Source: Emticicia agri
GTDB lineage: Bacteria > Bacteroidota > Bacteroidia > Cytophagales > Spirosomataceae
NCBI RefSeq assembly: GCF_004168285.1
Contig: NZ_SEWF01000001.1
Location: forward strand, 62,001-126,000
DNA: 64,000 bases
Reading direction: 5' to 3'
The notes under the pieces are model-generated. The model was not told the origin of the DNA. It searched no databases and saw nothing but the letters and a program-made list of their open reading frames with translations. The translations under genes were made by a program, and so were the position numbers. This document shows, piece by piece, positions 1 through 64,000 of the stretch; positions within the stretch are counted from its first letter, which is position 1, and every line of letters begins with the position of its first letter.

Positions 1-1658
1 TCGGCAGGAAAAATATTTCTTCCTGCTACTAATTCGAGGTCAAAGGTTGAAAGATATTGTTCATCTGCTGATTTTACATTTACTCTGAACACCTCGTCTT
101 CGGCACGATTGTCGAATTTTACTGAAGTACTCCAGTTTGAATTTGAAGCAGGTGCTCTGAAAAATAAAGAAGTCTTTTCAACCCCACTTAAAGCCGCAAA
201 CTGATTTTTAAGTGTTTTTTGCTTATTCAAATCTGTACCTGAAGCTATCGGAACAGTAACAATGGCATCTTTCTGAAAACCAAGGTCTGACTGTTGCGCG
301 TATTTCATCTGATTGGCAATAATCACCATGCCGATAATCAATACCTGAGAAATAGCAAACTGGGTAATAATAAGTGTACGTCGTGTGTTAAAACCACCTA
401 CATTTTGTTGAGATAGTTTTCCTTTAAGAGCGAGAACAGGCTGAAACCCGGCCAATATAAGACCGGGATAAGACCCAGAAAATAAAGTAACTACTACAAT
501 TAATGAGACAATGAAAAGCATTAGCTGCCAATCACTGACCAGATTAATACTGATTTGAGAACTGAACCAGGTGTTTACGTATGGCAGAGCCACATAAGCT
601 AATAGAATAGCAACCATAGCCCCAAGAATGCTTATCAGACTTGTTTCAGAGATAAATTGCCAGAAAAGCTGCATTCTTACACTACCCAATACTTTTCTTA
701 CACCTACTTCTTTCGAACGTTTTAATGCCTGTGCCGTAGCCAGATTAATGAAATTAACACAAGCAGTAATAATCAGGAATAATCCGATAAATGACAATAC
801 CCAGAGATTTTTCTTATCCATAGGGCCGCTATAACGGGCATCGAAGTGCATTTCAGCCAATGGCTGGAATTTATAATGGTGTACGTTTTTGGATGTTGGA
901 CGATATTTTTTTACATAAGCAGGCATCACTTTTTCAACCTGTGCAGGCGATATACCCGGACGAAGCAAGACAAAGCATTGCATCGAACTGAAAATACCTC
1001 CCCATGAATCATCGCTGGCAGCCCATTCATTATAAGATTTTAAAGTAGGATAAGAAGTATAGATTTCTGTTCTTCTGTCAGTATTGGCAGGCAGGTCTTT
1101 TAATATACCTGTAACTTTAAACTCAATGCGGTTATCTAATTTAAAAGTTTTGTTAATCGGATTTTCATCGCCAAAGTATTTTTTAGCAGCTTTTTCAGTC
1201 ATGATTGCCGTATTAGGTTCGCTCAAGACTGTTTTTTTGTCGCCTTGTAAAAGTGGATAGTTAAAGATTTCAAAAAATTCGGGTTCTGTGAAAGCTACGC
1301 CCTCTTCATCTTTAAATTTCTTGATTTCGTTGCCTTGTTTTACTGTAATCAACTGATCGTCGAAAGTACAGATTCGTGCCACTTTTTCACCAAAAGTATA
1401 ATCATTCCTGAATGCTTTGCCCAGTGGATTAGGTACACTGAAACTATAGCTGATGTTATCTCGGTGTTGCTCTGTAACGATGCGATAAATACGGTCAGAA
1501 TTGTTGTGGAAATTGTCGAAGCTCAGGTGGTGTTTTACCAATGCGAAAATAAGGATTCCGCAACTCATACTTAAGGCTAACCCCAAAACATTAATTGAAG
1601 CATAAACTTTATTTCGTTGCAGATTCCTTATTGCGATTTTTAAATAGTTCTTCAACAT
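1..1658 (-). CDS. MacB/FtsX-type ABC transporter permease (3' end cut by window edge)
   Basis: The reading frame starts with MLKNYLKIAIRNLQRNK at 1658 and stays open to the left edge, about 552 residues. Relatives in this window are about 800 residues, so the last third is missing only because the window ends. Seen in order: an N-terminal membrane segment, a MacB-type periplasmic core, the first FtsX membrane block with the cytoplasmic signature RSKEVGVRKVLG, then the start of the second periplasmic core (FDLELVAGRNIFP). By family it is an inner-membrane subunit that works with an ATPase and a periplasmic adaptor. It is most like the permease at 20569-22986 (inference from shared motifs). No ATPase lies next to it; it is divergent from the 1955 operon and has its own sigma-54-like promoter. 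The start fits a leader of about 25 nt. Confidence 0.9.
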   Translation of the reverse strand, partial: MLKNYLKIAIRNLQRNKVYASINVLGLALSMSCGILIFALVKHHLSFDNFHNNSDRIYRIVTEQHRDNISYSFSVPNPLGKAFRNDYTFGEKVARICTFDDQLITVKQGNEIKKFKDEEGVAFTEPEFFEIFNYPLLQGDKKTVLSEPNTAIMTEKAAKKYFGDENPINKTFKLDNRIEFKVTGILKDLPANTDRRTEIYTSYPTLKSYNEWAASDDSWGGIFSSMQCFVLLRPGISPAQVEKVMPAYVKKYRPTSKNVHHYKFQPLAEMHFDARYSGPMDKKNLWVLSFIGLFLIITACVNFINLATAQALKRSKEVGVRKVLGSVRMQLFWQFISETSLISILGAMVAILLAYVALPYVNTWFSSQISINLVSDWQLMLFIVSLIVVVTLFSGSYPGLILAGFQPVLALKGKLSQQNVGGFNTRRTLIITQFAISQVLIIGMVIIANQMKYAQQSDLGFQKDAIVTVPIASGTDLNKQKTLKNQFAALSGVEKTSLFFRAPASNSNWSTSVKFDNRAEDEVFRVNVKSADEQYLSTFDLELVAGRNIFPA

Positions 1659-1682
1659 AGCTTTTTCATAATTTTGTATTAT

Positions 1683-1710
1683 ACATTCTAATTATCTAAA
1701 GCCATGCCAA
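1683..1710 (-). promoter_or_regulatory. Sigma-54-like promoter of the edge permease
   Basis: On the minus strand TTGGCATGGC (1701-1710) is followed by TTTAGATAAT (1691-1700). This gives a good -24 element (TGGCAT) with GG-N10-GA spacing; the usual -12 GC is GA here. The predicted start is near 1683, 25 nt before the ATG. The same layout occurs at 7899-7925 and 30362-30390. The role is inferred from the pattern. Confidence 0.6.
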
Positions 1711-1762
1711 AAACACAAAATATTGATAATCAATATATTACAACCAAACACTAAAATTATTC

Positions 1763-1799
1763 TGTCCGTTTTCGGACGACTTTCGTACGTTGACGGACA
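1763..1799. promoter_or_regulatory. Twin palindromic activator sites (site A)
   Basis: Two 16-bp inverted repeats, TGTCCGTTTTCGGACG (1763-1778) and CGTACGTTGACGGACA (1784-1799), have centres 21 bp apart, two helical turns. They lie about 88 and 109 bp upstream of the predicted start of the edge permease. This is the usual distance of enhancer sites for sigma-54 activators. The candidate protein is the regulator at 30639-31991, which has a matching pair at its own locus. A LytTR site is less likely, since LytTR sites are direct rather than palindromic. Confidence 0.6.
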
Positions 1800-1954
1800 A
1801 GGATTTTCATATTGGTTCTCTCTGACATTTATACATCATTTTATGTATTCTGTACAGCGATTTGTGTAGTATAACCGAAATCCGTTTTTCTCTGACACCT
1901 TTGATGCCTGTTTTGCACTAAAATTATTAATCAGCTAAAAACTTTCAGCCAATC

Positions 1955-2554
1955 ATGCAATTAAAATCACCAGCTTCCGACTCAGTATTTGATAAAAAAT
2001 TCTGGGCAATCTGCCTTGTAACAGGGCAGTTTATGGTTATTCTCAGTTCCTTTTTTTGGAAAGATAACGGACGTCATTCAGTCAATGGCTCGGTTATGGT
2101 CTTTTTTTCAACCCTCTTTCTGGCAATGGGCATGATAGGTTTATTTGCTATTCTTAAATCTAAAATGCCTGTCTATTCACGTTTGGGGTTTCTATATGCT
2201 ATGTATGGAATTTTCGGAGGTGTAGGTTTTGCCTTTGAAGGGATTTATTCGGGTACACTCAATATTTCGGATAAAATCGGTTTAGAGGCATTTAAAGCCT
2301 TCCCGACACAAATGAATCTTTTGCTCTATTGGAGTGGCCCTGCGTTCCCGCTTTCGCTCCTTATTCTGGGTATAGTCTATATCCGTACTAAAGTAGTAAA
2401 ATGGTGGGTAGGTGTTTTATTATCTTTAGGAGGAATTACCTTCCCGATAAGCCGGATATTGCGCAACGAATGGCTCGCTCATTTGAATGATATGATTCTA
2501 TTTATACCTTTATGTATCATTGCTTATCAATTCTGGAACGCTACTGAACAATGA
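1955..2554 (+). CDS. Six-helix integral membrane protein, unknown function
   Basis: 199 residues with about six hydrophobic segments (roughly residues 17-35, 46-66, 75-98, 119-142, 148-165 and 175-192) and short loops. No enzymatic motif or family is recognised. Its stop overlaps the start of the LytS-type kinase by 4 bp (ATGA), so the two are translationally coupled and with the LytTR gene form a three-gene operon. This suggests a role with the kinase, for example as a sensory or accessory membrane subunit (inference). It is divergent from the edge permease across a 296-bp regulatory spacer. Confidence 0.75.
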   Translation: MQLKSPASDSVFDKKFWAICLVTGQFMVILSSFFWKDNGRHSVNGSVMVFFSTLFLAMGMIGLFAILKSKMPVYSRLGFLYAMYGIFGGVGFAFEGIYSGTLNISDKIGLEAFKAFPTQMNLLLYWSGPAFPLSLLILGIVYIRTKVVKWWVGVLLSLGGITFPISRILRNEWLAHLNDMILFIPLCIIAYQFWNATEQ

Positions 2555-3654
2555 GACCCTACAATTTTTTCAGTAATTCATTCTTTCAGTTTATTATCAT
2601 TACCCTTATCAATTTCGGATTAGGTGGAGGTTTGTTTCTGTTAGCTACCCTATTAGGTTATGTACCTGATGCAGATATGCCTCTGGGTGCCGCCAACGAC
2701 TTTATTTTTTATGATAACCTCTTAGAATCATTCATGGCGGTTGTAGTCATCTATTTGTATCGCAGATACACTTTTATCAGCAAACAAAAAACCTTTTTAA
2801 ATTACCTAATTTTAGGATTTCTGTTGTATTCAGGCAAAGGGTTATTAGTACTTTTGAGTGTTAAGGATATGCCTTTTAATTATACTGTACAAGATTTGTT
2901 CTTTAGATTGAATGGTTCTATTATTTTCAGGCTGAATCTGGTCTGGGCAGGGCTATTTGCTTACTATTGGGTTGAAAAAGAAAAAAATCGTGAACAACAT
3001 TTTTTGTTAAAAGAGTTAGAAGTAACGCAATTAAAAGAACTGAAAACCAAAGCTGATTTAGAGGCTTTACAGGCGAAAATCAACCCTCATTTTCTGTATA
3101 ATTCTTTAAACTCTATTGCCAATGCCATAGACGATGAGCCGCAGAAAGCCAAACAAATGACACTGCTATTGAGCAGGTTTTTCAGATTTACTACCAATGC
3201 ACAAAGTCAATATTACTGGACACTGAGCGAGGAAATAGATTTAGTGCGTACCTACTTATCTATTGAAAAAATCAGGTTTGGCAACAGGCTTGATTTCAGA
3301 CTTCCTGAACTTGGTTCAGAATTGTCCACCTGTCTGATTCCACGCTTTCTGATTCAGCCACTGATTGAAAATGCCATCAAGCATGGAATTTCAAAAATAG
3401 CGGAGAAAGGGATAATGGGCATACAGGTAAAGGCTACTCACGATTGGATAGAATTAAAGATTTATGACAATGGAATACCTTTTAGCTCTGGTTTTCAACA
3501 AGGGTATGGGTTGCGAAGTGTGAATGAAAAAATAAAATTATTAGGTGGAGAAAACGCTACTTTTGAGTTATATAATGAATCGTCTATGGGTATTGACAAT
3601 TATCATGATAATCCGGGTAAATATATTCTGATTCGTCTTCCTAAAAAATTATAG
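2551..3654 (+). CDS. LytS/YehU-type sensor histidine kinase (His_kinase family)
   Basis: 367 residues. The N-terminal half holds about four membrane segments (roughly 13-35, 52-72, 82-102 and 123-141), followed by a coiled linker (145-172). The H-box QAKINPHFLYNSLNSI places the phosphorylated histidine at H180. The ATPase part has the N-box LIENAIKHG (N274), a DNG (306-308) and the G-box GYGLRSV (318-324). Kinases of this family signal to LytTR regulators, and one follows at 3821. The gene overlaps the membrane protein upstream by 4 bp. Its stop codon touches a palindromic element that fills the gap to the regulator gene. The signal is unknown. Confidence 0.93.
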   Translation: MRPYNFFSNSFFQFIIITLINFGLGGGLFLLATLLGYVPDADMPLGAANDFIFYDNLLESFMAVVVIYLYRRYTFISKQKTFLNYLILGFLLYSGKGLLVLLSVKDMPFNYTVQDLFFRLNGSIIFRLNLVWAGLFAYYWVEKEKNREQHFLLKELEVTQLKELKTKADLEALQAKINPHFLYNSLNSIANAIDDEPQKAKQMTLLLSRFFRFTTNAQSQYYWTLSEEIDLVRTYLSIEKIRFGNRLDFRLPELGSELSTCLIPRFLIQPLIENAIKHGISKIAEKGIMGIQVKATHDWIELKIYDNGIPFSSGFQQGYGLRSVNEKIKLLGGENATFELYNESSMGIDNYHDNPGKYILIRLPKKL

Positions 3655-3814
3655 AGCCTGTTTAATTATTATCTTTCTGACCGAAAAGGTAAGATTTTTC
3701 AGTTAGACAAGATGTATTTTGCAGACGTAGCCGGCAGCTACGGCGAAAAAATACAGCGCAGTATAACTGGAAAAACTGCCTTTGCAGGTCGAATTATAAT
3801 ACTTAAACAGGCTC
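3654..3814. repeat. 161-bp palindromic MITE-like element inside the two-component operon
   Basis: The ends are a perfect 12-bp inverted repeat, GAGCCTGTTTAA at 3654-3665 and its complement at 3803-3814, with weaker pairing extending inward. A second arm pair is ACCGAAAAGG...TTTTTCAGTTA against TAACTGGAAAAA...CAGGTC, and the centre is the G/C-rich hairpin CGTAGC-cggca-GCTACG. The whole element can fold on itself. It starts on the last base of the kinase stop codon and ends 6 bp before the regulator ATG. There is no ORF. It could be a nonautonomous element or a structured operon spacer. Confidence 0.75.
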
Positions 3815-3820
3815 AAAAAA

Positions 3821-4576
3821 ATGAAAACAGTTATTGTAGAAGATGAAGAATTGGCTATTAAGGGTCTGAAAAATCTTTTATCAGATTATAGTGATTTTTT
3901 TGATGTTGTAGCTATAGCCCGCAATGGTGAGGAAGCCGTTGAAATGGTAGAAATACATAAGCCCGACCTTATTTTCTTGGATATTGAAATGCCTGTTTTC
4001 AATGGCTTTGAGGTTTTAAAAAGGCTAAGAACCATGCCTTTAGTTGTGTTTACCACTGCCTACGACGCCTTTGCAGTAAAAGCTTTTGAAGAAAACTCGG
4101 TAGATTATTTGTTGAAACCCATTGAAAAACAACGTTTTGACCTCACAGTAGAAAGATTGAAACAAAAGAAATCTGACCAACATACATCCATTAATTTTCA
4201 GAAATTTAGTTCTATTCTACATGCACTTGAAAACAAAAAAGAAATTCATTCGCTTACAGTTAAATCAGGCGAAAAGCTGCTCTTTATTTCTATTGCCGAA
4301 ATTGCCTGGTTTTTTGCCGAAGAACGTTATGTTTTTCTGAATACGCTGGATGGTAAACAATACCTGACCAACTATACGATTCAGAATCTTGAAGATATAT
4401 TGCCCAAAGAGTTTATCAGAGTAAGCCGCTCTGCTATTATTAATTCAAAACATATTTTAGAGGCGCAACGTTTTTTTACAGGTAATTACATGATTATTTT
4501 AAAAGACGCTAAAAAATCAAAAATAGAAACAGGCCGGAAATATGTTGATAATTTTGTCAGATTATTTGATTATTAG
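3821..4576 (+). CDS. LytTR-family response regulator
   Basis: 251 residues. The receiver domain (about 1-120) has acidic residues in VEDEE (7-9), the phospho-acceptor D54 in FLDIEMP and the lysine in LLKPIEK. The C-terminal LytTR DNA-binding domain (about 145-250) includes the family pattern IRVSRSAIINSKHI. By family it is phosphorylated by the LytS-type kinase encoded just upstream and binds promoter DNA as a dimer, usually at two short direct repeats. The target genes are not evident; the divergent permease and the lipoprotein downstream are candidates (inference). Confidence 0.94.
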   Translation: MKTVIVEDEELAIKGLKNLLSDYSDFFDVVAIARNGEEAVEMVEIHKPDLIFLDIEMPVFNGFEVLKRLRTMPLVVFTTAYDAFAVKAFEENSVDYLLKPIEKQRFDLTVERLKQKKSDQHTSINFQKFSSILHALENKKEIHSLTVKSGEKLLFISIAEIAWFFAEERYVFLNTLDGKQYLTNYTIQNLEDILPKEFIRVSRSAIINSKHILEAQRFFTGNYMIILKDAKKSKIETGRKYVDNFVRLFDY

Positions 4577-4664
4577 GTACTTAGCTTTGAAATATTTTTG
4601 TTGAGTTTCCAACTATTTTTCAAAGAATAGTATCATAGTAATAATACCTTAAATCTATTTTTTT

Positions 4665-5186
4665 ATGAAAAAACTCATGCTATTATTCAGCTTTATGGCA
4701 ATCATGTTCTCTTGCGAAAAAGGCCCGGAAGATATGTCGGCCAATGCAGATGATTTACCTGCAAAAGCTAATACAAAAGATGGTGAGAATCCGAATGAGC
4801 CTGTATCAAGCAAAGACCCTGATGCCACTTCAAAACCTACTGAATATTATTTTGCAGGGTATCAGGTAAGCAAGACTGTCGGTTCAGAAAAATTGGGCAT
4901 GAACGTAGCTAAAAAAGCACCTGATAATCTGGCATATCTCAATATCAGTGGCTATAGTTTTGTAAATATGTATGGGGCTACTTATACCCACAACGAAGCC
5001 GATGGCTCAATTAAAAACACTGAAGTAATTACTACCGAAATGGCAGGGCCTGCCGAGGCCATGAAAGCGGAAGATGAATTTTACAAAAATCTGAGTAAGG
5101 CAACAAAAGTAATATTTGAAGCAAATCAGGTAAAATTATTGGTAGGAAATCCGGCAACTGAAGTATTGATTTTTAAGAAAAGATAA
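4665..5186 (+). CDS. Small secreted lipoprotein, unknown function
   Basis: 173 residues with a lipoprotein signal, MKKLMLLFSFMAIMFSC, with the lipobox cysteine at 17. After it comes a low-complexity, Ala/Asp/Asn/Pro-rich linker (about 20-60) and then a soluble domain of about 110 residues with no family I recognise. It lies 88 bp after the LytTR gene. A TAGCTTTG box at 4582-4589 could be the -7 element of its own promoter, although no good -33 box is seen. A strong terminator follows at 5206-5241. It may be a target or partner of the two-component system (inference from position only). Confidence 0.8.
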   Translation: MKKLMLLFSFMAIMFSCEKGPEDMSANADDLPAKANTKDGENPNEPVSSKDPDATSKPTEYYFAGYQVSKTVGSEKLGMNVAKKAPDNLAYLNISGYSFVNMYGATYTHNEADGSIKNTEVITTEMAGPAEAMKAEDEFYKNLSKATKVIFEANQVKLLVGNPATEVLIFKKR

Positions 5187-5205
5187 GGTTTAAAACTGAA
5201 TGATA

Positions 5206-5241
5206 AAAAAATGGCAAGAGGACATTCCCCTTGCCATTTTT
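5206..5241 (+). terminator. Rho-independent terminator after the lipoprotein gene
   Basis: AAAAAATGGCAAG (5206-5218) pairs with CTTGCCATTTTT (5230-5241) around an 11-nt loop, and the transcript ends in a U-rich tract. It begins 20 bp after the lipoprotein stop and lies about 115 bp from the convergent permease stop. Confidence 0.85.
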
Positions 5242-5354
5242 ATTTATTGTAATTCGTCAATGTCTTGTAAGCTAATGGAGAATAAACACGACTACAATCC
5301 CACTCTACTTGTTCCATTCTCCTTTCTGCTTTTTCCGTGTTCCCTCTATAAAAA

Positions 5355-7751
5355 TTACTCCGTTTTCAAAGACTTCACCGGATTCATTAAGGCTGCCCGA
5401 ATAGCCTGCCCTCCTACCGTCAGCAATGCAATCATAATTGTAACTACTGCTGTAACAATAAAGATTGATGCCCCGATAGAAATACGGTAAGGATAATTTT
5501 TGAGCCATTCCTGTGCGGCATAAAATGCCAATGGGAAAGCAAAAATAAACGATAGGCTTACCAGTTTCAGAAAATCTTTAGAAAGTAACTGAACGATACT
5601 ACCTACTGATGCACCTAATACCTTGCGGATACCAATTTCTTTGGTACGTTTTTCTGCTGATAAAGTTGCCAGACCAAACAAACCTATGCAGGAAATAAAA
5701 ATAGTCAACACTGCACCAAACATCATGATTTGCTTCCATTTGGCTTCTGACTCGTATCTTTTCAGGTTCTCGGTCTCTACAAATTTATAGTCATAAGAGT
5801 TGATAGGGAACAGTTTTTTGAATGTCTTTTCAATATGTTTTAAACTCGCTACCTCGGTATTTGGCTTGATTTTGATATAAACCATTCCGTATTTATTGGT
5901 TGGTTTCATGGTAAAGAGCTGTGGTCCTATCTCCTGATTCAAGGTATTGAAATGATAATCTTTTACAACACCTATCACTTTATATTTTGTATTGTTATCA
6001 TACCAGAAATTCACTTCTTGCCCGAGAGGATTTTTCCAGCCTGCTTTTTTCACAAATGCCTCGTTAACGAGCACCGACTGTGTAGAATCAGAAGGAAAAT
6101 CAAGAGAGAAATTCCGACCTTTTAGCACAGGTATGTTTAAAAGCGGAATAAAAGTCGGGTTTACAGTTTCATAAGCAAAATCTATCTGTTTGTCTCCATT
6201 CACTCGTGCTATCGTACCCCAGCTTCCTCCATTTTTAGGAGCAACATCCACAATATTCGGGTTTTTCTTCAATTCATCCACAAATAAATGAGACTGGCTG
6301 TGTGTCAGTTGCCATTTATCAACCGTAATCAGGTTTTTATCAGTATAACCCAGTTCCTTCGTAGTCAGGTAATCGAATTGCGAGAAAATAGTAAGCGTGG
6401 CAATAATCAGAAAAGAAGCTAATCCGAACTGTACCACTACAAGGCTTTTCTGTAAGTAATTTTTTCCCGTCAGGTTGAATCGGCTGTATAAGGTTTTCAC
6501 CGGGTCATAGCCCGACAACACCAGCGCAGGATAAAACCCAGCTAAAAGACTTGTAATGAAGAAAAGTGCAATATATCCTGTTATTAGTTTGAGGTCAAAC
6601 AAATAAGAGAACGCCAATGATTTATTAGCCAATTGGTTAAAAGTAGGTAATACAATCTGCAAAATTACAACTGCCAATATAAATGCGATTGAACACAAGA
6701 CAAATGACTCTCCCAAAAACTGGAAAATCAATTGTTTTCTATCTCCCCCTACTACTTTTCTTACACCAATTTCTTTAGCACGTTTCAGCGAACGAGCTAC
6801 TGTAAGATTAATAAAATTGATACAGGCAATTAAAAGTATAAAGAGCGCAATGCCGGTCAGAATATAAGAAAAAGTAGGGTTACTGGCATCTGTTAGTCCA
6901 TTCTGCGCAGTAAACTGTGTGCTCAGGTGCATGTCTGTTAATGGCTGTAATCCATAGCGGGCCTTTTCTTTAATGTCATAATCTTTTGCTACCTTTACAA
7001 TACTCTCTTTTGCATCAGCTTCATATACTCTTTTCATTTTTGCCTCTGCTGCAATCGCATCAGCATTTGGCTGCAATACAACAAAAGTATTCAGGAAGAA
7101 ATTGAACCAGTTTTCATTATTCTGATATTCTTCGCTCTTCACAATAAAAGGCAGTAGAAAATCAAATTTTACCGAAGAGTTTTGTGGGGCTTTTTTAGCC
7201 ACACCCGTAATCAGATAAGGTACTAATTTATCTTCTTCTACAAAATCAATGGTTTTTCCTAATACGTCGGTTGTCTTGAAAAGTTTCTCAGCCATTTCGT
7301 CTGAAACCACAATAGATTTAGGTTTTTCAAGTGCCGTAGCCGGATTGCCACTAAGTAGCGGGAATGTAAACACCGAAAAGAAATTGGCATCTGTTTCCAA
7401 CATGCCATATCCTTTAATTTCGGTACCCTGACGTATATTTCTGAAATCACTTCTTACTCTTAAATAAGACTTAATTTCAGGTACTCCTTCCTTAAATTTA
7501 GGACCCTGAAAATAGCCCGTAGTTCCATCTTCCTGCTTCACACTCCCATCAGGATTAATCCATGAGGTTGTAACCCTGTAAATGTTCGGATTATTGATGT
7601 GAAAACGGTCATAGCTTACCTCGTCTTTGGTGTAAAGCATAATGAGCATGGCCGCAGCAAGGCCAATGCCCAATCCGGCAATGTTAATAAAACTGTAAAC
7701 CCTATTCCTGAAAAGGTTTCTTAATGCAATTTTTAAGTAGTTTTTGAACAT
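5355..7751 (-). CDS. MacB/FtsX-type ABC transporter permease (array member 2)
   Basis: 798 residues, starting MFKNYLKIALRNLFRNR. Layout: membrane segment about 20-40, periplasmic core about 45-245, first FtsX block about 290-420 with RAKEIGVRKVVGGDRKQ, a further membrane segment near 430, a second periplasmic core to about 660, and a second FtsX block with RTKEIGIRKVLGASVGSI. It ends NPVKSLKTE. It is the last gene of the leftward permease run and has its own sigma-54-like promoter and twin palindromes upstream, so it can probably be expressed apart from the genes before it. Its leader of about 148 nt consists mostly of a palindromic repeat. No ATPase domain is fused. Confidence 0.93.
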   Translation of the reverse strand: MFKNYLKIALRNLFRNRVYSFINIAGLGIGLAAAMLIMLYTKDEVSYDRFHINNPNIYRVTTSWINPDGSVKQEDGTTGYFQGPKFKEGVPEIKSYLRVRSDFRNIRQGTEIKGYGMLETDANFFSVFTFPLLSGNPATALEKPKSIVVSDEMAEKLFKTTDVLGKTIDFVEEDKLVPYLITGVAKKAPQNSSVKFDFLLPFIVKSEEYQNNENWFNFFLNTFVVLQPNADAIAAEAKMKRVYEADAKESIVKVAKDYDIKEKARYGLQPLTDMHLSTQFTAQNGLTDASNPTFSYILTGIALFILLIACINFINLTVARSLKRAKEIGVRKVVGGDRKQLIFQFLGESFVLCSIAFILAVVILQIVLPTFNQLANKSLAFSYLFDLKLITGYIALFFITSLLAGFYPALVLSGYDPVKTLYSRFNLTGKNYLQKSLVVVQFGLASFLIIATLTIFSQFDYLTTKELGYTDKNLITVDKWQLTHSQSHLFVDELKKNPNIVDVAPKNGGSWGTIARVNGDKQIDFAYETVNPTFIPLLNIPVLKGRNFSLDFPSDSTQSVLVNEAFVKKAGWKNPLGQEVNFWYDNNTKYKVIGVVKDYHFNTLNQEIGPQLFTMKPTNKYGMVYIKIKPNTEVASLKHIEKTFKKLFPINSYDYKFVETENLKRYESEAKWKQIMMFGAVLTIFISCIGLFGLATLSAEKRTKEIGIRKVLGASVGSIVQLLSKDFLKLVSLSFIFAFPLAFYAAQEWLKNYPYRISIGASIFIVTAVVTIMIALLTVGGQAIRAALMNPVKSLKTE

Positions 7752-7752
7752 A

Positions 7753-7893
7753 AGCCCCTAACCCCTGAAGGGGGACGTTTTAAAAGTTGATTAAGAGCCC
7801 CTAGCCCCTAAAGGGGAACTCTTTTAAAGATTTTATAATACTCATGCGTAAGCAACTCACCTTTAAGGTCGGTCCGACGCACGATAAGGGGTA
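7753..7893. repeat. CCCCTAAAGGGG-type intergenic palindromic element (copy 1)
   Basis: Three blocks of the family are seen: AGCCCCTAACCCCTGAAG (from 7753), a second GCCCCTAGCCCCTAAAGG block near 7797-7816, and a right arm with the conserved ACTCATGCGTAAGCAACTC (near 7841-7859) ending in a G/C-rich piece, GGTCCGACGCACGA (7871-7884). The element abuts the permease start codon. It lies between that ATG and the sigma-54-like promoter, so it is in the mRNA leader. Confidence 0.75.
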
Positions 7894-7898
7894 ACATT

Positions 7899-7925
7899 GA
7901 AATTCTATTATCCAAAGCCATGCCA
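7899..7925 (-). promoter_or_regulatory. Sigma-54-like promoter of the permease starting at 7751
   Basis: On the minus strand TGTGGCATGGCTTTGGATAA has TGGCAT as the -24 element and the same GG-N10-GA spacing as the edge-permease promoter. The first 11 bases of the core, TGGCATGGCTT, are identical in the two. The predicted start is near 7899, giving a leader of about 148 nt. Confidence 0.6.
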
Positions 7926-7978
7926 CAACTACAACACACTCATTATCAATACATTACAACCAATTAACAATAAAATCC

Positions 7979-8016
7979 TGTCCGAAAACGGACAGGATTT
8001 TGTACAGTAACGGACA
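7979..8016. promoter_or_regulatory. Twin palindromic activator sites (site B)
   Basis: The perfect palindrome TGTCCGAAAACGGACA (7979-7994) is followed by TGTACAGTAACGGACA (8001-8016), centres 22 bp apart. They lie about 88 and 109 bp upstream of the predicted start at 7899, as at sites A and C. They sit in the 3' spacer of the permease gene at 8037, where no divergent gene exists, so they most likely serve leftward transcription. Confidence 0.65.
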
Positions 8017-8036
8017 AGGTCTTTAGATAGAATTCT

Positions 8037-10403
8037 CTACTCCGTCTTTAAACTCTTAACCGGATTTGCCAAAGCAGCCTTAATTGCCTGATAGCTGATA
8101 GTTAATAAAGCTATGATAACAGCCACTATACCTGTAGCGGCAAATATCCACCATTCGATAGATACCCGATAAGCAAAATCTTTCAGCCACGCTGCCATAA
8201 AATAATAGGCTATCGGTGCCGCTATGAGTATGGAAATCAGGACTAACTGCAGGAAATCTTTTGATAATAACGCAGTAATACTAAACACCGAGGCCCCTAA
8301 TACCTTGCGGATACCGATTTCTTTTGTACGTTGTTTGATTGAGAAAGTAGCCAACCCAAACAAGCCCAGACAAGATATAAATACAGCTAAAGCGGCAAAA
8401 GTCTTGGTAAGATTGCTGATGAGTTCTTCTCTCTCATAAAAACGGGCTACATCATCTTTGAAATAAGTGTATTCAAAAACATTATCAGGGTATAATTGCT
8501 CCCAAATTTTAGCAATATCCTGAACAGTATTAGGATTATATCCTTTTAACTGAATAGCCGCATAACGATACAAAGCACGTGCAGACATAATAACCGTTGG
8601 TTCAACACCTGTATAAAGGTCTGTATTGTTAAAATCAGCTACTACTCCTACAATGGTACCTGTTTTGCTTAAATCTCCTACCAATAATTTTTTATTCAGT
8701 ATCTCTTCCGGTGATTTCAACCCCAGATTTTTTACCATTTTTTCATTCACCATTAGCTCCCGCAAAGTATCAGAGGCTACAGGTTTTCGTCCGGCTACGA
8801 GTTTAATCCCATAAGTATCAATATAGGCTTCATCAGCCATTTTAGACCTTGCTACAAACTTTTCCCAGTCCCGGTTTTCGTACTTGATACTCCCTCCACT
8901 ACCTGTTTTTGAAGAAGGGGCTGTACGGAAAAACGAAACATTTTCAATATTGGCTTGTTGAAGCAGTTGGTTTTTAAAGGTAGTGAGTTTATCAACTTCC
9001 GGATTCGGAATGTTCACATGCAGAATCATGTCTTTTCTTAGTCCTAAATCCTTATTTTTCAGATAATTCAACTGTAAAACCACCAATAGAGAAACCGCAA
9101 TCAGAATACAGGCAATGCTGAATTGTGTTACTACCAAACCCTTTCTTAAGGTAAATCTCTTAGGCAGTTCTGTAATGTTTTTCAGTGCCTTTAACGGGTT
9201 AAAATTAGCAATAACCATTGCCGGATAAAACCCTGCAATAAATACAATAGTAATTAGTAACAGCACAAGAAAACCTATCAGTTTAAAATCTGATAAAAGC
9301 GTAATACTTAGTGGGGTCTTTAACCATTGGCTCAACATTGGAGCAGCTACGCTGGCTAATACAACTGCTAATACAATCGAAAATACAGCTACAACAGCCG
9401 TTTCGCTGATAAATTGCCAGAAAATCTGTCCCTGAGAACTGCCTAAAGTCTTTCTGACACCTACCTCTTTATAACGTTTGAACGATAAGGCTGTAGATAA
9501 ATTAATGAAATTAATACAGGCGATGATTACCATCAGCACACCAATGACTAATAATAGGTTAATGGTTGATTTTTTAATAGTTCCGCCATAATCAACATTA
9601 AAATGAATATCAGACAGGTTTTGCAGGTGATACTTAAATACCTCACTATCTGCTCCGTGGTATTTTTTTGAGAAAGCTGGCATTTGCTTTTCAAAACTCT
9701 CTTTCTGGTCTTTCGAACGGAGCATGACAAACGTTTCACGACTGCTTTCAATCCAACCCCAATCTTCATAGCCATAATTTGGCATAAGGGTTTTAATGGT
9801 TGGCAGAGAAACAAAAATATCAGTTTTAAAATCGGTATTGGCCGGATAGTCTTTAATGATACCAGCCACTACTACTTCCTGCTGATTTTCTAACTTCATG
9901 CTTTTGCCAATCGGATTCTGTATTCCGAAAAACTTTTCGGCATAGCGTTCTGTCAACACCACCTTATTAGGTTCATCTAATACTGCGGGTGTTCCGATTT
10001 CCCATGTAAAATCAAATATTCTGAAATAATCGGCATTGGTAAAAGCCGCTGATTCTTTTTCCAGGTATTTACGAACGCTCCTTTTATCAGTTACGGCAAT
10101 AGTTAAAGGTCTATGTGCCAGATAAGAGGTTTGCTCAATAGCAGGATACTCTTTTTTGAGTGTACTATGCAATATATAAGCACTGCCTTTCGAGCGTTCA
10201 ATCTGTCCATCACCTAAGTGCAAATCAACAACCGCCCGGTAGATTCTATCAGCATTTTTATGATAGGTATCCACGCTTAAATGGTATTTCACTAACTGAA
10301 AAACCAATATCCCTCCGGCCATACCCAAGGCAAGTCCGGCTATATTCAGAAAAGTAAAGAGTTTGTTTCTGTTTAAAACTCTGAGAGTAAATTTAAGCTT
10401 CAT
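8037..10403 (-). CDS. MacB/FtsX-type ABC transporter permease (array member 3)
   Basis: 788 residues. The N-terminus MKLKFTLRVLNRNKLFTF lacks the NYxKIAxR stretch that opens nearly every other member, though the following membrane segment LNIAGLALGMAGGILVF is typical. Two periplasmic cores alternate with two FtsX blocks (signatures RYKEVGVRKTLGSSQGQ and RTKEIGIRKVLGASVFSI). It ends NPVKSLKTE. The spacer before its start carries a G-rich palindrome of another type than the rest of the array. It probably belongs to the long transcript from the adaptor promoter; the next gene downstream has its own promoter. Confidence 0.93.
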   Translation of the reverse strand: MKLKFTLRVLNRNKLFTFLNIAGLALGMAGGILVFQLVKYHLSVDTYHKNADRIYRAVVDLHLGDGQIERSKGSAYILHSTLKKEYPAIEQTSYLAHRPLTIAVTDKRSVRKYLEKESAAFTNADYFRIFDFTWEIGTPAVLDEPNKVVLTERYAEKFFGIQNPIGKSMKLENQQEVVVAGIIKDYPANTDFKTDIFVSLPTIKTLMPNYGYEDWGWIESSRETFVMLRSKDQKESFEKQMPAFSKKYHGADSEVFKYHLQNLSDIHFNVDYGGTIKKSTINLLLVIGVLMVIIACINFINLSTALSFKRYKEVGVRKTLGSSQGQIFWQFISETAVVAVFSIVLAVVLASVAAPMLSQWLKTPLSITLLSDFKLIGFLVLLLITIVFIAGFYPAMVIANFNPLKALKNITELPKRFTLRKGLVVTQFSIACILIAVSLLVVLQLNYLKNKDLGLRKDMILHVNIPNPEVDKLTTFKNQLLQQANIENVSFFRTAPSSKTGSGGSIKYENRDWEKFVARSKMADEAYIDTYGIKLVAGRKPVASDTLRELMVNEKMVKNLGLKSPEEILNKKLLVGDLSKTGTIVGVVADFNNTDLYTGVEPTVIMSARALYRYAAIQLKGYNPNTVQDIAKIWEQLYPDNVFEYTYFKDDVARFYEREELISNLTKTFAALAVFISCLGLFGLATFSIKQRTKEIGIRKVLGASVFSITALLSKDFLQLVLISILIAAPIAYYFMAAWLKDFAYRVSIEWWIFAATGIVAVIIALLTISYQAIKAALANPVKSLKTE

Positions 10404-10412
10404 GATTTTTGC

Positions 10413-10472
10413 ATGGGGCAGAGGGCATGGAGCGGGGGGCAGTATCCCTCTGCCCTATGCCCCTTGCCTCCC
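10413..10472. repeat. G/C-rich imperfect palindrome in the spacer of members 3 and 4
   Basis: GGGGCAGAGGGCATGG on the left can pair with CCCTCTGCCCTATGCCCC on the right, around a G-rich loop. It fills most of the 71-bp spacer. The sequence differs from the CCCCTAAAGGGG family in the neighbouring spacers. No T tract follows, so a simple terminator is unlikely. Confidence 0.6.
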
Positions 10473-10474
10473 TG

Positions 10475-12874
10475 CTATTCTGTTTTTAATGATTTTACCG
10501 GATTAACTAAGGCTGCTTTGATAGCCTGCGAACTTACTGTTAATAGCGCTACCAGTACTGCAATAAAGCCTGTTACCGCAAATACCCACCATTCAATCGT
10601 AACCTGATAAGCAAAATCTTTCAGCCATTGCGACATAAAATACCAGGCTATCGGGCTTGCAATCAGTACTGAGATAAGAATTAACTTTAAAAAGTCCTTT
10701 GATATTAAGGTAGTAATACCTGCCACCGAAGCGCCCAATACCTTGCGGATACCGATTTCTTTGGTGCGTTGCTCGGCTGTGTAGGCGGCTAAACCAAATA
10801 GCCCCAGACAGGCAATCAGAATAGCCAGACCTGAAAATACCAAAACGACATTAGCTGTCTGGGTTTCAGCACGGTAAAGGGTGCCTAAGAACTGGTCAAG
10901 AAACAGATATTCAAAGGCAGATGACGGAACACTCTTTTTAAAAGTGGCTTCCAGTTGGTTCATGGTCTGCGCCAGATTACTGGTATTTACCTTTACAAGC
11001 AGATAAGGTCTCGACTCGGTATCGTTATTATGAAATACGTACGAACCGATAGGTTGATGAAAAGATTCATAATGAAAGTCTCTTACAACCCCTACAATCT
11101 CAGCCTTACGATTCCAGAATAAATCATCTGAAAACTTGCCGATGGCTTCCTGTGGTGTTTTATAGCCTAATAATTTTATGGTGGTTTCGTTCACTACCAT
11201 CTGCACAGTAGTATCTTTTTCACTTTTTATCAAGGGTAAGGTTTTTCCAGCCAAAAATTTCAGGTCTAAAACTCTGGCAAAATCTCCTGTTACCCGATTG
11301 GTACGAACAAAGAACGATTCTTTCGGATTATCAGCCTTGCTCATTGAACGACCGCTTCCGCCAAATCCTAAATAGGCTTGTACACGTGAGGTTTCTACCA
11401 CATTGCTTAGTGCTTTAAAATTATTTATTAAGCCATCTATCTGTTCTTTGTTTTCGGCACCTGAGGTCATTACGGCTAATACCTGCTCGGGATTATAGCC
11501 TAATTTTTTATTCTGTATAAATTTTAACTGCTGAAAGAATATAAAGGTGCAGATAATGAGAATGATAGATGCGCCAAATTGCACAATAACCAACGACTGA
11601 CGGAAAAATCCGGCTCCGGTCTTTTTGGTAATAACCGTTTGCAAAAGGTTTTTGGGAGCAAAAGAAGACAGATAAAATGCAGGATATAAACCTGAAATGA
11701 ATGTAACAAAAGTAAAAATAAGCAATAGCCCAAAGCTTACTTCAGGGGTAAATACATGAGCAACAGATAAGTTTTTATCAGTTACCTGATTAAAGAAAGG
11801 CAATGCTAATATTAAAAAACTCAAACCTAACAATAATGCCAGAAATACCGTAAGTGCGGTTTCGGTATAAAAACGACCGATTAGCTGACGATTGGTAGCA
11901 CCGATAGTCTTGTTAATACCTACCTCTTTGAAACGCTTTTGCGACCGTGCTGTTGCCAGATTCATATAATTGATACAGGCAATTACCATAACCACCAAAG
12001 CCAGAATCAACAATATTTTTACCTGTTTGGCATCGCCTATACGAGTGGTATTTGAATTAACAATATCAGCCGAATTCAAATGTATATCTACCAATGGTTG
12101 TAACCAGAGAGAAAACCAACGGTCTTCCTTATTCGGAATATTTTTTTCAAGAATCGTAGCCATTTGTTTATCTACCTTCTGCTGATTGGCATTAGGTGTC
12201 AGCAACAGATAAGTTTCAAAGCTCGAATTACTCCACACCAGATTTTTAGAGGCCCATTCTACACTATTGAATGACCCCATCAACTCGGCATCTAAAGTGA
12301 AATTATGAGGCAGGTCTTCATAAACCCCTGTTACTTCTAACGAATATTTACTACCTACTTTTAATACTTTTCCTATCGGGTTGTCTTTTCCAAAATACTT
12401 TTGGGCAGTCGCTTGACTTAGTACTACTTTATTAGGGTCTTGCAAAGCCACTTTTGGGTTCCCTTGTAAGAGTTTTATATCAAAAATCTCGAAGATAGTA
12501 CCATCTACCCAATACAGTTTTTTCTCAGCAAACTTCTTTTCTCCTGAATTCACAAAGGCTGTTTGTCCATAGTCATTCAAGAGTATTCTGGTTTGTTGCA
12601 CAACCTCCGGAATCTCGTTTTTCATGGTGGGTCCTACTACATTGGGTGCATTAGCCCAGTTCTGACTTTTACCATCAAAAGTAGCCGTTACTCCTACTCT
12701 ATAAATGTTATGAGCCTTTGAGTGGTACTTATCAAAAGATAATTCATCTTTTACGTAGAGCATCAACAATAGAGATACTGCCAGGCCTAAAGCAAGACCT
12801 AACAGATTCAAGGCAGTGAAGAGTTTGCTTTTCAATAAGCTCCTCCAAGCGATTTTGAGATAGTTGCGAATCAT
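10475..12874 (-). CDS. MacB/FtsX-type ABC transporter permease (array member 4)
   Basis: 799 residues, MIRNYLKIAWRSLLKSK at the start and NPVKSLKTE at the end, with the duplicated periplasmic core and FtsX layout. The first cytoplasmic signature is RFKEVGINKTIGATNRQ: where the other members have VRK or a close variant, this one has INK. The second copy, RTKEIGIRKVLGASVAGI, is normal. This loop is the expected ATPase-coupling region, so the change may alter coupling of the first half (inference). The start codon is preceded on the mRNA by TTAGGGGCTT from the adjoining repeat. Confidence 0.93.
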   Translation of the reverse strand: MIRNYLKIAWRSLLKSKLFTALNLLGLALGLAVSLLLMLYVKDELSFDKYHSKAHNIYRVGVTATFDGKSQNWANAPNVVGPTMKNEIPEVVQQTRILLNDYGQTAFVNSGEKKFAEKKLYWVDGTIFEIFDIKLLQGNPKVALQDPNKVVLSQATAQKYFGKDNPIGKVLKVGSKYSLEVTGVYEDLPHNFTLDAELMGSFNSVEWASKNLVWSNSSFETYLLLTPNANQQKVDKQMATILEKNIPNKEDRWFSLWLQPLVDIHLNSADIVNSNTTRIGDAKQVKILLILALVVMVIACINYMNLATARSQKRFKEVGINKTIGATNRQLIGRFYTETALTVFLALLLGLSFLILALPFFNQVTDKNLSVAHVFTPEVSFGLLLIFTFVTFISGLYPAFYLSSFAPKNLLQTVITKKTGAGFFRQSLVIVQFGASIILIICTFIFFQQLKFIQNKKLGYNPEQVLAVMTSGAENKEQIDGLINNFKALSNVVETSRVQAYLGFGGSGRSMSKADNPKESFFVRTNRVTGDFARVLDLKFLAGKTLPLIKSEKDTTVQMVVNETTIKLLGYKTPQEAIGKFSDDLFWNRKAEIVGVVRDFHYESFHQPIGSYVFHNNDTESRPYLLVKVNTSNLAQTMNQLEATFKKSVPSSAFEYLFLDQFLGTLYRAETQTANVVLVFSGLAILIACLGLFGLAAYTAEQRTKEIGIRKVLGASVAGITTLISKDFLKLILISVLIASPIAWYFMSQWLKDFAYQVTIEWWVFAVTGFIAVLVALLTVSSQAIKAALVNPVKSLKTE

Positions 12875-12876
12875 AA

Positions 12877-13006
12877 GCCCCTAACCCCTAAAGGGGGATT
12901 TTGTTTAATGGTTATAAAAAATTTACCCCTATAGGGAAAGTCTATTAAACTTTATAGTTTTTTGCCTTAGCTCCCCTTTAGGGGCAGGGCGGACGCCGTG
13001 CGGGGC
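12877..13006. repeat. CCCCTAAAGGGG-type intergenic palindromic element (copy 2)
   Basis: The left arm AGCCCCTAACCCCTAAAG begins at 12877, next to the start codon of member 4. The right arm CTCCCCTTTAGGGGC (12971-12985) runs to within a few bases of the stop of member 5. The arms form a terminal inverted repeat and each also folds by itself. The right arm holds the inserted G/C-rich module GCGGACGCCGTGCGG (12989-13003). Confidence 0.75.
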
Positions 13007-13008
13007 TT

Positions 13009-15432
13009 TTACTCCGACTTTAATGACTTAACCGGATTTACCAGTGCAGCTGCAATAGCCTGATAGCTGACTGTTACTACGGCAATCAAGACAGCTAATA
13101 GCCCTGCTAAAGGGAAAATCCACCATTCAATATCAATACGATATGCAAAATCGGTCAGCCAGCTACTCATGGCATACCAGGCAATAGGCGAGGCAATGAG
13201 AATAGATATGAATACCAGTTTAATGAAATCTTTTGAAAGCAAAGTAGTAATACTCCCTACAGATGCCCCTAATACTTTGCGCACACCTATTTCTTTGCGG
13301 CGTTGCTCTGCCATAAATGCGGCTAAAGCAAATAAACCTAAGCAGGAAATAAAGATAGAAATACCTGCAAAAATCATGAATAAAGACCGTTGCTTTTGCT
13401 CGGCCTGATATTGGTTATTGAAACGCTCGTCTAAGAACTGATAGCTGAACGGGGTATTAGGCATATATACTTTAAAGGTTTTTTCTATATTGGCAATGGT
13501 ATTCTGAAAATCTCCGGCAGCCATATTGATTGAAAGCCAGCTACGCCAGCCTTTATTAATAAACATCACCATCGGAACGATTTTCTGATGTAAAGACTCA
13601 AAATGGAAATCTTTTACCACTCCTATTACCTTGCCTTTTGTACCACCATACTCAAAAATCTCATCAATAGCATCGGCATTACTTTTCCAACCGATTGATT
13701 TCACAGCTGCCTCGTTCAGAATATAGCCTGTTGAATCATCTGATTTAAATGCCCTCGAAAAATCTCTGCCAGCTGCCAATTTTATCTCATAAGTAGATAA
13801 ATAATCGTGGTCAACCGAAAGGGCTTTTATTTCAGTACTGGTAGGAGCCAGAGAATCACCTTTGGCTACCTTTGCCCCTTGCGAATCAAGCAAGCGGCCG
13901 GTAGGTGTTCTTGAAGAATGGCTTACATTTTTTACGCCTGACTGACGCTTCAGTTCTTGTTTAAAACTCTCAAAATCAACCGAGCTATCATTTCCTACAC
14001 GCATTACAATTACCTGGTTCTTTTGGTATCCGGCATCTTGCGTAAGCATAAAACTCAATTGCTTATAAATAATAGCAGTACTGATAATCAGAATACAGGC
14101 AATTGAAAACTGCATAACTACTAAAACCTGACGCAGACGACCATTTTTCATGGCATTCTTTATTTTTCCTTTCAATACTTCAACCGGTTGAAAAGCCGTC
14201 AGGAAAAATGCCGGATAACTACCTGCTAAAACTCCGGTAAAGAAAATGATACCTATGATTAACAAAATGATTTTATAGTCTAATAAATTAGTGAAAGTTA
14301 ATGACTTACTGGTAAAGTCATTCAAGACAGGAATCAATAATACGGTAGCTATCAAAGCAATAGCTAAGGCAAAAACGGTAAGCAATAACGATTCGCTTAA
14401 GAATTGGCCTATCAGTTGTGAGCGTACTGCGCCTACCACTTTGCGCAAGCCCACTTCTTTAGCTCTACCTGCCGAGCGAGCCGTTGCCAGGTTCATATAA
14501 TTGATACAGGCTATTAACAAAATAAAGAAAGCGATGGCAGAAAAAGTATAAACATACTTAATGTTTCCGTTAGTCTCATGCTCTGAATCCAGGTGTGAGT
14601 AAAGGTGAATATCTGTTAATTTCTGAAAAGTTAAATCAGAATACTGAGAGCCTTTTCTGCCATCGTACGCAGGTAAATGGGTATCAAGAAATGACTTCAT
14701 CCGGCTTTCTATTCTTGACATATCATACCCCTTGGGCATCAGAAAATAAGTAGAGAAGTTGTTGCCACCCCAGTCTCTGTTCATTTCGTCTTTGCCATAA
14801 ATTCTATTGTCATTCAGCGTACTCATAGACATCAGAAAATCGGCATGAAAATGCGACTGTGTTGGCAATGGCTCAAATACACCTGAAACCCTTAATTCAT
14901 ACTTGCTATCTATTTTCAGTAGCTTGCCAATAGGGTCCTGATTACCAAAATATTTCTCGGCCATAGGTTTAGATATGGCAACCGTAAATGGCTCGGCCAA
15001 AGCTTTGTCAGGATTGCCCTGAAGCACATTAAAAGAAAATACCTTAAACAGATTTGCTTCAGCAAAGTACATTCTTTGTTCCTGATATTTTTTTTCAGGA
15101 TTTTCCGGGCGGTTTACTACTGACTGCGCACCAAACAATCGGGTGATTTGCTCCGCCTCCGTAAAATCGCTTTGAAAATACTGCATAAAAGCCGGTGCTA
15201 TATGCCCTAAATGCAGGCTCACGGTTCCATCATTTGACTTAAAAATACGGGTAACACGATAAATGCGGTCAGCATTTTTATTGAATCGGTCGTAACTCAA
15301 TTCATCTTTCACATACAGCCCAATCAACAAGAAGCAGGTAATGCCAATGGCCAACCCGGCAATGTTGATAAAAGTGAAACCCTTTTGTTTCCTCAGGTTT
15401 CTAAAAGCGATTTTTAAATAGTTCCTTATCAT
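13009..15432 (-). CDS. MacB/FtsX-type ABC transporter permease (array member 5)
   Basis: 807 residues, opening MIRNYLKIAFRNLRKQK and closing NPVKSLKSE. The duplicated layout is complete. Cytoplasmic signatures are RAKEVGLRKVVGAVRSQ and RRKEIGVRKVLGASVGSI. The second periplasmic core carries the family motif VIGVVKDFHFESLH shared with members 4 and 6. It is flanked on both sides by CCCCTAAAGGGG elements. By family it is an inner-membrane exporter subunit; the substrate cannot be read from the sequence. Confidence 0.93.
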   Translation of the reverse strand: MIRNYLKIAFRNLRKQKGFTFINIAGLAIGITCFLLIGLYVKDELSYDRFNKNADRIYRVTRIFKSNDGTVSLHLGHIAPAFMQYFQSDFTEAEQITRLFGAQSVVNRPENPEKKYQEQRMYFAEANLFKVFSFNVLQGNPDKALAEPFTVAISKPMAEKYFGNQDPIGKLLKIDSKYELRVSGVFEPLPTQSHFHADFLMSMSTLNDNRIYGKDEMNRDWGGNNFSTYFLMPKGYDMSRIESRMKSFLDTHLPAYDGRKGSQYSDLTFQKLTDIHLYSHLDSEHETNGNIKYVYTFSAIAFFILLIACINYMNLATARSAGRAKEVGLRKVVGAVRSQLIGQFLSESLLLTVFALAIALIATVLLIPVLNDFTSKSLTFTNLLDYKIILLIIGIIFFTGVLAGSYPAFFLTAFQPVEVLKGKIKNAMKNGRLRQVLVVMQFSIACILIISTAIIYKQLSFMLTQDAGYQKNQVIVMRVGNDSSVDFESFKQELKRQSGVKNVSHSSRTPTGRLLDSQGAKVAKGDSLAPTSTEIKALSVDHDYLSTYEIKLAAGRDFSRAFKSDDSTGYILNEAAVKSIGWKSNADAIDEIFEYGGTKGKVIGVVKDFHFESLHQKIVPMVMFINKGWRSWLSINMAAGDFQNTIANIEKTFKVYMPNTPFSYQFLDERFNNQYQAEQKQRSLFMIFAGISIFISCLGLFALAAFMAEQRRKEIGVRKVLGASVGSITTLLSKDFIKLVFISILIASPIAWYAMSSWLTDFAYRIDIEWWIFPLAGLLAVLIAVVTVSYQAIAAALVNPVKSLKSE

Positions 15433-15435
15433 AAT

Positions 15436-15579
15436 ACACCCCTAACCCCTAAAGGGGGACTCGTTTAAAAAGTTATAGAAAATTACACCCCTAACCGCGC
15501 GACGGTCGCCCCTAAAGGGGGACTTAAAAAATTAATTAGTACTCATGCGTAAGCAACTCCCCTTTAGGGGTCGGGGGGT
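15436..15579. repeat. CCCCTAAAGGGG-type intergenic palindromic element (copy 3)
   Basis: The left arm ACACCCCTAACCCCTAAAG lies just upstream of the start of member 5. A second left-type arm is split by CGCGCGACGGTCGC (15496-15509). The right arm GTAAGCAACTCCCCTTTAGG ends at the stop of member 6. It is the clearest example of a G/C-rich module inserted into an otherwise constant arm. Confidence 0.75.
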
Positions 15580-17994
15580 TTATTCGCTTTTTAGGCTCTT
15601 CACCGGGTTCAGCCTTGCTGCTTTCAGTGTCTGGAGGCCTACCAGTAAGACAACCATTACTACAAAAGCGAGTCCTACCCAGACAAATAGACCCCAGGTT
15701 AAATCAATGCGATAAGCATAATTCTGCAACCAGCTTTTCATGCTTAATGCCGCTAACGGAAAAGCAATGACTATAGCTAATGCTACCACAATCAGAAATT
15801 CTTTAAGAAACAGAAAAACAATGCTGATACCCGAAGCACCTAATACTTTCCGGATACCGATTTCTTTGGTTCTTCTCACAACGCTTAATGATACCATGCC
15901 TAAGATACCTAATAAGACAATGATAATGGCAAGGGTGGTGGCTACCTCGGCCGCTTTCTGCAATTGTATTTCTGACTGATATACTTTCTGCAAGGTCTCA
16001 TCCATGAAAGTATATTCAAAAGGCGCATCAGGCAGGAGTTGCTTCCATTTCTTTTCTATATTTGCCATACTTTCACGTAGATTACCCGGATTCATCCTGA
16101 ATGACAGGTAACGGTAGAATGTATTATCTCTTAACTGCATAAAAGCAATAGGTTCAATGGCTTTATGCATAGATTCAAAGTGGAAGTCTTTGGTTGCACC
16201 AACAATAGTAAAAGGTTGTGGTAAATTATGCAGTCTTATCTGCTGACCCATGGCATCCTGAACATTTTTAAAACCTAAAGCCTTGATAGCGGCCTCATTA
16301 AGCACCATTCTATCAGCCTGAAATGTACCCCGGTCTGCATGGAAATACTGCCCTGCCGCCATAGGTATCTGATAGGTTTTTGCAAATTTTTCATCAGTTA
16401 CCAGCGTAGGTGCATAAAAAGCCTTAGTAGAATCCTGCCCTGCTTTGTAAATAGCACTGCTGAATCCTGTAGCCCCGTCAGGTATCTCCCAAGAAATACT
16501 CCCCTGTTTTATTTCTTTTAATTTGGCTATTTCGTTTCGCACGGTTTCCATCTTTTCTACTCCCCTGAGCGACCAGTCACGTGGTACCCTGAGTGAGAAA
16601 ACAGCCTCCTTATTATAGCCTAAATCTTTATTAAAAAAGTAACTCACCTGCCTTGAAATGACAGTAGCCCCACCAAAAACAAACAAGGCTACCGTAAATT
16701 GAGAAGCCAACAGCACTCTTCTGAACATAACATTCTCTTTTACCGATTTGAGCTTTCCTTTCATGGAGTCAACCGATGGCAGGTTTGCCAGAATCAAAGA
16801 AGGATAAAGTCCACTTAATACGCCGATGAAAAGACTCAAGGCAATGGCTGCCAAATAAAAATAAGGCGAAGCACTGAATAAAGATACAATATCTTTCTGA
16901 AGCATCTGAGCAAAATAAGGTCTGAATAGTTGATAAAATAGCAAGGAAACTAACAAGCTAAACAGACTGATAATGACAGACTCGGTTAAGAACTGACGCA
17001 GTACCTGACCTTTCAGGCTTCCTAACACTTTTCTTACGCCTATCTCTTTCAAGCGTGAAGAAGAATTACCTATAGAGATATTTACAAAGTTCACTACGGC
17101 CATCAGCAGAATAAACAGAGCTACTATTCCCAATGTCAGAATTGTTTTCTTTACCAGCCCATTGGCTAAATCAAGGTGTAGCTCTTTCAGAGGCTTCAGG
17201 TATGGGTGTAGATTTGAACTGATTTCATTAGATGCATTGGTGGCAATCAGTTGCTTCATGGGTTTATCCAGGTCTTCTTTCCGGACGCCCTTTTTTAATT
17301 CCAAATAAGTAACTATGTAGGCGTTGTTCCATAAATCATAGCCATTACGACCCATGAATGCGGCGTTACTGAAAGATATTAACACCGGAAGTTTATTTGC
17401 CTGTGTAACAAGGTTAGTAACAGAATTGAAAGGTATATCGTCTAATACTCCCGTAACCATAAAATCCCGTTTTTCACCCGAAAATGATTCTATTCTTAAA
17501 GTTTGGCCCACCACATCGGTTTTACCAAAATACTTAATAGCATGGGCTTTTGAAATAACCATCGTATTCGGCTCATTCAAGGCTGTTTTAGGATCGCCTT
17601 GTAAAAGAGGAAATCCATACATGGTCAGCATGGTTGAGTCTGTCAGTTGAATATCTTCTCTGAAAACCTTATCACCTTTTGAAACAATAGTGGTAACAGC
17701 ATCAAACCTATGGTAGTTTTCAACCAAAGCCGGGTAATTCTCTTTCAAGGCTTTTCCTATGGGTCCTAAAGAGGTAATCTCACCGCCCATATTCTCTTTA
17801 TCCCATTTGCTTTGAATCATATACTGATTTTCCAGGTTGCGTAGTTCACTATTCACCTTAATTTCACCCCAAATAAAGCTACCAATCAACAAAGCAAAGG
17901 TAATTCCGACTGATAAGCCGAAAACCGTAACCGAGGTATAAAACTTACGTTTCATGAGGTTACGCCAGGAAATTTTCAGATAGTTTTTTAACAT
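15580..17994 (-). CDS. MacB/FtsX-type ABC transporter permease (array member 6)
   Basis: 804 residues from MLKNYLKISWRNLMKRK. The frame is open 15 codons further up to 18039, but only this ATG places the family N-terminus at residue 1, so it is chosen. Signatures are RLKEIGVRKVLGSLKGQ and RTKEIGIRKVLGASGISI; the end is NPVKSLKSE. The last membrane block (FLFLKEFLIVVALAI) is more divergent than in other members. The spacer to member 7 (17995-18077) has no palindromic element and no obvious promoter, so the two are probably co-transcribed. Confidence 0.92.
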   Translation of the reverse strand: MLKNYLKISWRNLMKRKFYTSVTVFGLSVGITFALLIGSFIWGEIKVNSELRNLENQYMIQSKWDKENMGGEITSLGPIGKALKENYPALVENYHRFDAVTTIVSKGDKVFREDIQLTDSTMLTMYGFPLLQGDPKTALNEPNTMVISKAHAIKYFGKTDVVGQTLRIESFSGEKRDFMVTGVLDDIPFNSVTNLVTQANKLPVLISFSNAAFMGRNGYDLWNNAYIVTYLELKKGVRKEDLDKPMKQLIATNASNEISSNLHPYLKPLKELHLDLANGLVKKTILTLGIVALFILLMAVVNFVNISIGNSSSRLKEIGVRKVLGSLKGQVLRQFLTESVIISLFSLLVSLLFYQLFRPYFAQMLQKDIVSLFSASPYFYLAAIALSLFIGVLSGLYPSLILANLPSVDSMKGKLKSVKENVMFRRVLLASQFTVALFVFGGATVISRQVSYFFNKDLGYNKEAVFSLRVPRDWSLRGVEKMETVRNEIAKLKEIKQGSISWEIPDGATGFSSAIYKAGQDSTKAFYAPTLVTDEKFAKTYQIPMAAGQYFHADRGTFQADRMVLNEAAIKALGFKNVQDAMGQQIRLHNLPQPFTIVGATKDFHFESMHKAIEPIAFMQLRDNTFYRYLSFRMNPGNLRESMANIEKKWKQLLPDAPFEYTFMDETLQKVYQSEIQLQKAAEVATTLAIIIVLLGILGMVSLSVVRRTKEIGIRKVLGASGISIVFLFLKEFLIVVALAIVIAFPLAALSMKSWLQNYAYRIDLTWGLFVWVGLAFVVMVVLLVGLQTLKAARLNPVKSLKSE

Positions 17995-18077
17995 AATTTT
18001 GAAATTTTGATGATTAAAATCTGAAGTTACAGCCTCCATTAATCATTCTCATTTCATTTAAGTTATTTTAACATTCC

Positions 18078-20444
18078 CTACTCTACTTTTAAACTTTCTA
18101 CCGGGTTGCTCAAAGCCGCCTGATAAGTCTTGAAACCAATGGTAAATAAGGCAATCAGAAAAATTATACCGAAACTACCTATCAATAATCCGGCGTTTAT
18201 TCCTGGGTTAAAAGTAAAAATATTTAATACTAATACACTGCTTAGATAACTAATCGGAAAGGCAATCAAGGCGGCAATCAGTAAGAGTTTTAAAAAACTC
18301 CATGAAAGCAAACGTATTACTTCTGAAGCACTGGCACCTAATACTTTACGAATGCCTATTTCCTTAATTCGTTTCTCGGTACTATAAGTAACCATGCCCA
18401 ATAAACCCATAATGGCTATCACAAACCCAACTAAAATAGTAATGCCAGAAAATTGCATATCTTCACCCGGAAAATAGCGTTCGTAGAGCTCCTGTGCATA
18501 CCATGAATAGACCATCGCCTCATAAGGATGATAACGTTTCCAGATTTTCTCAACAGAGGCTAATAGGGTTGTTTCATCAGCCGCATCGGCTATTTTTACA
18601 GAGAGTATATGAAACTGCTGAGGATTGTATTGAAAAACAGCCGGAGTTACGGCAAACTCGTAGTTAGCAAAACAGAAATCTTTTAATATTCCTGCTACTG
18701 TAACTTCGGTTTCATTATTCAACAAAACCATTTTTCCGATAGCTTCCTGTGGCGTACCTAAATGGAGCGTTTTAACTGCTTTTTCGTTGAGTAACACAAA
18801 CCTACCTGTTGAGTCCGAGGCTGCATCGGGTAAGTTACTGCCTGCTAACAGGGTGAGTTTCATATTATCAATAAATGACTTATCTACCGAAAAATGATGC
18901 GCTGCCGAATTTTCATCTGTGCGTTTGGCTTTAATAGCATACTGGCTTGTTCCGCTGCCAAAAGTAGCCGAAGTGAGACCAATAGTCTGTACACCTGATA
19001 GATGCGAAAGCTCGTTTTTAAGTAATTGATAATCATTACCTGCTAAGGTAATATTCAGAATATTTTTACGGTTAAAATTTTCATTTTCAGTAGCCATGTA
19101 TTCAAACTGGCTATACATGGTTACGTTCAATGCCATGTAGATAAGTGTTACTACAAACTGAATCACTATCAGGCTTTTGCGCAAACTGAGTTTTCCGAAA
19201 GTACCCGGGCCTAACTCTCCTTTCAGTACCTTGGCAGGCTGAAAACCCGATAAAATACGGGCAGGGAATACTCCTGCAATAATACCTGTCAGTAAAGTAA
19301 ATCCTCCAAAAACACCCCACATCAACAGTTTATCATCAACCTCCCACACAATCCATGAAAGATGAATATATTGTTTGATTGTAACAAAACTTCCATAGGC
19401 TATCAGCAGCGCAAAAAATGCCAGTACAATAGCTTCTATCAGAAACTGACTGACCAATTGCCCCCGCACAGCACCGGATACTTTTCTGACACCCACCTCT
19501 CTTGCCCTGCTTAATGAACGGGCTAAAGTAAGATTGGTATAATTGAAACCTGCCAGAATAATAATAACCAAAGACATCAGAAAATTGACTGATAAACTAA
19601 ACACGTCATCTACGTAAGCATTTTTCTCTAATCTTTCAAAATCGGGAGAAATATCTTTCAAGGCTTGGCGACGATAGGCATGAGTCGTTTTACCAAAATC
19701 GGTCTCTTTTTTATTGTCTTTGGCTACGGTGGCTAAAGCACGGTCAAGCGTAGCGGAGGTAATACTTTTGTTGACTAATATAAAAGTGTAGGTATCAAAT
19801 TTTGACCAGTCTTTAAGGTCTGGCTTATCTTTATTCAGGTTGGCGAAAGTTGCCATTGATACCATCAGGTCGCTTCTGAAATGTGTTCCCCTGTACTTAT
19901 AGGGTTTTAAAACGCCTGTAATGGTAAAAACGCCAAAATCAGGATGAGTAATGGTTTTACCAACCGGATTTGTTGTACCAAAAAACTTCACAGCGGTTTC
20001 ATGATTTAGTACAACCGTATTAGGTGCCACAGGATAAGAACCTTTTTCTAAAGGGAAACCAAAAATATCAAAGAAAGAAGGGTCAACATAAATCCCGTTG
20101 ACCCGTATGTTCTTGATACGGTTATTCATTTCGCCCGAAAAAAAACGAATCACCCTTGCCGATTTCTCAACAAATCCATAATCGTTTTTCAGCTTTTCTG
20201 CCAGCAAAAAAGGAGAAGTAGCATAAGAGAGTTCTTTCCCTTTTTCGTTTTTAAAATCTGTCAGAATCCGGTAAGTTCTTTCAGGATATGGATGAAAATT
20301 ATCAAATTCAAACACATTCTGAATCTGCATTAATCCTATCAGCCCGAAGGTCATGGCAAGACCTAATCCAACAATATTGATGAACGAAAAAAGCTTATTT
20401 TTCCAAAGGCTTCTAAAGGCTATTTTAAAGTAGTTGCGTAACAT
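18078..20444 (-). CDS. MacB/FtsX-type ABC transporter permease (array member 7, divergent)
   Basis: 788 residues, MLRNYFKIAFRSLWKNK at the start. It is among the most divergent complete copies: the first signature is RAREVGVRKVSGAVRGQ, the second RIKEIGIRKVLGASASEV, and the C-terminus reads NPVESLKVE instead of NPVKSLK(T/S)E. The first periplasmic core (about 45-250) shares few motifs with the others. A distinct substrate or partner is possible (inference). The start codon is preceded by a shortened CCCCTAAAGGGG element. Confidence 0.92.
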   Translation of the reverse strand: MLRNYFKIAFRSLWKNKLFSFINIVGLGLAMTFGLIGLMQIQNVFEFDNFHPYPERTYRILTDFKNEKGKELSYATSPFLLAEKLKNDYGFVEKSARVIRFFSGEMNNRIKNIRVNGIYVDPSFFDIFGFPLEKGSYPVAPNTVVLNHETAVKFFGTTNPVGKTITHPDFGVFTITGVLKPYKYRGTHFRSDLMVSMATFANLNKDKPDLKDWSKFDTYTFILVNKSITSATLDRALATVAKDNKKETDFGKTTHAYRRQALKDISPDFERLEKNAYVDDVFSLSVNFLMSLVIIILAGFNYTNLTLARSLSRAREVGVRKVSGAVRGQLVSQFLIEAIVLAFFALLIAYGSFVTIKQYIHLSWIVWEVDDKLLMWGVFGGFTLLTGIIAGVFPARILSGFQPAKVLKGELGPGTFGKLSLRKSLIVIQFVVTLIYMALNVTMYSQFEYMATENENFNRKNILNITLAGNDYQLLKNELSHLSGVQTIGLTSATFGSGTSQYAIKAKRTDENSAAHHFSVDKSFIDNMKLTLLAGSNLPDAASDSTGRFVLLNEKAVKTLHLGTPQEAIGKMVLLNNETEVTVAGILKDFCFANYEFAVTPAVFQYNPQQFHILSVKIADAADETTLLASVEKIWKRYHPYEAMVYSWYAQELYERYFPGEDMQFSGITILVGFVIAIMGLLGMVTYSTEKRIKEIGIRKVLGASASEVIRLLSWSFLKLLLIAALIAFPISYLSSVLVLNIFTFNPGINAGLLIGSFGIIFLIALFTIGFKTYQAALSNPVESLKVE

Positions 20445-20446
20445 AA

Positions 20447-20565
20447 ACTCCTAAAGGGGGACTTGTTATGGTTATAGAAAATATTTCTCTCAATTCCCTA
20501 TTTAGCTGCTTTGTATTGCACTTAAATTCAGGCATAAGCAACTCCCCTTTAGGGGCCGGGGGTGT
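20447..20565. repeat. CCCCTAAAGGGG-type intergenic palindromic element (copy 4)
   Basis: The left arm is shortened to ACTCCTAAAGGGGGACTT (from about 20448), next to the start of member 7. The right arm is GCATAAGCAACTCCCCTTTA followed by GGGGCCGGGGG, ending near the stop of member 8. The middle is A/T-rich and not conserved. Confidence 0.7.
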
Positions 20566-20568
20566 CTT

Positions 20569-22986
20569 TTACTCTGACCTCAATGATTTAATCGGATTAA
20601 CTAATGCTGCTTTAATAGCCTGATAACTTACGGTAAGCCAGGCAATAATGATTGAACCGAAAATAGCCAGTAAGAATATGCCAACTCCTAAGTCTATTTT
20701 ATACTCAAACTGTTTTAACCAATTGTTCATGAAATAATACCCTACCGGAGCAGCTATTAAGAAAGCTATACCAATCAGGAGCGTAAATTCTTTTGAGAAT
20801 AAATAGACTATATGACCCACAGAAGCACCTAATGTCTTGCGAATGCCTACTTCTTTGGTACGTTGCACGGCCATGAATGATACTAGACCATAAAGACCTA
20901 AGCATGAAATGAAGATGGCAATACCTGCAAAAATTTCGTAGAGTATTGATAGCTGTCTTTCTTGCTGATAAAAACTTTCTATGCTCTTATCGAGAAACTG
21001 ATACTCGTATAGATAGTTCGGAAAGAGCTTAGACCAGATTTTTTCTATCGATGCCAAGCCACTTTGCATATTTTGCATTTGTAGTTTTACACCCATTGTG
21101 CCAAAGAAATTTTTATTGCTGGCTATTACTAAAGGAGGTATAGCACCATGTAATGAAGTAGCATGATAATCTTTAATAACCCCTACAATTGGTGCCTTCA
21201 TTTTTCCACCCCAGAAATTAATTTCTTTTCCCAACACCTCATCAGCATTTTTTGCACCCAGTTTTTTCACCATTGTCTCATTCACTACATAGCCTTGAAC
21301 GGTATCACTTGGTGAGTAGGCTTTACCCGCTACGAATTTCAAATCAAAGGTTTTGAAATAATCGGCATCTGCCCAGTTTAAAAAGGCCGAAAAATCAGTA
21401 TCCTTTGGGCGGTGGTCGTATTGAAAAGGGCTATTCCACTGGTTATCATCTGCTGGTAATCTGAAAGCGATGCTTACACTTTTGACACCTGTTTCTTGCT
21501 GTATTTGTGTCTTCAGCAAATCGTATTTAGTCTGGCCAAGGCTATCGTTAGGGATAGGCACTCTGACAATTGCTTCTTTATCAAAACCCATAGAAGCTGT
21601 CTGGAAATAGTTCATCTGACTAACCACTACCAATGTGGCAATAATCAGGAATTGCGCAATCACAAATTGAGATACTACCAGGCCACGTCTGAGAGAAATC
21701 CCACCTATAGATTTAGCAGTAACCTTGCTCTTTAACGCCAGAATCGGGTTAAAGCTTGAAATGACTAAAGCCGGATAAAAACCAGACAGGAAAATAACAA
21801 CAATAGATACTACAACTAAAAACAGTACAATAAAAGGATTATCAATAAACGAAAGGCTTAGCGGATAATGCAATAGATTATTTAAGAAAGGCAAAGTAAT
21901 TTGAGCCAATAAAAGCGCCACCAGAACAGACATTAACGTTATTAAGGCACTTTCGCCTAAGAACTGACTTCTTAATTGCGACTTATTGCTTCCTAATGCT
22001 TTTCTGACTCCCACTTCTTTTGAACGATTTACCGCCTGTGCAGTAGCCAGATTTATGAAGTTTACGCAGGCTACTAATAGTAAGAATGCCCCAATCAACT
22101 CCAATACCCAAATCATTTCAGGGCTGATGGTATGATGAGCAAAATTACCAAAGCGGCTATCATAATGTAACTCACTTAATGGACGTATAAAGTTACGCAC
22201 GCGGCTTCTTTGCTCGGCAGTTTTGTGTTTTTTCTCAAAATCGGGCATTAAGGCATTAAATTGCTTTTCTGACATTTGTGGAGGAAGCAAAATAAAGCAG
22301 TTCCAACTGCCTGATACGCTTTCCCAGTCATTTGCATTGCCTTTCTGATTGATTAGGAAATTCTTGTAGGAGAGTACAATCTTTAATGGAAAATCTGTAT
22401 TTTTAGGTATATTTTTCAAAACACCTGTAACACGGTATGGCTCTTTCTCATTATCTCTGGTAAACGTTTTTCCGATGGCGCTTTTCCAGTCGCCAAAAAA
22501 CTTTTCAGCCATTTCTTGTGTCAGAATAGCCGTATAAGGCTCAGAAAGCATGGTTTTAGGGTTGCCTGAAATCAACGGAAAGTCAAACATTTCAAAGAAT
22601 TCCGGCTCGGCATAAAACATCCCTCCTTCATCTTTAAACTTCTTTTCTATGGTTTGTGTCTTAGGGTCATAGATATTTACCTGTGCCCCTGTTTCTGCAA
22701 TACCTGCCACTTTCTCTAATTGTGGGTAATCGGTTCTCATAGCCAGTGGCACAGGCATAGGAGATCCTCCGCCATAGCTGATACCCCCATAATGGAATTC
22801 AGATACTACCTGATAGATTCTCTCTTTTTTGGTGTGGAAATTATCGAAACTCGACTCAAACTGCACAATCAAAAAAAGAAGCAGACAAGCAGCAATGCCC
22901 ACTGCCAAACCAATAGCATTGATAGAAGCGTAGCTCTTATTACGAACCAGGCTACGAAAGGCGATTTTCAGATAGTTACGAATCAT
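20569..22986 (-). CDS. MacB/FtsX-type ABC transporter permease (array member 8)
   Basis: 805 residues, MIRNYLKIAFRSLVRNK to NPIKSLRSE. Signatures are RSKEVGVRKALGSNKSQ and RTKEVGIRKTLGASVGHI. The first periplasmic core contains KFKDEGG and AEPEFFEMFDFPL, closely matched in the edge permease (KFKDEEG, TEPEFFEIFNYPL), so these two look like the nearest relatives although about 20 kb apart. The domain layout is complete. The start codon adjoins a CCCCTAAAGGGG element. Confidence 0.93.
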   Translation of the reverse strand: MIRNYLKIAFRSLVRNKSYASINAIGLAVGIAACLLLFLIVQFESSFDNFHTKKERIYQVVSEFHYGGISYGGGSPMPVPLAMRTDYPQLEKVAGIAETGAQVNIYDPKTQTIEKKFKDEGGMFYAEPEFFEMFDFPLISGNPKTMLSEPYTAILTQEMAEKFFGDWKSAIGKTFTRDNEKEPYRVTGVLKNIPKNTDFPLKIVLSYKNFLINQKGNANDWESVSGSWNCFILLPPQMSEKQFNALMPDFEKKHKTAEQRSRVRNFIRPLSELHYDSRFGNFAHHTISPEMIWVLELIGAFLLLVACVNFINLATAQAVNRSKEVGVRKALGSNKSQLRSQFLGESALITLMSVLVALLLAQITLPFLNNLLHYPLSLSFIDNPFIVLFLVVVSIVVIFLSGFYPALVISSFNPILALKSKVTAKSIGGISLRRGLVVSQFVIAQFLIIATLVVVSQMNYFQTASMGFDKEAIVRVPIPNDSLGQTKYDLLKTQIQQETGVKSVSIAFRLPADDNQWNSPFQYDHRPKDTDFSAFLNWADADYFKTFDLKFVAGKAYSPSDTVQGYVVNETMVKKLGAKNADEVLGKEINFWGGKMKAPIVGVIKDYHATSLHGAIPPLVIASNKNFFGTMGVKLQMQNMQSGLASIEKIWSKLFPNYLYEYQFLDKSIESFYQQERQLSILYEIFAGIAIFISCLGLYGLVSFMAVQRTKEVGIRKTLGASVGHIVYLFSKEFTLLIGIAFLIAAPVGYYFMNNWLKQFEYKIDLGVGIFLLAIFGSIIIAWLTVSYQAIKAALVNPIKSLRSE

Positions 22987-22988
22987 AA

Positions 22989-23123
22989 GCCCCTAACCCC
23001 TCAAGGGGGACTTTTAAAAGTTAGATAATATTTTTCTCTAAACCCCTTTTGCTTACTTCCTATTTTAAATTTCTGGCGTAAGCAACTCCCCTTTAGGGAC
23101 GGTCCGCCGCGCGGTCGGGGGCG
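22989..23123. repeat. CCCCTAAAGGGG-type intergenic palindromic element (copy 5)
   Basis: The left arm AGCCCCTAACCCCTCAAG adjoins the start of member 8. The right arm GGCGTAAGCAACTCCCCTTT is interrupted after AGGG by ACGGTCCGCCGCGCGGTC (23099-23116), then continues GGGGG to the stop of member 9. In the uninterrupted copy at 15560 the same place reads AGGGGTCGGGGG. Confidence 0.75.
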
Positions 23124-25568
23124 TTATTCCGTTTTTAAACTCTTCACTGGATTCATTAAGGCTGCTCTGATGGATTGATAGCTGACTGTGAGCAGGGCAA
23201 TGACTACTAAAAGCACGCCTGCCAGAGCAAAAATCCACCAGTTTAAATCAGTACGATTGGCAAAATCCTGTAACCATTTCTGCATGGCGTAGTAGGCTAC
23301 CGGAGTTGCTATCACAAAGGCAATACCTACCATTTTCAGGAAATCAACCGAGATAAGATTTACGATACTGCTCACGCTTGCCCCTAAAACTTTTCGTACA
23401 CCTATTTCTTTGGTACGCTGTTCGATAATCATTAAGGCAATGGCAAATAAGCCCATACAAGAGAGCATAATGGCAATACCTGCGGCAAGGCTGAAAATCT
23501 GTGAAAGACGTTCTTCTTTATTAAACCATCGGTCAACATTTTCATTAATGAATGAGCCTTTAAACTCTTCGTTAGGAGCTAACTTCTTCCAGGTGTTTTT
23601 CACCAGATTCATTGATTCGGCCAGATTCTGATTCCCTGTTCTTATTAATACATAATTAACTCTGCCTTTAGGCGCCATTTCTAAAGTAATAGTACGATTC
23701 TCACGGCGCAAAGAGTATAAATTAAAATCAGCTATGACACCTATGATTTTTTGTTTACCAACTGCCGAATCGGGCATGAGAAACTTATCTACTCCATGTT
23801 TTTCACCCATTTGTTTCAACATACTCTCGGTTACAATTAATGCTGTTGAATCTGTACCAAATGTAGGACTGAAATCTCTGCCTTCAATGGTTTTGATACC
23901 CATTGTTTTGATGAACTCATAATCTACACGTACCCAATCTGTAAGGATGCTTTTTGAATTTTTAGTATCGCTTGCATTCGGATAATAATCAAATCCGTAG
24001 GTACTTCTTGAAGAACTTCCATCTAATCCGTTACCAAAATTGATTTGTGAACCGGATACAGCCTCAATACCTGGGTATTTTGATAACTCATTACGGAATT
24101 GTTGCACAGCGGTCTGGTTATTCAGTGCATTACCGATAGGCACACTAATAACCTGCTCTTTACTATATCCCAGTGGCTTATTTCTCAGGTATTTTAATTG
24201 CGTGAAAATTACCAGTGTACAACTGATAAGGATACATGAAATTGAAAACTGAACAATGATTAAAGAGTTGCGTAATGCGCCTGGCTTTTTACGGGTCAGT
24301 TTTCCTTTTAATACCTGAACAATATTGAAACGGGAAGAAACAAATGCCGGATACCCCCCGGCAATAAGGGTAATTAAGATAAAGCTGATAAGGCTTATGA
24401 TTAGGTTATCGGGAATTAAGAAATTATCTATAGAAAGACTGGAATCAAATAATTTATTGAATTGAGGCAAGAAAGCATAAGCGAGGCTTAAACCTAAAAT
24501 TAAAGCTACTATACAAACCATAAATGCTTCGCCCCAACCTTGCAGAAAAAGCTGTACTTTGTTTGCTCCTAAAGATTTACGTACGCCTACCTCTTTGGCT
24601 TGCGTAAACGATTTGGCAATAGTCAGGTTAATAAAATTGATAGAAGCAATTAAGACAATTACTAAAGCAATGGTTAATAAAGTGTAAATATAATTCTTGC
24701 TCATGCCACTTCCCCAACCGGTAATTTCATCAAAATGAACCTCTTTTAGTGGCATCATTAACAAACTAAGATACTGCCCTCTTGCATTTTTTAACCGACC
24801 TGCTTTCTTGGCTTCTTCTTCTGAGGTCTTCATATATTTATTAACCAAAGATTCAAAACGCTTTTCTGCATTAGCCTGAGTGGTATTAGCAGCCAATTTT
24901 ACATATACCTGATGGTTCTGACTTGTCCACCTGTCTTTGATTGGTTCATAACCTGGATTTTTTTCAGTCCGTATCAATGCATCGTACCTTACGGTAGAAT
25001 TTTTCGGGGCATCATCTATCACAGCTGTAACAATAAATGGTACTTTCTCATTTGATAAGGTAACTAATACCTGCTTACCAATAGGTTCTTCTTTACCAAA
25101 TATGTTTTCTGCTGTAGTCTTACTGATGACGATATTGTTTTTATCTGCTAAAGCACTATTAATATTTCCTTTTAATAGTGGAAATGAAAATACTTTCAGG
25201 AAATCGGCATCAACTGTTTGTATATTTTTTTCAAACTTCTTTTCCTGATATGTTAGTTCTCCGGCTCCCCAACTATAACTGGTAACCGCTTCTACTTCCG
25301 GGTATTCAGTCTTTAAAACTGGTGTAAGCGGATAGGCCATAGCAGCACTGTATTCCGGTTTTCCGGCTTTATCAGCACTATTGAAATACAAACAATACAC
25401 ACGGTCGGCGTCTTTATGAAAAGTATCATAAGAAAATTCGTAAGAGGCAGTGAGGTATAGCAGAATACTGCTACCAAAAGCAACAGCCAGACCCACCATA
25501 TTAATAGCGGTATGCACCTTGTTTTTCCAAAGCTTACGAAAGGCGATTTTTAAATAGTTCTTAAGCAT
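23124..25568 (-). CDS. MacB/FtsX-type ABC transporter permease (array member 9)
   Basis: 814 residues, the longest complete member. It starts MLKNYLKIAFRKLWKNK and ends NPVKSLKTE. Signatures are QAKEVGVRKSLGANKVQ and RTKEIGVRKVLGASVSSI. It shares with member 10 the phrase WGEAFMVCIVA (WGEAFIICIVA there), a long Lys/Glu-rich segment in the first periplasmic core and MKEVHF/MHF after it, so 9 and 10 are probably a recent tandem duplication (inference). The start adjoins a CCCCTAAAGGGG element. Confidence 0.93.
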   Translation of the reverse strand: MLKNYLKIAFRKLWKNKVHTAINMVGLAVAFGSSILLYLTASYEFSYDTFHKDADRVYCLYFNSADKAGKPEYSAAMAYPLTPVLKTEYPEVEAVTSYSWGAGELTYQEKKFEKNIQTVDADFLKVFSFPLLKGNINSALADKNNIVISKTTAENIFGKEEPIGKQVLVTLSNEKVPFIVTAVIDDAPKNSTVRYDALIRTEKNPGYEPIKDRWTSQNHQVYVKLAANTTQANAEKRFESLVNKYMKTSEEEAKKAGRLKNARGQYLSLLMMPLKEVHFDEITGWGSGMSKNYIYTLLTIALVIVLIASINFINLTIAKSFTQAKEVGVRKSLGANKVQLFLQGWGEAFMVCIVALILGLSLAYAFLPQFNKLFDSSLSIDNFLIPDNLIISLISFILITLIAGGYPAFVSSRFNIVQVLKGKLTRKKPGALRNSLIIVQFSISCILISCTLVIFTQLKYLRNKPLGYSKEQVISVPIGNALNNQTAVQQFRNELSKYPGIEAVSGSQINFGNGLDGSSSRSTYGFDYYPNASDTKNSKSILTDWVRVDYEFIKTMGIKTIEGRDFSPTFGTDSTALIVTESMLKQMGEKHGVDKFLMPDSAVGKQKIIGVIADFNLYSLRRENRTITLEMAPKGRVNYVLIRTGNQNLAESMNLVKNTWKKLAPNEEFKGSFINENVDRWFNKEERLSQIFSLAAGIAIMLSCMGLFAIALMIIEQRTKEIGVRKVLGASVSSIVNLISVDFLKMVGIAFVIATPVAYYAMQKWLQDFANRTDLNWWIFALAGVLLVVIALLTVSYQSIRAALMNPVKSLKTE

Positions 25569-25570
25569 AA

Positions 25571-25703
25571 TGCCCCTAACCCCTAAAGGGGGACTTTTTT
25601 AAGGTTATAAATATTTTTTCTTTCCACTTATATTGAAATAATCATGATATGATTATTAAAAATTACTCGTGCGCCAGCAGCTCCCCTTTAGGGGCGGGGG
25701 GCG
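25571..25703. repeat. CCCCTAAAGGGG-type intergenic palindromic element (copy 6)
   Basis: The left arm GCCCCTAACCCCTAAAGG begins next to the start of member 9. The right arm CAGCTCCCCTTTAGGGGCGG runs to the stop of member 10. The middle holds a small separate palindrome, AATCATGATATGATT (near 25640). There is no G/C module insertion in this copy. Confidence 0.75.
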
Positions 25704-25705
25704 AT

Positions 25706-28129
25706 TTATTCCGACTTTAATGACCTGACAGGATTCATTAATGCGGCTCTGATAGACTGATAGCTTACAGTAAACAAAGCTATCAACAAGGCTACTACTC
25801 CTGCTAATCCGAAAACCCACCAGGTAATTTCGGTACGATAAGCAAAGTCCTGAATCCATTTATCCATCAGATAATAAGCCAATGGCGTAGCAATCAGAAT
25901 AGCAATCACCACTAATACAACAAACTCTCTTGAAAGCAAAGCTACCAGATTTGGCACACTTGCCCCTAATACTTTACGGATACCTATTTCTTTGGTGCGT
26001 TGTGCCATCATCATTAAAGCAATGGCAAATAAGCCCATACACGAAAGAATAATAGTAAGCACAGCGGCACTCATCACAATCTGCGACATTCTCTCTTCTT
26101 TTTTATACTGATTGTTGGTGTTTTCGTCTAAGAACGAAGGCATATACTCCGATTTCGGAGCAATTTCTTTGTAGGCTTTCCCAATCAGGTCAATGGTTGT
26201 TTTAGGTGTTTCAGGTGTAAGTTTTACGAATATGTAGTTGATACCGAAATCGCCCTGATAAAGGAAAGTTATTGCTTCAATTTTGTTTTTCAGAGACTCA
26301 AAATGATAATCTTTCACTACCCCAACAATGGTTTTACCGATACTATCACCCAAAGCTACTTTCTTGCCTATGGGGTCTTTATAGCCTAAGTGTTTCACCA
26401 TAGTTTCGTTCACGATACACGCCCGGTCTTTATCTGAAGGAAACTCACGTGAAAATTCTCTACCTGCCACTAAGGTAAGACCTAATGTTTTCACATAATC
26501 GTAATCGATACTTAAGCCATTAGTGCGATAGGTTTTCCCTTCCATTTCAAAGCTATAAACCGATTTGTAGCCTGAGCCATCTTTGCCTCTGCCAATGTTT
26601 ATATCAGCCCCGGTAATGCTTACAATCTGCGATTCATTGGCCAGTTTATTACGCATAAACTCTAATACCTTGCTGCCTTGTACTTCATTCCCCACAGGAA
26701 TACTGATTACCTGTGTCTGGTCAAAACCTAAAGGTTGGTTACGTAAATAATCTATCTGCTTCCAGATAATAAGCGTACAACTAATTAATAAAATAGCAAT
26801 GCTGAATTGAGCCACAATCAAAGCACTTCTGATACCTCCTGAGCGTGAGCTTACTTTTATTTTCCCTTTTAATACTTCTACCGTATTGAATTTAGCTACG
26901 GCTAAGGCCGGATACCCTCCGGCAATTAAGGTGATAATTAAAAAGCTGGCAAGCAATAGAATACCCACCATAGGGTTAAGAAGGTTATCAAAAGTAAGGT
27001 TGCTTCTGAATAAGGTGTTGTATTGAGGCATAAGCGTAGTAGCCAATGTACAACCTATACCAAACGCTACAATACAGATGATAAAGGCTTCGCCCCAGAA
27101 TTGCCCTACAATCTGGGCTTTCAATGCACCTAATGCTTTTCTCATGCCTACTTCTTTGGCACGGGTCATTGAACGGGCAATTGAAAGATTAATGAAGTTG
27201 ATGCAGGCAATTAATAATACTAAACCACTAATTACCAGCAATATATAAGGATAAGCAATGTCTATTGAGCGGCTACCGCCTGCTTGCTTATTAAAGTGCA
27301 TTTCAGGTAAAGGCAATAAGCGCAGACTGCGTACCTCTCCCCTTTCGTCAGGTTTTGCGCCGTCTTTCTTTAGTTGCTCAATACTGCCTTTGTAATATTT
27401 TTCGGTGAAAGATTTCAGGCGTTTTTCAAAACTCAGATAATCAACTTTATCAGCCAACTGCACATATACATCATGATAATTTGAATCCCATTTTTCTTTC
27501 GAGTCCTTGTATTCAGGATTATTCTCAAAACGCATCAACATATCATTCTCGATTGATGAATTTTTTGGGGCTTTTTCCATTACGCCTGTTACCACAAAAC
27601 TTTCAATTCTGCCACCAAAATTCAATTGCACAGTTTTACCTACAGGATCAGCCTTGTCAAATATCTTTTCTGCTACTTCTTCGTTCAGCACCACACTCCG
27701 TAAATCATTCAGGGCTACATCAGGATTTCCCTTCAACATTCTGAAAGAAAACATTTTCAGAAAATCAGCGTCCACATAGCGTATATCCTCATCAATCGTT
27801 TTCTCGCCTTGTACAATCTGCACGCCGCTGCTTACAATACGTGTAGCATATTTAATTTCAGCATTGAAATCACTTTTCAAGGCAGGAGTTACAGGCGTAG
27901 ACAAATTAGACTGATATTCAATTTTTTCAGGTTGATTGATTTTAAAGTAAACTCTGAAAATGCGGTCTTTATTATCCTGAAAATCATCGTACGTAAACTC
28001 AAAATAAGCTGTCAGAAACAGCAGAATAGCACAACCAAAAGCAATAGATAGCCCAACAATATTGATTGAGGTATATGCTTTATTTTTCCAGAGATTACGA
28101 AGAGCGATTTTGAAATAATTTTTTAACAT
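25706..28129 (-). CDS. MacB/FtsX-type ABC transporter permease (array member 10)
   Basis: 807 residues, MLKNYFKIALRNLWKNK to NPVRSLKSE. It is the first permease after the ATPase gene, 155 bp downstream of it. Signatures are RAKEVGMRKALGALKAQ and RTKEIGIRKVLGASVPNL. The full duplicated layout is present: membrane segment, periplasmic core, three-helix FtsX block, membrane segment, second core, second FtsX block. The spacer upstream (28130-28284) has neither a CCCCTAAAGGGG element nor a twin-palindrome site, so transcription most likely comes from the adaptor promoter. Confidence 0.93.
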   Translation of the reverse strand: MLKNYFKIALRNLWKNKAYTSINIVGLSIAFGCAILLFLTAYFEFTYDDFQDNKDRIFRVYFKINQPEKIEYQSNLSTPVTPALKSDFNAEIKYATRIVSSGVQIVQGEKTIDEDIRYVDADFLKMFSFRMLKGNPDVALNDLRSVVLNEEVAEKIFDKADPVGKTVQLNFGGRIESFVVTGVMEKAPKNSSIENDMLMRFENNPEYKDSKEKWDSNYHDVYVQLADKVDYLSFEKRLKSFTEKYYKGSIEQLKKDGAKPDERGEVRSLRLLPLPEMHFNKQAGGSRSIDIAYPYILLVISGLVLLIACINFINLSIARSMTRAKEVGMRKALGALKAQIVGQFWGEAFIICIVAFGIGCTLATTLMPQYNTLFRSNLTFDNLLNPMVGILLLASFLIITLIAGGYPALAVAKFNTVEVLKGKIKVSSRSGGIRSALIVAQFSIAILLISCTLIIWKQIDYLRNQPLGFDQTQVISIPVGNEVQGSKVLEFMRNKLANESQIVSITGADINIGRGKDGSGYKSVYSFEMEGKTYRTNGLSIDYDYVKTLGLTLVAGREFSREFPSDKDRACIVNETMVKHLGYKDPIGKKVALGDSIGKTIVGVVKDYHFESLKNKIEAITFLYQGDFGINYIFVKLTPETPKTTIDLIGKAYKEIAPKSEYMPSFLDENTNNQYKKEERMSQIVMSAAVLTIILSCMGLFAIALMMMAQRTKEIGIRKVLGASVPNLVALLSREFVVLVVIAILIATPLAYYLMDKWIQDFAYRTEITWWVFGLAGVVALLIALFTVSYQSIRAALMNPVRSLKSE

Positions 28130-28284
28130 AGTTTTTTCAAAATTTAATGTGGGGAGGACAGGCTTTGGAATGGCAATAGCAAATGAAGCTTACTATGATT
28201 GATGTCATAATAAGCCCATTTTACAGCATTTAACGTTTATTAACTCGTCTTTTCCCCGACAGGTAGCCGGGAAATATCTTTACA

Positions 28285-28962
28285 CTATACGTGGAAATTC
28301 TCTGTTACTACCTTACCATCGAACAGGTTGATGATTCTGTGTGAGAAACCTGCATCATAAGGTGAGTGCGTAACCATGATAATAGTAGTACCTTCGTTGT
28401 TTAGTTCCTGAAGCAATTTCATTACTTCTTCACCATTGGTAGAGTCAAGGTTACCGGTAGGCTCATCGGCAAGAATTAGCTTTGGTTTGGCTACTACCGC
28501 ACGTGCAATGGCTACACGTTGTTGCTGACCACCCGATAATTGTTGCGGAAAGTGATTGCGGCGGTGCATGATGTTCATTCTCTCTAATACTTCTTCTACC
28601 TTTTTCTTACGTTCGGTAGCAGGTGTTTTCAAGTATAAAAGAGGAAGTTCTACGTTTTCGAAAACTGTTAACTCATCAATCAGATTAAAACTCTGGAAAA
28701 TGAAACCAATATTGCCCTTGCGGTGTGCTGCACGTTCTCTCTCACTCAATTTGGCTACTTCTACGCCATAGAAATCATAGCTTCCTTCAGATGGGTTATC
28801 TAACAAGCCCATGATGTTGAGCAAGGTTGATTTACCACATCCTGACGGACCCATAATGGCAACGAATTCACCATCTTTGATATTCATATCAATACCATTT
28901 AGGGCGGTAGTTTCTACCTCTTCGGTAGTGAACACTTTTTGAAGATTAGATACTTTTATCAT
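28285..28962 (-). CDS. ABC transporter ATPase, LolD/MacB-N type
   Basis: 225 residues with a complete nucleotide-binding domain: Walker [10 protein letters not shown] (38-46), Q-loop Q90 in FIFQSFNL, signature LSGGQQQR (142-149), Walker [14 protein letters not shown] (162-174) and the switch histidine H199. Length and motifs match the LolD/MacB ATPase group, which powers FtsX-type permeases acting as mechanical exporters rather than channels. It is the only ATPase in the window and follows the adaptor gene by 56 bp. It presumably serves all or most of the permeases (inference). It has no membrane segment. Confidence 0.96.
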
Positions 28963-29018
28963 AATTTTTGTTTGTTATTCTTGAATTTCAAGGGAATTTG
29001 TTTATGTTATTATATCGA

Positions 29019-30269
29019 TTATTTTAAATCCAATACTTCGTTGTCTCCAAAGTTTTCATAAGAGGATGTAATCACTTTATCTCCTACCTCTAAGCCTTCT
29101 AACACTTCAAAATATTCAGGGTTTTTACGACCTAAGGTGATTTTGCGTTTTACGGCTTTGCCACCTGATTTATCTAATACATATACCCAGTTTCCACCTG
29201 TATCAGAGAAGAATCCACCTACCGGTAAAAGTACTGCTTTAGTAGCTTTACCCAACTCCAGACGAATAGGAGAAGACTGCCCTCTTTTAATGCCCTCAGG
29301 TACGGTTTTCGAGAAAACCATATCTACCTGGAAACGACCGTTACGAATTTCAGGATAAATCTTGGTAATTTCTAAAGGATATTCTTTTCCACCAAATTCA
29401 AACGTACCACTTAGACCTGCAAAAATTCTTCCGTTATAGTGTTCATCTATATCTACACGCAATTTGAAACCATCTAAGTCATCAATCTGACCAATGTTTT
29501 GTCCCTGGCTGATATTTGAACCTACCTCTACATCTATTGACGATAACAGACCCGATACAGGAGCTTTTACCACAAGGTTCTCAAGCGTTTCGCGCCATAA
29601 CTGTACGTTTCTCTGCGTACGTTCCAAAGTACCTTCCAATTGTTTAATCTGCATGGCAGCATTTTCTTCCTGATATCTTTGAGATTCTAAGTCAATTTCC
29701 TTCTGACTTACCAGCTTCTCATAATCACGCTTTGCTTTCAGATAATCAGCCTCAGGAATTACTTTGTCGTTATACAATTTCTTGTTTCTTTCGTATAAGT
29801 CCTTAGCCTGATCTGTTAAAAAGTCTAAGTCAGACATATTCTTGCGAATCGTAAACTTCTCTACTTTCAGACGTTGGCGTGTATTCTGTAAGTCGTTTAC
29901 TAATCGGCTTGCTTCTGTTTCTGACTGTAAGAAATTCAGCTTTAAGTTCTGATTCTCTAATTTTAATATTACCTGACCTTGTTTCACTATATTCCCGCCA
30001 TCAACTACTTTTTCTTTCACATATCCTCCTACGATGGCATCCAAGCGAATAATTCTCAAAGGCAATACCACTCCTGTAACCACGATAAACTCATCGAATG
30101 TACCATTGGTTACCTGTGAAATAGTCATTTTATCTTTTTCGGCATTCAGTGTCGAGCGTCTATCCGCAAAAAGCAAGCTGTAAGCTGCAAATGAGGCAAA
30201 TAATACACCACCGATCGTTAATAAGATTCGCTGTCTACTCCAGAATTTCTTTTTTATCTGCTTGTCCAT
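29019..30269 (-). CDS. Membrane-fusion (HlyD/MacA-like) periplasmic adaptor
   Basis: 416 residues. A single N-terminal membrane anchor (about 13-33) follows a basic start (MDKQIKKKFWSRQR). After it come a first half-lipoyl piece (GGYVKEKVVDGGNIVKQGQ), a long alpha-helical hairpin rich in Glu, Lys, Arg and Gln (about 110-225), the second half-lipoyl piece (VVKAPVSGLLSSIDVEVG), a beta-barrel and a C-terminal membrane-proximal domain. Such adaptors link inner-membrane ABC permeases to an outer-membrane exit duct. No TolC-like gene is seen in the window. It is the first gene of the exporter operon, with a sigma-54-like promoter and twin palindromes upstream. Confidence 0.94.
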   Translation of the reverse strand: MDKQIKKKFWSRQRILLTIGGVLFASFAAYSLLFADRRSTLNAEKDKMTISQVTNGTFDEFIVVTGVVLPLRIIRLDAIVGGYVKEKVVDGGNIVKQGQVILKLENQNLKLNFLQSETEASRLVNDLQNTRQRLKVEKFTIRKNMSDLDFLTDQAKDLYERNKKLYNDKVIPEADYLKAKRDYEKLVSQKEIDLESQRYQEENAAMQIKQLEGTLERTQRNVQLWRETLENLVVKAPVSGLLSSIDVEVGSNISQGQNIGQIDDLDGFKLRVDIDEHYNGRIFAGLSGTFEFGGKEYPLEITKIYPEIRNGRFQVDMVFSKTVPEGIKRGQSSPIRLELGKATKAVLLPVGGFFSDTGGNWVYVLDKSGGKAVKRKITLGRKNPEYFEVLEGLEVGDKVITSSYENFGDNEVLDLK

Positions 30270-30361
30270 TGTAATTTTTTAATTGCTATACAATTCGTGT
30301 TTAGGCAAATTGTTGTCTGTTACTGATTGTTAATTAAGTCTAAAAATAAGATTTAAATCTG

Positions 30362-30390
30362 TTCAATTATAATTCACAATGTGTGCCAAA
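30362..30390 (-). promoter_or_regulatory. Sigma-54-like promoter of the adaptor operon
   Basis: On the minus strand TTTGGCACACATTGTGAATT has a consensus -24 element, TGGCAC, and the same GG-N10-GA spacing as the two promoters at 1683 and 7899. The predicted start is near 30362, giving a leader of about 93 nt before the adaptor ATG. Confidence 0.6.
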
Positions 30391-30442
30391 TATATTAAAC
30401 AATTGACTATCAGTAACTTACAAAATAAATACCTTCTAAAAT

Positions 30443-30479
30443 TGTCCGTTTTCGGACAACACTTGTACGTTCACGGACG
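30443..30479. promoter_or_regulatory. Twin palindromic activator sites (site C)
   Basis: The perfect palindrome TGTCCGTTTTCGGACA (30443-30458) is followed by TGTACGTTCACGGACG (30464-30479), centres 21 bp apart. They lie about 88 and 109 bp upstream of the adaptor operon start. They also lie 160-200 bp upstream of the activator gene at 30639, so the same sites could allow autoregulation (inference). Confidence 0.65.
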
Positions 30480-30638
30480 AATACCTAAAGATAGGTATTT
30501 TCTCAAAAAAAAATTAATCTATTTATTATCAATTAGTTATCTTCGCTTTCGGATATTTGCTTTTTGAAAGGAATGTTTTTTGTCGTAAAATGCGTCAAAA
30601 ACCCTTAAAACACAATTTTACTAATCTGAACCTGAATT

Positions 30639-31991
30639 ATGTCAAAGCTTTTAATAATTGATGATGATGTAGATGTATTAAGTGCAGCTAAGTTATTTTT
30701 AAAAAGACATTTTGGCCAAGTAGATATTGAAAAGAACCCCGAGCGGATTCCCTTTTTAGTTTCTAACGGCAATTACGATGTCATATTATTAGATATGAAT
30801 TTCACACGGGATGTGAATACAGGTAAAGAAGGCTTTGAATGGCTCGACCGTATTTTAGATATTGACCCAAAGGCCTCGGTGGTATTATTTACTGCCTATG
30901 GCGATGTAGAAATGGCTGTGCGGGCAATTAAGGTGGGTGCATCAGATTTTGTATTGAAACCCTGGGAAAATGAAAAGCTCTTGGCTACTATGCAGTCGGC
31001 CTTAGAAATAAGAGAATTACGTACAGGTAAAACGCCTACCGTAAAACGTAAAACTGAAAGCAAAGTTGAGATTATAGGCAAAAGCCCTGCCATGCAGAAA
31101 ATCTTTGAAACGATTGAGAGAGTAGCTGCTACCGATGCCAATATTCTGATATTAGGCGAAAACGGAACAGGAAAAGACCTGATAGCAAGAGCCATTCACG
31201 AAAAATCTGACCGGGCAGATAAACCATTTGTACATGCCGATTTGGGTTCCATTTCAGAAACTCTTTTTGAAAGCGAACTTTTCGGGCACGTGAAAGGGGC
31301 TTTTACCGATGCCCGAGAAGACCGTGTTGGTCGTTTTGAAGAAGCGAACGAAGGCACCATTTTTTTAGACGAAATAGGTAATATTCCACTGCCCTTGCAA
31401 GCTAAACTATTGACAGTACTCCAGAATAGAAGTGTAACCAAAGTAGGCTCAGGGAAAGCGAAGAATATTGATGTACGTCTGATTTGTGCTACCAACGAGC
31501 CTATTCACGCCCGGGTAGCGCAACGTACTTTCCGTCAGGATTTACTGTATCGAATCAATACCATCGAAGTCAAATTGCCCCCATTAAGAGAGCGTATTGA
31601 AGATATTGTAACGCTGGCTGAGCATTTTCTGAAGATGTACCGTAAAAAATATAACCGTCCGGTTAGTACTATCAGTGCAGCATTAATCAAACAATTGCAA
31701 CGCTATAACTGGCCCGGGAACGTGCGTGAGCTACAACATGCCATTGAACGTGCTGTTATTTTATGTCAGGGTAATGTATTGCAACCTGAAGACTTCTTTG
31801 AAGGACAACCCTTTGAAAAACAACTGGATTCAGCACCCTCTTTCGACCAGACATTTCAGTTAGAAGAAATGGAAAAAATGCTGATTATCAAGACTTTGAA
31901 GAAATTCAATGGTAATATCACCGAAGCCGCCCGTGAAATGGGTCTGACACGGCAGGCATTGTATCGGAGGGTGGAGAAATACGGGATTTGA
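30639..31991 (+). CDS. Sigma-54-dependent response regulator (NtrC/AtoC type)
   Basis: 450 residues. Receiver domain 1-120 with D8-D10, phospho-acceptor D52, T85 and K107. AAA+ domain with Walker A GENGTGKD (173-180), sigma-54 contact loop GAFTDA (220-225; the classic form is GAFTGA), Walker B IFLDEIG (241-247) and an arginine-rich region near 300-320. The C-terminal Fis-type helix-turn-helix is at about 410-448 (ITEAAREMGLTRQALYRRV). It should activate sigma-54 promoters when phosphorylated. Being divergent from the exporter operon, whose promoter has the matching architecture, makes the exporter its likely target (inference). No histidine kinase gene adjoins it. A palindromic spacer follows its stop. 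Confidence 0.96.
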   Translation: MSKLLIIDDDVDVLSAAKLFLKRHFGQVDIEKNPERIPFLVSNGNYDVILLDMNFTRDVNTGKEGFEWLDRILDIDPKASVVLFTAYGDVEMAVRAIKVGASDFVLKPWENEKLLATMQSALEIRELRTGKTPTVKRKTESKVEIIGKSPAMQKIFETIERVAATDANILILGENGTGKDLIARAIHEKSDRADKPFVHADLGSISETLFESELFGHVKGAFTDAREDRVGRFEEANEGTIFLDEIGNIPLPLQAKLLTVLQNRSVTKVGSGKAKNIDVRLICATNEPIHARVAQRTFRQDLLYRINTIEVKLPPLRERIEDIVTLAEHFLKMYRKKYNRPVSTISAALIKQLQRYNWPGNVRELQHAIERAVILCQGNVLQPEDFFEGQPFEKQLDSAPSFDQTFQLEEMEKMLIIKTLKKFNGNITEAAREMGLTRQALYRRVEKYGI

Positions 31992-31993
31992 TA

Positions 31994-32094
31994 TTGTATC
32001 ACGATTTTTTAAATCGTCTTTCGTCATCGACAATTAAATATTGTCGGATTTGAAGCCAATCTAACCGAAAACGATTTAAAAAATCGTGATACAA
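31994..32094. repeat. 101-bp palindromic element between convergent genes
   Basis: The ends are perfect 24-bp inverted repeats at 31994-32017 and 32071-32094, beginning TTGTATCACGATTTTTTAAA. The 53-bp interior has its own hairpin, CGACAAT-taaat-ATTGTCG (around 32028-32046). The element fills the space between the activator stop (31991) and the convergent flavoprotein stop (32100). It may act as a bidirectional terminator. The perfect arms suggest a recent mobile-type insertion (inference). Confidence 0.75.
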
Positions 32095-32099
32095 GCAAA

Positions 32100-32747
32100 T
32101 CATTTCCTATACCCAATCACACAATCAGGCACAGGTATATCATGCACCATCTTAGGGTCAGTAATAGGTGCTTGTGCTTGTAGTTTCAAAGGTAACACCC
32201 CTGCCCATACCGATAATTCATAATCTTCTTCGTCATCGTTAGGGCCGCCTGTTCTTATCTTTGCCGATGCTTCTTCAATTGTAAAAGAAATAACCATGGT
32301 TGCTTTCATTTCTTTCGTGTTGGGTTGTCTGATTTCTTCCCAACGACCTGGTATGACATGATTAGTGAAAGCCTCTAAGGCATCCCATCGCTCCTGCTCG
32401 TCGGTTACTACTGTAGCCGGACTAAATAAAACTACTGAACGATAATTGACAGAATGGCTAAAAGCCGAACGTGCCAATACCAACCCATCAACAAATGAAA
32501 CTGTCAGACAAACCCTGCGGCCATCGGCTATGCTACGCATAAAATGACTACCTACAGAGCCATGAATATATATTTTATTGCCTATGCGACAATAGCCTGT
32601 GGGTATCATCATGGGTTGGCCATCAAGTACATAGGCAATATGACAGAAAAGCCCTTCGTCTAAAATCTGATAGATAGTTTCTTCATCGTAAGAGCCTCTT
32701 TTAGCACTTCTGCTGATTTTAGTATGGGGTGTAACCGGATACATCAT
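32100..32747 (-). CDS. NimA-like flavin-nucleotide-binding protein (pyridoxamine-phosphate-oxidase fold)
   Basis: 215 residues. The first 150 carry the split-barrel pattern of the PNPOx-like/NimA family: YDEETIYQILDEGLFCHIAY, GQPMMIPTGY, IYIHGSVGSHFMRSI and VSFVDGLVLARSAFSHSVNYR. Family members bind FMN or a related cofactor; several reduce nitroimidazoles, while many have no assigned substrate. It is divergent from a MocR/PdxR-type regulator with a 97-bp spacer, an arrangement common for genes linked to vitamin B6 or flavin, so the regulator probably controls it (inference). It is not the biosynthetic PdxH enzyme by length or motifs. Confidence 0.88.
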   Translation of the reverse strand: MMYPVTPHTKISRSAKRGSYDEETIYQILDEGLFCHIAYVLDGQPMMIPTGYCRIGNKIYIHGSVGSHFMRSIADGRRVCLTVSFVDGLVLARSAFSHSVNYRSVVLFSPATVVTDEQERWDALEAFTNHVIPGRWEEIRQPNTKEMKATMVISFTIEEASAKIRTGGPNDDEEDYELSVWAGVLPLKLQAQAPITDPKMVHDIPVPDCVIGYRK

Positions 32748-32799
32748 ATAAAAATTATAAAAGATAAATAGCTAATATTCAGGCAAAGCTATATTTTTA

Positions 32800-32844
32800 C
32801 TGGATTACTATACTCATCCATTTTTACATTATTAAGTAGTCCAG
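32800..32844. promoter_or_regulatory. Candidate MocR operator in the divergent spacer
   Basis: CTGGATTACT (32800-32809) and AGTAGTCCAG (32835-32844) form an inverted repeat with 9 of 10 positions matching. Between them ATCCA (32816-32820) gives a further half site. The right arm ends immediately before the regulator ATG. Position and symmetry fit an autoregulatory site of a MocR protein; this is pattern evidence only. Confidence 0.45.
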
Positions 32845-34305
32845 ATGAAAATCCCTTTTAAGAGTTTAATTAGTTTTGATAAAAACTCATCTGTTCCGTT
32901 GTATATCCAGATTAACAATGCGATTATCAAAAATATACAGGCGGGTATTTTGCCTACCCAGACCCGACTACCCGGTACGAGACAATTAGCCGACTTGCTT
33001 AATGTACACCGCAAAACCGTTATAGCAGCTTATGACGAGCTTCTGTCACAAAACTGGGTAGAGACTATTCCGCAAAAGGGAACTTTTGTAGCTGCAAAAC
33101 TGCCCACGATTCAACCAACCATTCTGACAGAAAATACTTCAAAAGAAAGCTGGCACAACAAAGTAAGAGAGCGATTGAACAACAATTCAGCCATTTATTT
33201 ACCACCACACATTCAGCAAAAACTGGCCTTTAACGATGGTTTACCTGATGCAAGATTAGCACCCCGAGAAGAATGGGCAAAGCTCTATGCGCATTATGTC
33301 CGCTATGCTGACCCTTTAAGTGTTGGTTATACTGACCCGCAAGGAAGCATCAGATTCCGTACACTTTTTGCTAAATACCTGAACGAAACCCGTGGCATAC
33401 AGGCTACTGCCAGGCATATTATTACTACCCGAGGCAGCCAGATGGGTATTTATCTGGCCGGATTGACGATTCTTCAAAAGGGTGATATAGCCATAATAGG
33501 CGAATTGAGCTACAGAGCCGCCAATCTTACTTTTAAGCAATTAGGTGCAGAATTAGTAACGATTCCGGTTGATGAAGAGGGTTTGCAGGTAGAGGCTATT
33601 GAAGAGATTTGTGAGCATAAAAAAGTAAAGATGATTTATGTAACCTCACATCATTATCATCCTACTACGGTTACACTCAAACCCGAAAGGCGGCTCAAAC
33701 TATTGGCTATGGCTGAAAAGTATCAGTTCTTTATTATCGAAGACGATTACGACTACGATTATCATTATGCCAATACCCCTATTTTACCATTAGCCAGTGC
33801 TGACCGATACGGATGGGTGATTTACGTGGGTTCGTTCAGCAAGCAAATTACCCCTGCATTCAGGGTAGGTTATGTAGCAGCTCACGAAAGTATTATTGAA
33901 GAAATGACCCGGCTGCGCCGCATTATTGACCGCCAGAACGATACAATTTTAGAATATTGTCTGGCTGATTTCTTAGAAAACGGAGATTTGAAACGCTACG
34001 CCACCAAAGCCATGAAAGTGTATAGAGAAAGACGGGATTTCGCCTGTCAGTTATTGAAAGAGACCTTAGGCGATAAAATAGATTTTAAGATACCCGATGG
34101 TGGCATGGCTATATGGGCAAAATTCAGTAAAGATATTCCACTTTTAGCGCTTTCTGAAAAAGTAGCCAAACAAGGTTTATATTTAGCTAACGGACAAACC
34201 TATAAAGATGAAAACCCCATGCTCAACGCCTGCCGCATGGGGTTTGCCAGTATGAACCAGAAAGAAACCGAAGATGCCGTGAAAATCCTTAAAAAAGCTA
34301 TTTAA
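32845..34305 (+). CDS. MocR/PdxR-type regulator (GntR domain fused to aminotransferase-like domain)
   Basis: 486 residues. The N-terminal winged helix (about 10-75) has VPLYIQINNAI, LPGTRQLADLLNVHRKTV and WVETIPQKGTFVA, typical of the GntR family. The rest is a fold-type I aminotransferase domain: TRGSQMGIYLAG, IIEDDYDYDYHY and the PLP-binding lysine in SFSKQITPAFRVGY. MocR proteins sense pyridoxal phosphate or an amino compound and act as dimers, often repressing themselves. The divergent NimA-like gene is the natural target. The start is supported by the adjacent operator-like repeat. Confidence 0.94.
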   Translation: MKIPFKSLISFDKNSSVPLYIQINNAIIKNIQAGILPTQTRLPGTRQLADLLNVHRKTVIAAYDELLSQNWVETIPQKGTFVAAKLPTIQPTILTENTSKESWHNKVRERLNNNSAIYLPPHIQQKLAFNDGLPDARLAPREEWAKLYAHYVRYADPLSVGYTDPQGSIRFRTLFAKYLNETRGIQATARHIITTRGSQMGIYLAGLTILQKGDIAIIGELSYRAANLTFKQLGAELVTIPVDEEGLQVEAIEEICEHKKVKMIYVTSHHYHPTTVTLKPERRLKLLAMAEKYQFFIIEDDYDYDYHYANTPILPLASADRYGWVIYVGSFSKQITPAFRVGYVAAHESIIEEMTRLRRIIDRQNDTILEYCLADFLENGDLKRYATKAMKVYRERRDFACQLLKETLGDKIDFKIPDGGMAIWAKFSKDIPLLALSEKVAKQGLYLANGQTYKDENPMLNACRMGFASMNQKETEDAVKILKKAI

Positions 34306-34310
34306 ATTAA

Positions 34311-34670
34311 TTATTTAGAGTCAGGCATGAAGATGGCTTTATATTGGTCGGCTTTAAATCCTATAGCCTTAATTGTGCCGTCTTCTACTATTGGCCTTTT
34401 GATGATAGAGTTGCTATTCATCATCAGGTTAATAGCTGCTTTTTCATCACTAATACTACTCTTAATTTCTTCGGATAATTCTTTAAAGGTAGTACTGTTT
34501 TTATTAAATATCTTGTCTATGGGCTCCTGGGCAAGCCATTCTTTCAATTTATCAGCACTTATGCCTTCTTTTCTGTAATCATGAAACTGATAAGCAATGT
34601 TATGGGTTTTAAACCAGTCTAATGTTTTTTTTACTGTATCACAATTAGGTATTCCGTAAACTGTAAGCAT
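34311..34670 (-). CDS. ArsC/Spx-like (YffB) thioredoxin-fold protein
   Basis: About 119 residues from MLTVYGIPNCDTVKKTLDWF. The frame is open 21 codons further, to 34733, but that part reads through a terminator hairpin, so the internal ATG is chosen. It has the single cysteine of the YffB branch (GIPNCDT, without a CxxC) and the C-terminal IIKRPIVEDG, typical of the ArsC/Spx fold. The role of YffB-like proteins is poorly defined; a glutathione-dependent reductase or a regulatory role is proposed for relatives. It is convergent with the MocR gene, the stops 6 bp apart. Confidence 0.88.
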   Translation of the reverse strand: MLTVYGIPNCDTVKKTLDWFKTHNIAYQFHDYRKEGISADKLKEWLAQEPIDKIFNKNSTTFKELSEEIKSSISDEKAAINLMMNSNSIIKRPIVEDGTIKAIGFKADQYKAIFMPDSK

Positions 34671-34708
34671 TTTTAAAGTTTTAATATTGAACCCTGTTTT
34701 TATAAAAA

Positions 34709-34733
34709 ATGAGGAATGGGTCTCATTCCTCAT
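34709..34733 (-). terminator. Terminator after the DUF4136 pair
   Basis: ATGAGGAATG (34709-34718) pairs with CATTCCTCAT (34724-34733) around a 5-nt loop. On the minus strand the stem is followed by a T-rich run, TTTTTATAAAAA. It lies 22 bp after the stop of the second DUF4136 gene. Confidence 0.85.
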
Positions 34734-34754
34734 CTCATGAATAACTATAATATT

Positions 34755-35300
34755 TTACAAATTTTCTTTGATTTTATGAGATTTCTGCCCGGCGGCAAAA
34801 AGCGGATACTGATCAAAAATATTCCGGACTATACTCTTAAAATAATTTTTCTTAGACGAGGCCTTATTAAAAATTCCGGTGGCATAGCCCCGCCATACTA
34901 CCTCACTTGTTTCGGCTTCTATCAATGAAATCATCAGCGTTCCTTTTCCGAGCTCATACTTGACAGGTCTGTATTCAGTATTATTATCTTCTGTTACCAA
35001 CCAGTTTATCAACGAAGGCTGTTCATAGCCTTTATACCTGACGGCATCGTTATAGATAGTAAAATTAATAAATACATTGGGCCTCTGGGCATTAAACTCA
35101 TATCCGCGTGCTCTCATCTGGTGCTGTATAGCCTGTTGCACATCTTCACAGATTACAGTTGTGTCACGTTCGCAGTCAACAAAGGCGTATGAGCGATATT
35201 TACCGAGATGATTGGAATAACGATAATCATTTTCTACAAAAACCTTCGCACAACTTCCCAATAAAACCGTAAGGCCTAATAGAAACATTCTCTTTCTCAT
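34755..35300 (-). CDS. DUF4136 lipoprotein (copy 2)
   Basis: 181 residues with a lipoprotein signal MRKRMFLLGLTVLLGSC (cysteine 17). The mature part follows the DUF4136 pattern: early DYRYSNHLGKYRSYAFVDC, then IQHQMRARGYE, INFTIYNDAVRYKGY, LMISLIEAETSEVVWRGYA and a closing IVRNIFDQYPLFAAG. It lies 10 bp downstream of a clear paralog, the pair being a tandem duplication. DUF4136 proteins sit in the outer membrane or periplasm; no activity is known to me. Here the C-terminus is KENL, while copy 1 ends IDEL. Confidence 0.9.
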   Translation of the reverse strand: MRKRMFLLGLTVLLGSCAKVFVENDYRYSNHLGKYRSYAFVDCERDTTVICEDVQQAIQHQMRARGYEFNAQRPNVFINFTIYNDAVRYKGYEQPSLINWLVTEDNNTEYRPVKYELGKGTLMISLIEAETSEVVWRGYATGIFNKASSKKNYFKSIVRNIFDQYPLFAAGQKSHKIKENL

Positions 35301-35310
35301 ATATCATCCG

Positions 35311-35871
35311 TTAAAGTTCATCTATCCTACGAGGTTTTTCTCCTGCGGCAAAAAGCGGATACTGGTCGAAAATATTTCGTACTACACTGCGGTAGTAATT
35401 AATAGGCTTATTTACATTTTTATTGAAAACTCCTGAGGCATATCCGCGCCATATCAACCGGCTACTTTCTGCATCTAATAATGACACTAAAATCATTCCG
35501 CCACCAAAATGGAAATTCTGTGCTTTATAGGTATCATCTTCATCAAAGTGATTCACCCAGCGGTCAAGTGCAGGTTGAAAATATCCTTTGTAATCTACAC
35601 GGTCACGGATGATACTATAACTTACCAGTAGACCCGGTTCTTTATCAGTTACTTTGTATCCACGGGCTTTCATTTGTCGGCGAATAGCGTCCTGAATTTC
35701 AGTACAAACAAACGAAGTATCAATTTCACAATTCAAAAAATTGTAGGTTTTGTACTTGGTAAAGTCAGTTTCGTAACTATAATCGTTATCTACCAACAAT
35801 CTAAGACGATTACAACTTGTAAAAGCGAGTCCTAAGGCAATAAGAGCAGAAAATAAATACAATTTTTTCAT
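35311..35871 (-). CDS. DUF4136 lipoprotein (copy 1)
   Basis: 186 residues with signal MKKLYLFSALIALGLAFTSC (cysteine 20). It shares with the next gene the blocks NDYSYETDFTKYKTYNFLNC, IRRQMKARGYK, VDYKGY, LVSLLDAESSRLIWRGYASG and VRNIFDQYPLFAAG, so the two are paralogs. The middle DEDDTYKAQNFHFGGGM differs most. Upstream spacer 35872-36085 (214 bp) holds no clear promoter or repeat. The two are probably co-transcribed, with a terminator after copy 2. Confidence 0.9.
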   Translation of the reverse strand: MKKLYLFSALIALGLAFTSCNRLRLLVDNDYSYETDFTKYKTYNFLNCEIDTSFVCTEIQDAIRRQMKARGYKVTDKEPGLLVSYSIIRDRVDYKGYFQPALDRWVNHFDEDDTYKAQNFHFGGGMILVSLLDAESSRLIWRGYASGVFNKNVNKPINYYRSVVRNIFDQYPLFAAGEKPRRIDEL

Positions 35872-36085
35872 ACGGCATACAGATTATTTTTGGTTAAATA
35901 CAGCTTATTCAAACTCATTTATAAACAATCTCACCTACATTTCCAGACGGGCACCCATCAAATATAGCAAGTGTTTTATAAAAAGTCAAGATAAGTTTAT
36001 TGATTGATTTTACTATTTTTTACAAACCAGATACGTTTTAAATCCTTATCTGTCGAATGCGCAGTATTCCCAAAAACTCTTGCCG

Positions 36086-37111
36086 TCAGTTCACATAATA
36101 TTCCAAAGCTCTTTTCATTTCTCCTTTTGATACTGCAATATCGTATAGACAACTACCTGCACCATTAATTAACGAAAAACGTATTTCTTTACCTTTATTT
36201 TTTTTGTCTTGCTGAGTGTGTTTGATAATTGCCTCAAAGTCATCAGCTTTCATCGACACCTTTCCGTACACCGAAAATATAAACTCTTCAATCTGGGCTA
36301 ATGTTTCCGCATTGATAAGTTTTCTTTCAAAAGATATATACGATTCAGAAAGCATTCCGGTTGCAATAGCTTCGCCATGAAGCAATCTTTTTTTTCCTTT
36401 ATCTAAAAAATAAGTCTCAATGGCATGCCCAAGCGTGTGGCCGAAGTTCAGAATCTTGCGTAAGCCTTTCTCAGTCGGGTCTTGTTCAACTACTTTTTTC
36501 TTGATTTCAACCGAGTGGGCAATCAAATTGGGGAAATCCTGCTGGTCTAAATCTTTCCTTCTGATTTTGTCCCATTTTTTACCATCCTGTATCAGACAAT
36601 GCTTAACTATCTCGGCAAACCCTGAACGTTTTTCTCTTTCTGAAAGTGTCTCTAAAAAAGCAGGGTCTATCAATACGGCTTTAGGCAAGGTAAAAACGCC
36701 TAAATGATTTTTCAATCCCTGAAAATCTATTCCTAACTTTCCTCCTACACTGGCATCTACCTGAGCCAGAAGTGTAGTCGGAATCTGAATAAAATCTATG
36801 CCTCTTTTATAAGTTGCGGCGCAAAAACCACCCATATCACCAATGACTCCACCGCCTAAATTAATCATCAAAGCATGGCGATCTAATTCAGCAGTAGTCA
36901 TAGCCGACCAGATTTGTTCGCAAGTGTTCAGATTCTTATACGCTTCGCCGTCTTTTACAGTAATCAGAATATGCTTGGGCAAAGAATTTTTGATGGAAGG
37001 ATAACAGAATTTTTTGGTGTTTGTATCAGCCAGAACTACAATTTGGGAATAGTCTTTCTGGCCCAGAAAATTCTGTAAACTTTCGGTAACCGGAGATATA
37101 ATAACAGACAT
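36086..37111 (-). CDS. aroB: 3-Dehydroquinate synthase
   Basis: 341 residues. It converts DAHP to 3-dehydroquinate, the second step of the shikimate pathway, in the cytoplasm, using NAD and a metal ion. NAD site GGGVIGDMGG (81-90 region), substrate and NAD segment IPTTLLAQVDASVGGK, metal ligands in GFAEIVKHCL (Glu), LNFGHTLGHAIE (His) and LHGEAIATG (His). The length is normal. A CAAAGGTA block at 37136-37143 is a good -7 box (TACCTTTG on the minus strand) for its own promoter. aroE lies about 5 kb away on the same strand. Confidence 0.96.
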   Translation of the reverse strand: MSVIISPVTESLQNFLGQKDYSQIVVLADTNTKKFCYPSIKNSLPKHILITVKDGEAYKNLNTCEQIWSAMTTAELDRHALMINLGGGVIGDMGGFCAATYKRGIDFIQIPTTLLAQVDASVGGKLGIDFQGLKNHLGVFTLPKAVLIDPAFLETLSEREKRSGFAEIVKHCLIQDGKKWDKIRRKDLDQQDFPNLIAHSVEIKKKVVEQDPTEKGLRKILNFGHTLGHAIETYFLDKGKKRLLHGEAIATGMLSESYISFERKLINAETLAQIEEFIFSVYGKVSMKADDFEAIIKHTQQDKKNKGKEIRFSLINGAGSCLYDIAVSKGEMKRALEYYVN

Positions 37112-37229
37112 TTTACCTTTGATTTGTTAAAAAACCAAAGGTAAGGAATGATTTAAAGATTTACCAATTTGCAGGATTGAGGGGAAATTTAAAAAATATA
37201 TGGTGGCAAAACATTATTTGGTAGAAATT

Positions 37230-37320
37230 GACCCCACTCCCTAAATCTCTCTCCCCAACAGTGGGGAGAGAGACTTTTACTGCCTTCCCCACTGTTGGGG
37301 AAGGGTTGGGGATGGGGTTT
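37230..37320. repeat. 91-bp CCCCACTGTTGGGG-type palindromic element
   Basis: Two strong hairpins stand side by side: CTCTCTCCCCA-acag-TGGGGAGAGAG (37247-37272) and CCTTCCCCA-ctgt-TGGGGAAGG (37283-37304). The outer parts ACCCCACTCC and GGATGGGGTTT also pair, so the whole is a large inverted repeat. It lies between the sigma-factor terminator and the aroB promoter. No coding potential is seen. Confidence 0.75.
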
Positions 37321-37372
37321 CTCCAAATATTATTTGGCACAAAAACTTTTAAATACCGTCAACCAAACAAAA

Positions 37373-37395
37373 AGCCCAAAATTAGATTTTGGGCT
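37373..37395 (-). terminator. Terminator of the ECF sigma operon
   Basis: AGCCCAAAAT (37373-37382) pairs with ATTTTGGGCT (37386-37395) with a 3-nt loop. The minus-strand stem is followed by TTTTTGTTTG. The stop codon of the small gene (37382-37384) lies inside the hairpin, so the last codons form part of the stem. Confidence 0.85.
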
Positions 37396-37624
37396 GGTAA
37401 TTTCTTGAAAAACTTAAAATTTTGTCGATCGCTTTATCTGAAGGCGAGAGTTGAATCTGGTCTAATCCTAATTTAATATCTGCACAATCAAGATAGAAGT
37501 CAAGCAATTCGCCATCATGAAGTAAGGTTTCTTCAATCAGTAAACTTTCTTGATTCGATGTCTCGTTATACAAATAGCGAATTACATCATCTTGCGTATT
37601 GGTAAAGGTTTGTATCATAAGCAT
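37382..37624 (-). CDS. Small acidic protein overlapping the sigma-factor gene, unknown function
   Basis: 80 residues, acidic, rich in Leu, Asp and Glu (TNTQDDVIRYLYNET, LLIEETLLHDGELLDFYLDC), ending in a basic piece SFSRNYQPKI. No membrane segment is seen, unlike classical anti-sigma factors. The start lies 38 bp inside the end of the sigma gene in another frame, which points to translational coupling. An ATG two codons later is an alternative. A soluble modulator of the sigma factor is possible, but nothing in the sequence proves it. Confidence 0.7.
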   Translation of the reverse strand: MLMIQTFTNTQDDVIRYLYNETSNQESLLIEETLLHDGELLDFYLDCADIKLGLDQIQLSPSDKAIDKILSFSRNYQPKI

Positions 37625-38192
37625 ATGCGGTTTTACTCATCATTTTTCTAAGGTTGATGAGAGCATAACGCATTCTACCTAACGCTGTGTTGATACTGAC
37701 CCCAGTAGCATCTGCTATTTCCTGAAAACTCATGTCGTCATAATGACGCATCACAAGCACTTCGCGCTGCTGGTCAGGAAGACGTTTTATCAAATCTCTT
37801 AAATGCTCGTGAGACTCTCTTTTGATTTGCATCGATTCAATAGAGTCTTCGGCAAACTCAAGTGTGTTAAACACGCTACTTCCGTCTTCAAACACTACGC
37901 TAGGGTAGCGTTTCTCTCTACGGAAAAAGTCAATTGCTAAATTGTGAGCTATTCGTAGTACCCAGGGAAGAAACTTACCTTCCTCGTTGTATTTACCTTC
38001 ACGTAAAACTTCTACAGCTTTTATAAAGGTATCCTGTAGCAAATCTTCAGCTACATATTGGTCTTTCACAACAAGGTAAATGGTAGTATAGACTTTTGAC
38101 TTATAACGCTGCACAAGTGTGGCAAAAGCCTTTTCATTACCGCGGATATACAATGATACCAGTTCACTATCGCTAACTTGGATTTTTCCCAT
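37587..38192 (-). CDS. ECF RNA polymerase sigma factor
   Basis: 201 residues. Region 2 (about 20-95) has FATLVQRYKSKVYTTIYLVV, YVAEDLLQDTFIKAVE and the promoter-melting piece WVLRIAHNLAIDFFRREKRY. Region 4 (about 135-185) has LPDQQREVLVMRHYDDMSFQ and the helix-turn-helix IADATGVSINTALGRMRYAL. It resembles the general-purpose RpoE-type ECF factors common in this phylum. A small protein overlaps its 3' end in place of a typical membrane anti-sigma factor. The promoter at 38278-38309 looks like a housekeeping one, so autoregulation is not obvious. Confidence 0.95.
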   Translation of the reverse strand: MGKIQVSDSELVSLYIRGNEKAFATLVQRYKSKVYTTIYLVVKDQYVAEDLLQDTFIKAVEVLREGKYNEEGKFLPWVLRIAHNLAIDFFRREKRYPSVVFEDGSSVFNTLEFAEDSIESMQIKRESHEHLRDLIKRLPDQQREVLVMRHYDDMSFQEIADATGVSINTALGRMRYALINLRKMMSKTAYAYDTNLYQYAR

Positions 38193-38538
38193 TTCTGTAT
38201 TTCAATTTAGTTAACGTAGAGCTTTATATCATATTGTATATTTTGGTTTTAAATTCAGAAGATTTTTTTTGAATGTTTAAAGATAGCAAATAAATACGAT
38301 TCCTGTCAAGTCTTTATAACAAAATTTTAGTTAATAATTTGTTAATAAACCAAATGATATTTCGGTTTTAGCGTTATATACGAAATAAAACCAAAAATTG
38401 TACCGTTTAATTTTGCTTAGTTTTATTACAATAAATAACTGAATATCAATACCTTATGCACGCATAACATAACATTGTTTTTTTTCGGTATAGTTTTTGC
38501 ACAAAGGTATTGTATCTATCAAAAAGTATAAACATAAA
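38193..38538. promoter_or_regulatory. A/T-rich divergent spacer between the sigma gene and the outer-membrane protein gene
   Basis: 346 bp without a gene. On the minus strand TTGACA (38304-38309) and TATCTTTA (38278-38285), 18 bp apart, form a good promoter for the sigma operon. Toward the plus strand TAGTTTTTG (38491-38499) could be the -7 box of the outer-membrane protein gene. A weak hairpin GGTTTTA...TAAAACC lies near 38365-38393. Nothing else is seen. Confidence 0.5.
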
Positions 38539-39885
38539 ATGTTACGATTGACTAACAACTTTTCCTTGAAGTTTCCTGAACCCTTTGAATCAGAAAATAA
38601 GGGTATGCAAACTGATGTTTTCGTACCGTCAGGATCGTTTGGTTTAAAGTCTGAAAAAAAACATTTGCTAAGCAAAATATCAATTGTACTTTTCTTAGTT
38701 CTATGTTTTTCAGCTACGCAATCTTTCGGACAAAGAGACCAGATAACTACGCAGGCCGGAGAAAAGATTCGTTGTCGGATTTTAGATGAAACTCCTACCC
38801 GATTTATTTATGCTTATGTGGCACCAAACGGAAAGGTTTTAAGAAATGAAATCTTTAAAAATTTAGTAACTGATTTTAAATACAATTTTTATCCCGAAGA
38901 CATTGTAACAAAAGGAAATAAGATTGTAACTAAACCAACTCAGGATAAAGAGCCTGAGAAGAATACAAACACTGCTAAAACTACTGATACTCAAAAAGCT
39001 ACTACTGATAAGCCTGCGACCAAAGTAGCCGAAAAAAAGGAAAAACCTGAAGAAAAAATAGCAGACAATCAACAAAAAACCCAACAGGAAGCGGTAAAGA
39101 ACGAAACGAAACCGCCTGTAAAAGACAAAGCAAAAGAGACAAAAAATCCGCCTGAAAAGAAAGAAGAAAAAACCGTAGCACAAAAAGAGGAAAAAACCGA
39201 TACACCTATGGCTGATAAAAAAGCCAAAAGCGAATATGATGATTATCTGAAGTTCAGAGTTGGGGTAAGAGGGGGCTTCGGAAACATGCTATCAAAAATC
39301 AATACTGAAGACCAATTTGGACTTTATCAAGAAAAATTACTCAGAGGGTGGACATGGGGTGCAGACTTTGCCTACTTCCCGACTGATAACTTCGGATTTG
39401 GTATTATGTTCAATAATTTTCAGAGTAAAAACAGTGCTGACAACATGAATTTCAAGTTTGTAAAAAATGGTGAAGTAATAGATACCTCTGGTAGTATTAC
39501 TAATAAACGTTCAGCAAAATTTGTTGGTCCGGTTTTCTATTTCCGCAGAAGTATTGACTTCAAGACTATGGTTATTTTAGGCTTGTCTCCCGGTGCTTAT
39601 TTCTATAACGACAAGGGCACTTATAATGGGGTTACCATTCCATACAAAGGCTGGGATTTTGGTGGAGCAGCCACACTGGGTATAGATTTTCTGCTTGGGA
39701 ATGATATTACAGGCAGAGATATTATTTTAAGCCTTGAAGCAGGCTATAATTATGGCAAAATAAAATCAATGAATTTTAGTGATGGCAAAGGAGTAGTCAG
39801 TCTGGCGAACCCTGTTGATTTAAGCAGAGTAGACTTTACGATAGGCTTGCGATTCACCCGTTATCCCAGGTATTTCCGTAACTAA
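38539..39885 (+). CDS. Outer-membrane beta-barrel protein with long charged linker
   Basis: 448 residues from the first ATG. A longer frame begins at a TTG at 38497, but that codon overlaps the probable -7 box. A hydrophobic signal, SKISIVLFLVLCFSATQSFG, lies unusually far in (about residues 45-65). It is followed by a small domain (QITTQAGEKIRCRILDETPT), a Lys/Glu/Thr/Pro-rich stretch of about 100 residues and a C-terminal porin-like barrel of about 210 residues (VGVRGGFGNM, WTWGADFAYFP, GLSPGAYFY), ending in alternating aromatic strands. The true start may therefore be further in, for example the ATG at 38605. The linker may cross the periplasm to the cell wall (inference). Confidence 0.8.
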   Translation: MLRLTNNFSLKFPEPFESENKGMQTDVFVPSGSFGLKSEKKHLLSKISIVLFLVLCFSATQSFGQRDQITTQAGEKIRCRILDETPTRFIYAYVAPNGKVLRNEIFKNLVTDFKYNFYPEDIVTKGNKIVTKPTQDKEPEKNTNTAKTTDTQKATTDKPATKVAEKKEKPEEKIADNQQKTQQEAVKNETKPPVKDKAKETKNPPEKKEEKTVAQKEEKTDTPMADKKAKSEYDDYLKFRVGVRGGFGNMLSKINTEDQFGLYQEKLLRGWTWGADFAYFPTDNFGFGIMFNNFQSKNSADNMNFKFVKNGEVIDTSGSITNKRSAKFVGPVFYFRRSIDFKTMVILGLSPGAYFYNDKGTYNGVTIPYKGWDFGGAATLGIDFLLGNDITGRDIILSLEAGYNYGKIKSMNFSDGKGVVSLANPVDLSRVDFTIGLRFTRYPRYFRN

Positions 39886-39906
39886 TGATATAGCGCATAT
39901 TGATTG

Positions 39907-39935
39907 AAAAAGCCTGATGAATCTCAGGCTTTTTT
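39907..39935 (+). terminator. Terminator after the outer-membrane protein gene
   Basis: AAAAAGCCTGA (39907-39917) pairs with TCAGGCTTTTT (39924-39935 region) around a 6-nt loop and ends in a T run. It is 22 bp after the stop. Confidence 0.88.
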
Positions 39936-39947
39936 ATTAGTAACCGA

Positions 39948-40067
39948 TTATTTTTTCAACCAATCATCAAGTACTTGTCTGATATTGGCATCTGACGGGC
40001 GGGGAGCATTTATGTTATGAATAAAGAGAAGAATTTGATACTTTAGGGTTATAATATCTCTTTCAAT
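39948..40067 (-). pseudogene. Possible C-terminal gene remnant
   Basis: On the minus strand an open stretch of about 39 codons ends INAPRPSDANIRQVLDDWLK and then a stop at 39948-39950. The composition looks protein-like, but there is no ATG, GTG or TTG start, and the frame is closed upstream by a stop inside the nucleotidase gene. It could be the remnant of a lost gene or chance. I do not recognise a family. Confidence 0.25.
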
Positions 40068-40741
40068 TCTATTAGTTTCTTAATCTCAAAAGTAGGTTTT
40101 TGCATAGCTACAAAACTATCAGGATTATAAAATACCGAATCCATCTGTGCATTAATCGCACCCATAATATCAGCGTCAAAATTATCTCCAATCATGATAC
40201 TCTCTGAGAGCCTTGCATTAGCTACCTGAATGGCATAATCGAAAATTCTTTTGTCAGGCTTTCGGGCTTCGGCTCTTTCATTGGTAATTACTTCTTTAAA
40301 GTAATGCCCGATTTTAGAACTGTTTATTTTTCTTGCCTGCACATCCTGCCAGCCATTACTGATAATGTGTAATTCGTAATGAGGGGCTAAAAAATCAAGG
40401 ATTTCAATAGCTCCCTCTATTAAGTGTGATTTCTGTGGAAGCAACTCCAAAAAAGCCTCGTTCAGCTGTAAACCCAGTGTTTCGTCTGCTTCTACCCCTA
40501 AATTAACCAACGTATCTCTGAACCGACTACGGCGGAGTTCTTCGTGCGTAATCTGATTACTTTCAAGCAATGACCAATACCGCCTGTTGACTACAGAAAA
40601 TTCCTGCTGAAATGCACTTAATTCAGACAGATTCCAGTTATGAAGACTAAAAGCCTGATACAAATCTGCTAAAGATTCTTTTGAATTTTTCTCAAAATCC
40701 CATAGCGTATGGTCAAGGTCAAAAAAGAGATGCTTATACAT
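40049..40741 (-). CDS. yjjG: HAD-superfamily nucleotidase, YjjG type
   Basis: 230 residues. HAD motif I FFDLDHTLWDF (DxD nucleophile at 8 and 10), a helical cap of about 80 residues, motif II HIISNGWQ, a lysine in EARKPDKRIF and motif IV MIGDNFDADIMGA. The order and the DHTLWDF variant fit YjjG-type pyrimidine 5'-nucleotidases, which hydrolyse damaged or non-canonical nucleoside monophosphates. The stop is followed by an unexplained possible coding remnant. The ferredoxin-like gene lies 18 bp upstream, so they may be co-transcribed. Confidence 0.9.
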   Translation of the reverse strand: MYKHLFFDLDHTLWDFEKNSKESLADLYQAFSLHNWNLSELSAFQQEFSVVNRRYWSLLESNQITHEELRRSRFRDTLVNLGVEADETLGLQLNEAFLELLPQKSHLIEGAIEILDFLAPHYELHIISNGWQDVQARKINSSKIGHYFKEVITNERAEARKPDKRIFDYAIQVANARLSESIMIGDNFDADIMGAINAQMDSVFYNPDSFVAMQKPTFEIKKLIELKEIL

Positions 40742-40759
40742 AAAAGAGTTATTCCCGGC

Positions 40760-41077
40760 TTAGGCTCTTGCAGGGAATTGAAGTTTTAATCTGTCAACAG
40801 GTTGGTCATTTACTAAATGACTTTCTACAATTTCTTCTACATCTGATACCTGCACTTTGCCATACCATACGCCTTCAGGATATACTACTACCGATGGTCC
40901 AAAAGCACAGGTATCCAGACAACCTGATTTCTGTGCTCTGATATCAAGGTGCAATCCTTTTTCTTTGATAGAGGCTTTAAACGCTTCTACCAATTCCATT
41001 CCGTGCACACTACCACATGATTTCTTAGGTGCTTCTTTATCGTTTGTACAAACAAATACGTGTTTCTTAAATTTCAT
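40760..41077 (-). CDS. Thioredoxin-like [2Fe-2S] ferredoxin
   Basis: 105 residues. It fits the thioredoxin-like 2Fe-2S group: cysteines in FVCTND (10), KKSCGS (20), SGCLDTC (53 and 57), with the fold pattern FGPSVVVYPEGVWYG following. Such proteins carry electrons or store a cluster; the partner is unknown. A TACCTTTG -7 box for its promoter (41105-41112) lies inside the terminator hairpin of the gene upstream. It probably forms an operon with the nucleotidase gene. Confidence 0.9.
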   Translation of the reverse strand: MKFKKHVFVCTNDKEAPKKSCGSVHGMELVEAFKASIKEKGLHLDIRAQKSGCLDTCAFGPSVVVYPEGVWYGKVQVSDVEEIVESHLVNDQPVDRLKLQFPARA

Positions 41078-41098
41078 AATCTGTCGTTAAAATAATAA

Positions 41099-41129
41099 AC
41101 GCCACAAAGGTACAAAAACTTTGTGGCGT
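41099..41129 (-). terminator. Terminator after the 41161 gene, overlapping a promoter box
   Basis: ACGCCACAAAG (41099-41109) pairs with CTTTGTGGCGT (41119-41129); loop of 9 nt; the minus strand continues TTATTATTTT. The loop and one arm contain TACCTTTG (41105-41112), the probable -7 box of the ferredoxin gene. Confidence 0.8.
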
Positions 41130-41160
41130 CTGTTGTATATAATCTATGTTCTTTCTATGA

Positions 41161-41598
41161 TCAGAACCAACCGAATGGATTCCAGATACCACCTATACCC
41201 CAGAGTATAGTAGCAATAATACAACCCCAAAGTGCCTGACGAACCTGATCTTTGTCGTTATCGGTAATGAAATATACCAGACCTAAACCCACAATTCCCA
41301 AACAACAACCCCACCAGAAACCACCTACAATAGGCATTTCTTTAGTAGGCGAAAAATTCGTCTCAGTTGTAGCAATTAATTCAAATCCTTCTAATAACTC
41401 AGGGTTTGTTTTCTTAACAGTCTCTAAAGTAGCTTTGGGGTGCGATACCAGAAATTGTTCCAATTTCTCAATTTTAGCAAATTCGTTATCAACAGTTTGC
41501 TCTTTGTATTCCAAATCAGCAGCAGAAGAGGTAGCCGCAAAACCCGAAATAGTTGCACAAAAAAGAAAGATTAGCAGAAGATTCCATTTTGTTTTCAT
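41161..41598 (-). CDS. Small membrane protein with signal peptide, unknown function
   Basis: 145 residues. A signal peptide MKTKWNLLLIFLFCATISGFA (about 1-21) is followed by a charged, helical segment (about 30-75: EYKEQTVDNEFAKIEKLEQF) and two membrane helices near the C-terminus (about 90-112 and 120-138: WWGCCLGIVGLGLVYFITD, WGCIIATILWGIGGIW). A TM2-like arrangement, but without the family motif I would need to name it. It is a single gene with its own terminator, downstream of a palindromic element that occupies its promoter region. Confidence 0.75.
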   Translation of the reverse strand: MKTKWNLLLIFLFCATISGFAATSSAADLEYKEQTVDNEFAKIEKLEQFLVSHPKATLETVKKTNPELLEGFELIATTETNFSPTKEMPIVGGFWWGCCLGIVGLGLVYFITDNDKDQVRQALWGCIIATILWGIGGIWNPFGWF

Positions 41599-41625
41599 TG
41601 TGGAGGAAGTTTAAGATTAATAATT

Positions 41626-41793
41626 AAATTGTGGTGCGAACTTCCAGTTCGCAATAGGTAATATATACTATTTTTCAGTATATCATTTTCAACGATAAGA
41701 GAGGTTTTGGAATATATCTATTTTTTTTAGCTGAACTACTTTAAAGTAACCTATATGATAGCCACTACGAACTGAAAGTTCGCAACAAAATTT
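41626..41793. repeat. 168-bp palindromic element with GTTCG hairpins at each end
   Basis: The outer arms AAATTGTGGTGCGAAC (41626-41641) and GTTCGCAACAAAATTT (41778-41793) match at 13 of 16 positions. Each end is also a small hairpin: TGCGAAC-ttcca-GTTCGCA (41635-41653) and CGAACT-gaa-AGTTCG (41768-41782). A third hairpin, ATATACT...AGTATAT, is at 41663-41683. The element lies in the 274-bp spacer between aroE and the small membrane protein gene; the rest of that spacer shows nothing. Confidence 0.7.
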
Positions 41794-41872
41794 AGCTATT
41801 CATTCACCTTCATTGAATATAAGATGATTTTTCCGGAAAAATGGTTGCTTGCAAAAAAGACAATATCGCCTT

Positions 41873-42610
41873 TTATAAATTCCAGATTTCCCAGGCTTTT
41901 TCGGCTTGCAGATGAAGCATTTTCAATCCATTATGTGTTTTAGCTCCTTGCTCCTCTCCTTTTTGTAAAAAGAGCGTTTGCACCGGGTTATACACTAAAT
42001 CATATAAATAATGATTAGGCGTCAGTTGCTCATACGGAATATCAGGACATAGGTCTGATTTAGGGTAAGTACCCACAGGTGAAGAATTAATGATGAGTTG
42101 ATAATTCCCGATTTCGGCAGGTAAATCTTCATAACCCAATGTATCGGCAGATTTTGTACGAGAAACTATTTTATAAGGGATTGATAAATCGTTGAGGGCA
42201 GCTATTACCGCTTTGGCAGCTCCACCATTTCCTAACACAAGGGCTTTGAGTGCCACATCGGCGGGGATAAATTCCTCTAGAGAAGTTTTAAAACCATAAT
42301 AATCAGAATTATAGCCTATCAGTTTGCCTCCCTCGCTTATCTTAATCACATTTACGGCGCCTACTTTTTCGGCAGAAGCATCTAAACCATCTAAAAAAGG
42401 CATAACCGCCTGCTTGTGTGGAATGGTAACATTAAGCCCTCTTAAATCGGATTGACTCTTGATTAATTGAGGAAAAGTCTGAATATCTGCTATCTCAAAT
42501 AATTCATAGGCATTGTTGTCAGCAATGCCCATCTGCTCAAATTTTTCGGTAAAATATTTTTTTGAAAACGAATGACCCAGAGGGTAGCCAATCAGTCCGT
42601 AGATATTCAT
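41873..42610 (-). CDS. aroE: Shikimate dehydrogenase
   Basis: 245 residues. NADPH-dependent reduction of 3-dehydroshikimate to shikimate in the cytoplasm. Substrate site YGLIGYPLGHSFSKKYF at the start, catalytic lysine in NVTIPHKQAV (Lys near 66), NSDYYGF, the nucleotide loop LGNGGAAKAV and the closing NGLKMLHLQAEKAWEIW. Slightly shorter than E. coli AroE. Its start overlaps the DedA stop by 4 bp (ATGA), so translation is coupled. Confidence 0.96.
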   Translation of the reverse strand: MNIYGLIGYPLGHSFSKKYFTEKFEQMGIADNNAYELFEIADIQTFPQLIKSQSDLRGLNVTIPHKQAVMPFLDGLDASAEKVGAVNVIKISEGGKLIGYNSDYYGFKTSLEEFIPADVALKALVLGNGGAAKAVIAALNDLSIPYKIVSRTKSADTLGYEDLPAEIGNYQLIINSSPVGTYPKSDLCPDIPYEQLTPNHYLYDLVYNPVQTLFLQKGEEQGAKTHNGLKMLHLQAEKAWEIWNL

Positions 42611-43254
42611 TTCTTAGTAAAAAATTTGGCTTTGATAATGGCCCATATCATAGGAGCAATGGAAATAAAAACGATTGTTAAAACAACCTTTTCAAAATTC
42701 TGTTTTACCCACTGATTAGACCCTAAGAAGTAGCCTAAAAGCGTAATACTTACTACCCACAAAATAGCCCCTAAAATACAATACATAATGTATTTAGGAT
42801 ATTTCATGCTGCCTGCACCTGCTACAAATGGAGCTATGGTTCGCACAATAGGCATAAAACGGGCTAAAATAACCGTTTTTCCACCGTTTTTCTCATAAAA
42901 CTCTTCAGTCTGTGTAATATACGAGCGTTTGAGGAAAAGTATTTTTTCTCTTGATTTGATATAATTACTGAAGTTTTTTCCGATAAAATAATTGACGTTA
43001 TCGCCTAATAAAGCTGCTAAAATAAGCAGAGGAATCATGATAGTAATATCTAATTTCCCTGTTGAAGAAGCTAATAAACCTGCCGCAAAAAGCAGAGAGT
43101 CGCCGGGTAATAATGGCATAACAATCAACCCTGTTTCTACAAAAATTATCAGAAACAATATACCGTAAGTCAACGTATCGTATTTATCAAGAAAACCCTG
43201 TAGCGTAAGCAAAGGGTCTTTGAGCAGGTCTATCAAAAAATGTATAATTTCCAT
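42607..43254 (-). CDS. DedA-family membrane protein
   Basis: 215 residues with about five hydrophobic segments. Family motifs are FVETGLIVMPLLPGDSLLF near the start and the conserved arginine stretch ARFMPIVRTIAPFVAG near 135, with GAILWVVSITLLGYFLG after it. DedA proteins are inner-membrane transporters tied to lipid carrier recycling and membrane potential; which substrate applies here is not visible. Coupled to aroE by a 4-bp overlap, although no functional link is known. Confidence 0.93.
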   Translation of the reverse strand: MEIIHFLIDLLKDPLLTLQGFLDKYDTLTYGILFLIIFVETGLIVMPLLPGDSLLFAAGLLASSTGKLDITIMIPLLILAALLGDNVNYFIGKNFSNYIKSREKILFLKRSYITQTEEFYEKNGGKTVILARFMPIVRTIAPFVAGAGSMKYPKYIMYCILGAILWVVSITLLGYFLGSNQWVKQNFEKVVLTIVFISIAPMIWAIIKAKFFTKK

Positions 43255-43318
43255 AAAAGTCTTTTTCCCGACCGAAATTCAGGAGGGATTTGTGTTTGGT
43301 TTGTGTATTGAAAAGTAT

Positions 43319-44143
43319 CTATTCGTCCTGCGAAATTCTTCTGTCACTACTATACTTGCCTAATTTGAAGCGTTTTTTTGCTTTTTCGGTCAGGAAAGTA
43401 CCAAAGGTATCCCCTCTTAGTCCTAAGCGAATGGTTTCTAACGGAATCACTTCGTTAGGTGCAATGTTTCCTACATTTACGTTTGCCCCAACCAGTTTTA
43501 CAAAATATACCTGCTGTGATTTTTGCGGAGCCTCCCATATAATTTTTTCAGCCGGAATAGCATGAATAATTTCATCAACCAAACCCTGGCGCACCTCTCC
43601 ACTACTACGAAACAAACCCACATTACCCCCCTCACGTGCTTCACCAATTACCTTCCATGCACCTGCGTTCAGTTCGGCCTGCATCATTTCAATCCATTTA
43701 TAAGGCGCAAATATCTTTTCTGCATCTTTTGAACCTACCTCCGACAATACTTTTGCACGGCTTGCCAGACGGGCAATGTAGCCACATTTTTCGTCGTGAG
43801 GAATCTCGATAGAACCATCTGAAACTTCACAATATTCTAAGTCATAATCATCTAATACTTTCAGATAATCTTCAAATTGGTCTCGTACCACAAAAGCCTC
43901 AAAAAGAGTACCGCCAAAATATACTGGTATGCCGGCATCTTTGTAAACTTTTAATTTATCTTTCAGATTAGGGGTTACGAAGGAAGTTGCCCAGCCCAGT
44001 TTTACGATGTCAATGTGTGGTGCAGAAATAGATAGCATATCTTCTACTTCTCTGATGCTCAAGCCTTTATCCATTACCATCGTTAGACCTGACTCCCGGG
44101 GTTTACCTGTACGTTTAGGAACTTGACTTAGGTTATAATTCAT
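43319..44143 (-). CDS. comA: Phosphosulfolactate synthase
   Basis: 274 residues. The family joins sulfite to phosphoenolpyruvate to give (R)-phosphosulfolactate. Visible motifs: a glycine- and lysine-rich start (RTGKPRESGLTMVMDKGLS), VKLGWATSF, PVYFGGTLFEAF, EVSDGSIEIP and the late EAREGGNVGLFRSSGEVR, consistent with a TIM-barrel enzyme of the ComA family (the coenzyme M pathway in archaea, not the competence regulator). In this phylum the product may feed sulfonate or sulfonolipid synthesis (inference). A CAAATGTA block (TACATTTG on the minus strand, 44164-44171) gives a -7 box 14 nt from the predicted transcript start to the ATG. Confidence 0.9.
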   Translation of the reverse strand: MNYNLSQVPKRTGKPRESGLTMVMDKGLSIREVEDMLSISAPHIDIVKLGWATSFVTPNLKDKLKVYKDAGIPVYFGGTLFEAFVVRDQFEDYLKVLDDYDLEYCEVSDGSIEIPHDEKCGYIARLASRAKVLSEVGSKDAEKIFAPYKWIEMMQAELNAGAWKVIGEAREGGNVGLFRSSGEVRQGLVDEIIHAIPAEKIIWEAPQKSQQVYFVKLVGANVNVGNIAPNEVIPLETIRLGLRGDTFGTFLTEKAKKRFKLGKYSSDRRISQDE

Positions 44144-44219
44144 TCTTTACAATTACTTTTTTGCAAATGTAATAATTTTTAGAGAATCGTTGGTATTAAA
44201 CTATACAAGTGGCGGCAAT

Positions 44220-44253
44220 AAAAAATGCCATAATTTGATTTATGGCATTTTTT
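44220..44253 (-). terminator. Terminator after the pseudouridine synthase gene
   Basis: AAAAAATGCCATAA (44220-44233) pairs with TTATGGCATTTTTT (44240-44253); 6-nt loop; T-rich on the minus strand. It lies 11 bp past the stop and upstream of the phosphosulfolactate synthase promoter. Confidence 0.9.
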
Positions 44254-44263
44254 ATAATCTATG

Positions 44264-46000
44264 TTAAATCATATATTTCAATCTGATTACTTCTTTCTCA
44301 GTCAGAAATCTCCATTTACCGCGAGGCAGGTCTTTTTTGTTCAACCCTGCGTAGGTTGTCCTGTCAAGTTTCAGAACTTCATAGCCAAAATGCTCAAAAA
44401 TACGGCGTACAATGCGGTTTTTACCACTATGTATCTCAATTCCTACTACTTCGGCATCGGGTGTTACCAAACCTAAATCATCTGCTTTAATCAACCCATC
44501 TTCTAATTCAACCCCATTTTTAATGGCTTCAAAATGTTCGTCGGTAATGGGTTTATCCAATTCTACCTGATAAATCTTTTTTATTTCATTGGATGGGTGA
44601 GATAGTTTTTCCGCTAACTCTCCATCATTCGTTAATAGTAATAAACCGGTAGTATTTCTATCAAGACGCCCCACCGGATACACTCTTTCTTCACAGGCAT
44701 TAGCTACTAAATCCATTACGGTTTTACGCTCATTGGGGTCTTCTGTAGTAGTAATAAAGTCTTTAGGTTTGTTTAGTAAGAGATAAACCAGTTTCTCACG
44801 GTTTAGTATTTTCTTGCCATATTTTACCACATCACTGGGTTTTACCTTATAGCCCATTTCGGTTATTTCTTTGCCATTCACTGTAATCTGCCCTGAAGCT
44901 ATCAGTTCATCAGCATCACGACGAGAAGCAATCCCTGCGTTTGAGATATAACGGTTCAGTCTTATCAATCCATCTGAATCTTTTTCTTCCTGTTCTACCT
45001 TGCGTTGGATACGTGCCGGCAGCGAACTCTTCATTTTGTCGAGATTATAATTAGGCGCACTTGTTTTAGAAGTACTCGCCTGATTTTCTTTCCTTTCTAC
45101 TTTAGCCCCTCTGCCAGTCCCTCTTTCTTCACGTCTATCATCTCTTTTTTCAAATGAACGCTCTGTACGATCATTAGAAAATGGTTTCTTATCTCCATAA
45201 GGACGTTTTTCAAAACTATCTCCTTCTCTTTTTTGAAACGGACGTTCCGGGCGGTCATTAGCAAATGGTTTTTTATCACCGTAAGGGCGCTTTTCTCTGC
45301 TGTCTTCTCTTTTTTCAAATGGGCGGTCTGGGCGGTCGCTTGAAAAAGGTTTCTTATCACCGTAAGGGCGTTTTTCTCTGCTATCTTCTCTTTTCTCAAA
45401 TGGGCGGTCGCTTGAAAAAGGTTTCTTATCACCATAAGGACGTTTTTCAAAACTATCCCCGTCTCTTTTTTGGAATGGGCGGTCTGAACGGTCTTTGGCA
45501 AATGGCTTTTTATCTTCAAAAGAACGTTTCTTGTCAAATCCACCTTCGTCTCTTTTTGTAAATGGTCGGTCTGAACGGTCTTTGGCAAATGGCTTTTTAT
45601 CACCATAAGGGCGTTTTTCAAAACTATCTCCTTCTCTTTTTTGAAACGGACGTTCCGGACGGTCGTTTGTAAATGGTTTCTTTTCTCCGTATGGACGTTT
45701 TTTATCTGAACCTCTTTCTACTTTTTTTTCGAAAGGACGTTCTGACGGCTCGTTTACAAATGGTTTTTTATCACCAAAAGGTCTTCTTTCACCGAAACGA
45801 GGTTCGCTGAAACTTCTTTCAAAACCATCTTTTTTTGGAAAATTACCTTTAGGCTTGGCAATTGATGAGGATTTTTTATCGCCATAAGGACGTTTATCGT
45901 CTGAGAAGCTTTTTTTGTCCGAACGCTTGTCGGTTCCCGGAGAGAAAGATTTATCTTTCGTGTCTTTCCTCGGTCTTTGAGGTCTGTCTGTATTCTTCAT
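44264..46000 (-). CDS. rluB: RluB/RsuA-type pseudouridine synthase with long basic repetitive N-terminus
   Basis: 578 residues. The C-terminal 235 (from about 344) form the enzyme: an S4 RNA-binding domain (LIRLNRYISNAGIASRRDAD), the catalytic aspartate D447 in VGRLDRNTTGLLLLTNDGEL and HSGKNRIVRRIFEHFGYEVL. The family modifies uridines in rRNA. Residues 1-300 are an unusual Lys/Arg/Asp/Phe-rich tail with about ten copies of KRPYGDKKPF in units of roughly 24-28 residues, probably disordered and RNA-binding (inference). Long charged tails on this enzyme occur in the phylum, but copy number varies. A TACCTTTG -7 box is at 46045-46052. Confidence 0.93.
   Translation of the reverse strand: MKNTDRPQRPRKDTKDKSFSPGTDKRSDKKSFSDDKRPYGDKKSSSIAKPKGNFPKKDGFERSFSEPRFGERRPFGDKKPFVNEPSERPFEKKVERGSDKKRPYGEKKPFTNDRPERPFQKREGDSFEKRPYGDKKPFAKDRSDRPFTKRDEGGFDKKRSFEDKKPFAKDRSDRPFQKRDGDSFEKRPYGDKKPFSSDRPFEKREDSREKRPYGDKKPFSSDRPDRPFEKREDSREKRPYGDKKPFANDRPERPFQKREGDSFEKRPYGDKKPFSNDRTERSFEKRDDRREERGTGRGAKVERKENQASTSKTSAPNYNLDKMKSSLPARIQRKVEQEEKDSDGLIRLNRYISNAGIASRRDADELIASGQITVNGKEITEMGYKVKPSDVVKYGKKILNREKLVYLLLNKPKDFITTTEDPNERKTVMDLVANACEERVYPVGRLDRNTTGLLLLTNDGELAEKLSHPSNEIKKIYQVELDKPITDEHFEAIKNGVELEDGLIKADDLGLVTPDAEVVGIEIHSGKNRIVRRIFEHFGYEVLKLDRTTYAGLNKKDLPRGKWRFLTEKEVIRLKYMI
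45150..45960. repeat. In-frame tandem repeats in the pseudouridine synthase gene
   Basis: About ten imperfect units encode KRPYGDKKPF followed by a variable ERPFEKRE-like stretch. Units are multiples of 3 bp, so copy-number change keeps the frame. Several neighbouring units are nearly identical at the DNA level (for example around 45270-45420), so this part should expand and contract by slippage or recombination. Confidence 0.8.
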
Positions 46001-46132
46001 TGAGTTTGCAGCATCACTGCTGTAATTTATTGATTATCAAGCTGCAAAGGTACGACAATAAACTGATATTTCTATTATTCTTTTACTAATTCAATACAAG
46101 CCATTTGCATAAACGAGCTTTCTATCAACTAA

Positions 46133-46166
46133 AAGAGGTATAACTTTCTTACAAGTCATACCTCTT
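46133..46166 (-). terminator. Hairpin after the pyrophosphatase gene
   Basis: AAGAGGTATAACTT (46133-46146) pairs with AAGTCATACCTCTT (46153-46166) with one mismatch and a 6-nt loop, just after the pyrophosphatase stop. The minus strand continues TTAGTTG, so it is only a moderate terminator. Confidence 0.6.
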
Positions 46167-46187
46167 CTCTTTGATAAATTCAGGTAC

Positions 46188-46805
46188 TTATATCGGTTTA
46201 AAAATCAAATCACGGTAATCCATCATTGATTTTCTGATTACTTCGTGCGCCCCTTCTCTGCCATATACATTCGATATTTCAATGGCATTTTTCTCGTCCG
46301 GTAAACTCTTATAAGTCAGAAAGTAATGTTTTAGTCTGGCTAAAATAGCTTCCGGCAATTCGCTGATGTCGTGATATTTCTGATAAATAGGGTCAGCTAC
46401 CAATACGGCAATGATTTTATCATCAGCTTCGCCTTTATCTAATAAACATAATCCACCAATCGGAATAGCCTGTAAAAGAATATCACCATGCGGAATATGA
46501 TGGCTTGATAATACACAAATATCCAATGGGTCGCCATCGCCTTCTGTTACTTTTTCTGAACCACGTTCACGTGCCAGTTTCGCTACTTCTTCTCCACAAT
46601 AGGTTTGTGGAATAAAACCATATAAAGACGGAATGATATTAGAATATTTTTGCGGACGATCTATCTTTAAATAACCTGATTCTTTGTCTATTTCATATTT
46701 AATGGTATCAGATGGTACAATCTCAATAAAAGTTGTTACTGTTTCGGGGGCTTTTTCTCCAATCGGAATACCGTGCCAAGGATGTGCTTTGTAAACTGGT
46801 TTCAT
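46188..46805 (-). CDS. ppa: Inorganic pyrophosphatase, family I
   Basis: 205 residues from MKPVYKAHPW. The frame is open 10 codons further up, but the internal ATG fits the family. Hydrolyses pyrophosphate to drive biosynthesis. Metal site signature GDGDPLDICVLS (residues 107-118 region), a lysine in KYEIDKESGYLKIDR, the tyrosine in YGFIPQTYCG, and LDKGEADDKIIAV. The length resembles the larger, eukaryote-like soluble pyrophosphatases rather than the 175-residue E. coli type. It is a single gene with a hairpin downstream. Confidence 0.95.
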   Translation of the reverse strand: MKPVYKAHPWHGIPIGEKAPETVTTFIEIVPSDTIKYEIDKESGYLKIDRPQKYSNIIPSLYGFIPQTYCGEEVAKLARERGSEKVTEGDGDPLDICVLSSHHIPHGDILLQAIPIGGLCLLDKGEADDKIIAVLVADPIYQKYHDISELPEAILARLKHYFLTYKSLPDEKNAIEISNVYGREGAHEVIRKSMMDYRDLIFKPI

Positions 46806-46874
46806 AAAAACTTCTTTTTTTTGGCAAATAAACACAATTCAGCTAAAATCACATACTGATTTCTCATAATAATC

Positions 46875-48383
46875 CTAATTGGCTGTAGGAGTAATTTCTA
46901 TAATCTGGTCGGCATTGCCACCATTACCTGTGCATATATACACCTTACCCTCAGGCGAAATAGCGATGTCTCGCAAGCGGCCAAAACTACTGTTATAATA
47001 TAAAGTAGGCTGCCCGATAATGCTGTCGCCATTAGGGCTCAACTCAAAACTATAAAAAGTCTGGTTTTTCAAAGACACCATCAGTAAGTGATTCTGCCAT
47101 TCAGGATAGGCACTATTGTTATAATAATCTAATCCACAGAATGCCCATGTAACATTACCCGAAGAAAATATGGGGGCAATCACATTGTTAGCATTGCAGA
47201 AAGTTATTTCAGAAGGCGTATCACAGGGGCCATTTACATCAGGCCAGCCATAATTACCTTTTTTCTGAATCAGATTTATTTCATCTTCTAATGACGACCC
47301 GTGCGACGATACATACAATTTGTTATTAGCATAGACCATTCCCTGCGGATTCCGATGCCCTATACTCCATACAGGGCTACCCGGATAGGGGTTATCGGCC
47401 GGAATACTTCCATCAATATTTATCCGCAGAATTTTACCATTTATTGAAGTACTATCTTGCGGCAGACTGGTGTCTCCGGCATCTCCGGTAGTAATAAACA
47501 ATTTTAAATCAGGCGTAATGACTAATCGGCTTCCATTATGAATACTAAAACCTGCTATATTGTCTAATATAGTCTGCTGGCCTACCAGAGTAGTACCATT
47601 GTAGGTGAATCTTACTACCTTTTCTTTAGGGTCTGAGGTAGTGCCATAGTTATATACCACATACACAAAAGGTGAAGTGTTAAAATCAGGGTGAAGCACC
47701 ATACCTAATAAGCCCCCCTCGCCATAATTCAATACTTCTGTAATAGTATATACAGGTATCACCTGTCCGGTTTGAGGGTTTACCCGGCTGATTTTCCCTG
47801 ACTTCTCTGTCATCCAGATAAAATTATCAGGCCCCCATAAAATTTCCCATGAATAATGCAGGGTATTGGTTACTCTTCTTGTTTTCAGGTTTTTTCCGGT
47901 ACAACCGCCAATATATGCTTTGAAAATACTACCCATGCGGGCTTCAAAGCCTGTATTCAGCAGCACATATTTATTGGCTCTGAACTCTACACTTGCATCA
48001 GTATCAATAAAACTATTGCCTGTTACACTATTATTAGCCTGATACCTGTAATTGGTATTCGACAACCCTGTATTGACACTGATATTCTCCGGGCATGGCG
48101 ACTCAGTAAATCTGACTTCTACCAATGCCTCGTTTGCCGAAGTTTTTGTCTGATTATTTGCCGTGCATGTAGCCGAAATAACTGTTGTGGCACTTGGAGA
48201 GACATTAACACTACTACCAGTCTGATTGGTTGACCAGTTGATAATTCCGCTACAGCCTGAAGCTGTCAGCGTAACGCTTTGTCCGAAATTAATGACCGCA
48301 TTTGCTGGAGATACGTAAAAATTATTGTACTGACCAAAAGCAAAAGTTGTACTTAAAAAAAGTAGAAAAGAGAAGTTTTTCAT
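46875..48383 (-). CDS. Secreted PQQ-dependent sugar dehydrogenase-like protein
   Basis: 502 residues from MKNFSFLLFLSTTFAFGQ, a signal peptide (1-18). The 25 codons above run into the uvrB control region and are left out. An Ig-like or SPRY-like segment (about 20-100, rich in Thr and Ser), then a '3-coathanger stack' type piece ending NTGFEARMGSIFKAYIGGC (about 150-170), then a six-bladed propeller of the glucose/sorbosone dehydrogenase family (WEILWGPDNFIWMTEKSGKI, GEGGLLGMVLHPDF, VWSIGHRNPQGMVY, GNYGWPDVNGPC). The family can oxidise sugars with PQQ; the substrate is unknown. Divergent from uvrB with an 85-bp spacer. Confidence 0.88.
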   Translation of the reverse strand: MKNFSFLLFLSTTFAFGQYNNFYVSPANAVINFGQSVTLTASGCSGIINWSTNQTGSSVNVSPSATTVISATCTANNQTKTSANEALVEVRFTESPCPENISVNTGLSNTNYRYQANNSVTGNSFIDTDASVEFRANKYVLLNTGFEARMGSIFKAYIGGCTGKNLKTRRVTNTLHYSWEILWGPDNFIWMTEKSGKISRVNPQTGQVIPVYTITEVLNYGEGGLLGMVLHPDFNTSPFVYVVYNYGTTSDPKEKVVRFTYNGTTLVGQQTILDNIAGFSIHNGSRLVITPDLKLFITTGDAGDTSLPQDSTSINGKILRINIDGSIPADNPYPGSPVWSIGHRNPQGMVYANNKLYVSSHGSSLEDEINLIQKKGNYGWPDVNGPCDTPSEITFCNANNVIAPIFSSGNVTWAFCGLDYYNNSAYPEWQNHLLMVSLKNQTFYSFELSPNGDSIIGQPTLYYNSSFGRLRDIAISPEGKVYICTGNGGNADQIIEITPTAN

Positions 48384-48468
48384 GGTCGTTTTTGTTAAAA
48401 AATACGAAACTATAACCATAAAAGTTTTGTTTTTGTTTGATAGGCCTTTTGATAACAACGCTTACCGT

Positions 48469-50493
48469 ATGCAATACAAACTCACTTCAACTTACAAACC
48501 TACCGGCGACCAACCGCAGGCTATTCAGAAGCTGGTAGAAGGCATTAATAATGGAGAACAAACCCAGGTTTTGCTGGGTGTTACGGGTTCCGGTAAAACA
48601 TTTACCATTGCCAACGTCATCGCACAACTTGACCGACCTGTGCTGATTTTAAGTCATAACAAAACCCTGGCAGCACAGCTATATGGCGAGTTCAAGCAAT
48701 TCTTTCCTGAAAACGCCGTAGAGTATTTTATCAGTTATTACGACTACTACCAGCCAGAGGCATATATTGCTACCACTAATACCTATATTGAAAAAGACCT
48801 TTTGATTAATGAAGAAATTGATAAGCTGAGGCTTTCGGCCGTTTCTTCGTTGTTATCAGGCAGACGGGATGTGATTGTGGTTGCTTCTGTATCCTGTATT
48901 TATGGTGCGGGGAATCCTCATGAAATGCAACAAAGCATTATTCAGGTAAAAACAGGCCAGACCGTCAGTCGCAATCAGTTTCTTTATAGACTGGTTGAGA
49001 TTCTGTATTCACGTACAGAAGCTGAATTTACCCGTGGCAATTTTAGAGTAAAAGGCGATACGGTTGATTTATATCCAAGCTATGCCGATTTTGCTTATCG
49101 TTTTATATTTTTTGGCGATGAGATAGAAGAAATTCAGCGGATTGATCCGAATAATGGAAAGAAATTATCTACCGAAAAACAAGTGGCTATTTTTCCGGCC
49201 AATTTATTTGTAACCGGACGAGACGTGATGCATAATGCCATTCATGAAATACAGGATGAACTGGTAAAACAAATCAAATATTTTGAGTCTGACGGGCGAT
49301 TGCTCGAAGCCCAGCGCATACAGGAGCGTACTGAATTTGACCTGGAAATGATGCGTGAGTTAGGCTACTGTTCCGGTATTGAAAACTATTCAAGGTATTT
49401 CGACAGGCGTTTGCCCGGTCAACGGCCTTTCTGTTTATTAGATTATTTTCCGGAAGACTTTTTAATGGTGGTCGATGAAAGCCATGCTTCTATGCCACAG
49501 ATAAGAGCTATGTGGGGAGGCGACCGCTCACGTAAGGAATCACTGGTTGAGTATGGTTTCCGGTTACCATCTGCAATGGATAACCGCCCTCTGAAATTTC
49601 AGGAATTTGAAGAATTAGTCGGGCAAACCATTTTTGTAAGTGCTACACCTGCCGATTACGAAATCAGAAGAACTGATGGCGTAGTAGTAGAACAGATTAT
49701 CCGCCCGACCGGATTGCTTGACCCCGAGATTGAAGTAAGACCAAGTATTAACCAGATTGATGATTTGCTTGAAGAAATCCATGTTCGGGTAGAACGCAAA
49801 GAACGGGTATTGATTACAACACTTACCAAAAGAATGGCGGAAGAGTTGAGTAAATACCTTGATAAGGTAGGTGTAAAAGGTCGTTACATTCACTCGGAAG
49901 TAAAAACCTTTGAGCGAGTTGAGATATTACGTGAACTACGACTTGGGGTATTTGATGTATTAGTAGGTGTTAACCTGCTGAGAGAGGGACTTGACTTACC
50001 GGAAGTTTCACTGGTGGCAATCATGGATGCTGATAAGGAAGGTTTTTTGCGTGACATCCGTTCTCTGATTCAAACCATCGGCCGTGCTGCCCGTAACGAA
50101 AACGGCAAGGTATTAATGTATGCTGACACCATTACAGGCTCAATGGCGAAAGCCATTGATGAAACTAATCGCCGTCGTAGTTTACAGATGGCTTACAATG
50201 AAGCCAACGGCATTGTACCTAAGACAGTATTTAAAAGCAGAGAAGCTATTATGGAGCAGACTTCTATTGCTGATAGCAAACCAAGTACAAAAACCTATTA
50301 TCTGGAGCCGGAAGAAGTAAATATAGCAGCAGACCCGGTGGTTGGCTACATGAACAAAGGTCAGTTGCAAAAGCTAATGGAAGAAACGCAAAGAAAAATG
50401 GAACGTGCAGCCAAAGAGCTTGACTTCCTGGAAGCAGCCCGATTCAGAGATGAAATGCTGCAATTGAAAGAGAAAATAGAAAGAGCATCATAA
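48469..50493 (+). CDS. uvrB: UvrABC system protein B
   Basis: 674 residues. It is the DNA-damage-loading helicase subunit of nucleotide excision repair, partner of UvrA and UvrC. Walker A GVTGSGKT (37-44), the beta-hairpin YYDYYQPEAYIATTNTYIEK that clamps DNA, VVDESHAS (motif II, about 336-343), helicase motifs to GRAARNENG and a C-terminal UVR motif (about 635-670) that contacts UvrC. The frame is open 29 codons further up, but MQYKLTSTYKPTGDQPQAIQ is the conserved start. A shared terminator separates it from the convergent ssb. Confidence 0.98.
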   Translation: MQYKLTSTYKPTGDQPQAIQKLVEGINNGEQTQVLLGVTGSGKTFTIANVIAQLDRPVLILSHNKTLAAQLYGEFKQFFPENAVEYFISYYDYYQPEAYIATTNTYIEKDLLINEEIDKLRLSAVSSLLSGRRDVIVVASVSCIYGAGNPHEMQQSIIQVKTGQTVSRNQFLYRLVEILYSRTEAEFTRGNFRVKGDTVDLYPSYADFAYRFIFFGDEIEEIQRIDPNNGKKLSTEKQVAIFPANLFVTGRDVMHNAIHEIQDELVKQIKYFESDGRLLEAQRIQERTEFDLEMMRELGYCSGIENYSRYFDRRLPGQRPFCLLDYFPEDFLMVVDESHASMPQIRAMWGGDRSRKESLVEYGFRLPSAMDNRPLKFQEFEELVGQTIFVSATPADYEIRRTDGVVVEQIIRPTGLLDPEIEVRPSINQIDDLLEEIHVRVERKERVLITTLTKRMAEELSKYLDKVGVKGRYIHSEVKTFERVEILRELRLGVFDVLVGVNLLREGLDLPEVSLVAIMDADKEGFLRDIRSLIQTIGRAARNENGKVLMYADTITGSMAKAIDETNRRRSLQMAYNEANGIVPKTVFKSREAIMEQTSIADSKPSTKTYYLEPEEVNIAADPVVGYMNKGQLQKLMEETQRKMERAAKELDFLEAARFRDEMLQLKEKIERAS

Positions 50494-50498
50494 ATAAA

Positions 50499-50524
50499 CA
50501 GGGGTTCAGCATGCTGAACCCCTG
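50499..50524. terminator. Bidirectional terminator between uvrB and ssb
   Basis: A perfect 26-bp palindrome at 50499-50524: CAGGGGTTCAGC, then AT, then GCTGAACCCCTG. It is followed by CTTGTTTTTA on the plus strand and by TTTATTTATG on the minus strand. It sits 5 bp after the uvrB stop and 23 bp before the ssb stop. Confidence 0.9.
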
Positions 50525-50547
50525 CCTTGTTTTTATACTGACTTTTA

Positions 50548-51018
50548 TCAGAACGGCAAATCATCGCCACTGTTTCCGGCCATTTCAATAGGCGGAGGGG
50601 TTGGTACAGGTGTAGGTTTGGGTGCATAGCCTCCGCTATTACTGTTGCCGTAAGACGATGCCGATTCATTTTCTTCTACAGCATTGCCTCTACCCCCTAC
50701 CAATTGCATAGCAGTACCTCTGATTTTTTGAGTATATCGCTCCTGACCGTTTTGGTCAGTCCATTTTTCTGTCCGAATCTTACCTTCCACATAAGCCATG
50801 TCTCCTTTCTTCAGATATTGCTCCGCAATACCTGCCAGATTATCCCATAACTCTATACGATGCCATTCTGTCTGTTCTACTTTCTCTCCGTTTTTGTTTG
50901 TATAGTTTTCTGAGGTAGCAATGCTAAAGTTTACCACTTTACCACCGCTCGGAAGTGTGCGGACTTCGGGGTCTTGCCCCAGTCTTCCTAATAAAATTAC
51001 TTTGTTTACACCAGCCAT
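50548..51018 (-). CDS. ssb: Single-stranded DNA-binding protein
   Basis: 156 residues. The OB fold (1-110) opens MAGVNKVILLGRLGQDPEVR and includes WHRIELWDNLAGIAEQYLKK and VEGKIRTEKWTDQNGQ. It is followed by a Gly/Ser/Asn/Pro linker (115-145) and the acidic tip DDLPF that recruits partner proteins such as repair and replication factors. Length and tail are normal. CAAATTTA at 51060-51067 (TAAATTTG on the minus strand) could be its -7 box. Confidence 0.97.
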   Translation of the reverse strand: MAGVNKVILLGRLGQDPEVRTLPSGGKVVNFSIATSENYTNKNGEKVEQTEWHRIELWDNLAGIAEQYLKKGDMAYVEGKIRTEKWTDQNGQERYTQKIRGTAMQLVGGRGNAVEENESASSYGNSNSGGYAPKPTPVPTPPPIEMAGNSGDDLPF

Positions 51019-51157
51019 TTTTCTGAAAATGTTTGAAATATTGACGTTTTGATTATAAACAAATTTACAAAGAATTTATTGGATTTTTATGAAAAACTTT
51101 AAATAATTCGTGGTTTTCAGGGGCTTTTTGTCCTGCTTTTTTCAGCCATGCCAAGAG

Positions 51158-51185
51158 TTTCTCTATTTTTAATAAAATAGAGAAA
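51158..51185 (-). terminator. Hairpin after mutY
   Basis: TTTCTCTATTTT (51158-51169) pairs perfectly with AAAATAGAGAAA (51174-51185) with a 4-nt loop. It lies 50 bp past the mutY stop. A/T-rich, without a long T run after it. Confidence 0.55.
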
Positions 51186-51235
51186 AAGTACTCTTTGACA
51201 GACGCTTGTTCAGGCATTTTTCTCAGTAAGTCTAC

Positions 51236-52306
51236 TTAAATTTTAAAGACTTTCTGATGTTTTTTCAGGTATTTTTCAATCAGAATAGGCTTGGGTAAAT
51301 CTTCTATTGCTTCCCATGTATAAAACTCATAATCCAGTGGCAATGTGAGGCTTTGGTCTTCGCTTAATACAATGTGCCAGAACCGTACCTCTATGGTCTG
51401 ATGAGTCAATACATGTTTATAAACTTCTGAACTATTTTTAATAATTGAGACAGGTAAAAGCTCTTGCAGAAAATCGTTATCAATCTCTTCTATTTGTAGT
51501 AGCTTATATTTACTCTCAACCAGATAAAAATGGTAGAGCCCCTCCCATATATCTTTGGCACCTCGTTTGGTCATAAGCAATTTGCCATCTCTTTCAATTA
51601 CAAAATAATCAAAATAACGTTTTTTAACTTTTACTTTCTTCGATTTCACAGGCAAAACAGCCTGTTTACCCTTCGCATTGGCTTCACAGTCGTAATGAAA
51701 AATGCAAAACATACAGCCGGGGTTGGCAGGGGTGCAATAAGTTGCGCCAAACTCCATCATAGCCTGGTTATGTGTAGCCGGATTTTTAGCCGAAATTAAT
51801 TCATTAGCCAAATCGCCAAATACTTTTTTGGCTTCATGGCTGGCAATATCTGTTTCTATGCCAAACAGCCTTGCCAGCACTCTATACACATTTCCATCAA
51901 CTACAGCCACTTTTTCGTCAAAAGCAAAAGAAGCAATGGCAGCGGCTGTATAGGGGCCTATACCTTTAAGTTTTACTAATCCGGCATAGTTCTCAGGAAA
52001 CTTGCCATTCAGGTCATTGGCAATAATTTTAGCCGTCTGGTGCATATTTCTGGCTCTTGAATAATAGCCCAGACCCTGCCACAGGCGTAGAACCTCCTTT
52101 TCGTCGGCATTAGCCAAATCTATAATGGTAGGATATTTGTCAACAAATTTATGATAGTAAGGCATGCCCTGCACTACACGGGTTTGTTGTAGAATTATCT
52201 CCGACAGCCATATTTTATAAGGGTCTCTGGTATTCCGCCAGGGTAACTCTCTTTTATTCCGCTCATACCAGTTCTGCAGTACTTCGGAAAACGTTTGTCT
52301 TTCCAA
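51236..52306 (-). CDS. mutY: A/G-specific adenine DNA glycosylase
   Basis: 356 residues. It removes adenine mispaired with 8-oxoguanine. The N-terminal helical domain has WLSEIILQQTRV (catalytic Glu), the helix-hairpin-helix LKGIGPYTAAAIASFAF and the catalytic Asp in VVDGNVYRVLAR. The [4Fe-4S] cluster loop is C-x6-C-x2-C-x5-C in CTPANPGCMFCIFHYDC. The C-terminal NUDIX-like domain (about 230-350) recognises 8-oxoguanine. All key residues are present. Convergent with nothing; ssb follows on the same strand after a hairpin. Confidence 0.97.
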   Translation of the reverse strand: MERQTFSEVLQNWYERNKRELPWRNTRDPYKIWLSEIILQQTRVVQGMPYYHKFVDKYPTIIDLANADEKEVLRLWQGLGYYSRARNMHQTAKIIANDLNGKFPENYAGLVKLKGIGPYTAAAIASFAFDEKVAVVDGNVYRVLARLFGIETDIASHEAKKVFGDLANELISAKNPATHNQAMMEFGATYCTPANPGCMFCIFHYDCEANAKGKQAVLPVKSKKVKVKKRYFDYFVIERDGKLLMTKRGAKDIWEGLYHFYLVESKYKLLQIEEIDNDFLQELLPVSIIKNSSEVYKHVLTHQTIEVRFWHIVLSEDQSLTLPLDYEFYTWEAIEDLPKPILIEKYLKKHQKVFKI

Positions 52307-52426
52307 TTTTTATCGAAGTTTTCTTAATATTCTCTTATTTTTTCTTTTCCGAAAATAGTAAATTGCCATAGCAGAAAGCATAACTCATTAATTATTAAGC
52401 TATTACGAAAAAAATATTAAAATCTG

Positions 52427-52459
52427 TTTGGCAAAATGTTTTTAAAACTCATATCTTTG
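52427..52459 (+). promoter_or_regulatory. Promoter of the HU gene
   Basis: TTTG (52427-52430) and TATCTTTG (52452-52459), 21 bp apart, match the Bacteroidetes TTTG / TAnnTTTG pattern. The predicted start is near 52466, leaving a leader of about 137 nt. The leader carries a hairpin at its 5' end, CCCAAAA (52464-52470) with TTTTGGG (52484-52490). Confidence 0.75.
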
Positions 52460-52602
52460 CAAACCCAAAATAAAACCAAAGAGTTTTGGGATGTTGAATT
52501 AATAAAACTTGAGAGCTTCTGAATTAGTTTTTTACGTCCTTTCAATTCAATATTTATCTTGGTAAAAATCAATATTATCACTTTAAAAAAAACGTTACGA
52601 TC

Positions 52603-52887
52603 GTGACTAAAGCAGAAGTAATTTCAGCTATTGCCGACAAGACTGGCGTGGACAAAGCAAGTGTATCATCTACACTTGAGGCATTTTTTGACACAGTAAA
52701 AGACACATTGGCACAAGGCGATGCGGTCTATGTTAGAGGTTTCGGAAGTTTTGTAAACAAAAGAAGAGCTGCTAAAAAAGCTCGTAACATTTCTGCTAAA
52801 ACTACGGTAACCGTTCCTGCTCACTCTGTTCCGGGCTTTAAACCAGCCAAAGAATTTACAGAACAGGTAAAAGCAAACGTGAAATAA
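52603..52887 (+). CDS. HU-family DNA-binding protein
   Basis: 94 residues, opening MTKAEVISAIADKTGVDKAS, initiated by GTG at 52603. The HU/IHF fold is clear: VYVRGFGSFVNKRRAAKKAR, then the DNA-grasping arm NISAKTTVTVPAHSVPGFKP. The family bends and compacts DNA as a dimer. The proline-containing arm VPAHSVPGFKP differs from the E. coli IPAAKVPAF form. A strong promoter lies 144 bp upstream, and a hairpin terminator follows. Confidence 0.97.
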   Translation: MTKAEVISAIADKTGVDKASVSSTLEAFFDTVKDTLAQGDAVYVRGFGSFVNKRRAAKKARNISAKTTVTVPAHSVPGFKPAKEFTEQVKANVK

Positions 52888-52916
52888 TCTCATTGCCCCA
52901 CGGGGTAAATTGCCCA

Positions 52917-52945
52917 ATCATGGATAGTGTTGAACTATCCATGAT
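52917..52945 (+). terminator. Terminator after the HU gene
   Basis: ATCATGGATAGT (52917-52928) pairs perfectly with ACTATCCATGAT (52934-52945) around GTTGA; TAAAAA follows. The right arm ends 13 bp before the TPR gene start. Confidence 0.75.
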
Positions 52946-52958
52946 TAAAAATCACACT

Positions 52959-53786
52959 ATGAAACGACACTCATTAATATTAATTGTAATAGCGATAGCC
53001 CTTACGGGCTTTCTTTATTATCGCCCCAAAGTAGTTGTAAAAAATGAAGCCAAAGCAAATAGGGATAAAGTATCTGATAATAAACCTGCTGCTTCCGACA
53101 ATAGCAAACCCGACATCACTACTCAGGCCCCTAAGCTCTCGGCAGAAGAAGAAAAAGAGATAGGCGACCTGAAACAGAAATTAGCTACCGCTACCGATAA
53201 AGTAGTGGTGTTTAATGAGATAGCCGAAGTTTTTGCCAAAGGAAATCGCTTTGACAGTGCGGCGGTATATGTAGAAAAAATAGCCGTAGCACAACCTACT
53301 ACCGAACACTGGATGAGAGCCGGAGACGCTTACTATCAAGCGTTTACTTTAGCACTAAAACCTGAGAATGTAGAGTATCTGGCAGGCAAAACCCGTGCCG
53401 CCTATAATAAGGTATTAGAGAAGAGTCCGAGACAGTTACAGGCCAAAACTAACTTAGCCATGACCTATGTACAGACTGACTCGCCCATGCAAGCGATTGC
53501 CATGCTGAGAGAGGTACTGGCAGAAGAGCCAAACTTTGAGCCTGCTTTGATGAATATGGGGGTATTATCTATGCAGTCGAACCAGTATGCCAAAGCGGCT
53601 GACCGATTCAGACAAGTACTGAGAATCAACCCGAATAATGTAAACGCACAGTTTGGTTTAGGGTATAGTTTACTGGAATTGGGTGAAAAAGAACAGGCAA
53701 AAAAATTATTGCTTGATTTGAAACAAAAAGTAAAAGAACCGACTTTATTAGAAGAACTCAACAAGACTTTGGAGAGTATAAAATAA
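52959..53786 (+). CDS. TPR-repeat protein with membrane anchor
   Basis: 275 residues from MKRHSLILIVIAIALTGFLY. An ORF from 52893 would run through the HU terminator, so the ATG at 52959 is chosen. One N-terminal membrane segment (about 5-22), a charged linker (LysAsp-rich, about 30-70), then about four to five tetratricopeptide repeats (TEHWMRAGDAYYQAF, LQAKTNLAMTYVQTDSPMQA, FEPALMNMGVLSMQSNQYAK, NVNAQFGLGYSLLELGEKEQ). Such proteins hold partners together; the partner is unknown. It ends 125 bp before the COX24-type mini-gene. Confidence 0.88.
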   Translation: MKRHSLILIVIAIALTGFLYYRPKVVVKNEAKANRDKVSDNKPAASDNSKPDITTQAPKLSAEEEKEIGDLKQKLATATDKVVVFNEIAEVFAKGNRFDSAAVYVEKIAVAQPTTEHWMRAGDAYYQAFTLALKPENVEYLAGKTRAAYNKVLEKSPRQLQAKTNLAMTYVQTDSPMQAIAMLREVLAEEPNFEPALMNMGVLSMQSNQYAKAADRFRQVLRINPNNVNAQFGLGYSLLELGEKEQAKKLLLDLKQKVKEPTLLEELNKTLESIK

Positions 53787-53799
53787 TTCATTATCTTTG
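53768..53799 (+). promoter_or_regulatory. Promoter of the COX24-type mini-gene
   Basis: TTTG (53768-53771), inside the end of the TPR gene, and TATCTTTG (53792-53799), 20 bp apart, form a near-perfect Bacteroidetes promoter. The predicted start is near 53806. The leader of about 105 nt has two hairpins, CCTCTT-tcattg-AAGAGG (53831-53848) and ACTCCT-tc-AGGAGT (53879-53892), the second 18 bp before the ATG. Confidence 0.75.
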
Positions 53800-53910
53800 C
53801 GGTTCGATAAAAAACACCGTTTGACGGTTGCCTCTTTCATTGAAGAGGGAAAATATATAGAACATTTTTTTATTAAATACTCCTTCAGGAGTTTATAATC
53901 ATTTACAAAT

Positions 53911-54000
53911 ATGCCTTGCGGAAAGAAAAGAAAAAGACACAAGATGTCAACTCACAAAAGAAAGAAACGTCTTAGAAAAAATCGTCATAAGAAAAAATAA
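53911..54000 (+). CDS. AURKAIP1/COX24-domain small ribosomal protein (mS38/bS22 type)
   Basis: A 29-codon gene: MPCGKKRKRHKMSTHKRKKR followed by LRKNRHKKK and a TAA at 53998. Nearly two thirds of the residues are Lys or Arg. The KRKRHKMSTHKRKKR core is the signature of the COX24 family, whose members include mitochondrial mS38 and a small subunit protein of some bacteria. Shorter than usual gene-finding limits, so it is easily missed. It has its own strong promoter, a structured leader and a strong terminator, all signs of a real, highly expressed gene. Function in the 30S subunit is inferred from the family. Confidence 0.88.
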   Translation: MPCGKKRKRHKMSTHKRKKRLRKNRHKKK

Positions 54001-54010
54001 TCTTTCTTAG

Positions 54011-54050
54011 GATAGCCATAAGTTCCAATGCTCTTGCACTTATGGCTATC
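54011..54050 (+). terminator. Terminator after the COX24-type gene
   Basis: GATAGCCATAAGT (54011-54023) pairs perfectly with ACTTATGGCTATC (54038-54050); 14-nt loop; TTTATA follows. Confidence 0.85.
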
Positions 54051-54105
54051 TTTATACCATCAATTTAGCCAAAACAATATCTAACCTCTTGATTCTACCT
54101 CAGGT

Positions 54106-55659
54106 TTGAGCAACGAATTATATATCAGTACCACACAGAAAGGTGATAGAATAGCCCTCGTACAAGACAAAAGGCTCATTGAGTATCACTTTGACGAGAC
54201 GGAGCACCAGTTTTCCGTCGGAGATATCTATTTGGGTGTAGTCAAGAAAGTCGTACAAGGGAATAACGCTGCCTTTGTAGACGTAGGCTACGACAAAGAC
54301 GGATTTCTGCACTACAACGAAATCATTTCTTACAATTCTCTCAGCAAGTTTGTGAAAGACGTTATTGCTAAACGTCCGGTCAATCTTCGTTTAAAAGGTT
54401 TTCAGTTAGAAAAAGATATCGATAAATTAGGTAAGATAAACGACGTTGTTACCAAGAATACTCCTATTCTGGTACAGGTTGTGAAAGAGCCTATTTCTAC
54501 CAAAGGTCCACGGTTATCCTGCGATATATCTATTGCGGGTCGTAACATTGTGTTAGTTCCTTTTGGTACCTCTGTGAACATCTCTAAGAAAATTACCAAT
54601 AAACAGGAACGTCAGCGTTTACATAAGTTAGTGTCTTCTATCAAGCCTGAAAACTTTGGCGTGATTGTAAGAACCGTTGCTGAGGGTAAAGACTTAGACG
54701 AATTAAGAAGAGACATTGATTTCTGCGTTGATAAGTGGGAATCAGGTATGAAAACCCTGCGTGATGCTAAACCTCGTGACCGCATCATCAGTGAAATGGA
54801 TAGAGCTTCTTCGATTCTACGAGATATGTTGAATGATGATTTCGACAATATCTACGTTGATTCAAAAGAAAATTATGACGGAGTCAAGAGTTTCTTACAT
54901 ACCATTGCCCCTGATAAAGAAAAGATTCTGAAACTCCATACAGGCAAAAACAAGCTTTTTGAACAGTATGGCATAGAAAAACAAATCAAATCGCTTTTTG
55001 GTCGTTCGGTTAGCTTGTCTGGCGGTGGTTACCTGATTATTGAGCATACCGAAGCACTCCATGTAATTGATGTCAATAGTGGCAACAAATCAACACAGGA
55101 GGGAGACCAGGAATCAACTGCTTTGACCGTTAACCTCGAAGCAGCTAAAGAGATTGCCCGTCAGTTACGCATGCGTGATATGGGTGGTATTATTGTAATC
55201 GATTTCATTGATATGAAGAAAAACGAGAACCGTCGTTTGATTCAGGAAGCAATGAAAGAAGAAATGAAGGGCGACCGATCGAAATATACGATTCTGCCTA
55301 TTTCTAAATTCGGATTATTACAGATTACCCGCCAGCGTGTACGTCCTGAAATGAATATCGTAACCCGTGAAACCTGCCCGACTTGCGGTGGTACCGGAAC
55401 GATTCAGGCAAGTATCGTGATTACCGATTTGATTGAAAACAATTTAGATTATATCCTCTCTAAGCAAAATGAGAGCGGTATCAGCATCATTCTGCACCCG
55501 TTTGTGTATGCTTACTATCGTGAAGGGCTTATCTCTAAACAAATGAGATGGTTCTTTAAGTATCGTACCTGGGTAACACTCACTAAAGATTCTTCTATTG
55601 GTATTACTGAGTTTCATTTCCTGAATAAACATGGAGATGAAATTGAGATAACCTCATAG
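54106..55659 (+). CDS. rng: Ribonuclease G/E family
   Basis: 517 residues, started by TTG at 54106: the frame is closed by a TGA 18 bp upstream and no ATG or GTG precedes the conserved MSNELYISTTQKGDRIALVQ. An S1 domain (about 36-115) precedes the catalytic domain. Metal-binding D322 (HVIDVNSGNKST) and D366 (IVIDFIDMKKNENR) are present. The zinc-link cysteines are C424 and C427 in TCPTCGGTG. No long C-terminal scaffold follows, so it is RNase G-like rather than RNase E-like. It processes rRNA and decays mRNA. Confidence 0.96.
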   Translation: MSNELYISTTQKGDRIALVQDKRLIEYHFDETEHQFSVGDIYLGVVKKVVQGNNAAFVDVGYDKDGFLHYNEIISYNSLSKFVKDVIAKRPVNLRLKGFQLEKDIDKLGKINDVVTKNTPILVQVVKEPISTKGPRLSCDISIAGRNIVLVPFGTSVNISKKITNKQERQRLHKLVSSIKPENFGVIVRTVAEGKDLDELRRDIDFCVDKWESGMKTLRDAKPRDRIISEMDRASSILRDMLNDDFDNIYVDSKENYDGVKSFLHTIAPDKEKILKLHTGKNKLFEQYGIEKQIKSLFGRSVSLSGGGYLIIEHTEALHVIDVNSGNKSTQEGDQESTALTVNLEAAKEIARQLRMRDMGGIIVIDFIDMKKNENRRLIQEAMKEEMKGDRSKYTILPISKFGLLQITRQRVRPEMNIVTRETCPTCGGTGTIQASIVITDLIENNLDYILSKQNESGISIILHPFVYAYYREGLISKQMRWFFKYRTWVTLTKDSSIGITEFHFLNKHGDEIEITS

Positions 55660-55751
55660 CTTCTTTCGCATAATTTCCCGGTTTTTATGTAGTATTTCAA
55701 TTGCTTGCAAGGGATTTTCGGTCTAACTTGCCGGGAAATTATGCCTTAACT

Positions 55752-57020
55752 ATGAATCGTAGAGACTTTATTCAAAAAAACACATTGGCAGGGCTTGCTG
55801 TTGTTACTGCTCAGGCTAATGCACATGCCGCACCAATCTCCCCACAAGACGATACCCGACTTTACTGGTCAAAACTCCTCTATAAAATTGCCGAACCTGT
55901 TTTAAAAAACCTGAGCGAAGGTACTTTACAAAAAAACTGGCAGGTAGAATTTAGTCCTGCCTGGGATAACCGAAACGCAAAAGTAGCTTATCTGGAAGGC
56001 TTTGCCCGAACAATGGTAGGTATTGCTCCGTGGTTGGCTTTACCTGACGATACTACAGAAGAAGGTAAATTACTCAAGCAACTAAGAAACTATGCTATCA
56101 GGAGTATTCAGAATAGTGTTGACCCTGCTCATGCTGATTATATGCTCTGGCGTAAAGAAAGCCAGACTTTAGTTGATGCAGCCTTTTTAGCCCAAAGTTT
56201 TTTGAAAGCACCTGAGGCACTATGGAAACCGTTGGACGATACTACTAAAAAACATGTCGTTGAAGAATTCCGGTTATTGAGAAGAGTAGTGCCCGGCAAT
56301 AATAACTGGCTCTTGTTTGCGTCTATTATAGAGGTATTTCTACTATTTATCGGAGAAGAAGCCGACCGTTTCAGAATTGAATTTGGTCTGCGAAAAATTG
56401 AGGATTTTTATGTAGGTGATGGCTGGTTTAAAGATGGAGAGGTTTTTCACATGGACTACTACAACTCATTTGTCATTCATCCGATGATTGTTGACGTATT
56501 GGATACTATGCTGAAAGTACAACGCAAACAATCACCTGACAAGAAAAACCAGAACCTGGAAGACCAATATACCAAAGCAGTAAAAAGAATGCAGCGACAG
56601 GCTGATTTTCTGGAGCGATTAATCTCTCCTGAGGGTAGCTTCCCTCCTTTTGGGCGCAGTATTACCTATCGCACAGGGGCTTTTCAGGCATTGACACATA
56701 CGGCTTTGTTGCATCAACTACCTGAAGGAGTAAGTCCTGCTCAGGTCAGATGTGCTCTGACTGCGGTTATGAAACGAATGTTTTCGCAAGACGGTGTTTT
56801 TGATAAAGCCGGTTGGCTGAGTTTAGGTTTTGCAGGGCATCAACCAGGCATTGCCGATTCTTATTCCAATGCAGGTAGCATGTACCTTACTACATTGGGT
56901 TTCTTGCCCTTGGGACTACCTGCTACTGACCCTTTCTGGGCAGATGCCGATGCGGAATGGACACAACAAAAAGCCTGGTCTGGAAAGCCATTTAAGAAAG
57001 ATAAAGCAGTAAGTTTTTGA
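55752..57020 (+). CDS. DUF2264 family secreted protein (putative glycan-active)
   Basis: 422 residues from MNRRDFIQKNTLAGLAVVTA, a Tat-type signal (RRDF). The frame is open 17 codons further up; the Tat start is preferred. The mature part is mostly helical and shows the DUF2264 pattern (RLYWSKLLYKIAEPVLKNLS, YLEGFARTMVGIAPWLALPD, WLLFASIIEVFLLFIGEE, GDGWFKDGEVFHMDYYNSFV, RSITYRTGAFQALTHTALLH). The alpha/alpha-toroid look suggests a glycan hydrolase or lyase (inference). Plus strand, convergent with the phosphotriesterase gene; the stop codon adjoins a solo repeat end. Confidence 0.88.
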   Translation: MNRRDFIQKNTLAGLAVVTAQANAHAAPISPQDDTRLYWSKLLYKIAEPVLKNLSEGTLQKNWQVEFSPAWDNRNAKVAYLEGFARTMVGIAPWLALPDDTTEEGKLLKQLRNYAIRSIQNSVDPAHADYMLWRKESQTLVDAAFLAQSFLKAPEALWKPLDDTTKKHVVEEFRLLRRVVPGNNNWLLFASIIEVFLLFIGEEADRFRIEFGLRKIEDFYVGDGWFKDGEVFHMDYYNSFVIHPMIVDVLDTMLKVQRKQSPDKKNQNLEDQYTKAVKRMQRQADFLERLISPEGSFPPFGRSITYRTGAFQALTHTALLHQLPEGVSPAQVRCALTAVMKRMFSQDGVFDKAGWLSLGFAGHQPGIADSYSNAGSMYLTTLGFLPLGLPATDPFWADADAEWTQQKAWSGKPFKKDKAVSF

Positions 57021-57042
57021 GAAACTGTTCGAGTTAAATTTT
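57021..57042. repeat. Solo end of the element found at 61873-62054
   Basis: GAAACTGTTCGAGTTAAATT and the two bases after it match the outer 22 bp of the right arm at 62032-62054 (read on the other strand) at 21 positions. It sits exactly in the 13-bp gap between two convergent stops. It supplies the last two codons and stop of the phosphotriesterase gene. Confidence 0.6.
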
Positions 57043-58038
57043 CCGGACTCTGATAGCAAAAGCTTCTGCCGGATTACGCACTAAAATCTGTTCGAAATCT
57101 GCGTCTGTAAAACCTTTTTGTTTCAATAAGGGTGTTAGTTCTTTGAAGATATTGGTATAGCCTTTAAAGTCTCCACCTTCAGGTTCATCGGGTTTATACC
57201 ATCCGGCATCATGCGAAATCAGTAAACGATTCAATACTCCATTCGATTTCATTAAATCAATAGAGTCGGCATAGGTCTGGAAATCTCCCCAGCCAATGCC
57301 ATCTAAACTAACCCATGTACCCATGCGGGCGGCTTTGGTATGTCCGGCTTTGTTATTTTCTCCCTGCGCATGTACCCATACGAAAGCAGAAGGACTTACA
57401 CCTATACTTTTGAGTATTTCTATTTCTTCAAATGCGATATGAGCAGGGCCTGTATGTGAGCAGATGGTTAATCCTGTAGCTAAATGTGTAAGTCCGGCAG
57501 CTTTTACTAATTTCTGATGAATTTCAGTCAGATTACTTCCGCTATCTACGCCTATTTTAATAAATCCGGGTTTTATAACAGTACCGTCAATCCCATTTTT
57601 AAATTCGTCAATCCACCTCTCAGCCAATTGTTCTGCAGTTTCTGAAAATGCCCATTGAGGTAGATACTTATTTTTCACAGCCCCATAATATCCTGTGTTT
57701 GTGAGTATCAGCAAGCCACTTTTTTTGGCTATTAATTTGAGTAGTTCAACATCTCTTCCTAAAAAGTTGGGTGTACAATCAAAAACAGTTTTAACACCAA
57801 ATTCTTTTATTTCTGATAAATAAGGCAGTACTTTAGCAATTACTTTCTCTTTATCCCAACGGCTTGTATTAGTTTTATCTGCGCCAATAAAATCTACCAG
57901 AAAATGTTCATGTATGAGCGTTTTGCCCATTTTTGAGGCATCTATCCAACCGTTAATAGTCATTACCTGCGGCTTTTTCGCCGTAAAAGCCAATGAGCCG
58001 ATGATAGACAGAAAGAAAGAGCGGCGGGAGAGATTCAT
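57034..58038 (-). CDS. Phosphotriesterase-family amidohydrolase, secreted
   Basis: 334 residues. A twin-arginine-like signal (MNLSRRSFFLSIIGSLAFTA). Family metal ligands: LIHEHFLVD (H43, H45), the carbamylated lysine in GTVIKPGFIKIG (about 160), CSHTG and VHAQG histidines (about 200-225) and SHDAGWYKP (the late Asp). Relatives hydrolyse phosphotriesters, lactones or sugar lactones; no sequence feature decides between them. Its neighbours suggest a carbohydrate-related role (inference). The last residues and stop are encoded by a repeat end. Confidence 0.9.
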   Translation of the reverse strand: MNLSRRSFFLSIIGSLAFTAKKPQVMTINGWIDASKMGKTLIHEHFLVDFIGADKTNTSRWDKEKVIAKVLPYLSEIKEFGVKTVFDCTPNFLGRDVELLKLIAKKSGLLILTNTGYYGAVKNKYLPQWAFSETAEQLAERWIDEFKNGIDGTVIKPGFIKIGVDSGSNLTEIHQKLVKAAGLTHLATGLTICSHTGPAHIAFEEIEILKSIGVSPSAFVWVHAQGENNKAGHTKAARMGTWVSLDGIGWGDFQTYADSIDLMKSNGVLNRLLISHDAGWYKPDEPEGGDFKGYTNIFKELTPLLKQKGFTDADFEQILVRNPAEAFAIRVRKI

Positions 58039-58042
58039 AAAA

Positions 58043-58196
58043 TTGAGTGATTGAGTGAATTAGTGATTGAGTGATTATAAATTACTTACTATTTCTATAG
58101 AAATCTATCTATCTACTTTAATAATGATGCAAAATCAATTAAAATTATTGAATATTTTAATCACTCATTCACTAAATTGCTCAATCACCAATTCAA
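58043..58196. repeat. A/T-rich palindromic element with TGATTGAGTGA repeats
   Basis: The left arm (58043-58077, starting TTGAGTGATTGAGTGAATTA) pairs with the right arm (58158-58196, TAATCACTCATTCACTAAAT onward), about 30 of 36 positions. The left arm holds short direct repeats of GTGATTGAGTGA. It fills the spacer between two minus-strand genes and includes the stop codon of the cytochrome gene. Confidence 0.65.
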
Positions 58197-60340
58197 TTAA
58201 ACAATATCTCATCTACAAAAAACCAGCCCGGTTTGCCTTTATCTGAGTGCCATTTAGGAAGTTTTGGCAAGGGTTTTACAATTACCTTTAAAACCTTATA
58301 ATTACCCGATTTTATGGGTACGTTAATACCCAGATTGGCTTTATCTTCCATCTTAGAAGGTTGTTCCGGAATTACCCGTTGTAATTTCTTCAAATCTGCT
58401 TCGCTATTTCCCCCCCATACCTCAACAGAGGCCGGAGGCATGATATGCGAGCCTATCCTTTGTAGATATGCAATGGTTACAGTAGTAATTGGCGTGGGAT
58501 TATTGAATTCAATTAAGCTTACAAAATCTTTCTCCTGATAACCTAACCATGCAGCATCGCCATGATTATCATTGGGTCCTTTCTTTAAATCTATTAAGTT
58601 TTTAGCGCCTTTACCTCTGTATTGAGGTTTTGGTTCAGTCAGTAAAATAGCTGTATCGGCACTGAAACTTGATTGAAAGAAAGTATAATCTACCTTACCG
58701 CTGGCACGCCAGCCGTCTTTGGTAGCCATTGCTTTTATGCGTGTATATTTATCTACCATTAAAGGTTTGGTATAAATAGCCTCAGTAGTTGAATCAGGGT
58801 CTTTGCCGTCTAAAGTATAATGAATCTGCACGTTTTTAAGGGTATGCTTCAATTCAATCGGGGCATTCTTTTTCAGAATAAAATCTTCATTCACCAGAAT
58901 TGGTGGATTGAGTTTCAGAATTTCATTTGGATTTTCTCTATATCCTGCGTCTATTACCACTTTTGGATACTTTTTAGCAAGTTCCTGTATAGCCAATGAG
59001 TCGAGTGGAGTATTCCATACAAAAACCTCTGCCAAAGCGGGTAAAGCCATCAGCTTCTGCACCTGAGCCTTACTTACTTTAGTGCCCGACAAAGCCACCG
59101 AGCTTAAATGCTTGCATTGTGCCAGTTGGTCTAAAGTAGCACCTGTAATATCGGTCTGACTAAGGTTTAGTTTTTCAAGGTTAGGGAATTTGGCTATTAA
59201 GGCAATATCAGCGTCTTTGACAGGCATTTTCGCCAGACTTAGCTCTACTAACTGCTGTTGTATTTTTGAAAGATTTTCTAAAGATTTACGGTCGAATTTC
59301 CTGCTCACAAAAAACTCTGCTTCTAAGGCTGGAGAACCGTTAGCTAAAGGTGCCACCACACAAAAAGGTGTATTCACTTCTGCTATGGTACTTTCAGAGG
59401 CTTCTGAAAAACTATATACTTTTTCTGTTCCGCTACTGCCTGATATTTTAAAAGCTAATGCTTTAGCTTTTGACAAAGGCACATAATTCTTTACTGCTTT
59501 TTTCACATCAGCGCCTTCTTTAATCCAGGCAGTCAGCAAGGCAATTTCATCAAAGGTCAGTTGTTCTTTGCCTTTGGGCGGCATGTGTTCTTTTTGTTCT
59601 ATGGGCAGATATACTCTTTTCAATAAAATACTATTCAAGGTATCGCCTGCTTTCCACAAAGCGCCATGTTTACCTCCTTTCAGAATTTTGGCAACGCTAC
59701 TCATATTCAGTTCGCCTTTCACTTTCTGGTCGTTATGGCAACTCATACACTTCTTTTCTAAAATAGGCACAATGGCTGCTTGATACATACTACTATCCTG
59801 CGAGAATACCGGTGTCTTTTCTTTCGTTTCAAAGGCTTCAAAAACATAGTTTTCTCCATGTGTGATGGCGGCACCAAAATGTCCGGCTACAATAAAAAGT
59901 ATCATGCCACCTACTGACGATACCTGCATAGCTCTTGCTTTCTGCGATAGTTCTTCATTGAACCATGTCAGAGCATAGGTAAACAAGCTGACACCTACGC
60001 CTGTCCATTTATGCCATTGCAAAAGTCTGGCATCGTAACCTCCTTCTTTTGATAAGAAAAAGCCCATCAGCGCAGTAATGCAAGAAGTGAGGGCTGTGAT
60101 AATCAAGAGTAGTTTTACAAAAAATGTATAGCTTTTAGGCTCAAACTCTTTTTTGAATAATAATACAATTACCAGAATGACCGAAAACCCGATAGGAAGG
60201 TGCAGAAGCGCAGGGTGTAATCTGCCAAACGGACTAATCCAGACAGGAATCCTTACACGCTCTTCAAAAAAGAGTAAGAATAATAAGAGGATATTACCTA
60301 CCAGTAAAAGATACGAGCAAGCTTTGAAAAAACGATTCAT
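58193..60340 (-). CDS. Membrane-anchored planctomycete-type cytochrome c with LRR and chitobiase-C-like segments
   Basis: 715 residues. Four membrane segments (about 8-25, 42-62, 73-97, 113-158) in the DUF2231 style are followed by a cytochrome domain with CMSCH (198-202) and a later axial-Met candidate in HMPPKGKEQLT (about 252). Then come leucine-rich repeats (about 375-450: NLEKLNLSQTDITGATLDQL) and a chitobiase/beta-hexosaminidase C-terminal-like domain (about 490-560: LKNVQIHYTLDGKDPDSTTE). The C-terminus has a carbohydrate-binding-like fold (KLPKWHSDKGKPGWFFVDEI). A sensor or redox partner for secreted sugar-active enzymes is possible (inference). Confidence 0.85.
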   Translation of the reverse strand: MNRFFKACSYLLLVGNILLLFLLFFEERVRIPVWISPFGRLHPALLHLPIGFSVILVIVLLFKKEFEPKSYTFFVKLLLIITALTSCITALMGFFLSKEGGYDARLLQWHKWTGVGVSLFTYALTWFNEELSQKARAMQVSSVGGMILFIVAGHFGAAITHGENYVFEAFETKEKTPVFSQDSSMYQAAIVPILEKKCMSCHNDQKVKGELNMSSVAKILKGGKHGALWKAGDTLNSILLKRVYLPIEQKEHMPPKGKEQLTFDEIALLTAWIKEGADVKKAVKNYVPLSKAKALAFKISGSSGTEKVYSFSEASESTIAEVNTPFCVVAPLANGSPALEAEFFVSRKFDRKSLENLSKIQQQLVELSLAKMPVKDADIALIAKFPNLEKLNLSQTDITGATLDQLAQCKHLSSVALSGTKVSKAQVQKLMALPALAEVFVWNTPLDSLAIQELAKKYPKVVIDAGYRENPNEILKLNPPILVNEDFILKKNAPIELKHTLKNVQIHYTLDGKDPDSTTEAIYTKPLMVDKYTRIKAMATKDGWRASGKVDYTFFQSSFSADTAILLTEPKPQYRGKGAKNLIDLKKGPNDNHGDAAWLGYQEKDFVSLIEFNNPTPITTVTIAYLQRIGSHIMPPASVEVWGGNSEADLKKLQRVIPEQPSKMEDKANLGINVPIKSGNYKVLKVIVKPLPKLPKWHSDKGKPGWFFVDEILFN

Positions 60341-60383
60341 TGATGTGTTCAGGGTGCAATAGGTGGTTTACGACGAGGCAAGG

Positions 60384-61838
60384 CTATGCAATAATGCCCG
60401 GCACTAATTTGCCTGCTACGTCAGTCAGTCTGTATCTTCTGCCTAAGTGTTTATAAGTCAGTTGTTCGTGATTCAAGCCCATCAGGTGCATAACAGTAGC
60501 ATGAAAATCGTTGATATGCACAGGGTCTTTGATAACGTTATAACCAAACTCATCAGTCTCTCCATACACAATGCCGGGTTTTACCCCACCACCTGCCATC
60601 CAGATAGTATAGGCTCTCGGATGATGGTCTCTACCGTAATTATCTTTGGTAAAAGTACCCTGACAATAGTTGGTTCTGCCAAATTCGCCACCCCATATAA
60701 CGAGGGTTTCGTCTAATAAACCTCTTTGTTTTAAATCCATAATCAAAGCGGCAGACGAACGGTCAACATCTTCGGCTTGTAGTGGCATTTCGTTAGGCAG
60801 ATTCCCATGTTGGTCCCAACCCTGATGGTATAACTGCACAAAACGCACGCCTGACTCTGATAGTTTTCTTGCCAGTAACACATTAGCCGCATAAGTACCC
60901 GGTACCAGACACTCGGGGCCATACATTTTTACGATATGGTCAGGTTCTTTTGATAAGTCTGTTAATTCAGGCACAGCCGTTTGCATACGGTAGGCCATTT
61001 CATACTGTTGTACTTTGGCCTGTACTTCGGGGTCGCCACTTGTTTCAAAACCCAGATGATTCAATTCTGCCAGTTTATCTAACATTCTCCTACGAGAATC
61101 TTTGTCTATCCCATCACTATCCTTCAGATACAAAATCGGGTCTTCGCCACTACTGAATACTACGCCCTGATGGGTAGAATCCAGAAAACCGTTTGTCCAG
61201 AGTTTAGAATATACTCCTTGTCCATTGCCACGACCCCGAGAAAGCAATACACAGAAAGCAGGCAGGTTTTTGTTTTCACTTCCTAAACCATAACTCATCC
61301 ATGCACCCATACTCGGCCGATTGCCTACCTGCGCTCCGGTCTGGATAAAGGTCAGGGCAGGGTCATGGTTGATGGCCTCGGTATTCATGGTTTTAATAAT
61401 ACAGAGTTCATCTACAATCTTAGCCATATTGGGCAGCATATCGCTTACCCAGGCTCCTGATTGCCCATATTGTTTAAAACCAAAATAAGAGCCTATCAAA
61501 GGAAACTTGGTTTGATTGGCAGTCATACCCGTCAATCTTTGTGTACCTCTGATTGACTCCGGCAGGTCTTCACCTGCCATTTTATTCAATAATGGCTTAT
61601 AATCGAAAGTTTCTAACTGCGAAGGCGCACCATTCTGAAACAGATAAATAATGCGTTTGGCTTTAGGCGCAAAATGTGGCAGACCTAATGGCAATTGCGC
61701 AAGGTTTTCTTCTTCGCCAGTAAATAAATTAGGCATCAATAACGAACCTAATGCCATACTACCCAAACCTACAGCTGACTTACTCAGAAAATGTCTGCGG
61801 GTAATATTTAACCTGTTTTTGAAAAATTCGTTTTCCAT
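60384..61838 (-). CDS. DUF1501 family protein (Tat-exported)
   Basis: 484 residues. A twin-arginine signal (NITRRHFLSKSAVGLGSMAL, about 12-31). Family marks include the sulfatase-like fold: AKRIIYLFQNGAPSQLETFD near the start, GAWMSYGLGSENKNLPAFCV, YHQGWDQHGNLP and WGGEFGRTNYCQG, ending in HINDFHATVMHLMGLNHEQL. DUF1501 proteins are found with DUF1553/DUF1549 cytochromes in planctomycetes and Bacteroidetes and are not biochemically defined. It follows the DUF1553 gene after a palindromic spacer. Confidence 0.93.
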   Translation of the reverse strand: MENEFFKNRLNITRRHFLSKSAVGLGSMALGSLLMPNLFTGEEENLAQLPLGLPHFAPKAKRIIYLFQNGAPSQLETFDYKPLLNKMAGEDLPESIRGTQRLTGMTANQTKFPLIGSYFGFKQYGQSGAWVSDMLPNMAKIVDELCIIKTMNTEAINHDPALTFIQTGAQVGNRPSMGAWMSYGLGSENKNLPAFCVLLSRGRGNGQGVYSKLWTNGFLDSTHQGVVFSSGEDPILYLKDSDGIDKDSRRRMLDKLAELNHLGFETSGDPEVQAKVQQYEMAYRMQTAVPELTDLSKEPDHIVKMYGPECLVPGTYAANVLLARKLSESGVRFVQLYHQGWDQHGNLPNEMPLQAEDVDRSSAALIMDLKQRGLLDETLVIWGGEFGRTNYCQGTFTKDNYGRDHHPRAYTIWMAGGGVKPGIVYGETDEFGYNVIKDPVHINDFHATVMHLMGLNHEQLTYKHLGRRYRLTDVAGKLVPGIIA

Positions 61839-61872
61839 CGGAAATATTTATGCTGTTGAAAAAGCCTGAGAG

Positions 61873-62054
61873 CTTAGAAACTGTTTGAGTTAATCTTGTT
61901 CTGTTCAAAATGATTCTTTTTTACAAATCCTACGCCATCAAAATCCCGCGCGGCGTCCGCTCATTTAGCTCTGCTAAACTCCGGTTTTGTTGTCTTGTAT
62001 TTGCAAAAAATAATTCATTTTGATTCATAAAATTTAACTCAAACAGTTTCTTAA
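61873..62054. repeat. 182-bp palindromic element with AGAAACTGTTTGAGTTAA ends
   Basis: The left end TTAGAAACTGTTTGAGTTAA (61873-61892) and right end (62034-62054) form an inverted repeat with 19 of 20 matches. Inner parts also pair: TCAAAATGATT...TTTACAAAT against the complement of ATTTGCAAAAA...AATTCATTTTGA. The centre is G/C-rich (CCGCGCGGCGTCCGC, 61946-61960). It fills the spacer between the DUF1501 and DUF1553 genes and includes the DUF1553 stop codon. Confidence 0.75.
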
Positions 62055-64000
62055 ACCCTCATAATGGCTTCTTCCATGTTATACAATAACTGAATTGTTT
62101 GCATCAAGGCTGCTGCTGACGCTTTATCTTTTATAGGCTCGTGCTTGTATTCGCCTATATTCAAAAGTTTTTCGGCTCTTTTAGGGTCTTTTTTCAGCAA
62201 GCCTGATTCATGGGCAAAATACTGCCTGATAACCTCCATTTCTTTTTCTTTAGGCTTACGGCAAAGCACCATTCTGAATGCCTTTTCCAGTTTCTCATCA
62301 ATCGAGCCTTTTTCAAGAGTCAGGTTCTCGGCCAATACCCTTGAGCCCTCAATCATCTGCGGGTCGTTCATCATCACTAATGCCTGTAAAGGGGTATTGG
62401 TTCGTACCCGTTGTACCTCGCACTGGTCACGGTTACTGGCATCAAAAATAAGCATGGTCGGAGGTGGAACCGTACGCTTGATAAATACATACATTCCCCT
62501 ACGATACAGGTCAGACTCATGGTCTTGCACATATCTCGACAAACTACCTCTACCCGAAGTAGCTACCTCCCACAAGCCTTTAGGCTGATAAGGTTTAATG
62601 CTTGGGCCACCTATTTCATCGTTCATAATACCACTACTCGATAAAACATAATCACGTACGTTTTCGGCAAGTAAGCGAATGCGTGAAGCACGGGCAAGAA
62701 AGATATTATCAGGGTCAGTTTTCAGGTGTTTATCAGTAATGGTTGATGATTGTCTGTAAGTAGCAGACATTACTATCTGTTTTACCAGGCGTCTTATATT
62801 CCAGCCTTTTTCTCTGAAATCTACTGCTAACCAATCTAATAACTGAGGATGTGAAGGGAGTTCGCCCTGCATGCCAAAATCGCCCAATGTTTTTACAATA
62901 CCTCTCCCAAAGAACTGTGCCCATATCCGATTCACATACACTCTTGAGGTTAGTGGATTTTTAGCATCCAGAAGCCACTTAACTAATCCTAAACGACCTC
63001 TGCCATATCTGGTAGTATCATAACTCAGAATACTCTTTGGTAATCCAAAAGTTACCGAATCTCCATGTGCATCATAGTTCCCTCTGTTCAGTACATATGT
63101 CGTACGTACCTTTGTGGTATCTTTCATCACCATTACCATTACTTTAGCCGTATCTTTCTTATTGATAAACTTCAGTAAAGACTTCACATCGGCATCTGTA
63201 ATAGCCATATTCGGCGGGTCAGCATAAGAAGCATCAATCGTTCCGAATAAGCCCTTTTCAGGCACCTGATTAAAGAACGCAAAAGTACTGTAATAATCTT
63301 TCTGAGAAATAGGGTCATACTTATGGTCGTGGCACTTGGCACATTCAAAGGTCAGCGACAGAAAAGATTTACCAAAGGTATTGGTACGGTCGGTTACATA
63401 TTCAACCCTGTATTCCTCATCTATTACCCCACCCTCTTGTGTAATTTTATGATTACGGTTAAAACCTGTTGCCAGTAACATTTCTTTAGAGGGCTTTCCA
63501 CTACCGTCAGGATTGGGCAGTAAGTCTCCGGCCAATTGCCAGCTTAGAAATTTACTATAGGGATAGTTTTCGTTATAGGCATGAATTACCCAGTCTCTCC
63601 AGGGCCACATGGTACGCAAGCCATCGTCCTGATACCCATGTGAGTCAGCATAACGGGCTACATCTAACCAGTAGGTAGCCATTTTTTCTCCGTAGTGCTT
63701 ATTTTTCAACAATTCATCTACAATTTTTTCATACGCATCAGGCGAAGTATCTTTCAGGAATCTTTCCTGCATTTCAACAGTAGGTGGTAATCCTGTCAGG
63801 TCAAGACTTACTCTCTTTAACAATTGTTCTTTCTCTGCTTCTTCATTGGGTTTAAGACCTTTTTCACGCATTTTGTCATACACAAAATTGTCAATTTCGT
63901 TTACCACCCAATCTTCGTCTGCCTTCGGTACATTTGTTTTTTTAGGCTCAATAAATGCCCAGTGTGCCTTGTATTTAGCACCCTGTTTTATCCACTTTTC
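62051..64000 (-). CDS. DUF1549/DUF1553 planctomycete-type cytochrome (5' end cut by window edge)
   Basis: About 650 residues are visible and the frame stays open to the right edge. The first visible residues (WIKQGAKYKAHWAFIEPKK) match the end of a cytochrome c domain and the linker of this family, so the start lies outside the window; a GTG at 63907 within the frame is not a real start. DUF1549 motifs (RVSLDLTGLPPTVEM, WLDVARYADSHGYQDDG) with a CAKCHDHKYDP haem site, then DUF1553 (NPLTSRVYVNRIWAQFFGRG, LGDFGMQGELPSHPQLLDW). It is first of a probable four-gene minus-strand operon. Confidence 0.94.
   Translation of the reverse strand, partial: EKWIKQGAKYKAHWAFIEPKKTNVPKADEDWVVNEIDNFVYDKMREKGLKPNEEAEKEQLLKRVSLDLTGLPPTVEMQERFLKDTSPDAYEKIVDELLKNKHYGEKMATYWLDVARYADSHGYQDDGLRTMWPWRDWVIHAYNENYPYSKFLSWQLAGDLLPNPDGSGKPSKEMLLATGFNRNHKITQEGGVIDEEYRVEYVTDRTNTFGKSFLSLTFECAKCHDHKYDPISQKDYYSTFAFFNQVPEKGLFGTIDASYADPPNMAITDADVKSLLKFINKKDTAKVMVMVMKDTTKVRTTYVLNRGNYDAHGDSVTFGLPKSILSYDTTRYGRGRLGLVKWLLDAKNPLTSRVYVNRIWAQFFGRGIVKTLGDFGMQGELPSHPQLLDWLAVDFREKGWNIRRLVKQIVMSATYRQSSTITDKHLKTDPDNIFLARASRIRLLAENVRDYVLSSSGIMNDEIGGPSIKPYQPKGLWEVATSGRGSLSRYVQDHESDLYRRGMYVFIKRTVPPPTMLIFDASNRDQCEVQRVRTNTPLQALVMMNDPQMIEGSRVLAENLTLEKGSIDEKLEKAFRMVLCRKPKEKEMEVIRQYFAHESGLLKKDPKRAEKLLNIGEYKHEPIKDKASAAALMQTIQLLYNMEEAIMRV

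Follow-up and report, generated by a model that had tools for sequence, protein, structure and literature searches.

Twin palindromes and sigma-54-like promoters before scattered ABC exporter genes in Emticicia agri: a candidate regulon of a divergent NtrC-type regulator

Genes and promoters of the window

The window, that is the whole 64-kb stretch of Emticicia agri DNA that was analysed, carries ABC exporter genes next to the gene of a transcriptional regulator. On the minus strand, a HlyD/MacA-like periplasmic adaptor (29019-30269; Pfam PF13437; NCBIfam TIGR01730 above cut-off, NF038010 below) is followed by a MacB/LolD-like ABC ATPase (28285-28962; PF00005; none above NCBIfam cut-off among the 25 of 189 matches listed) and by a same-strand run of eight duplicated MacB/FtsX permeases (8037-28129). 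Within this run, the permeases at 8037-10403 and 25706-28129 were assigned by profile scans and the other six by MacB_PCD hits and BLAST. A second promoter stands before a duplicated permease at 5355-7751 (minus strand; profile scans, BLAST) and a third before 3-1658 (minus strand), where a run of 11 permeases begins that extends beyond the window (C1:35281-63658). Between two permease runs, window 1955-4576 encodes a 199-aa protein without Pfam match, a LytS-type kinase and a LytTR response regulator, divergent from the third promoter. An Rfam search of the window returned nothing at gathering thresholds.

Divergent from the adaptor operon, the plus-strand gene at 30639-31991 encodes an NtrC-type response regulator (PF00072, PF00158, PF25601, PF02954), the predicted binder of the palindromes described below. 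It is composed of a receiver with its aspartate in LLDMNF, a Sigma54_activat AAA+ domain (PF00158, E 1.7e-67; Walker motifs GENGTGK and GTIFLDEIG) and a Fis-type helix-turn-helix (HTH), while no NCBIfam model reaches its cut-off among the 25 of 73 matches listed. Its sigma-54 contact loop is GAFTDA, not GAFTGA (GSFTDA in some orthologues), and FTDA is conserved at the 90% level in the orthologue rows. In the HTH, the 77 orthologue rows follow NGNIT..A.E.GL.R..LYRR.EKY at 95%, and the paralogues, of which the genome has five, differ. In the parts of these papers available to us, GAFTGA is called invariant in sigma-54 activators (PMC12316311), the same Gly-to-Asp change renders NorR constitutively active with enhancer DNA still needed for the higher oligomer (PMC2941729), and a survey places GAFTDA among the loop variants expected to keep activity (PMC4641369).

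The adaptor-ATPase-permease run (8037-30269) is headed by two palindromes: a perfect proximal one at 30443-30458 and a distal one at 30464-30479, reading TGTCCGTTTTCGGACA and TGTACGTTCACGGACG. Downstream of them lies the -24/-12 element TGGCACACATTGTGA (30374-30388, minus strand), its GG 55 bp off the proximal palindrome. In the same way, the second promoter has a perfect proximal palindrome at 7979-7994, a distal one at 8001-8016 and the element TGGCATGGCTTTGGA (7911-7925, minus strand; GG at 54 bp), and the third a proximal palindrome at 1763-1778, a distal one at 1784-1799 and the element TGGCATGGCTTTAGA (1695-1709, minus strand; GG at 54 bp). All three elements have the form GG-N10-GA. With the GG set as -25/-24, transcription would start at 30362, 7899 and 1683, and the palindrome centres would then lie 88.5/109.5, 87.5/109.5 and 87.5/108.5 bp upstream, respectively.

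An earlier note on this DNA had described the pair and the GG-N10-GA element upstream of the adaptor operon, where both were indeed located, and had put the centres at about 88 and 109 bp before the start, which agrees with the computed 87.5-88.5 and 108.5-109.5 bp at all three promoters. It had also stated that the same pair and spacing recur at the other two places: pairs are present there, but their sequences are merely similar, and the spacing is 22 bp at 7979/8001 versus 21 bp at 30443/30464 and 1763/1784. The 1763/1784 pair was also considered as a control site for the divergent 199-aa/LytS/LytTR genes, an idea dropped because the best element toward them scores 7.9 versus 12.4.

Thirteen promoters in the genome and the genes behind them

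Across the genome (6.65 Mb, 174 contigs), palindrome and -24/-12 element were found together at 13 promoters, so that the regulon of three promoters proposed in the earlier note was an understatement. In addition to the three in the window, they are located at C1:35135, C1:231093, C2:196845, C9:36296, C11:35439, C14:49958, C24:55511, C36:24256, C45:19626 and C52:5001. When the element was sought at 46-75 bp from the proximal palindrome, its GG was found at 53-56 bp in 12 of the 13 and at 65 bp in one. The paired dyad-symmetric sites expected 80-150 bp upstream are present, except at C45, where no distal palindrome is recognised; that of C1:231093 is weak. The -24 box is TGG in 12 promoters and AGG at C1:35135, and C45 has no G at -12. 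This G is conserved in 96% of a weighted set of 75 sequences (12 own, 63 from relatives), whereas the last base of the element is free.

Single palindromes are not enriched, since those with at most one mismatch occur at 14 places in the genome and at 14 in the reversed control. It is the pair that stands out. A second palindrome-like site was found 20-23 bp away at 12 of the 14 real places (real places alone were examined), and the strict twin pattern matched at 7 places (10 strand hits), with no match in the reversed control. A site model, the use of which had also been proposed, was built from the activator loci of other genomes (75 loci, including four congeners) and applied to 387,737 bases of chosen stretches of the genome. 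It recovered 11 of the 13 promoters and missed C1:231093 and C45. This composite scan of pair plus element returned 15 rows scoring 47.6-59.4, namely the 11 promoters and four of those pairs read the opposite way with a weak element, versus one control row at 24.8. Finally, a whole-genome pattern (proximal palindrome with TGGNA at 51-67 bp) matched 13 places versus one in the control; 11 of these are known promoters, W1763 and C1:35135 were missed, and C5:222842 and C33:50126 are taken as chance matches. Two sigma-54 genes were observed in the genome, at C49:7260-7739 and C30:23124-23600, the latter directly adjoining another NtrC-type regulator gene.

By our own count, 36 of the 42 large duplicated (ADOP-like) ABC permeases are arranged behind the 13 promoters in same-strand runs, which would represent operons. 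For the other six, no site was found either within 450 bp or in the stretches scanned by the site model. The unit on C24 comprises an ATPase, the second of the set, followed by an outer-membrane efflux protein (OEP), a TolC-type channel. With a threshold of E 1e-30, eight such ATPases were detected in the genome, two of them within the set. The duplicated permeases are about 740-900 aa long and devoid of an ATPase, and within the set 36 permeases face two ATPases. Four scanned permeases align over their full length with the ADOP ('duplicated orphan permease') model TIGR03434 (E 4.8e-86 to 6.2e-90), but their 289.6-302.4 bits fall below its curated cut-off of 622.3, and they are therefore called ADOP-like and not filed as ADOP members. 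In a scanned permease led by a PadR gene, the NCBIfam permease prefix domain 2 was present. Another prefix-domain-like permease (C14:46786-49484, locus L021) is apparently split into frames of 739 and 174 aa, which may reflect gene breakage or an error in the sequence. That the same pair precedes scattered pump genes at a near-fixed distance, in related bacteria too, suggests that one regulator switches them on jointly.

Pairs, distances and regulators in related genomes

To compare named loci, the 80 top matches to the activator were taken, which belong to Emticicia, Runella, Larkinella, Chitinophaga, Ferruginibacter, Fulvivirga, Dyadobacter and others; many are from Chitinophaga, L154 and L162 come from one assembly, and counts across relatives are not independent because relatives share ancestry. 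The nearest activators among these 80 are from Emticicia strains (98% and 94% identical). A pair was found upstream of the activator in 75 of the 80 loci (74 by another score). In these 75, the best -24/-12-like element, in a search from about 20 to 155 bp on the side opposite the activator, was at 53-56 bp in 63, at 65-66 bp in 10 and elsewhere in two. Wherever a well-matched adaptor lies beside the activator, pair and element are both present (72/72); in the other eight loci the adaptor was undetected or cut off. The five loci without pair (L118, L127, L141, L173 and L179) have no detected adaptor, and the sequences of L127, L173 and L179 end just upstream of the activator. The earlier note had called for a comparison of the sites in relatives, and these 72 loci lend comparative support both to its view that a single activator would control all three units of the window and to its predicted combination of NtrC-type activator, twin enhancer and sigma-54-like promoter.

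In three Chitinophaga loci with 65-bp promoters (L113, L158 and L161), the -24 box is preceded at about 11 bp by a second TGGCA (tggcatggctTGGCA), which looks like the trace of a promoter shift via tandem duplication of the -24 region. A kinase gene adjoins the activator in 68 of the 80 named loci, and not in the four Emticicia loci. In E. agri, an orthologue of this neighbouring kinase was found apart from its partner as an orphan NtrB-like kinase (C23:42851-44170, L184), 57% identical to the kinase of L108.

Among 150 genomes of the family, the strict pair pattern occurs in 70 (E. agri included) versus one for the control, and the activator was detected at E 1e-130 in 115. The pair is present in 67 of these 115 versus three of the other 35 (Fisher p 7e-8, kinship uncorrected). 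Of the three, G106 has an activator about 60% identical, in G089 the activator is split over a contig end, and in G067 (71% complete) no activator was detected. Within the genus, the pair occurs in 8/8 genomes with the activator (E. agri included) and in 0/3 without it. Upstream regions were examined in 47 of the 48 activator-bearing genomes lacking the strict pair, G060 being left out because its activator begins at a contig end. An adaptor lies within about 2 kb in 25 of the 47, and a looser pair, mostly of TGTTCG type, was found in 23 of these 25. At 22 of the 25 loci, the pair is accompanied by an element at 54-56 bp (5) or 66 bp (17), and at L331 by a best element at 75 bp; L312 and L320 have a neighbouring adaptor (38-40% identical) but no pair. 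In the 22 of 47 without detected adaptor, a weak pair was seen in one.

These distributions bear on whether another NtrC-type regulator binds the palindromes, the window regulator being a mere neighbour. One candidate among the five paralogues is encoded at C28:51475-59925 (L064), where a second MacAB-like set has its own NtrC-type regulator (44-45% identical, likewise GAFTDA) and kinase, and G067 has the pair and a C28-type gene. However, no TGTCCG pair was found at the C28 locus itself, the C28-type genes of G001 and G037 are not accompanied by pairs, and the pairs adjoin orthologues of the window regulator in Chitinophaga, Fulvivirga, Dyadobacter and others, so that we consider this explanation very unlikely; the C28 set probably belongs to a paralogous system that uses another site. 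G037 has an orthologue of the 45%-identical paralogue and no closer activator relative. In G001 (L212), a 319-aa receiver-less frame is 57% identical to the activator, yet no strict pair was found, and this frame is perhaps a decaying or rewired copy.

What the pairs precede was followed in a census of 30 loci and 64 further places outside E. agri, or 94 places among the matches listed (93 in relatives, one in E. agri), the downstream side being that with the better element. The first gene is an adaptor at 17 of these places, and an ATPase followed by an OEP gene at four. A permease occurs within the first three frames at 72 of the 94 listed places, often after a PadR gene. Exporter genes follow 93 of the 94, and the remaining one is a PadR gene at a contig end. 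The distance from GG to proximal palindrome is 53-56 bp at 66 of the 94 listed places, 63-67 bp at 25 and different at three, with none at 57-62 bp. In shuffled DNA, the best element fell in the two classes in 73 of 940 cases versus 91 of the 94 listed real places. The proximal palindrome is also stronger than the distal one at the listed places (mean score 20.1 versus 16.8). With twin sites about two helical turns apart and promoters in steps of about one turn, this is what one would expect were activator and polymerase obliged to contact each other on one particular face of the DNA. At L260 and L276, the best element is at 149 bp on the permease side, about nine turns past 54, and a slightly weaker one is at 54 bp on the opposite side; at L272 it is at 123 bp, with a weaker one at 65. 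The elements of L102 and L103 are at 53 and 54 bp in the census, and another choice of pair on the first 30 loci gave 103 and 92 bp.

A PadR gene is the first in many units and dimeric repressors fit perfect dyads, which brings up the idea that the palindromes are repressor operators, for example of the PadR of prefix-domain permease units, next to coincidental -24/-12 look-alikes. We judge it slightly less probable still than binding by a paralogue: the pair is found without a leading PadR gene at the adaptor, the ATPase+OEP and many of the permease units, and a good element at near-fixed distance, in two classes about one turn apart, argues against such operators. Least probable of all is that upstream DNA was merely copied along with the duplicating permeases, a large paralogous family in which W1763 and W7979 have spacer sequence in common, since most positions between palindrome and -24 carry little information while the sites are retained, the same layout precedes genes as different as adaptor, ATPase+OEP and PadR, and the gap at 57-62 bp speaks against mere copying. 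Mobile or copied DNA was dropped as an explanation.

Two triplets are conspicuous in the DNA that separates enhancer and -24, one A-rich (-30 to -28 from TGG) and one T-rich (-10 to -8). IHF-like elements were found in the window at 30396-30408 (minus strand, 8/9 consensus positions) in the adaptor operon promoter, at 7944-7956 (plus strand, 9/9; reverse orientation relative to the promoter) in the second and at 1716-1728 (minus strand, 9/9) in the third. Full 9/9 matches occur in 5 of the 13 own promoters versus 0.06 expected, and 8-9/9 matches in 8 of 13 versus about 2. In relatives, 8-9/9 matches were found in 19 of 73 promoters versus about 6.4 expected, the 73 being the 75 activator loci minus two without an element at 50-70 bp. 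In E. agri, all eight matches stand 19-20 bp before TGG or, when inverted, 31-32 bp before it. Among those in relatives, nine of 19 share these positions, two are at 30 bp and eight are scattered. In two 66-bp loci, a 9/9 match 30 bp before TGG indicates that its distance to the palindrome was kept while the promoter moved by one turn. Given that the control was a mononucleotide shuffle, a DNA-bend site is no more than suggested by these data. A candidate protein for it is encoded at window 52603-52887, an HU/IHF-family member; PF00216 finds no further member in the genome beyond one weak match.

A possible common switch for a modular exporter

Taking these comparisons together, it is very probable that the product of 30639-31991, the NtrC-type regulator, occupies the twin sites and activates sigma-54 polymerase at all 13 promoters. 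In the proposed mechanism, a histidine kinase (the C23 one in E. agri, the one next door in most relatives) would phosphorylate the regulator, two dimers of which would occupy the TGTCCG-N4-CGGACA twin palindromes about two helical turns apart. The regulator would then assemble its AAA+ ring and the intervening DNA would bend, possibly with an IHF/HU-like protein, allowing the ring to open sigma-54 RNA polymerase at the -24/-12 element, the GG of which is separated from the proximal palindrome by 53-56 or 63-67 bp. A single signal would thereby raise jointly, from 13 promoters, the adaptor, two ATPases, the TolC-type channel and up to 36 duplicated permeases.

This mechanism, a paired enhancer with sigma-54, is of a textbook kind. 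NtrC, ZraR and AtoC likewise have receiver, AAA+ and Fis-type HTH in this order, paired palindromes 80-110 bp upstream and a -24/-12 element. The system described here differs from them in its GAFTDA loop and in an enhancer position that, at the promoters examined, is near-fixed in steps of about one turn, whereas classical enhancers are usually said to tolerate being moved. What seems to be new is the candidate regulon, which would link the permeases with adaptor, ATPases and channel. The earlier note missed the genome-wide set, the outer-membrane channel and the helical-turn rule.

Promoter matrices have already been used to predict that sigma-54 controls FtsX-like permeases (COG0577) of Bacteroidia (PMC12316311), which belong to the same permease superfamily and would depend on the same sigma factor as those described here. 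The part of that paper available to us names no activator or enhancer site for these permeases; both are proposed here, and adaptor, ATPase and channel join the permeases in the set, beyond that prediction. Many ADOP-type permease genes have been described in two Dyadobacter species in the accessible part of another study (PMC11573002), while the accessible part of Francke et al. 2011 (PMC3162934) contains no mention of Bacteroidetes, macB or ABC transport. A search of the open-licence literature by site sequence yielded nothing related, and no account of the regulon was found there, in line with the earlier impression that the site had not been described.

At the level of genes, the set resembles MacAB-TolC exporters, with adaptor, ATPase, MacB/FtsX permease and OEP channel. 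Unlike in MacAB-TolC, the parts are scattered and the duplicated permeases come without ATPase, 36 to 2. It is conceivable, with a likelihood that we place just short of even, that the products form a modular exporter in which 36 interchangeable duplicated permeases, encoded on eight contigs, all work with a common adaptor, one or two ATPases and a single TolC-type channel, their supply being matched by a single phospho-switch and a helix-phased code of twin palindrome, bend element and -24/-12 promoter.

For Bacteroidota, these results provide a concrete candidate regulon, with a site model, for a little-studied branch of regulators. The existence of two distance classes, separated by about one turn of DNA, may also serve as a natural experiment on how strictly an enhancer-bound activator has to face the polymerase. 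The most useful new lead concerns which ATPase, adaptor and channel serve the duplicated permeases that have no ATPase of their own, for which we know of no earlier lead. If the modular exporter is real, it would provide the motor so far missing from a large family of permeases annotated as of unknown function.
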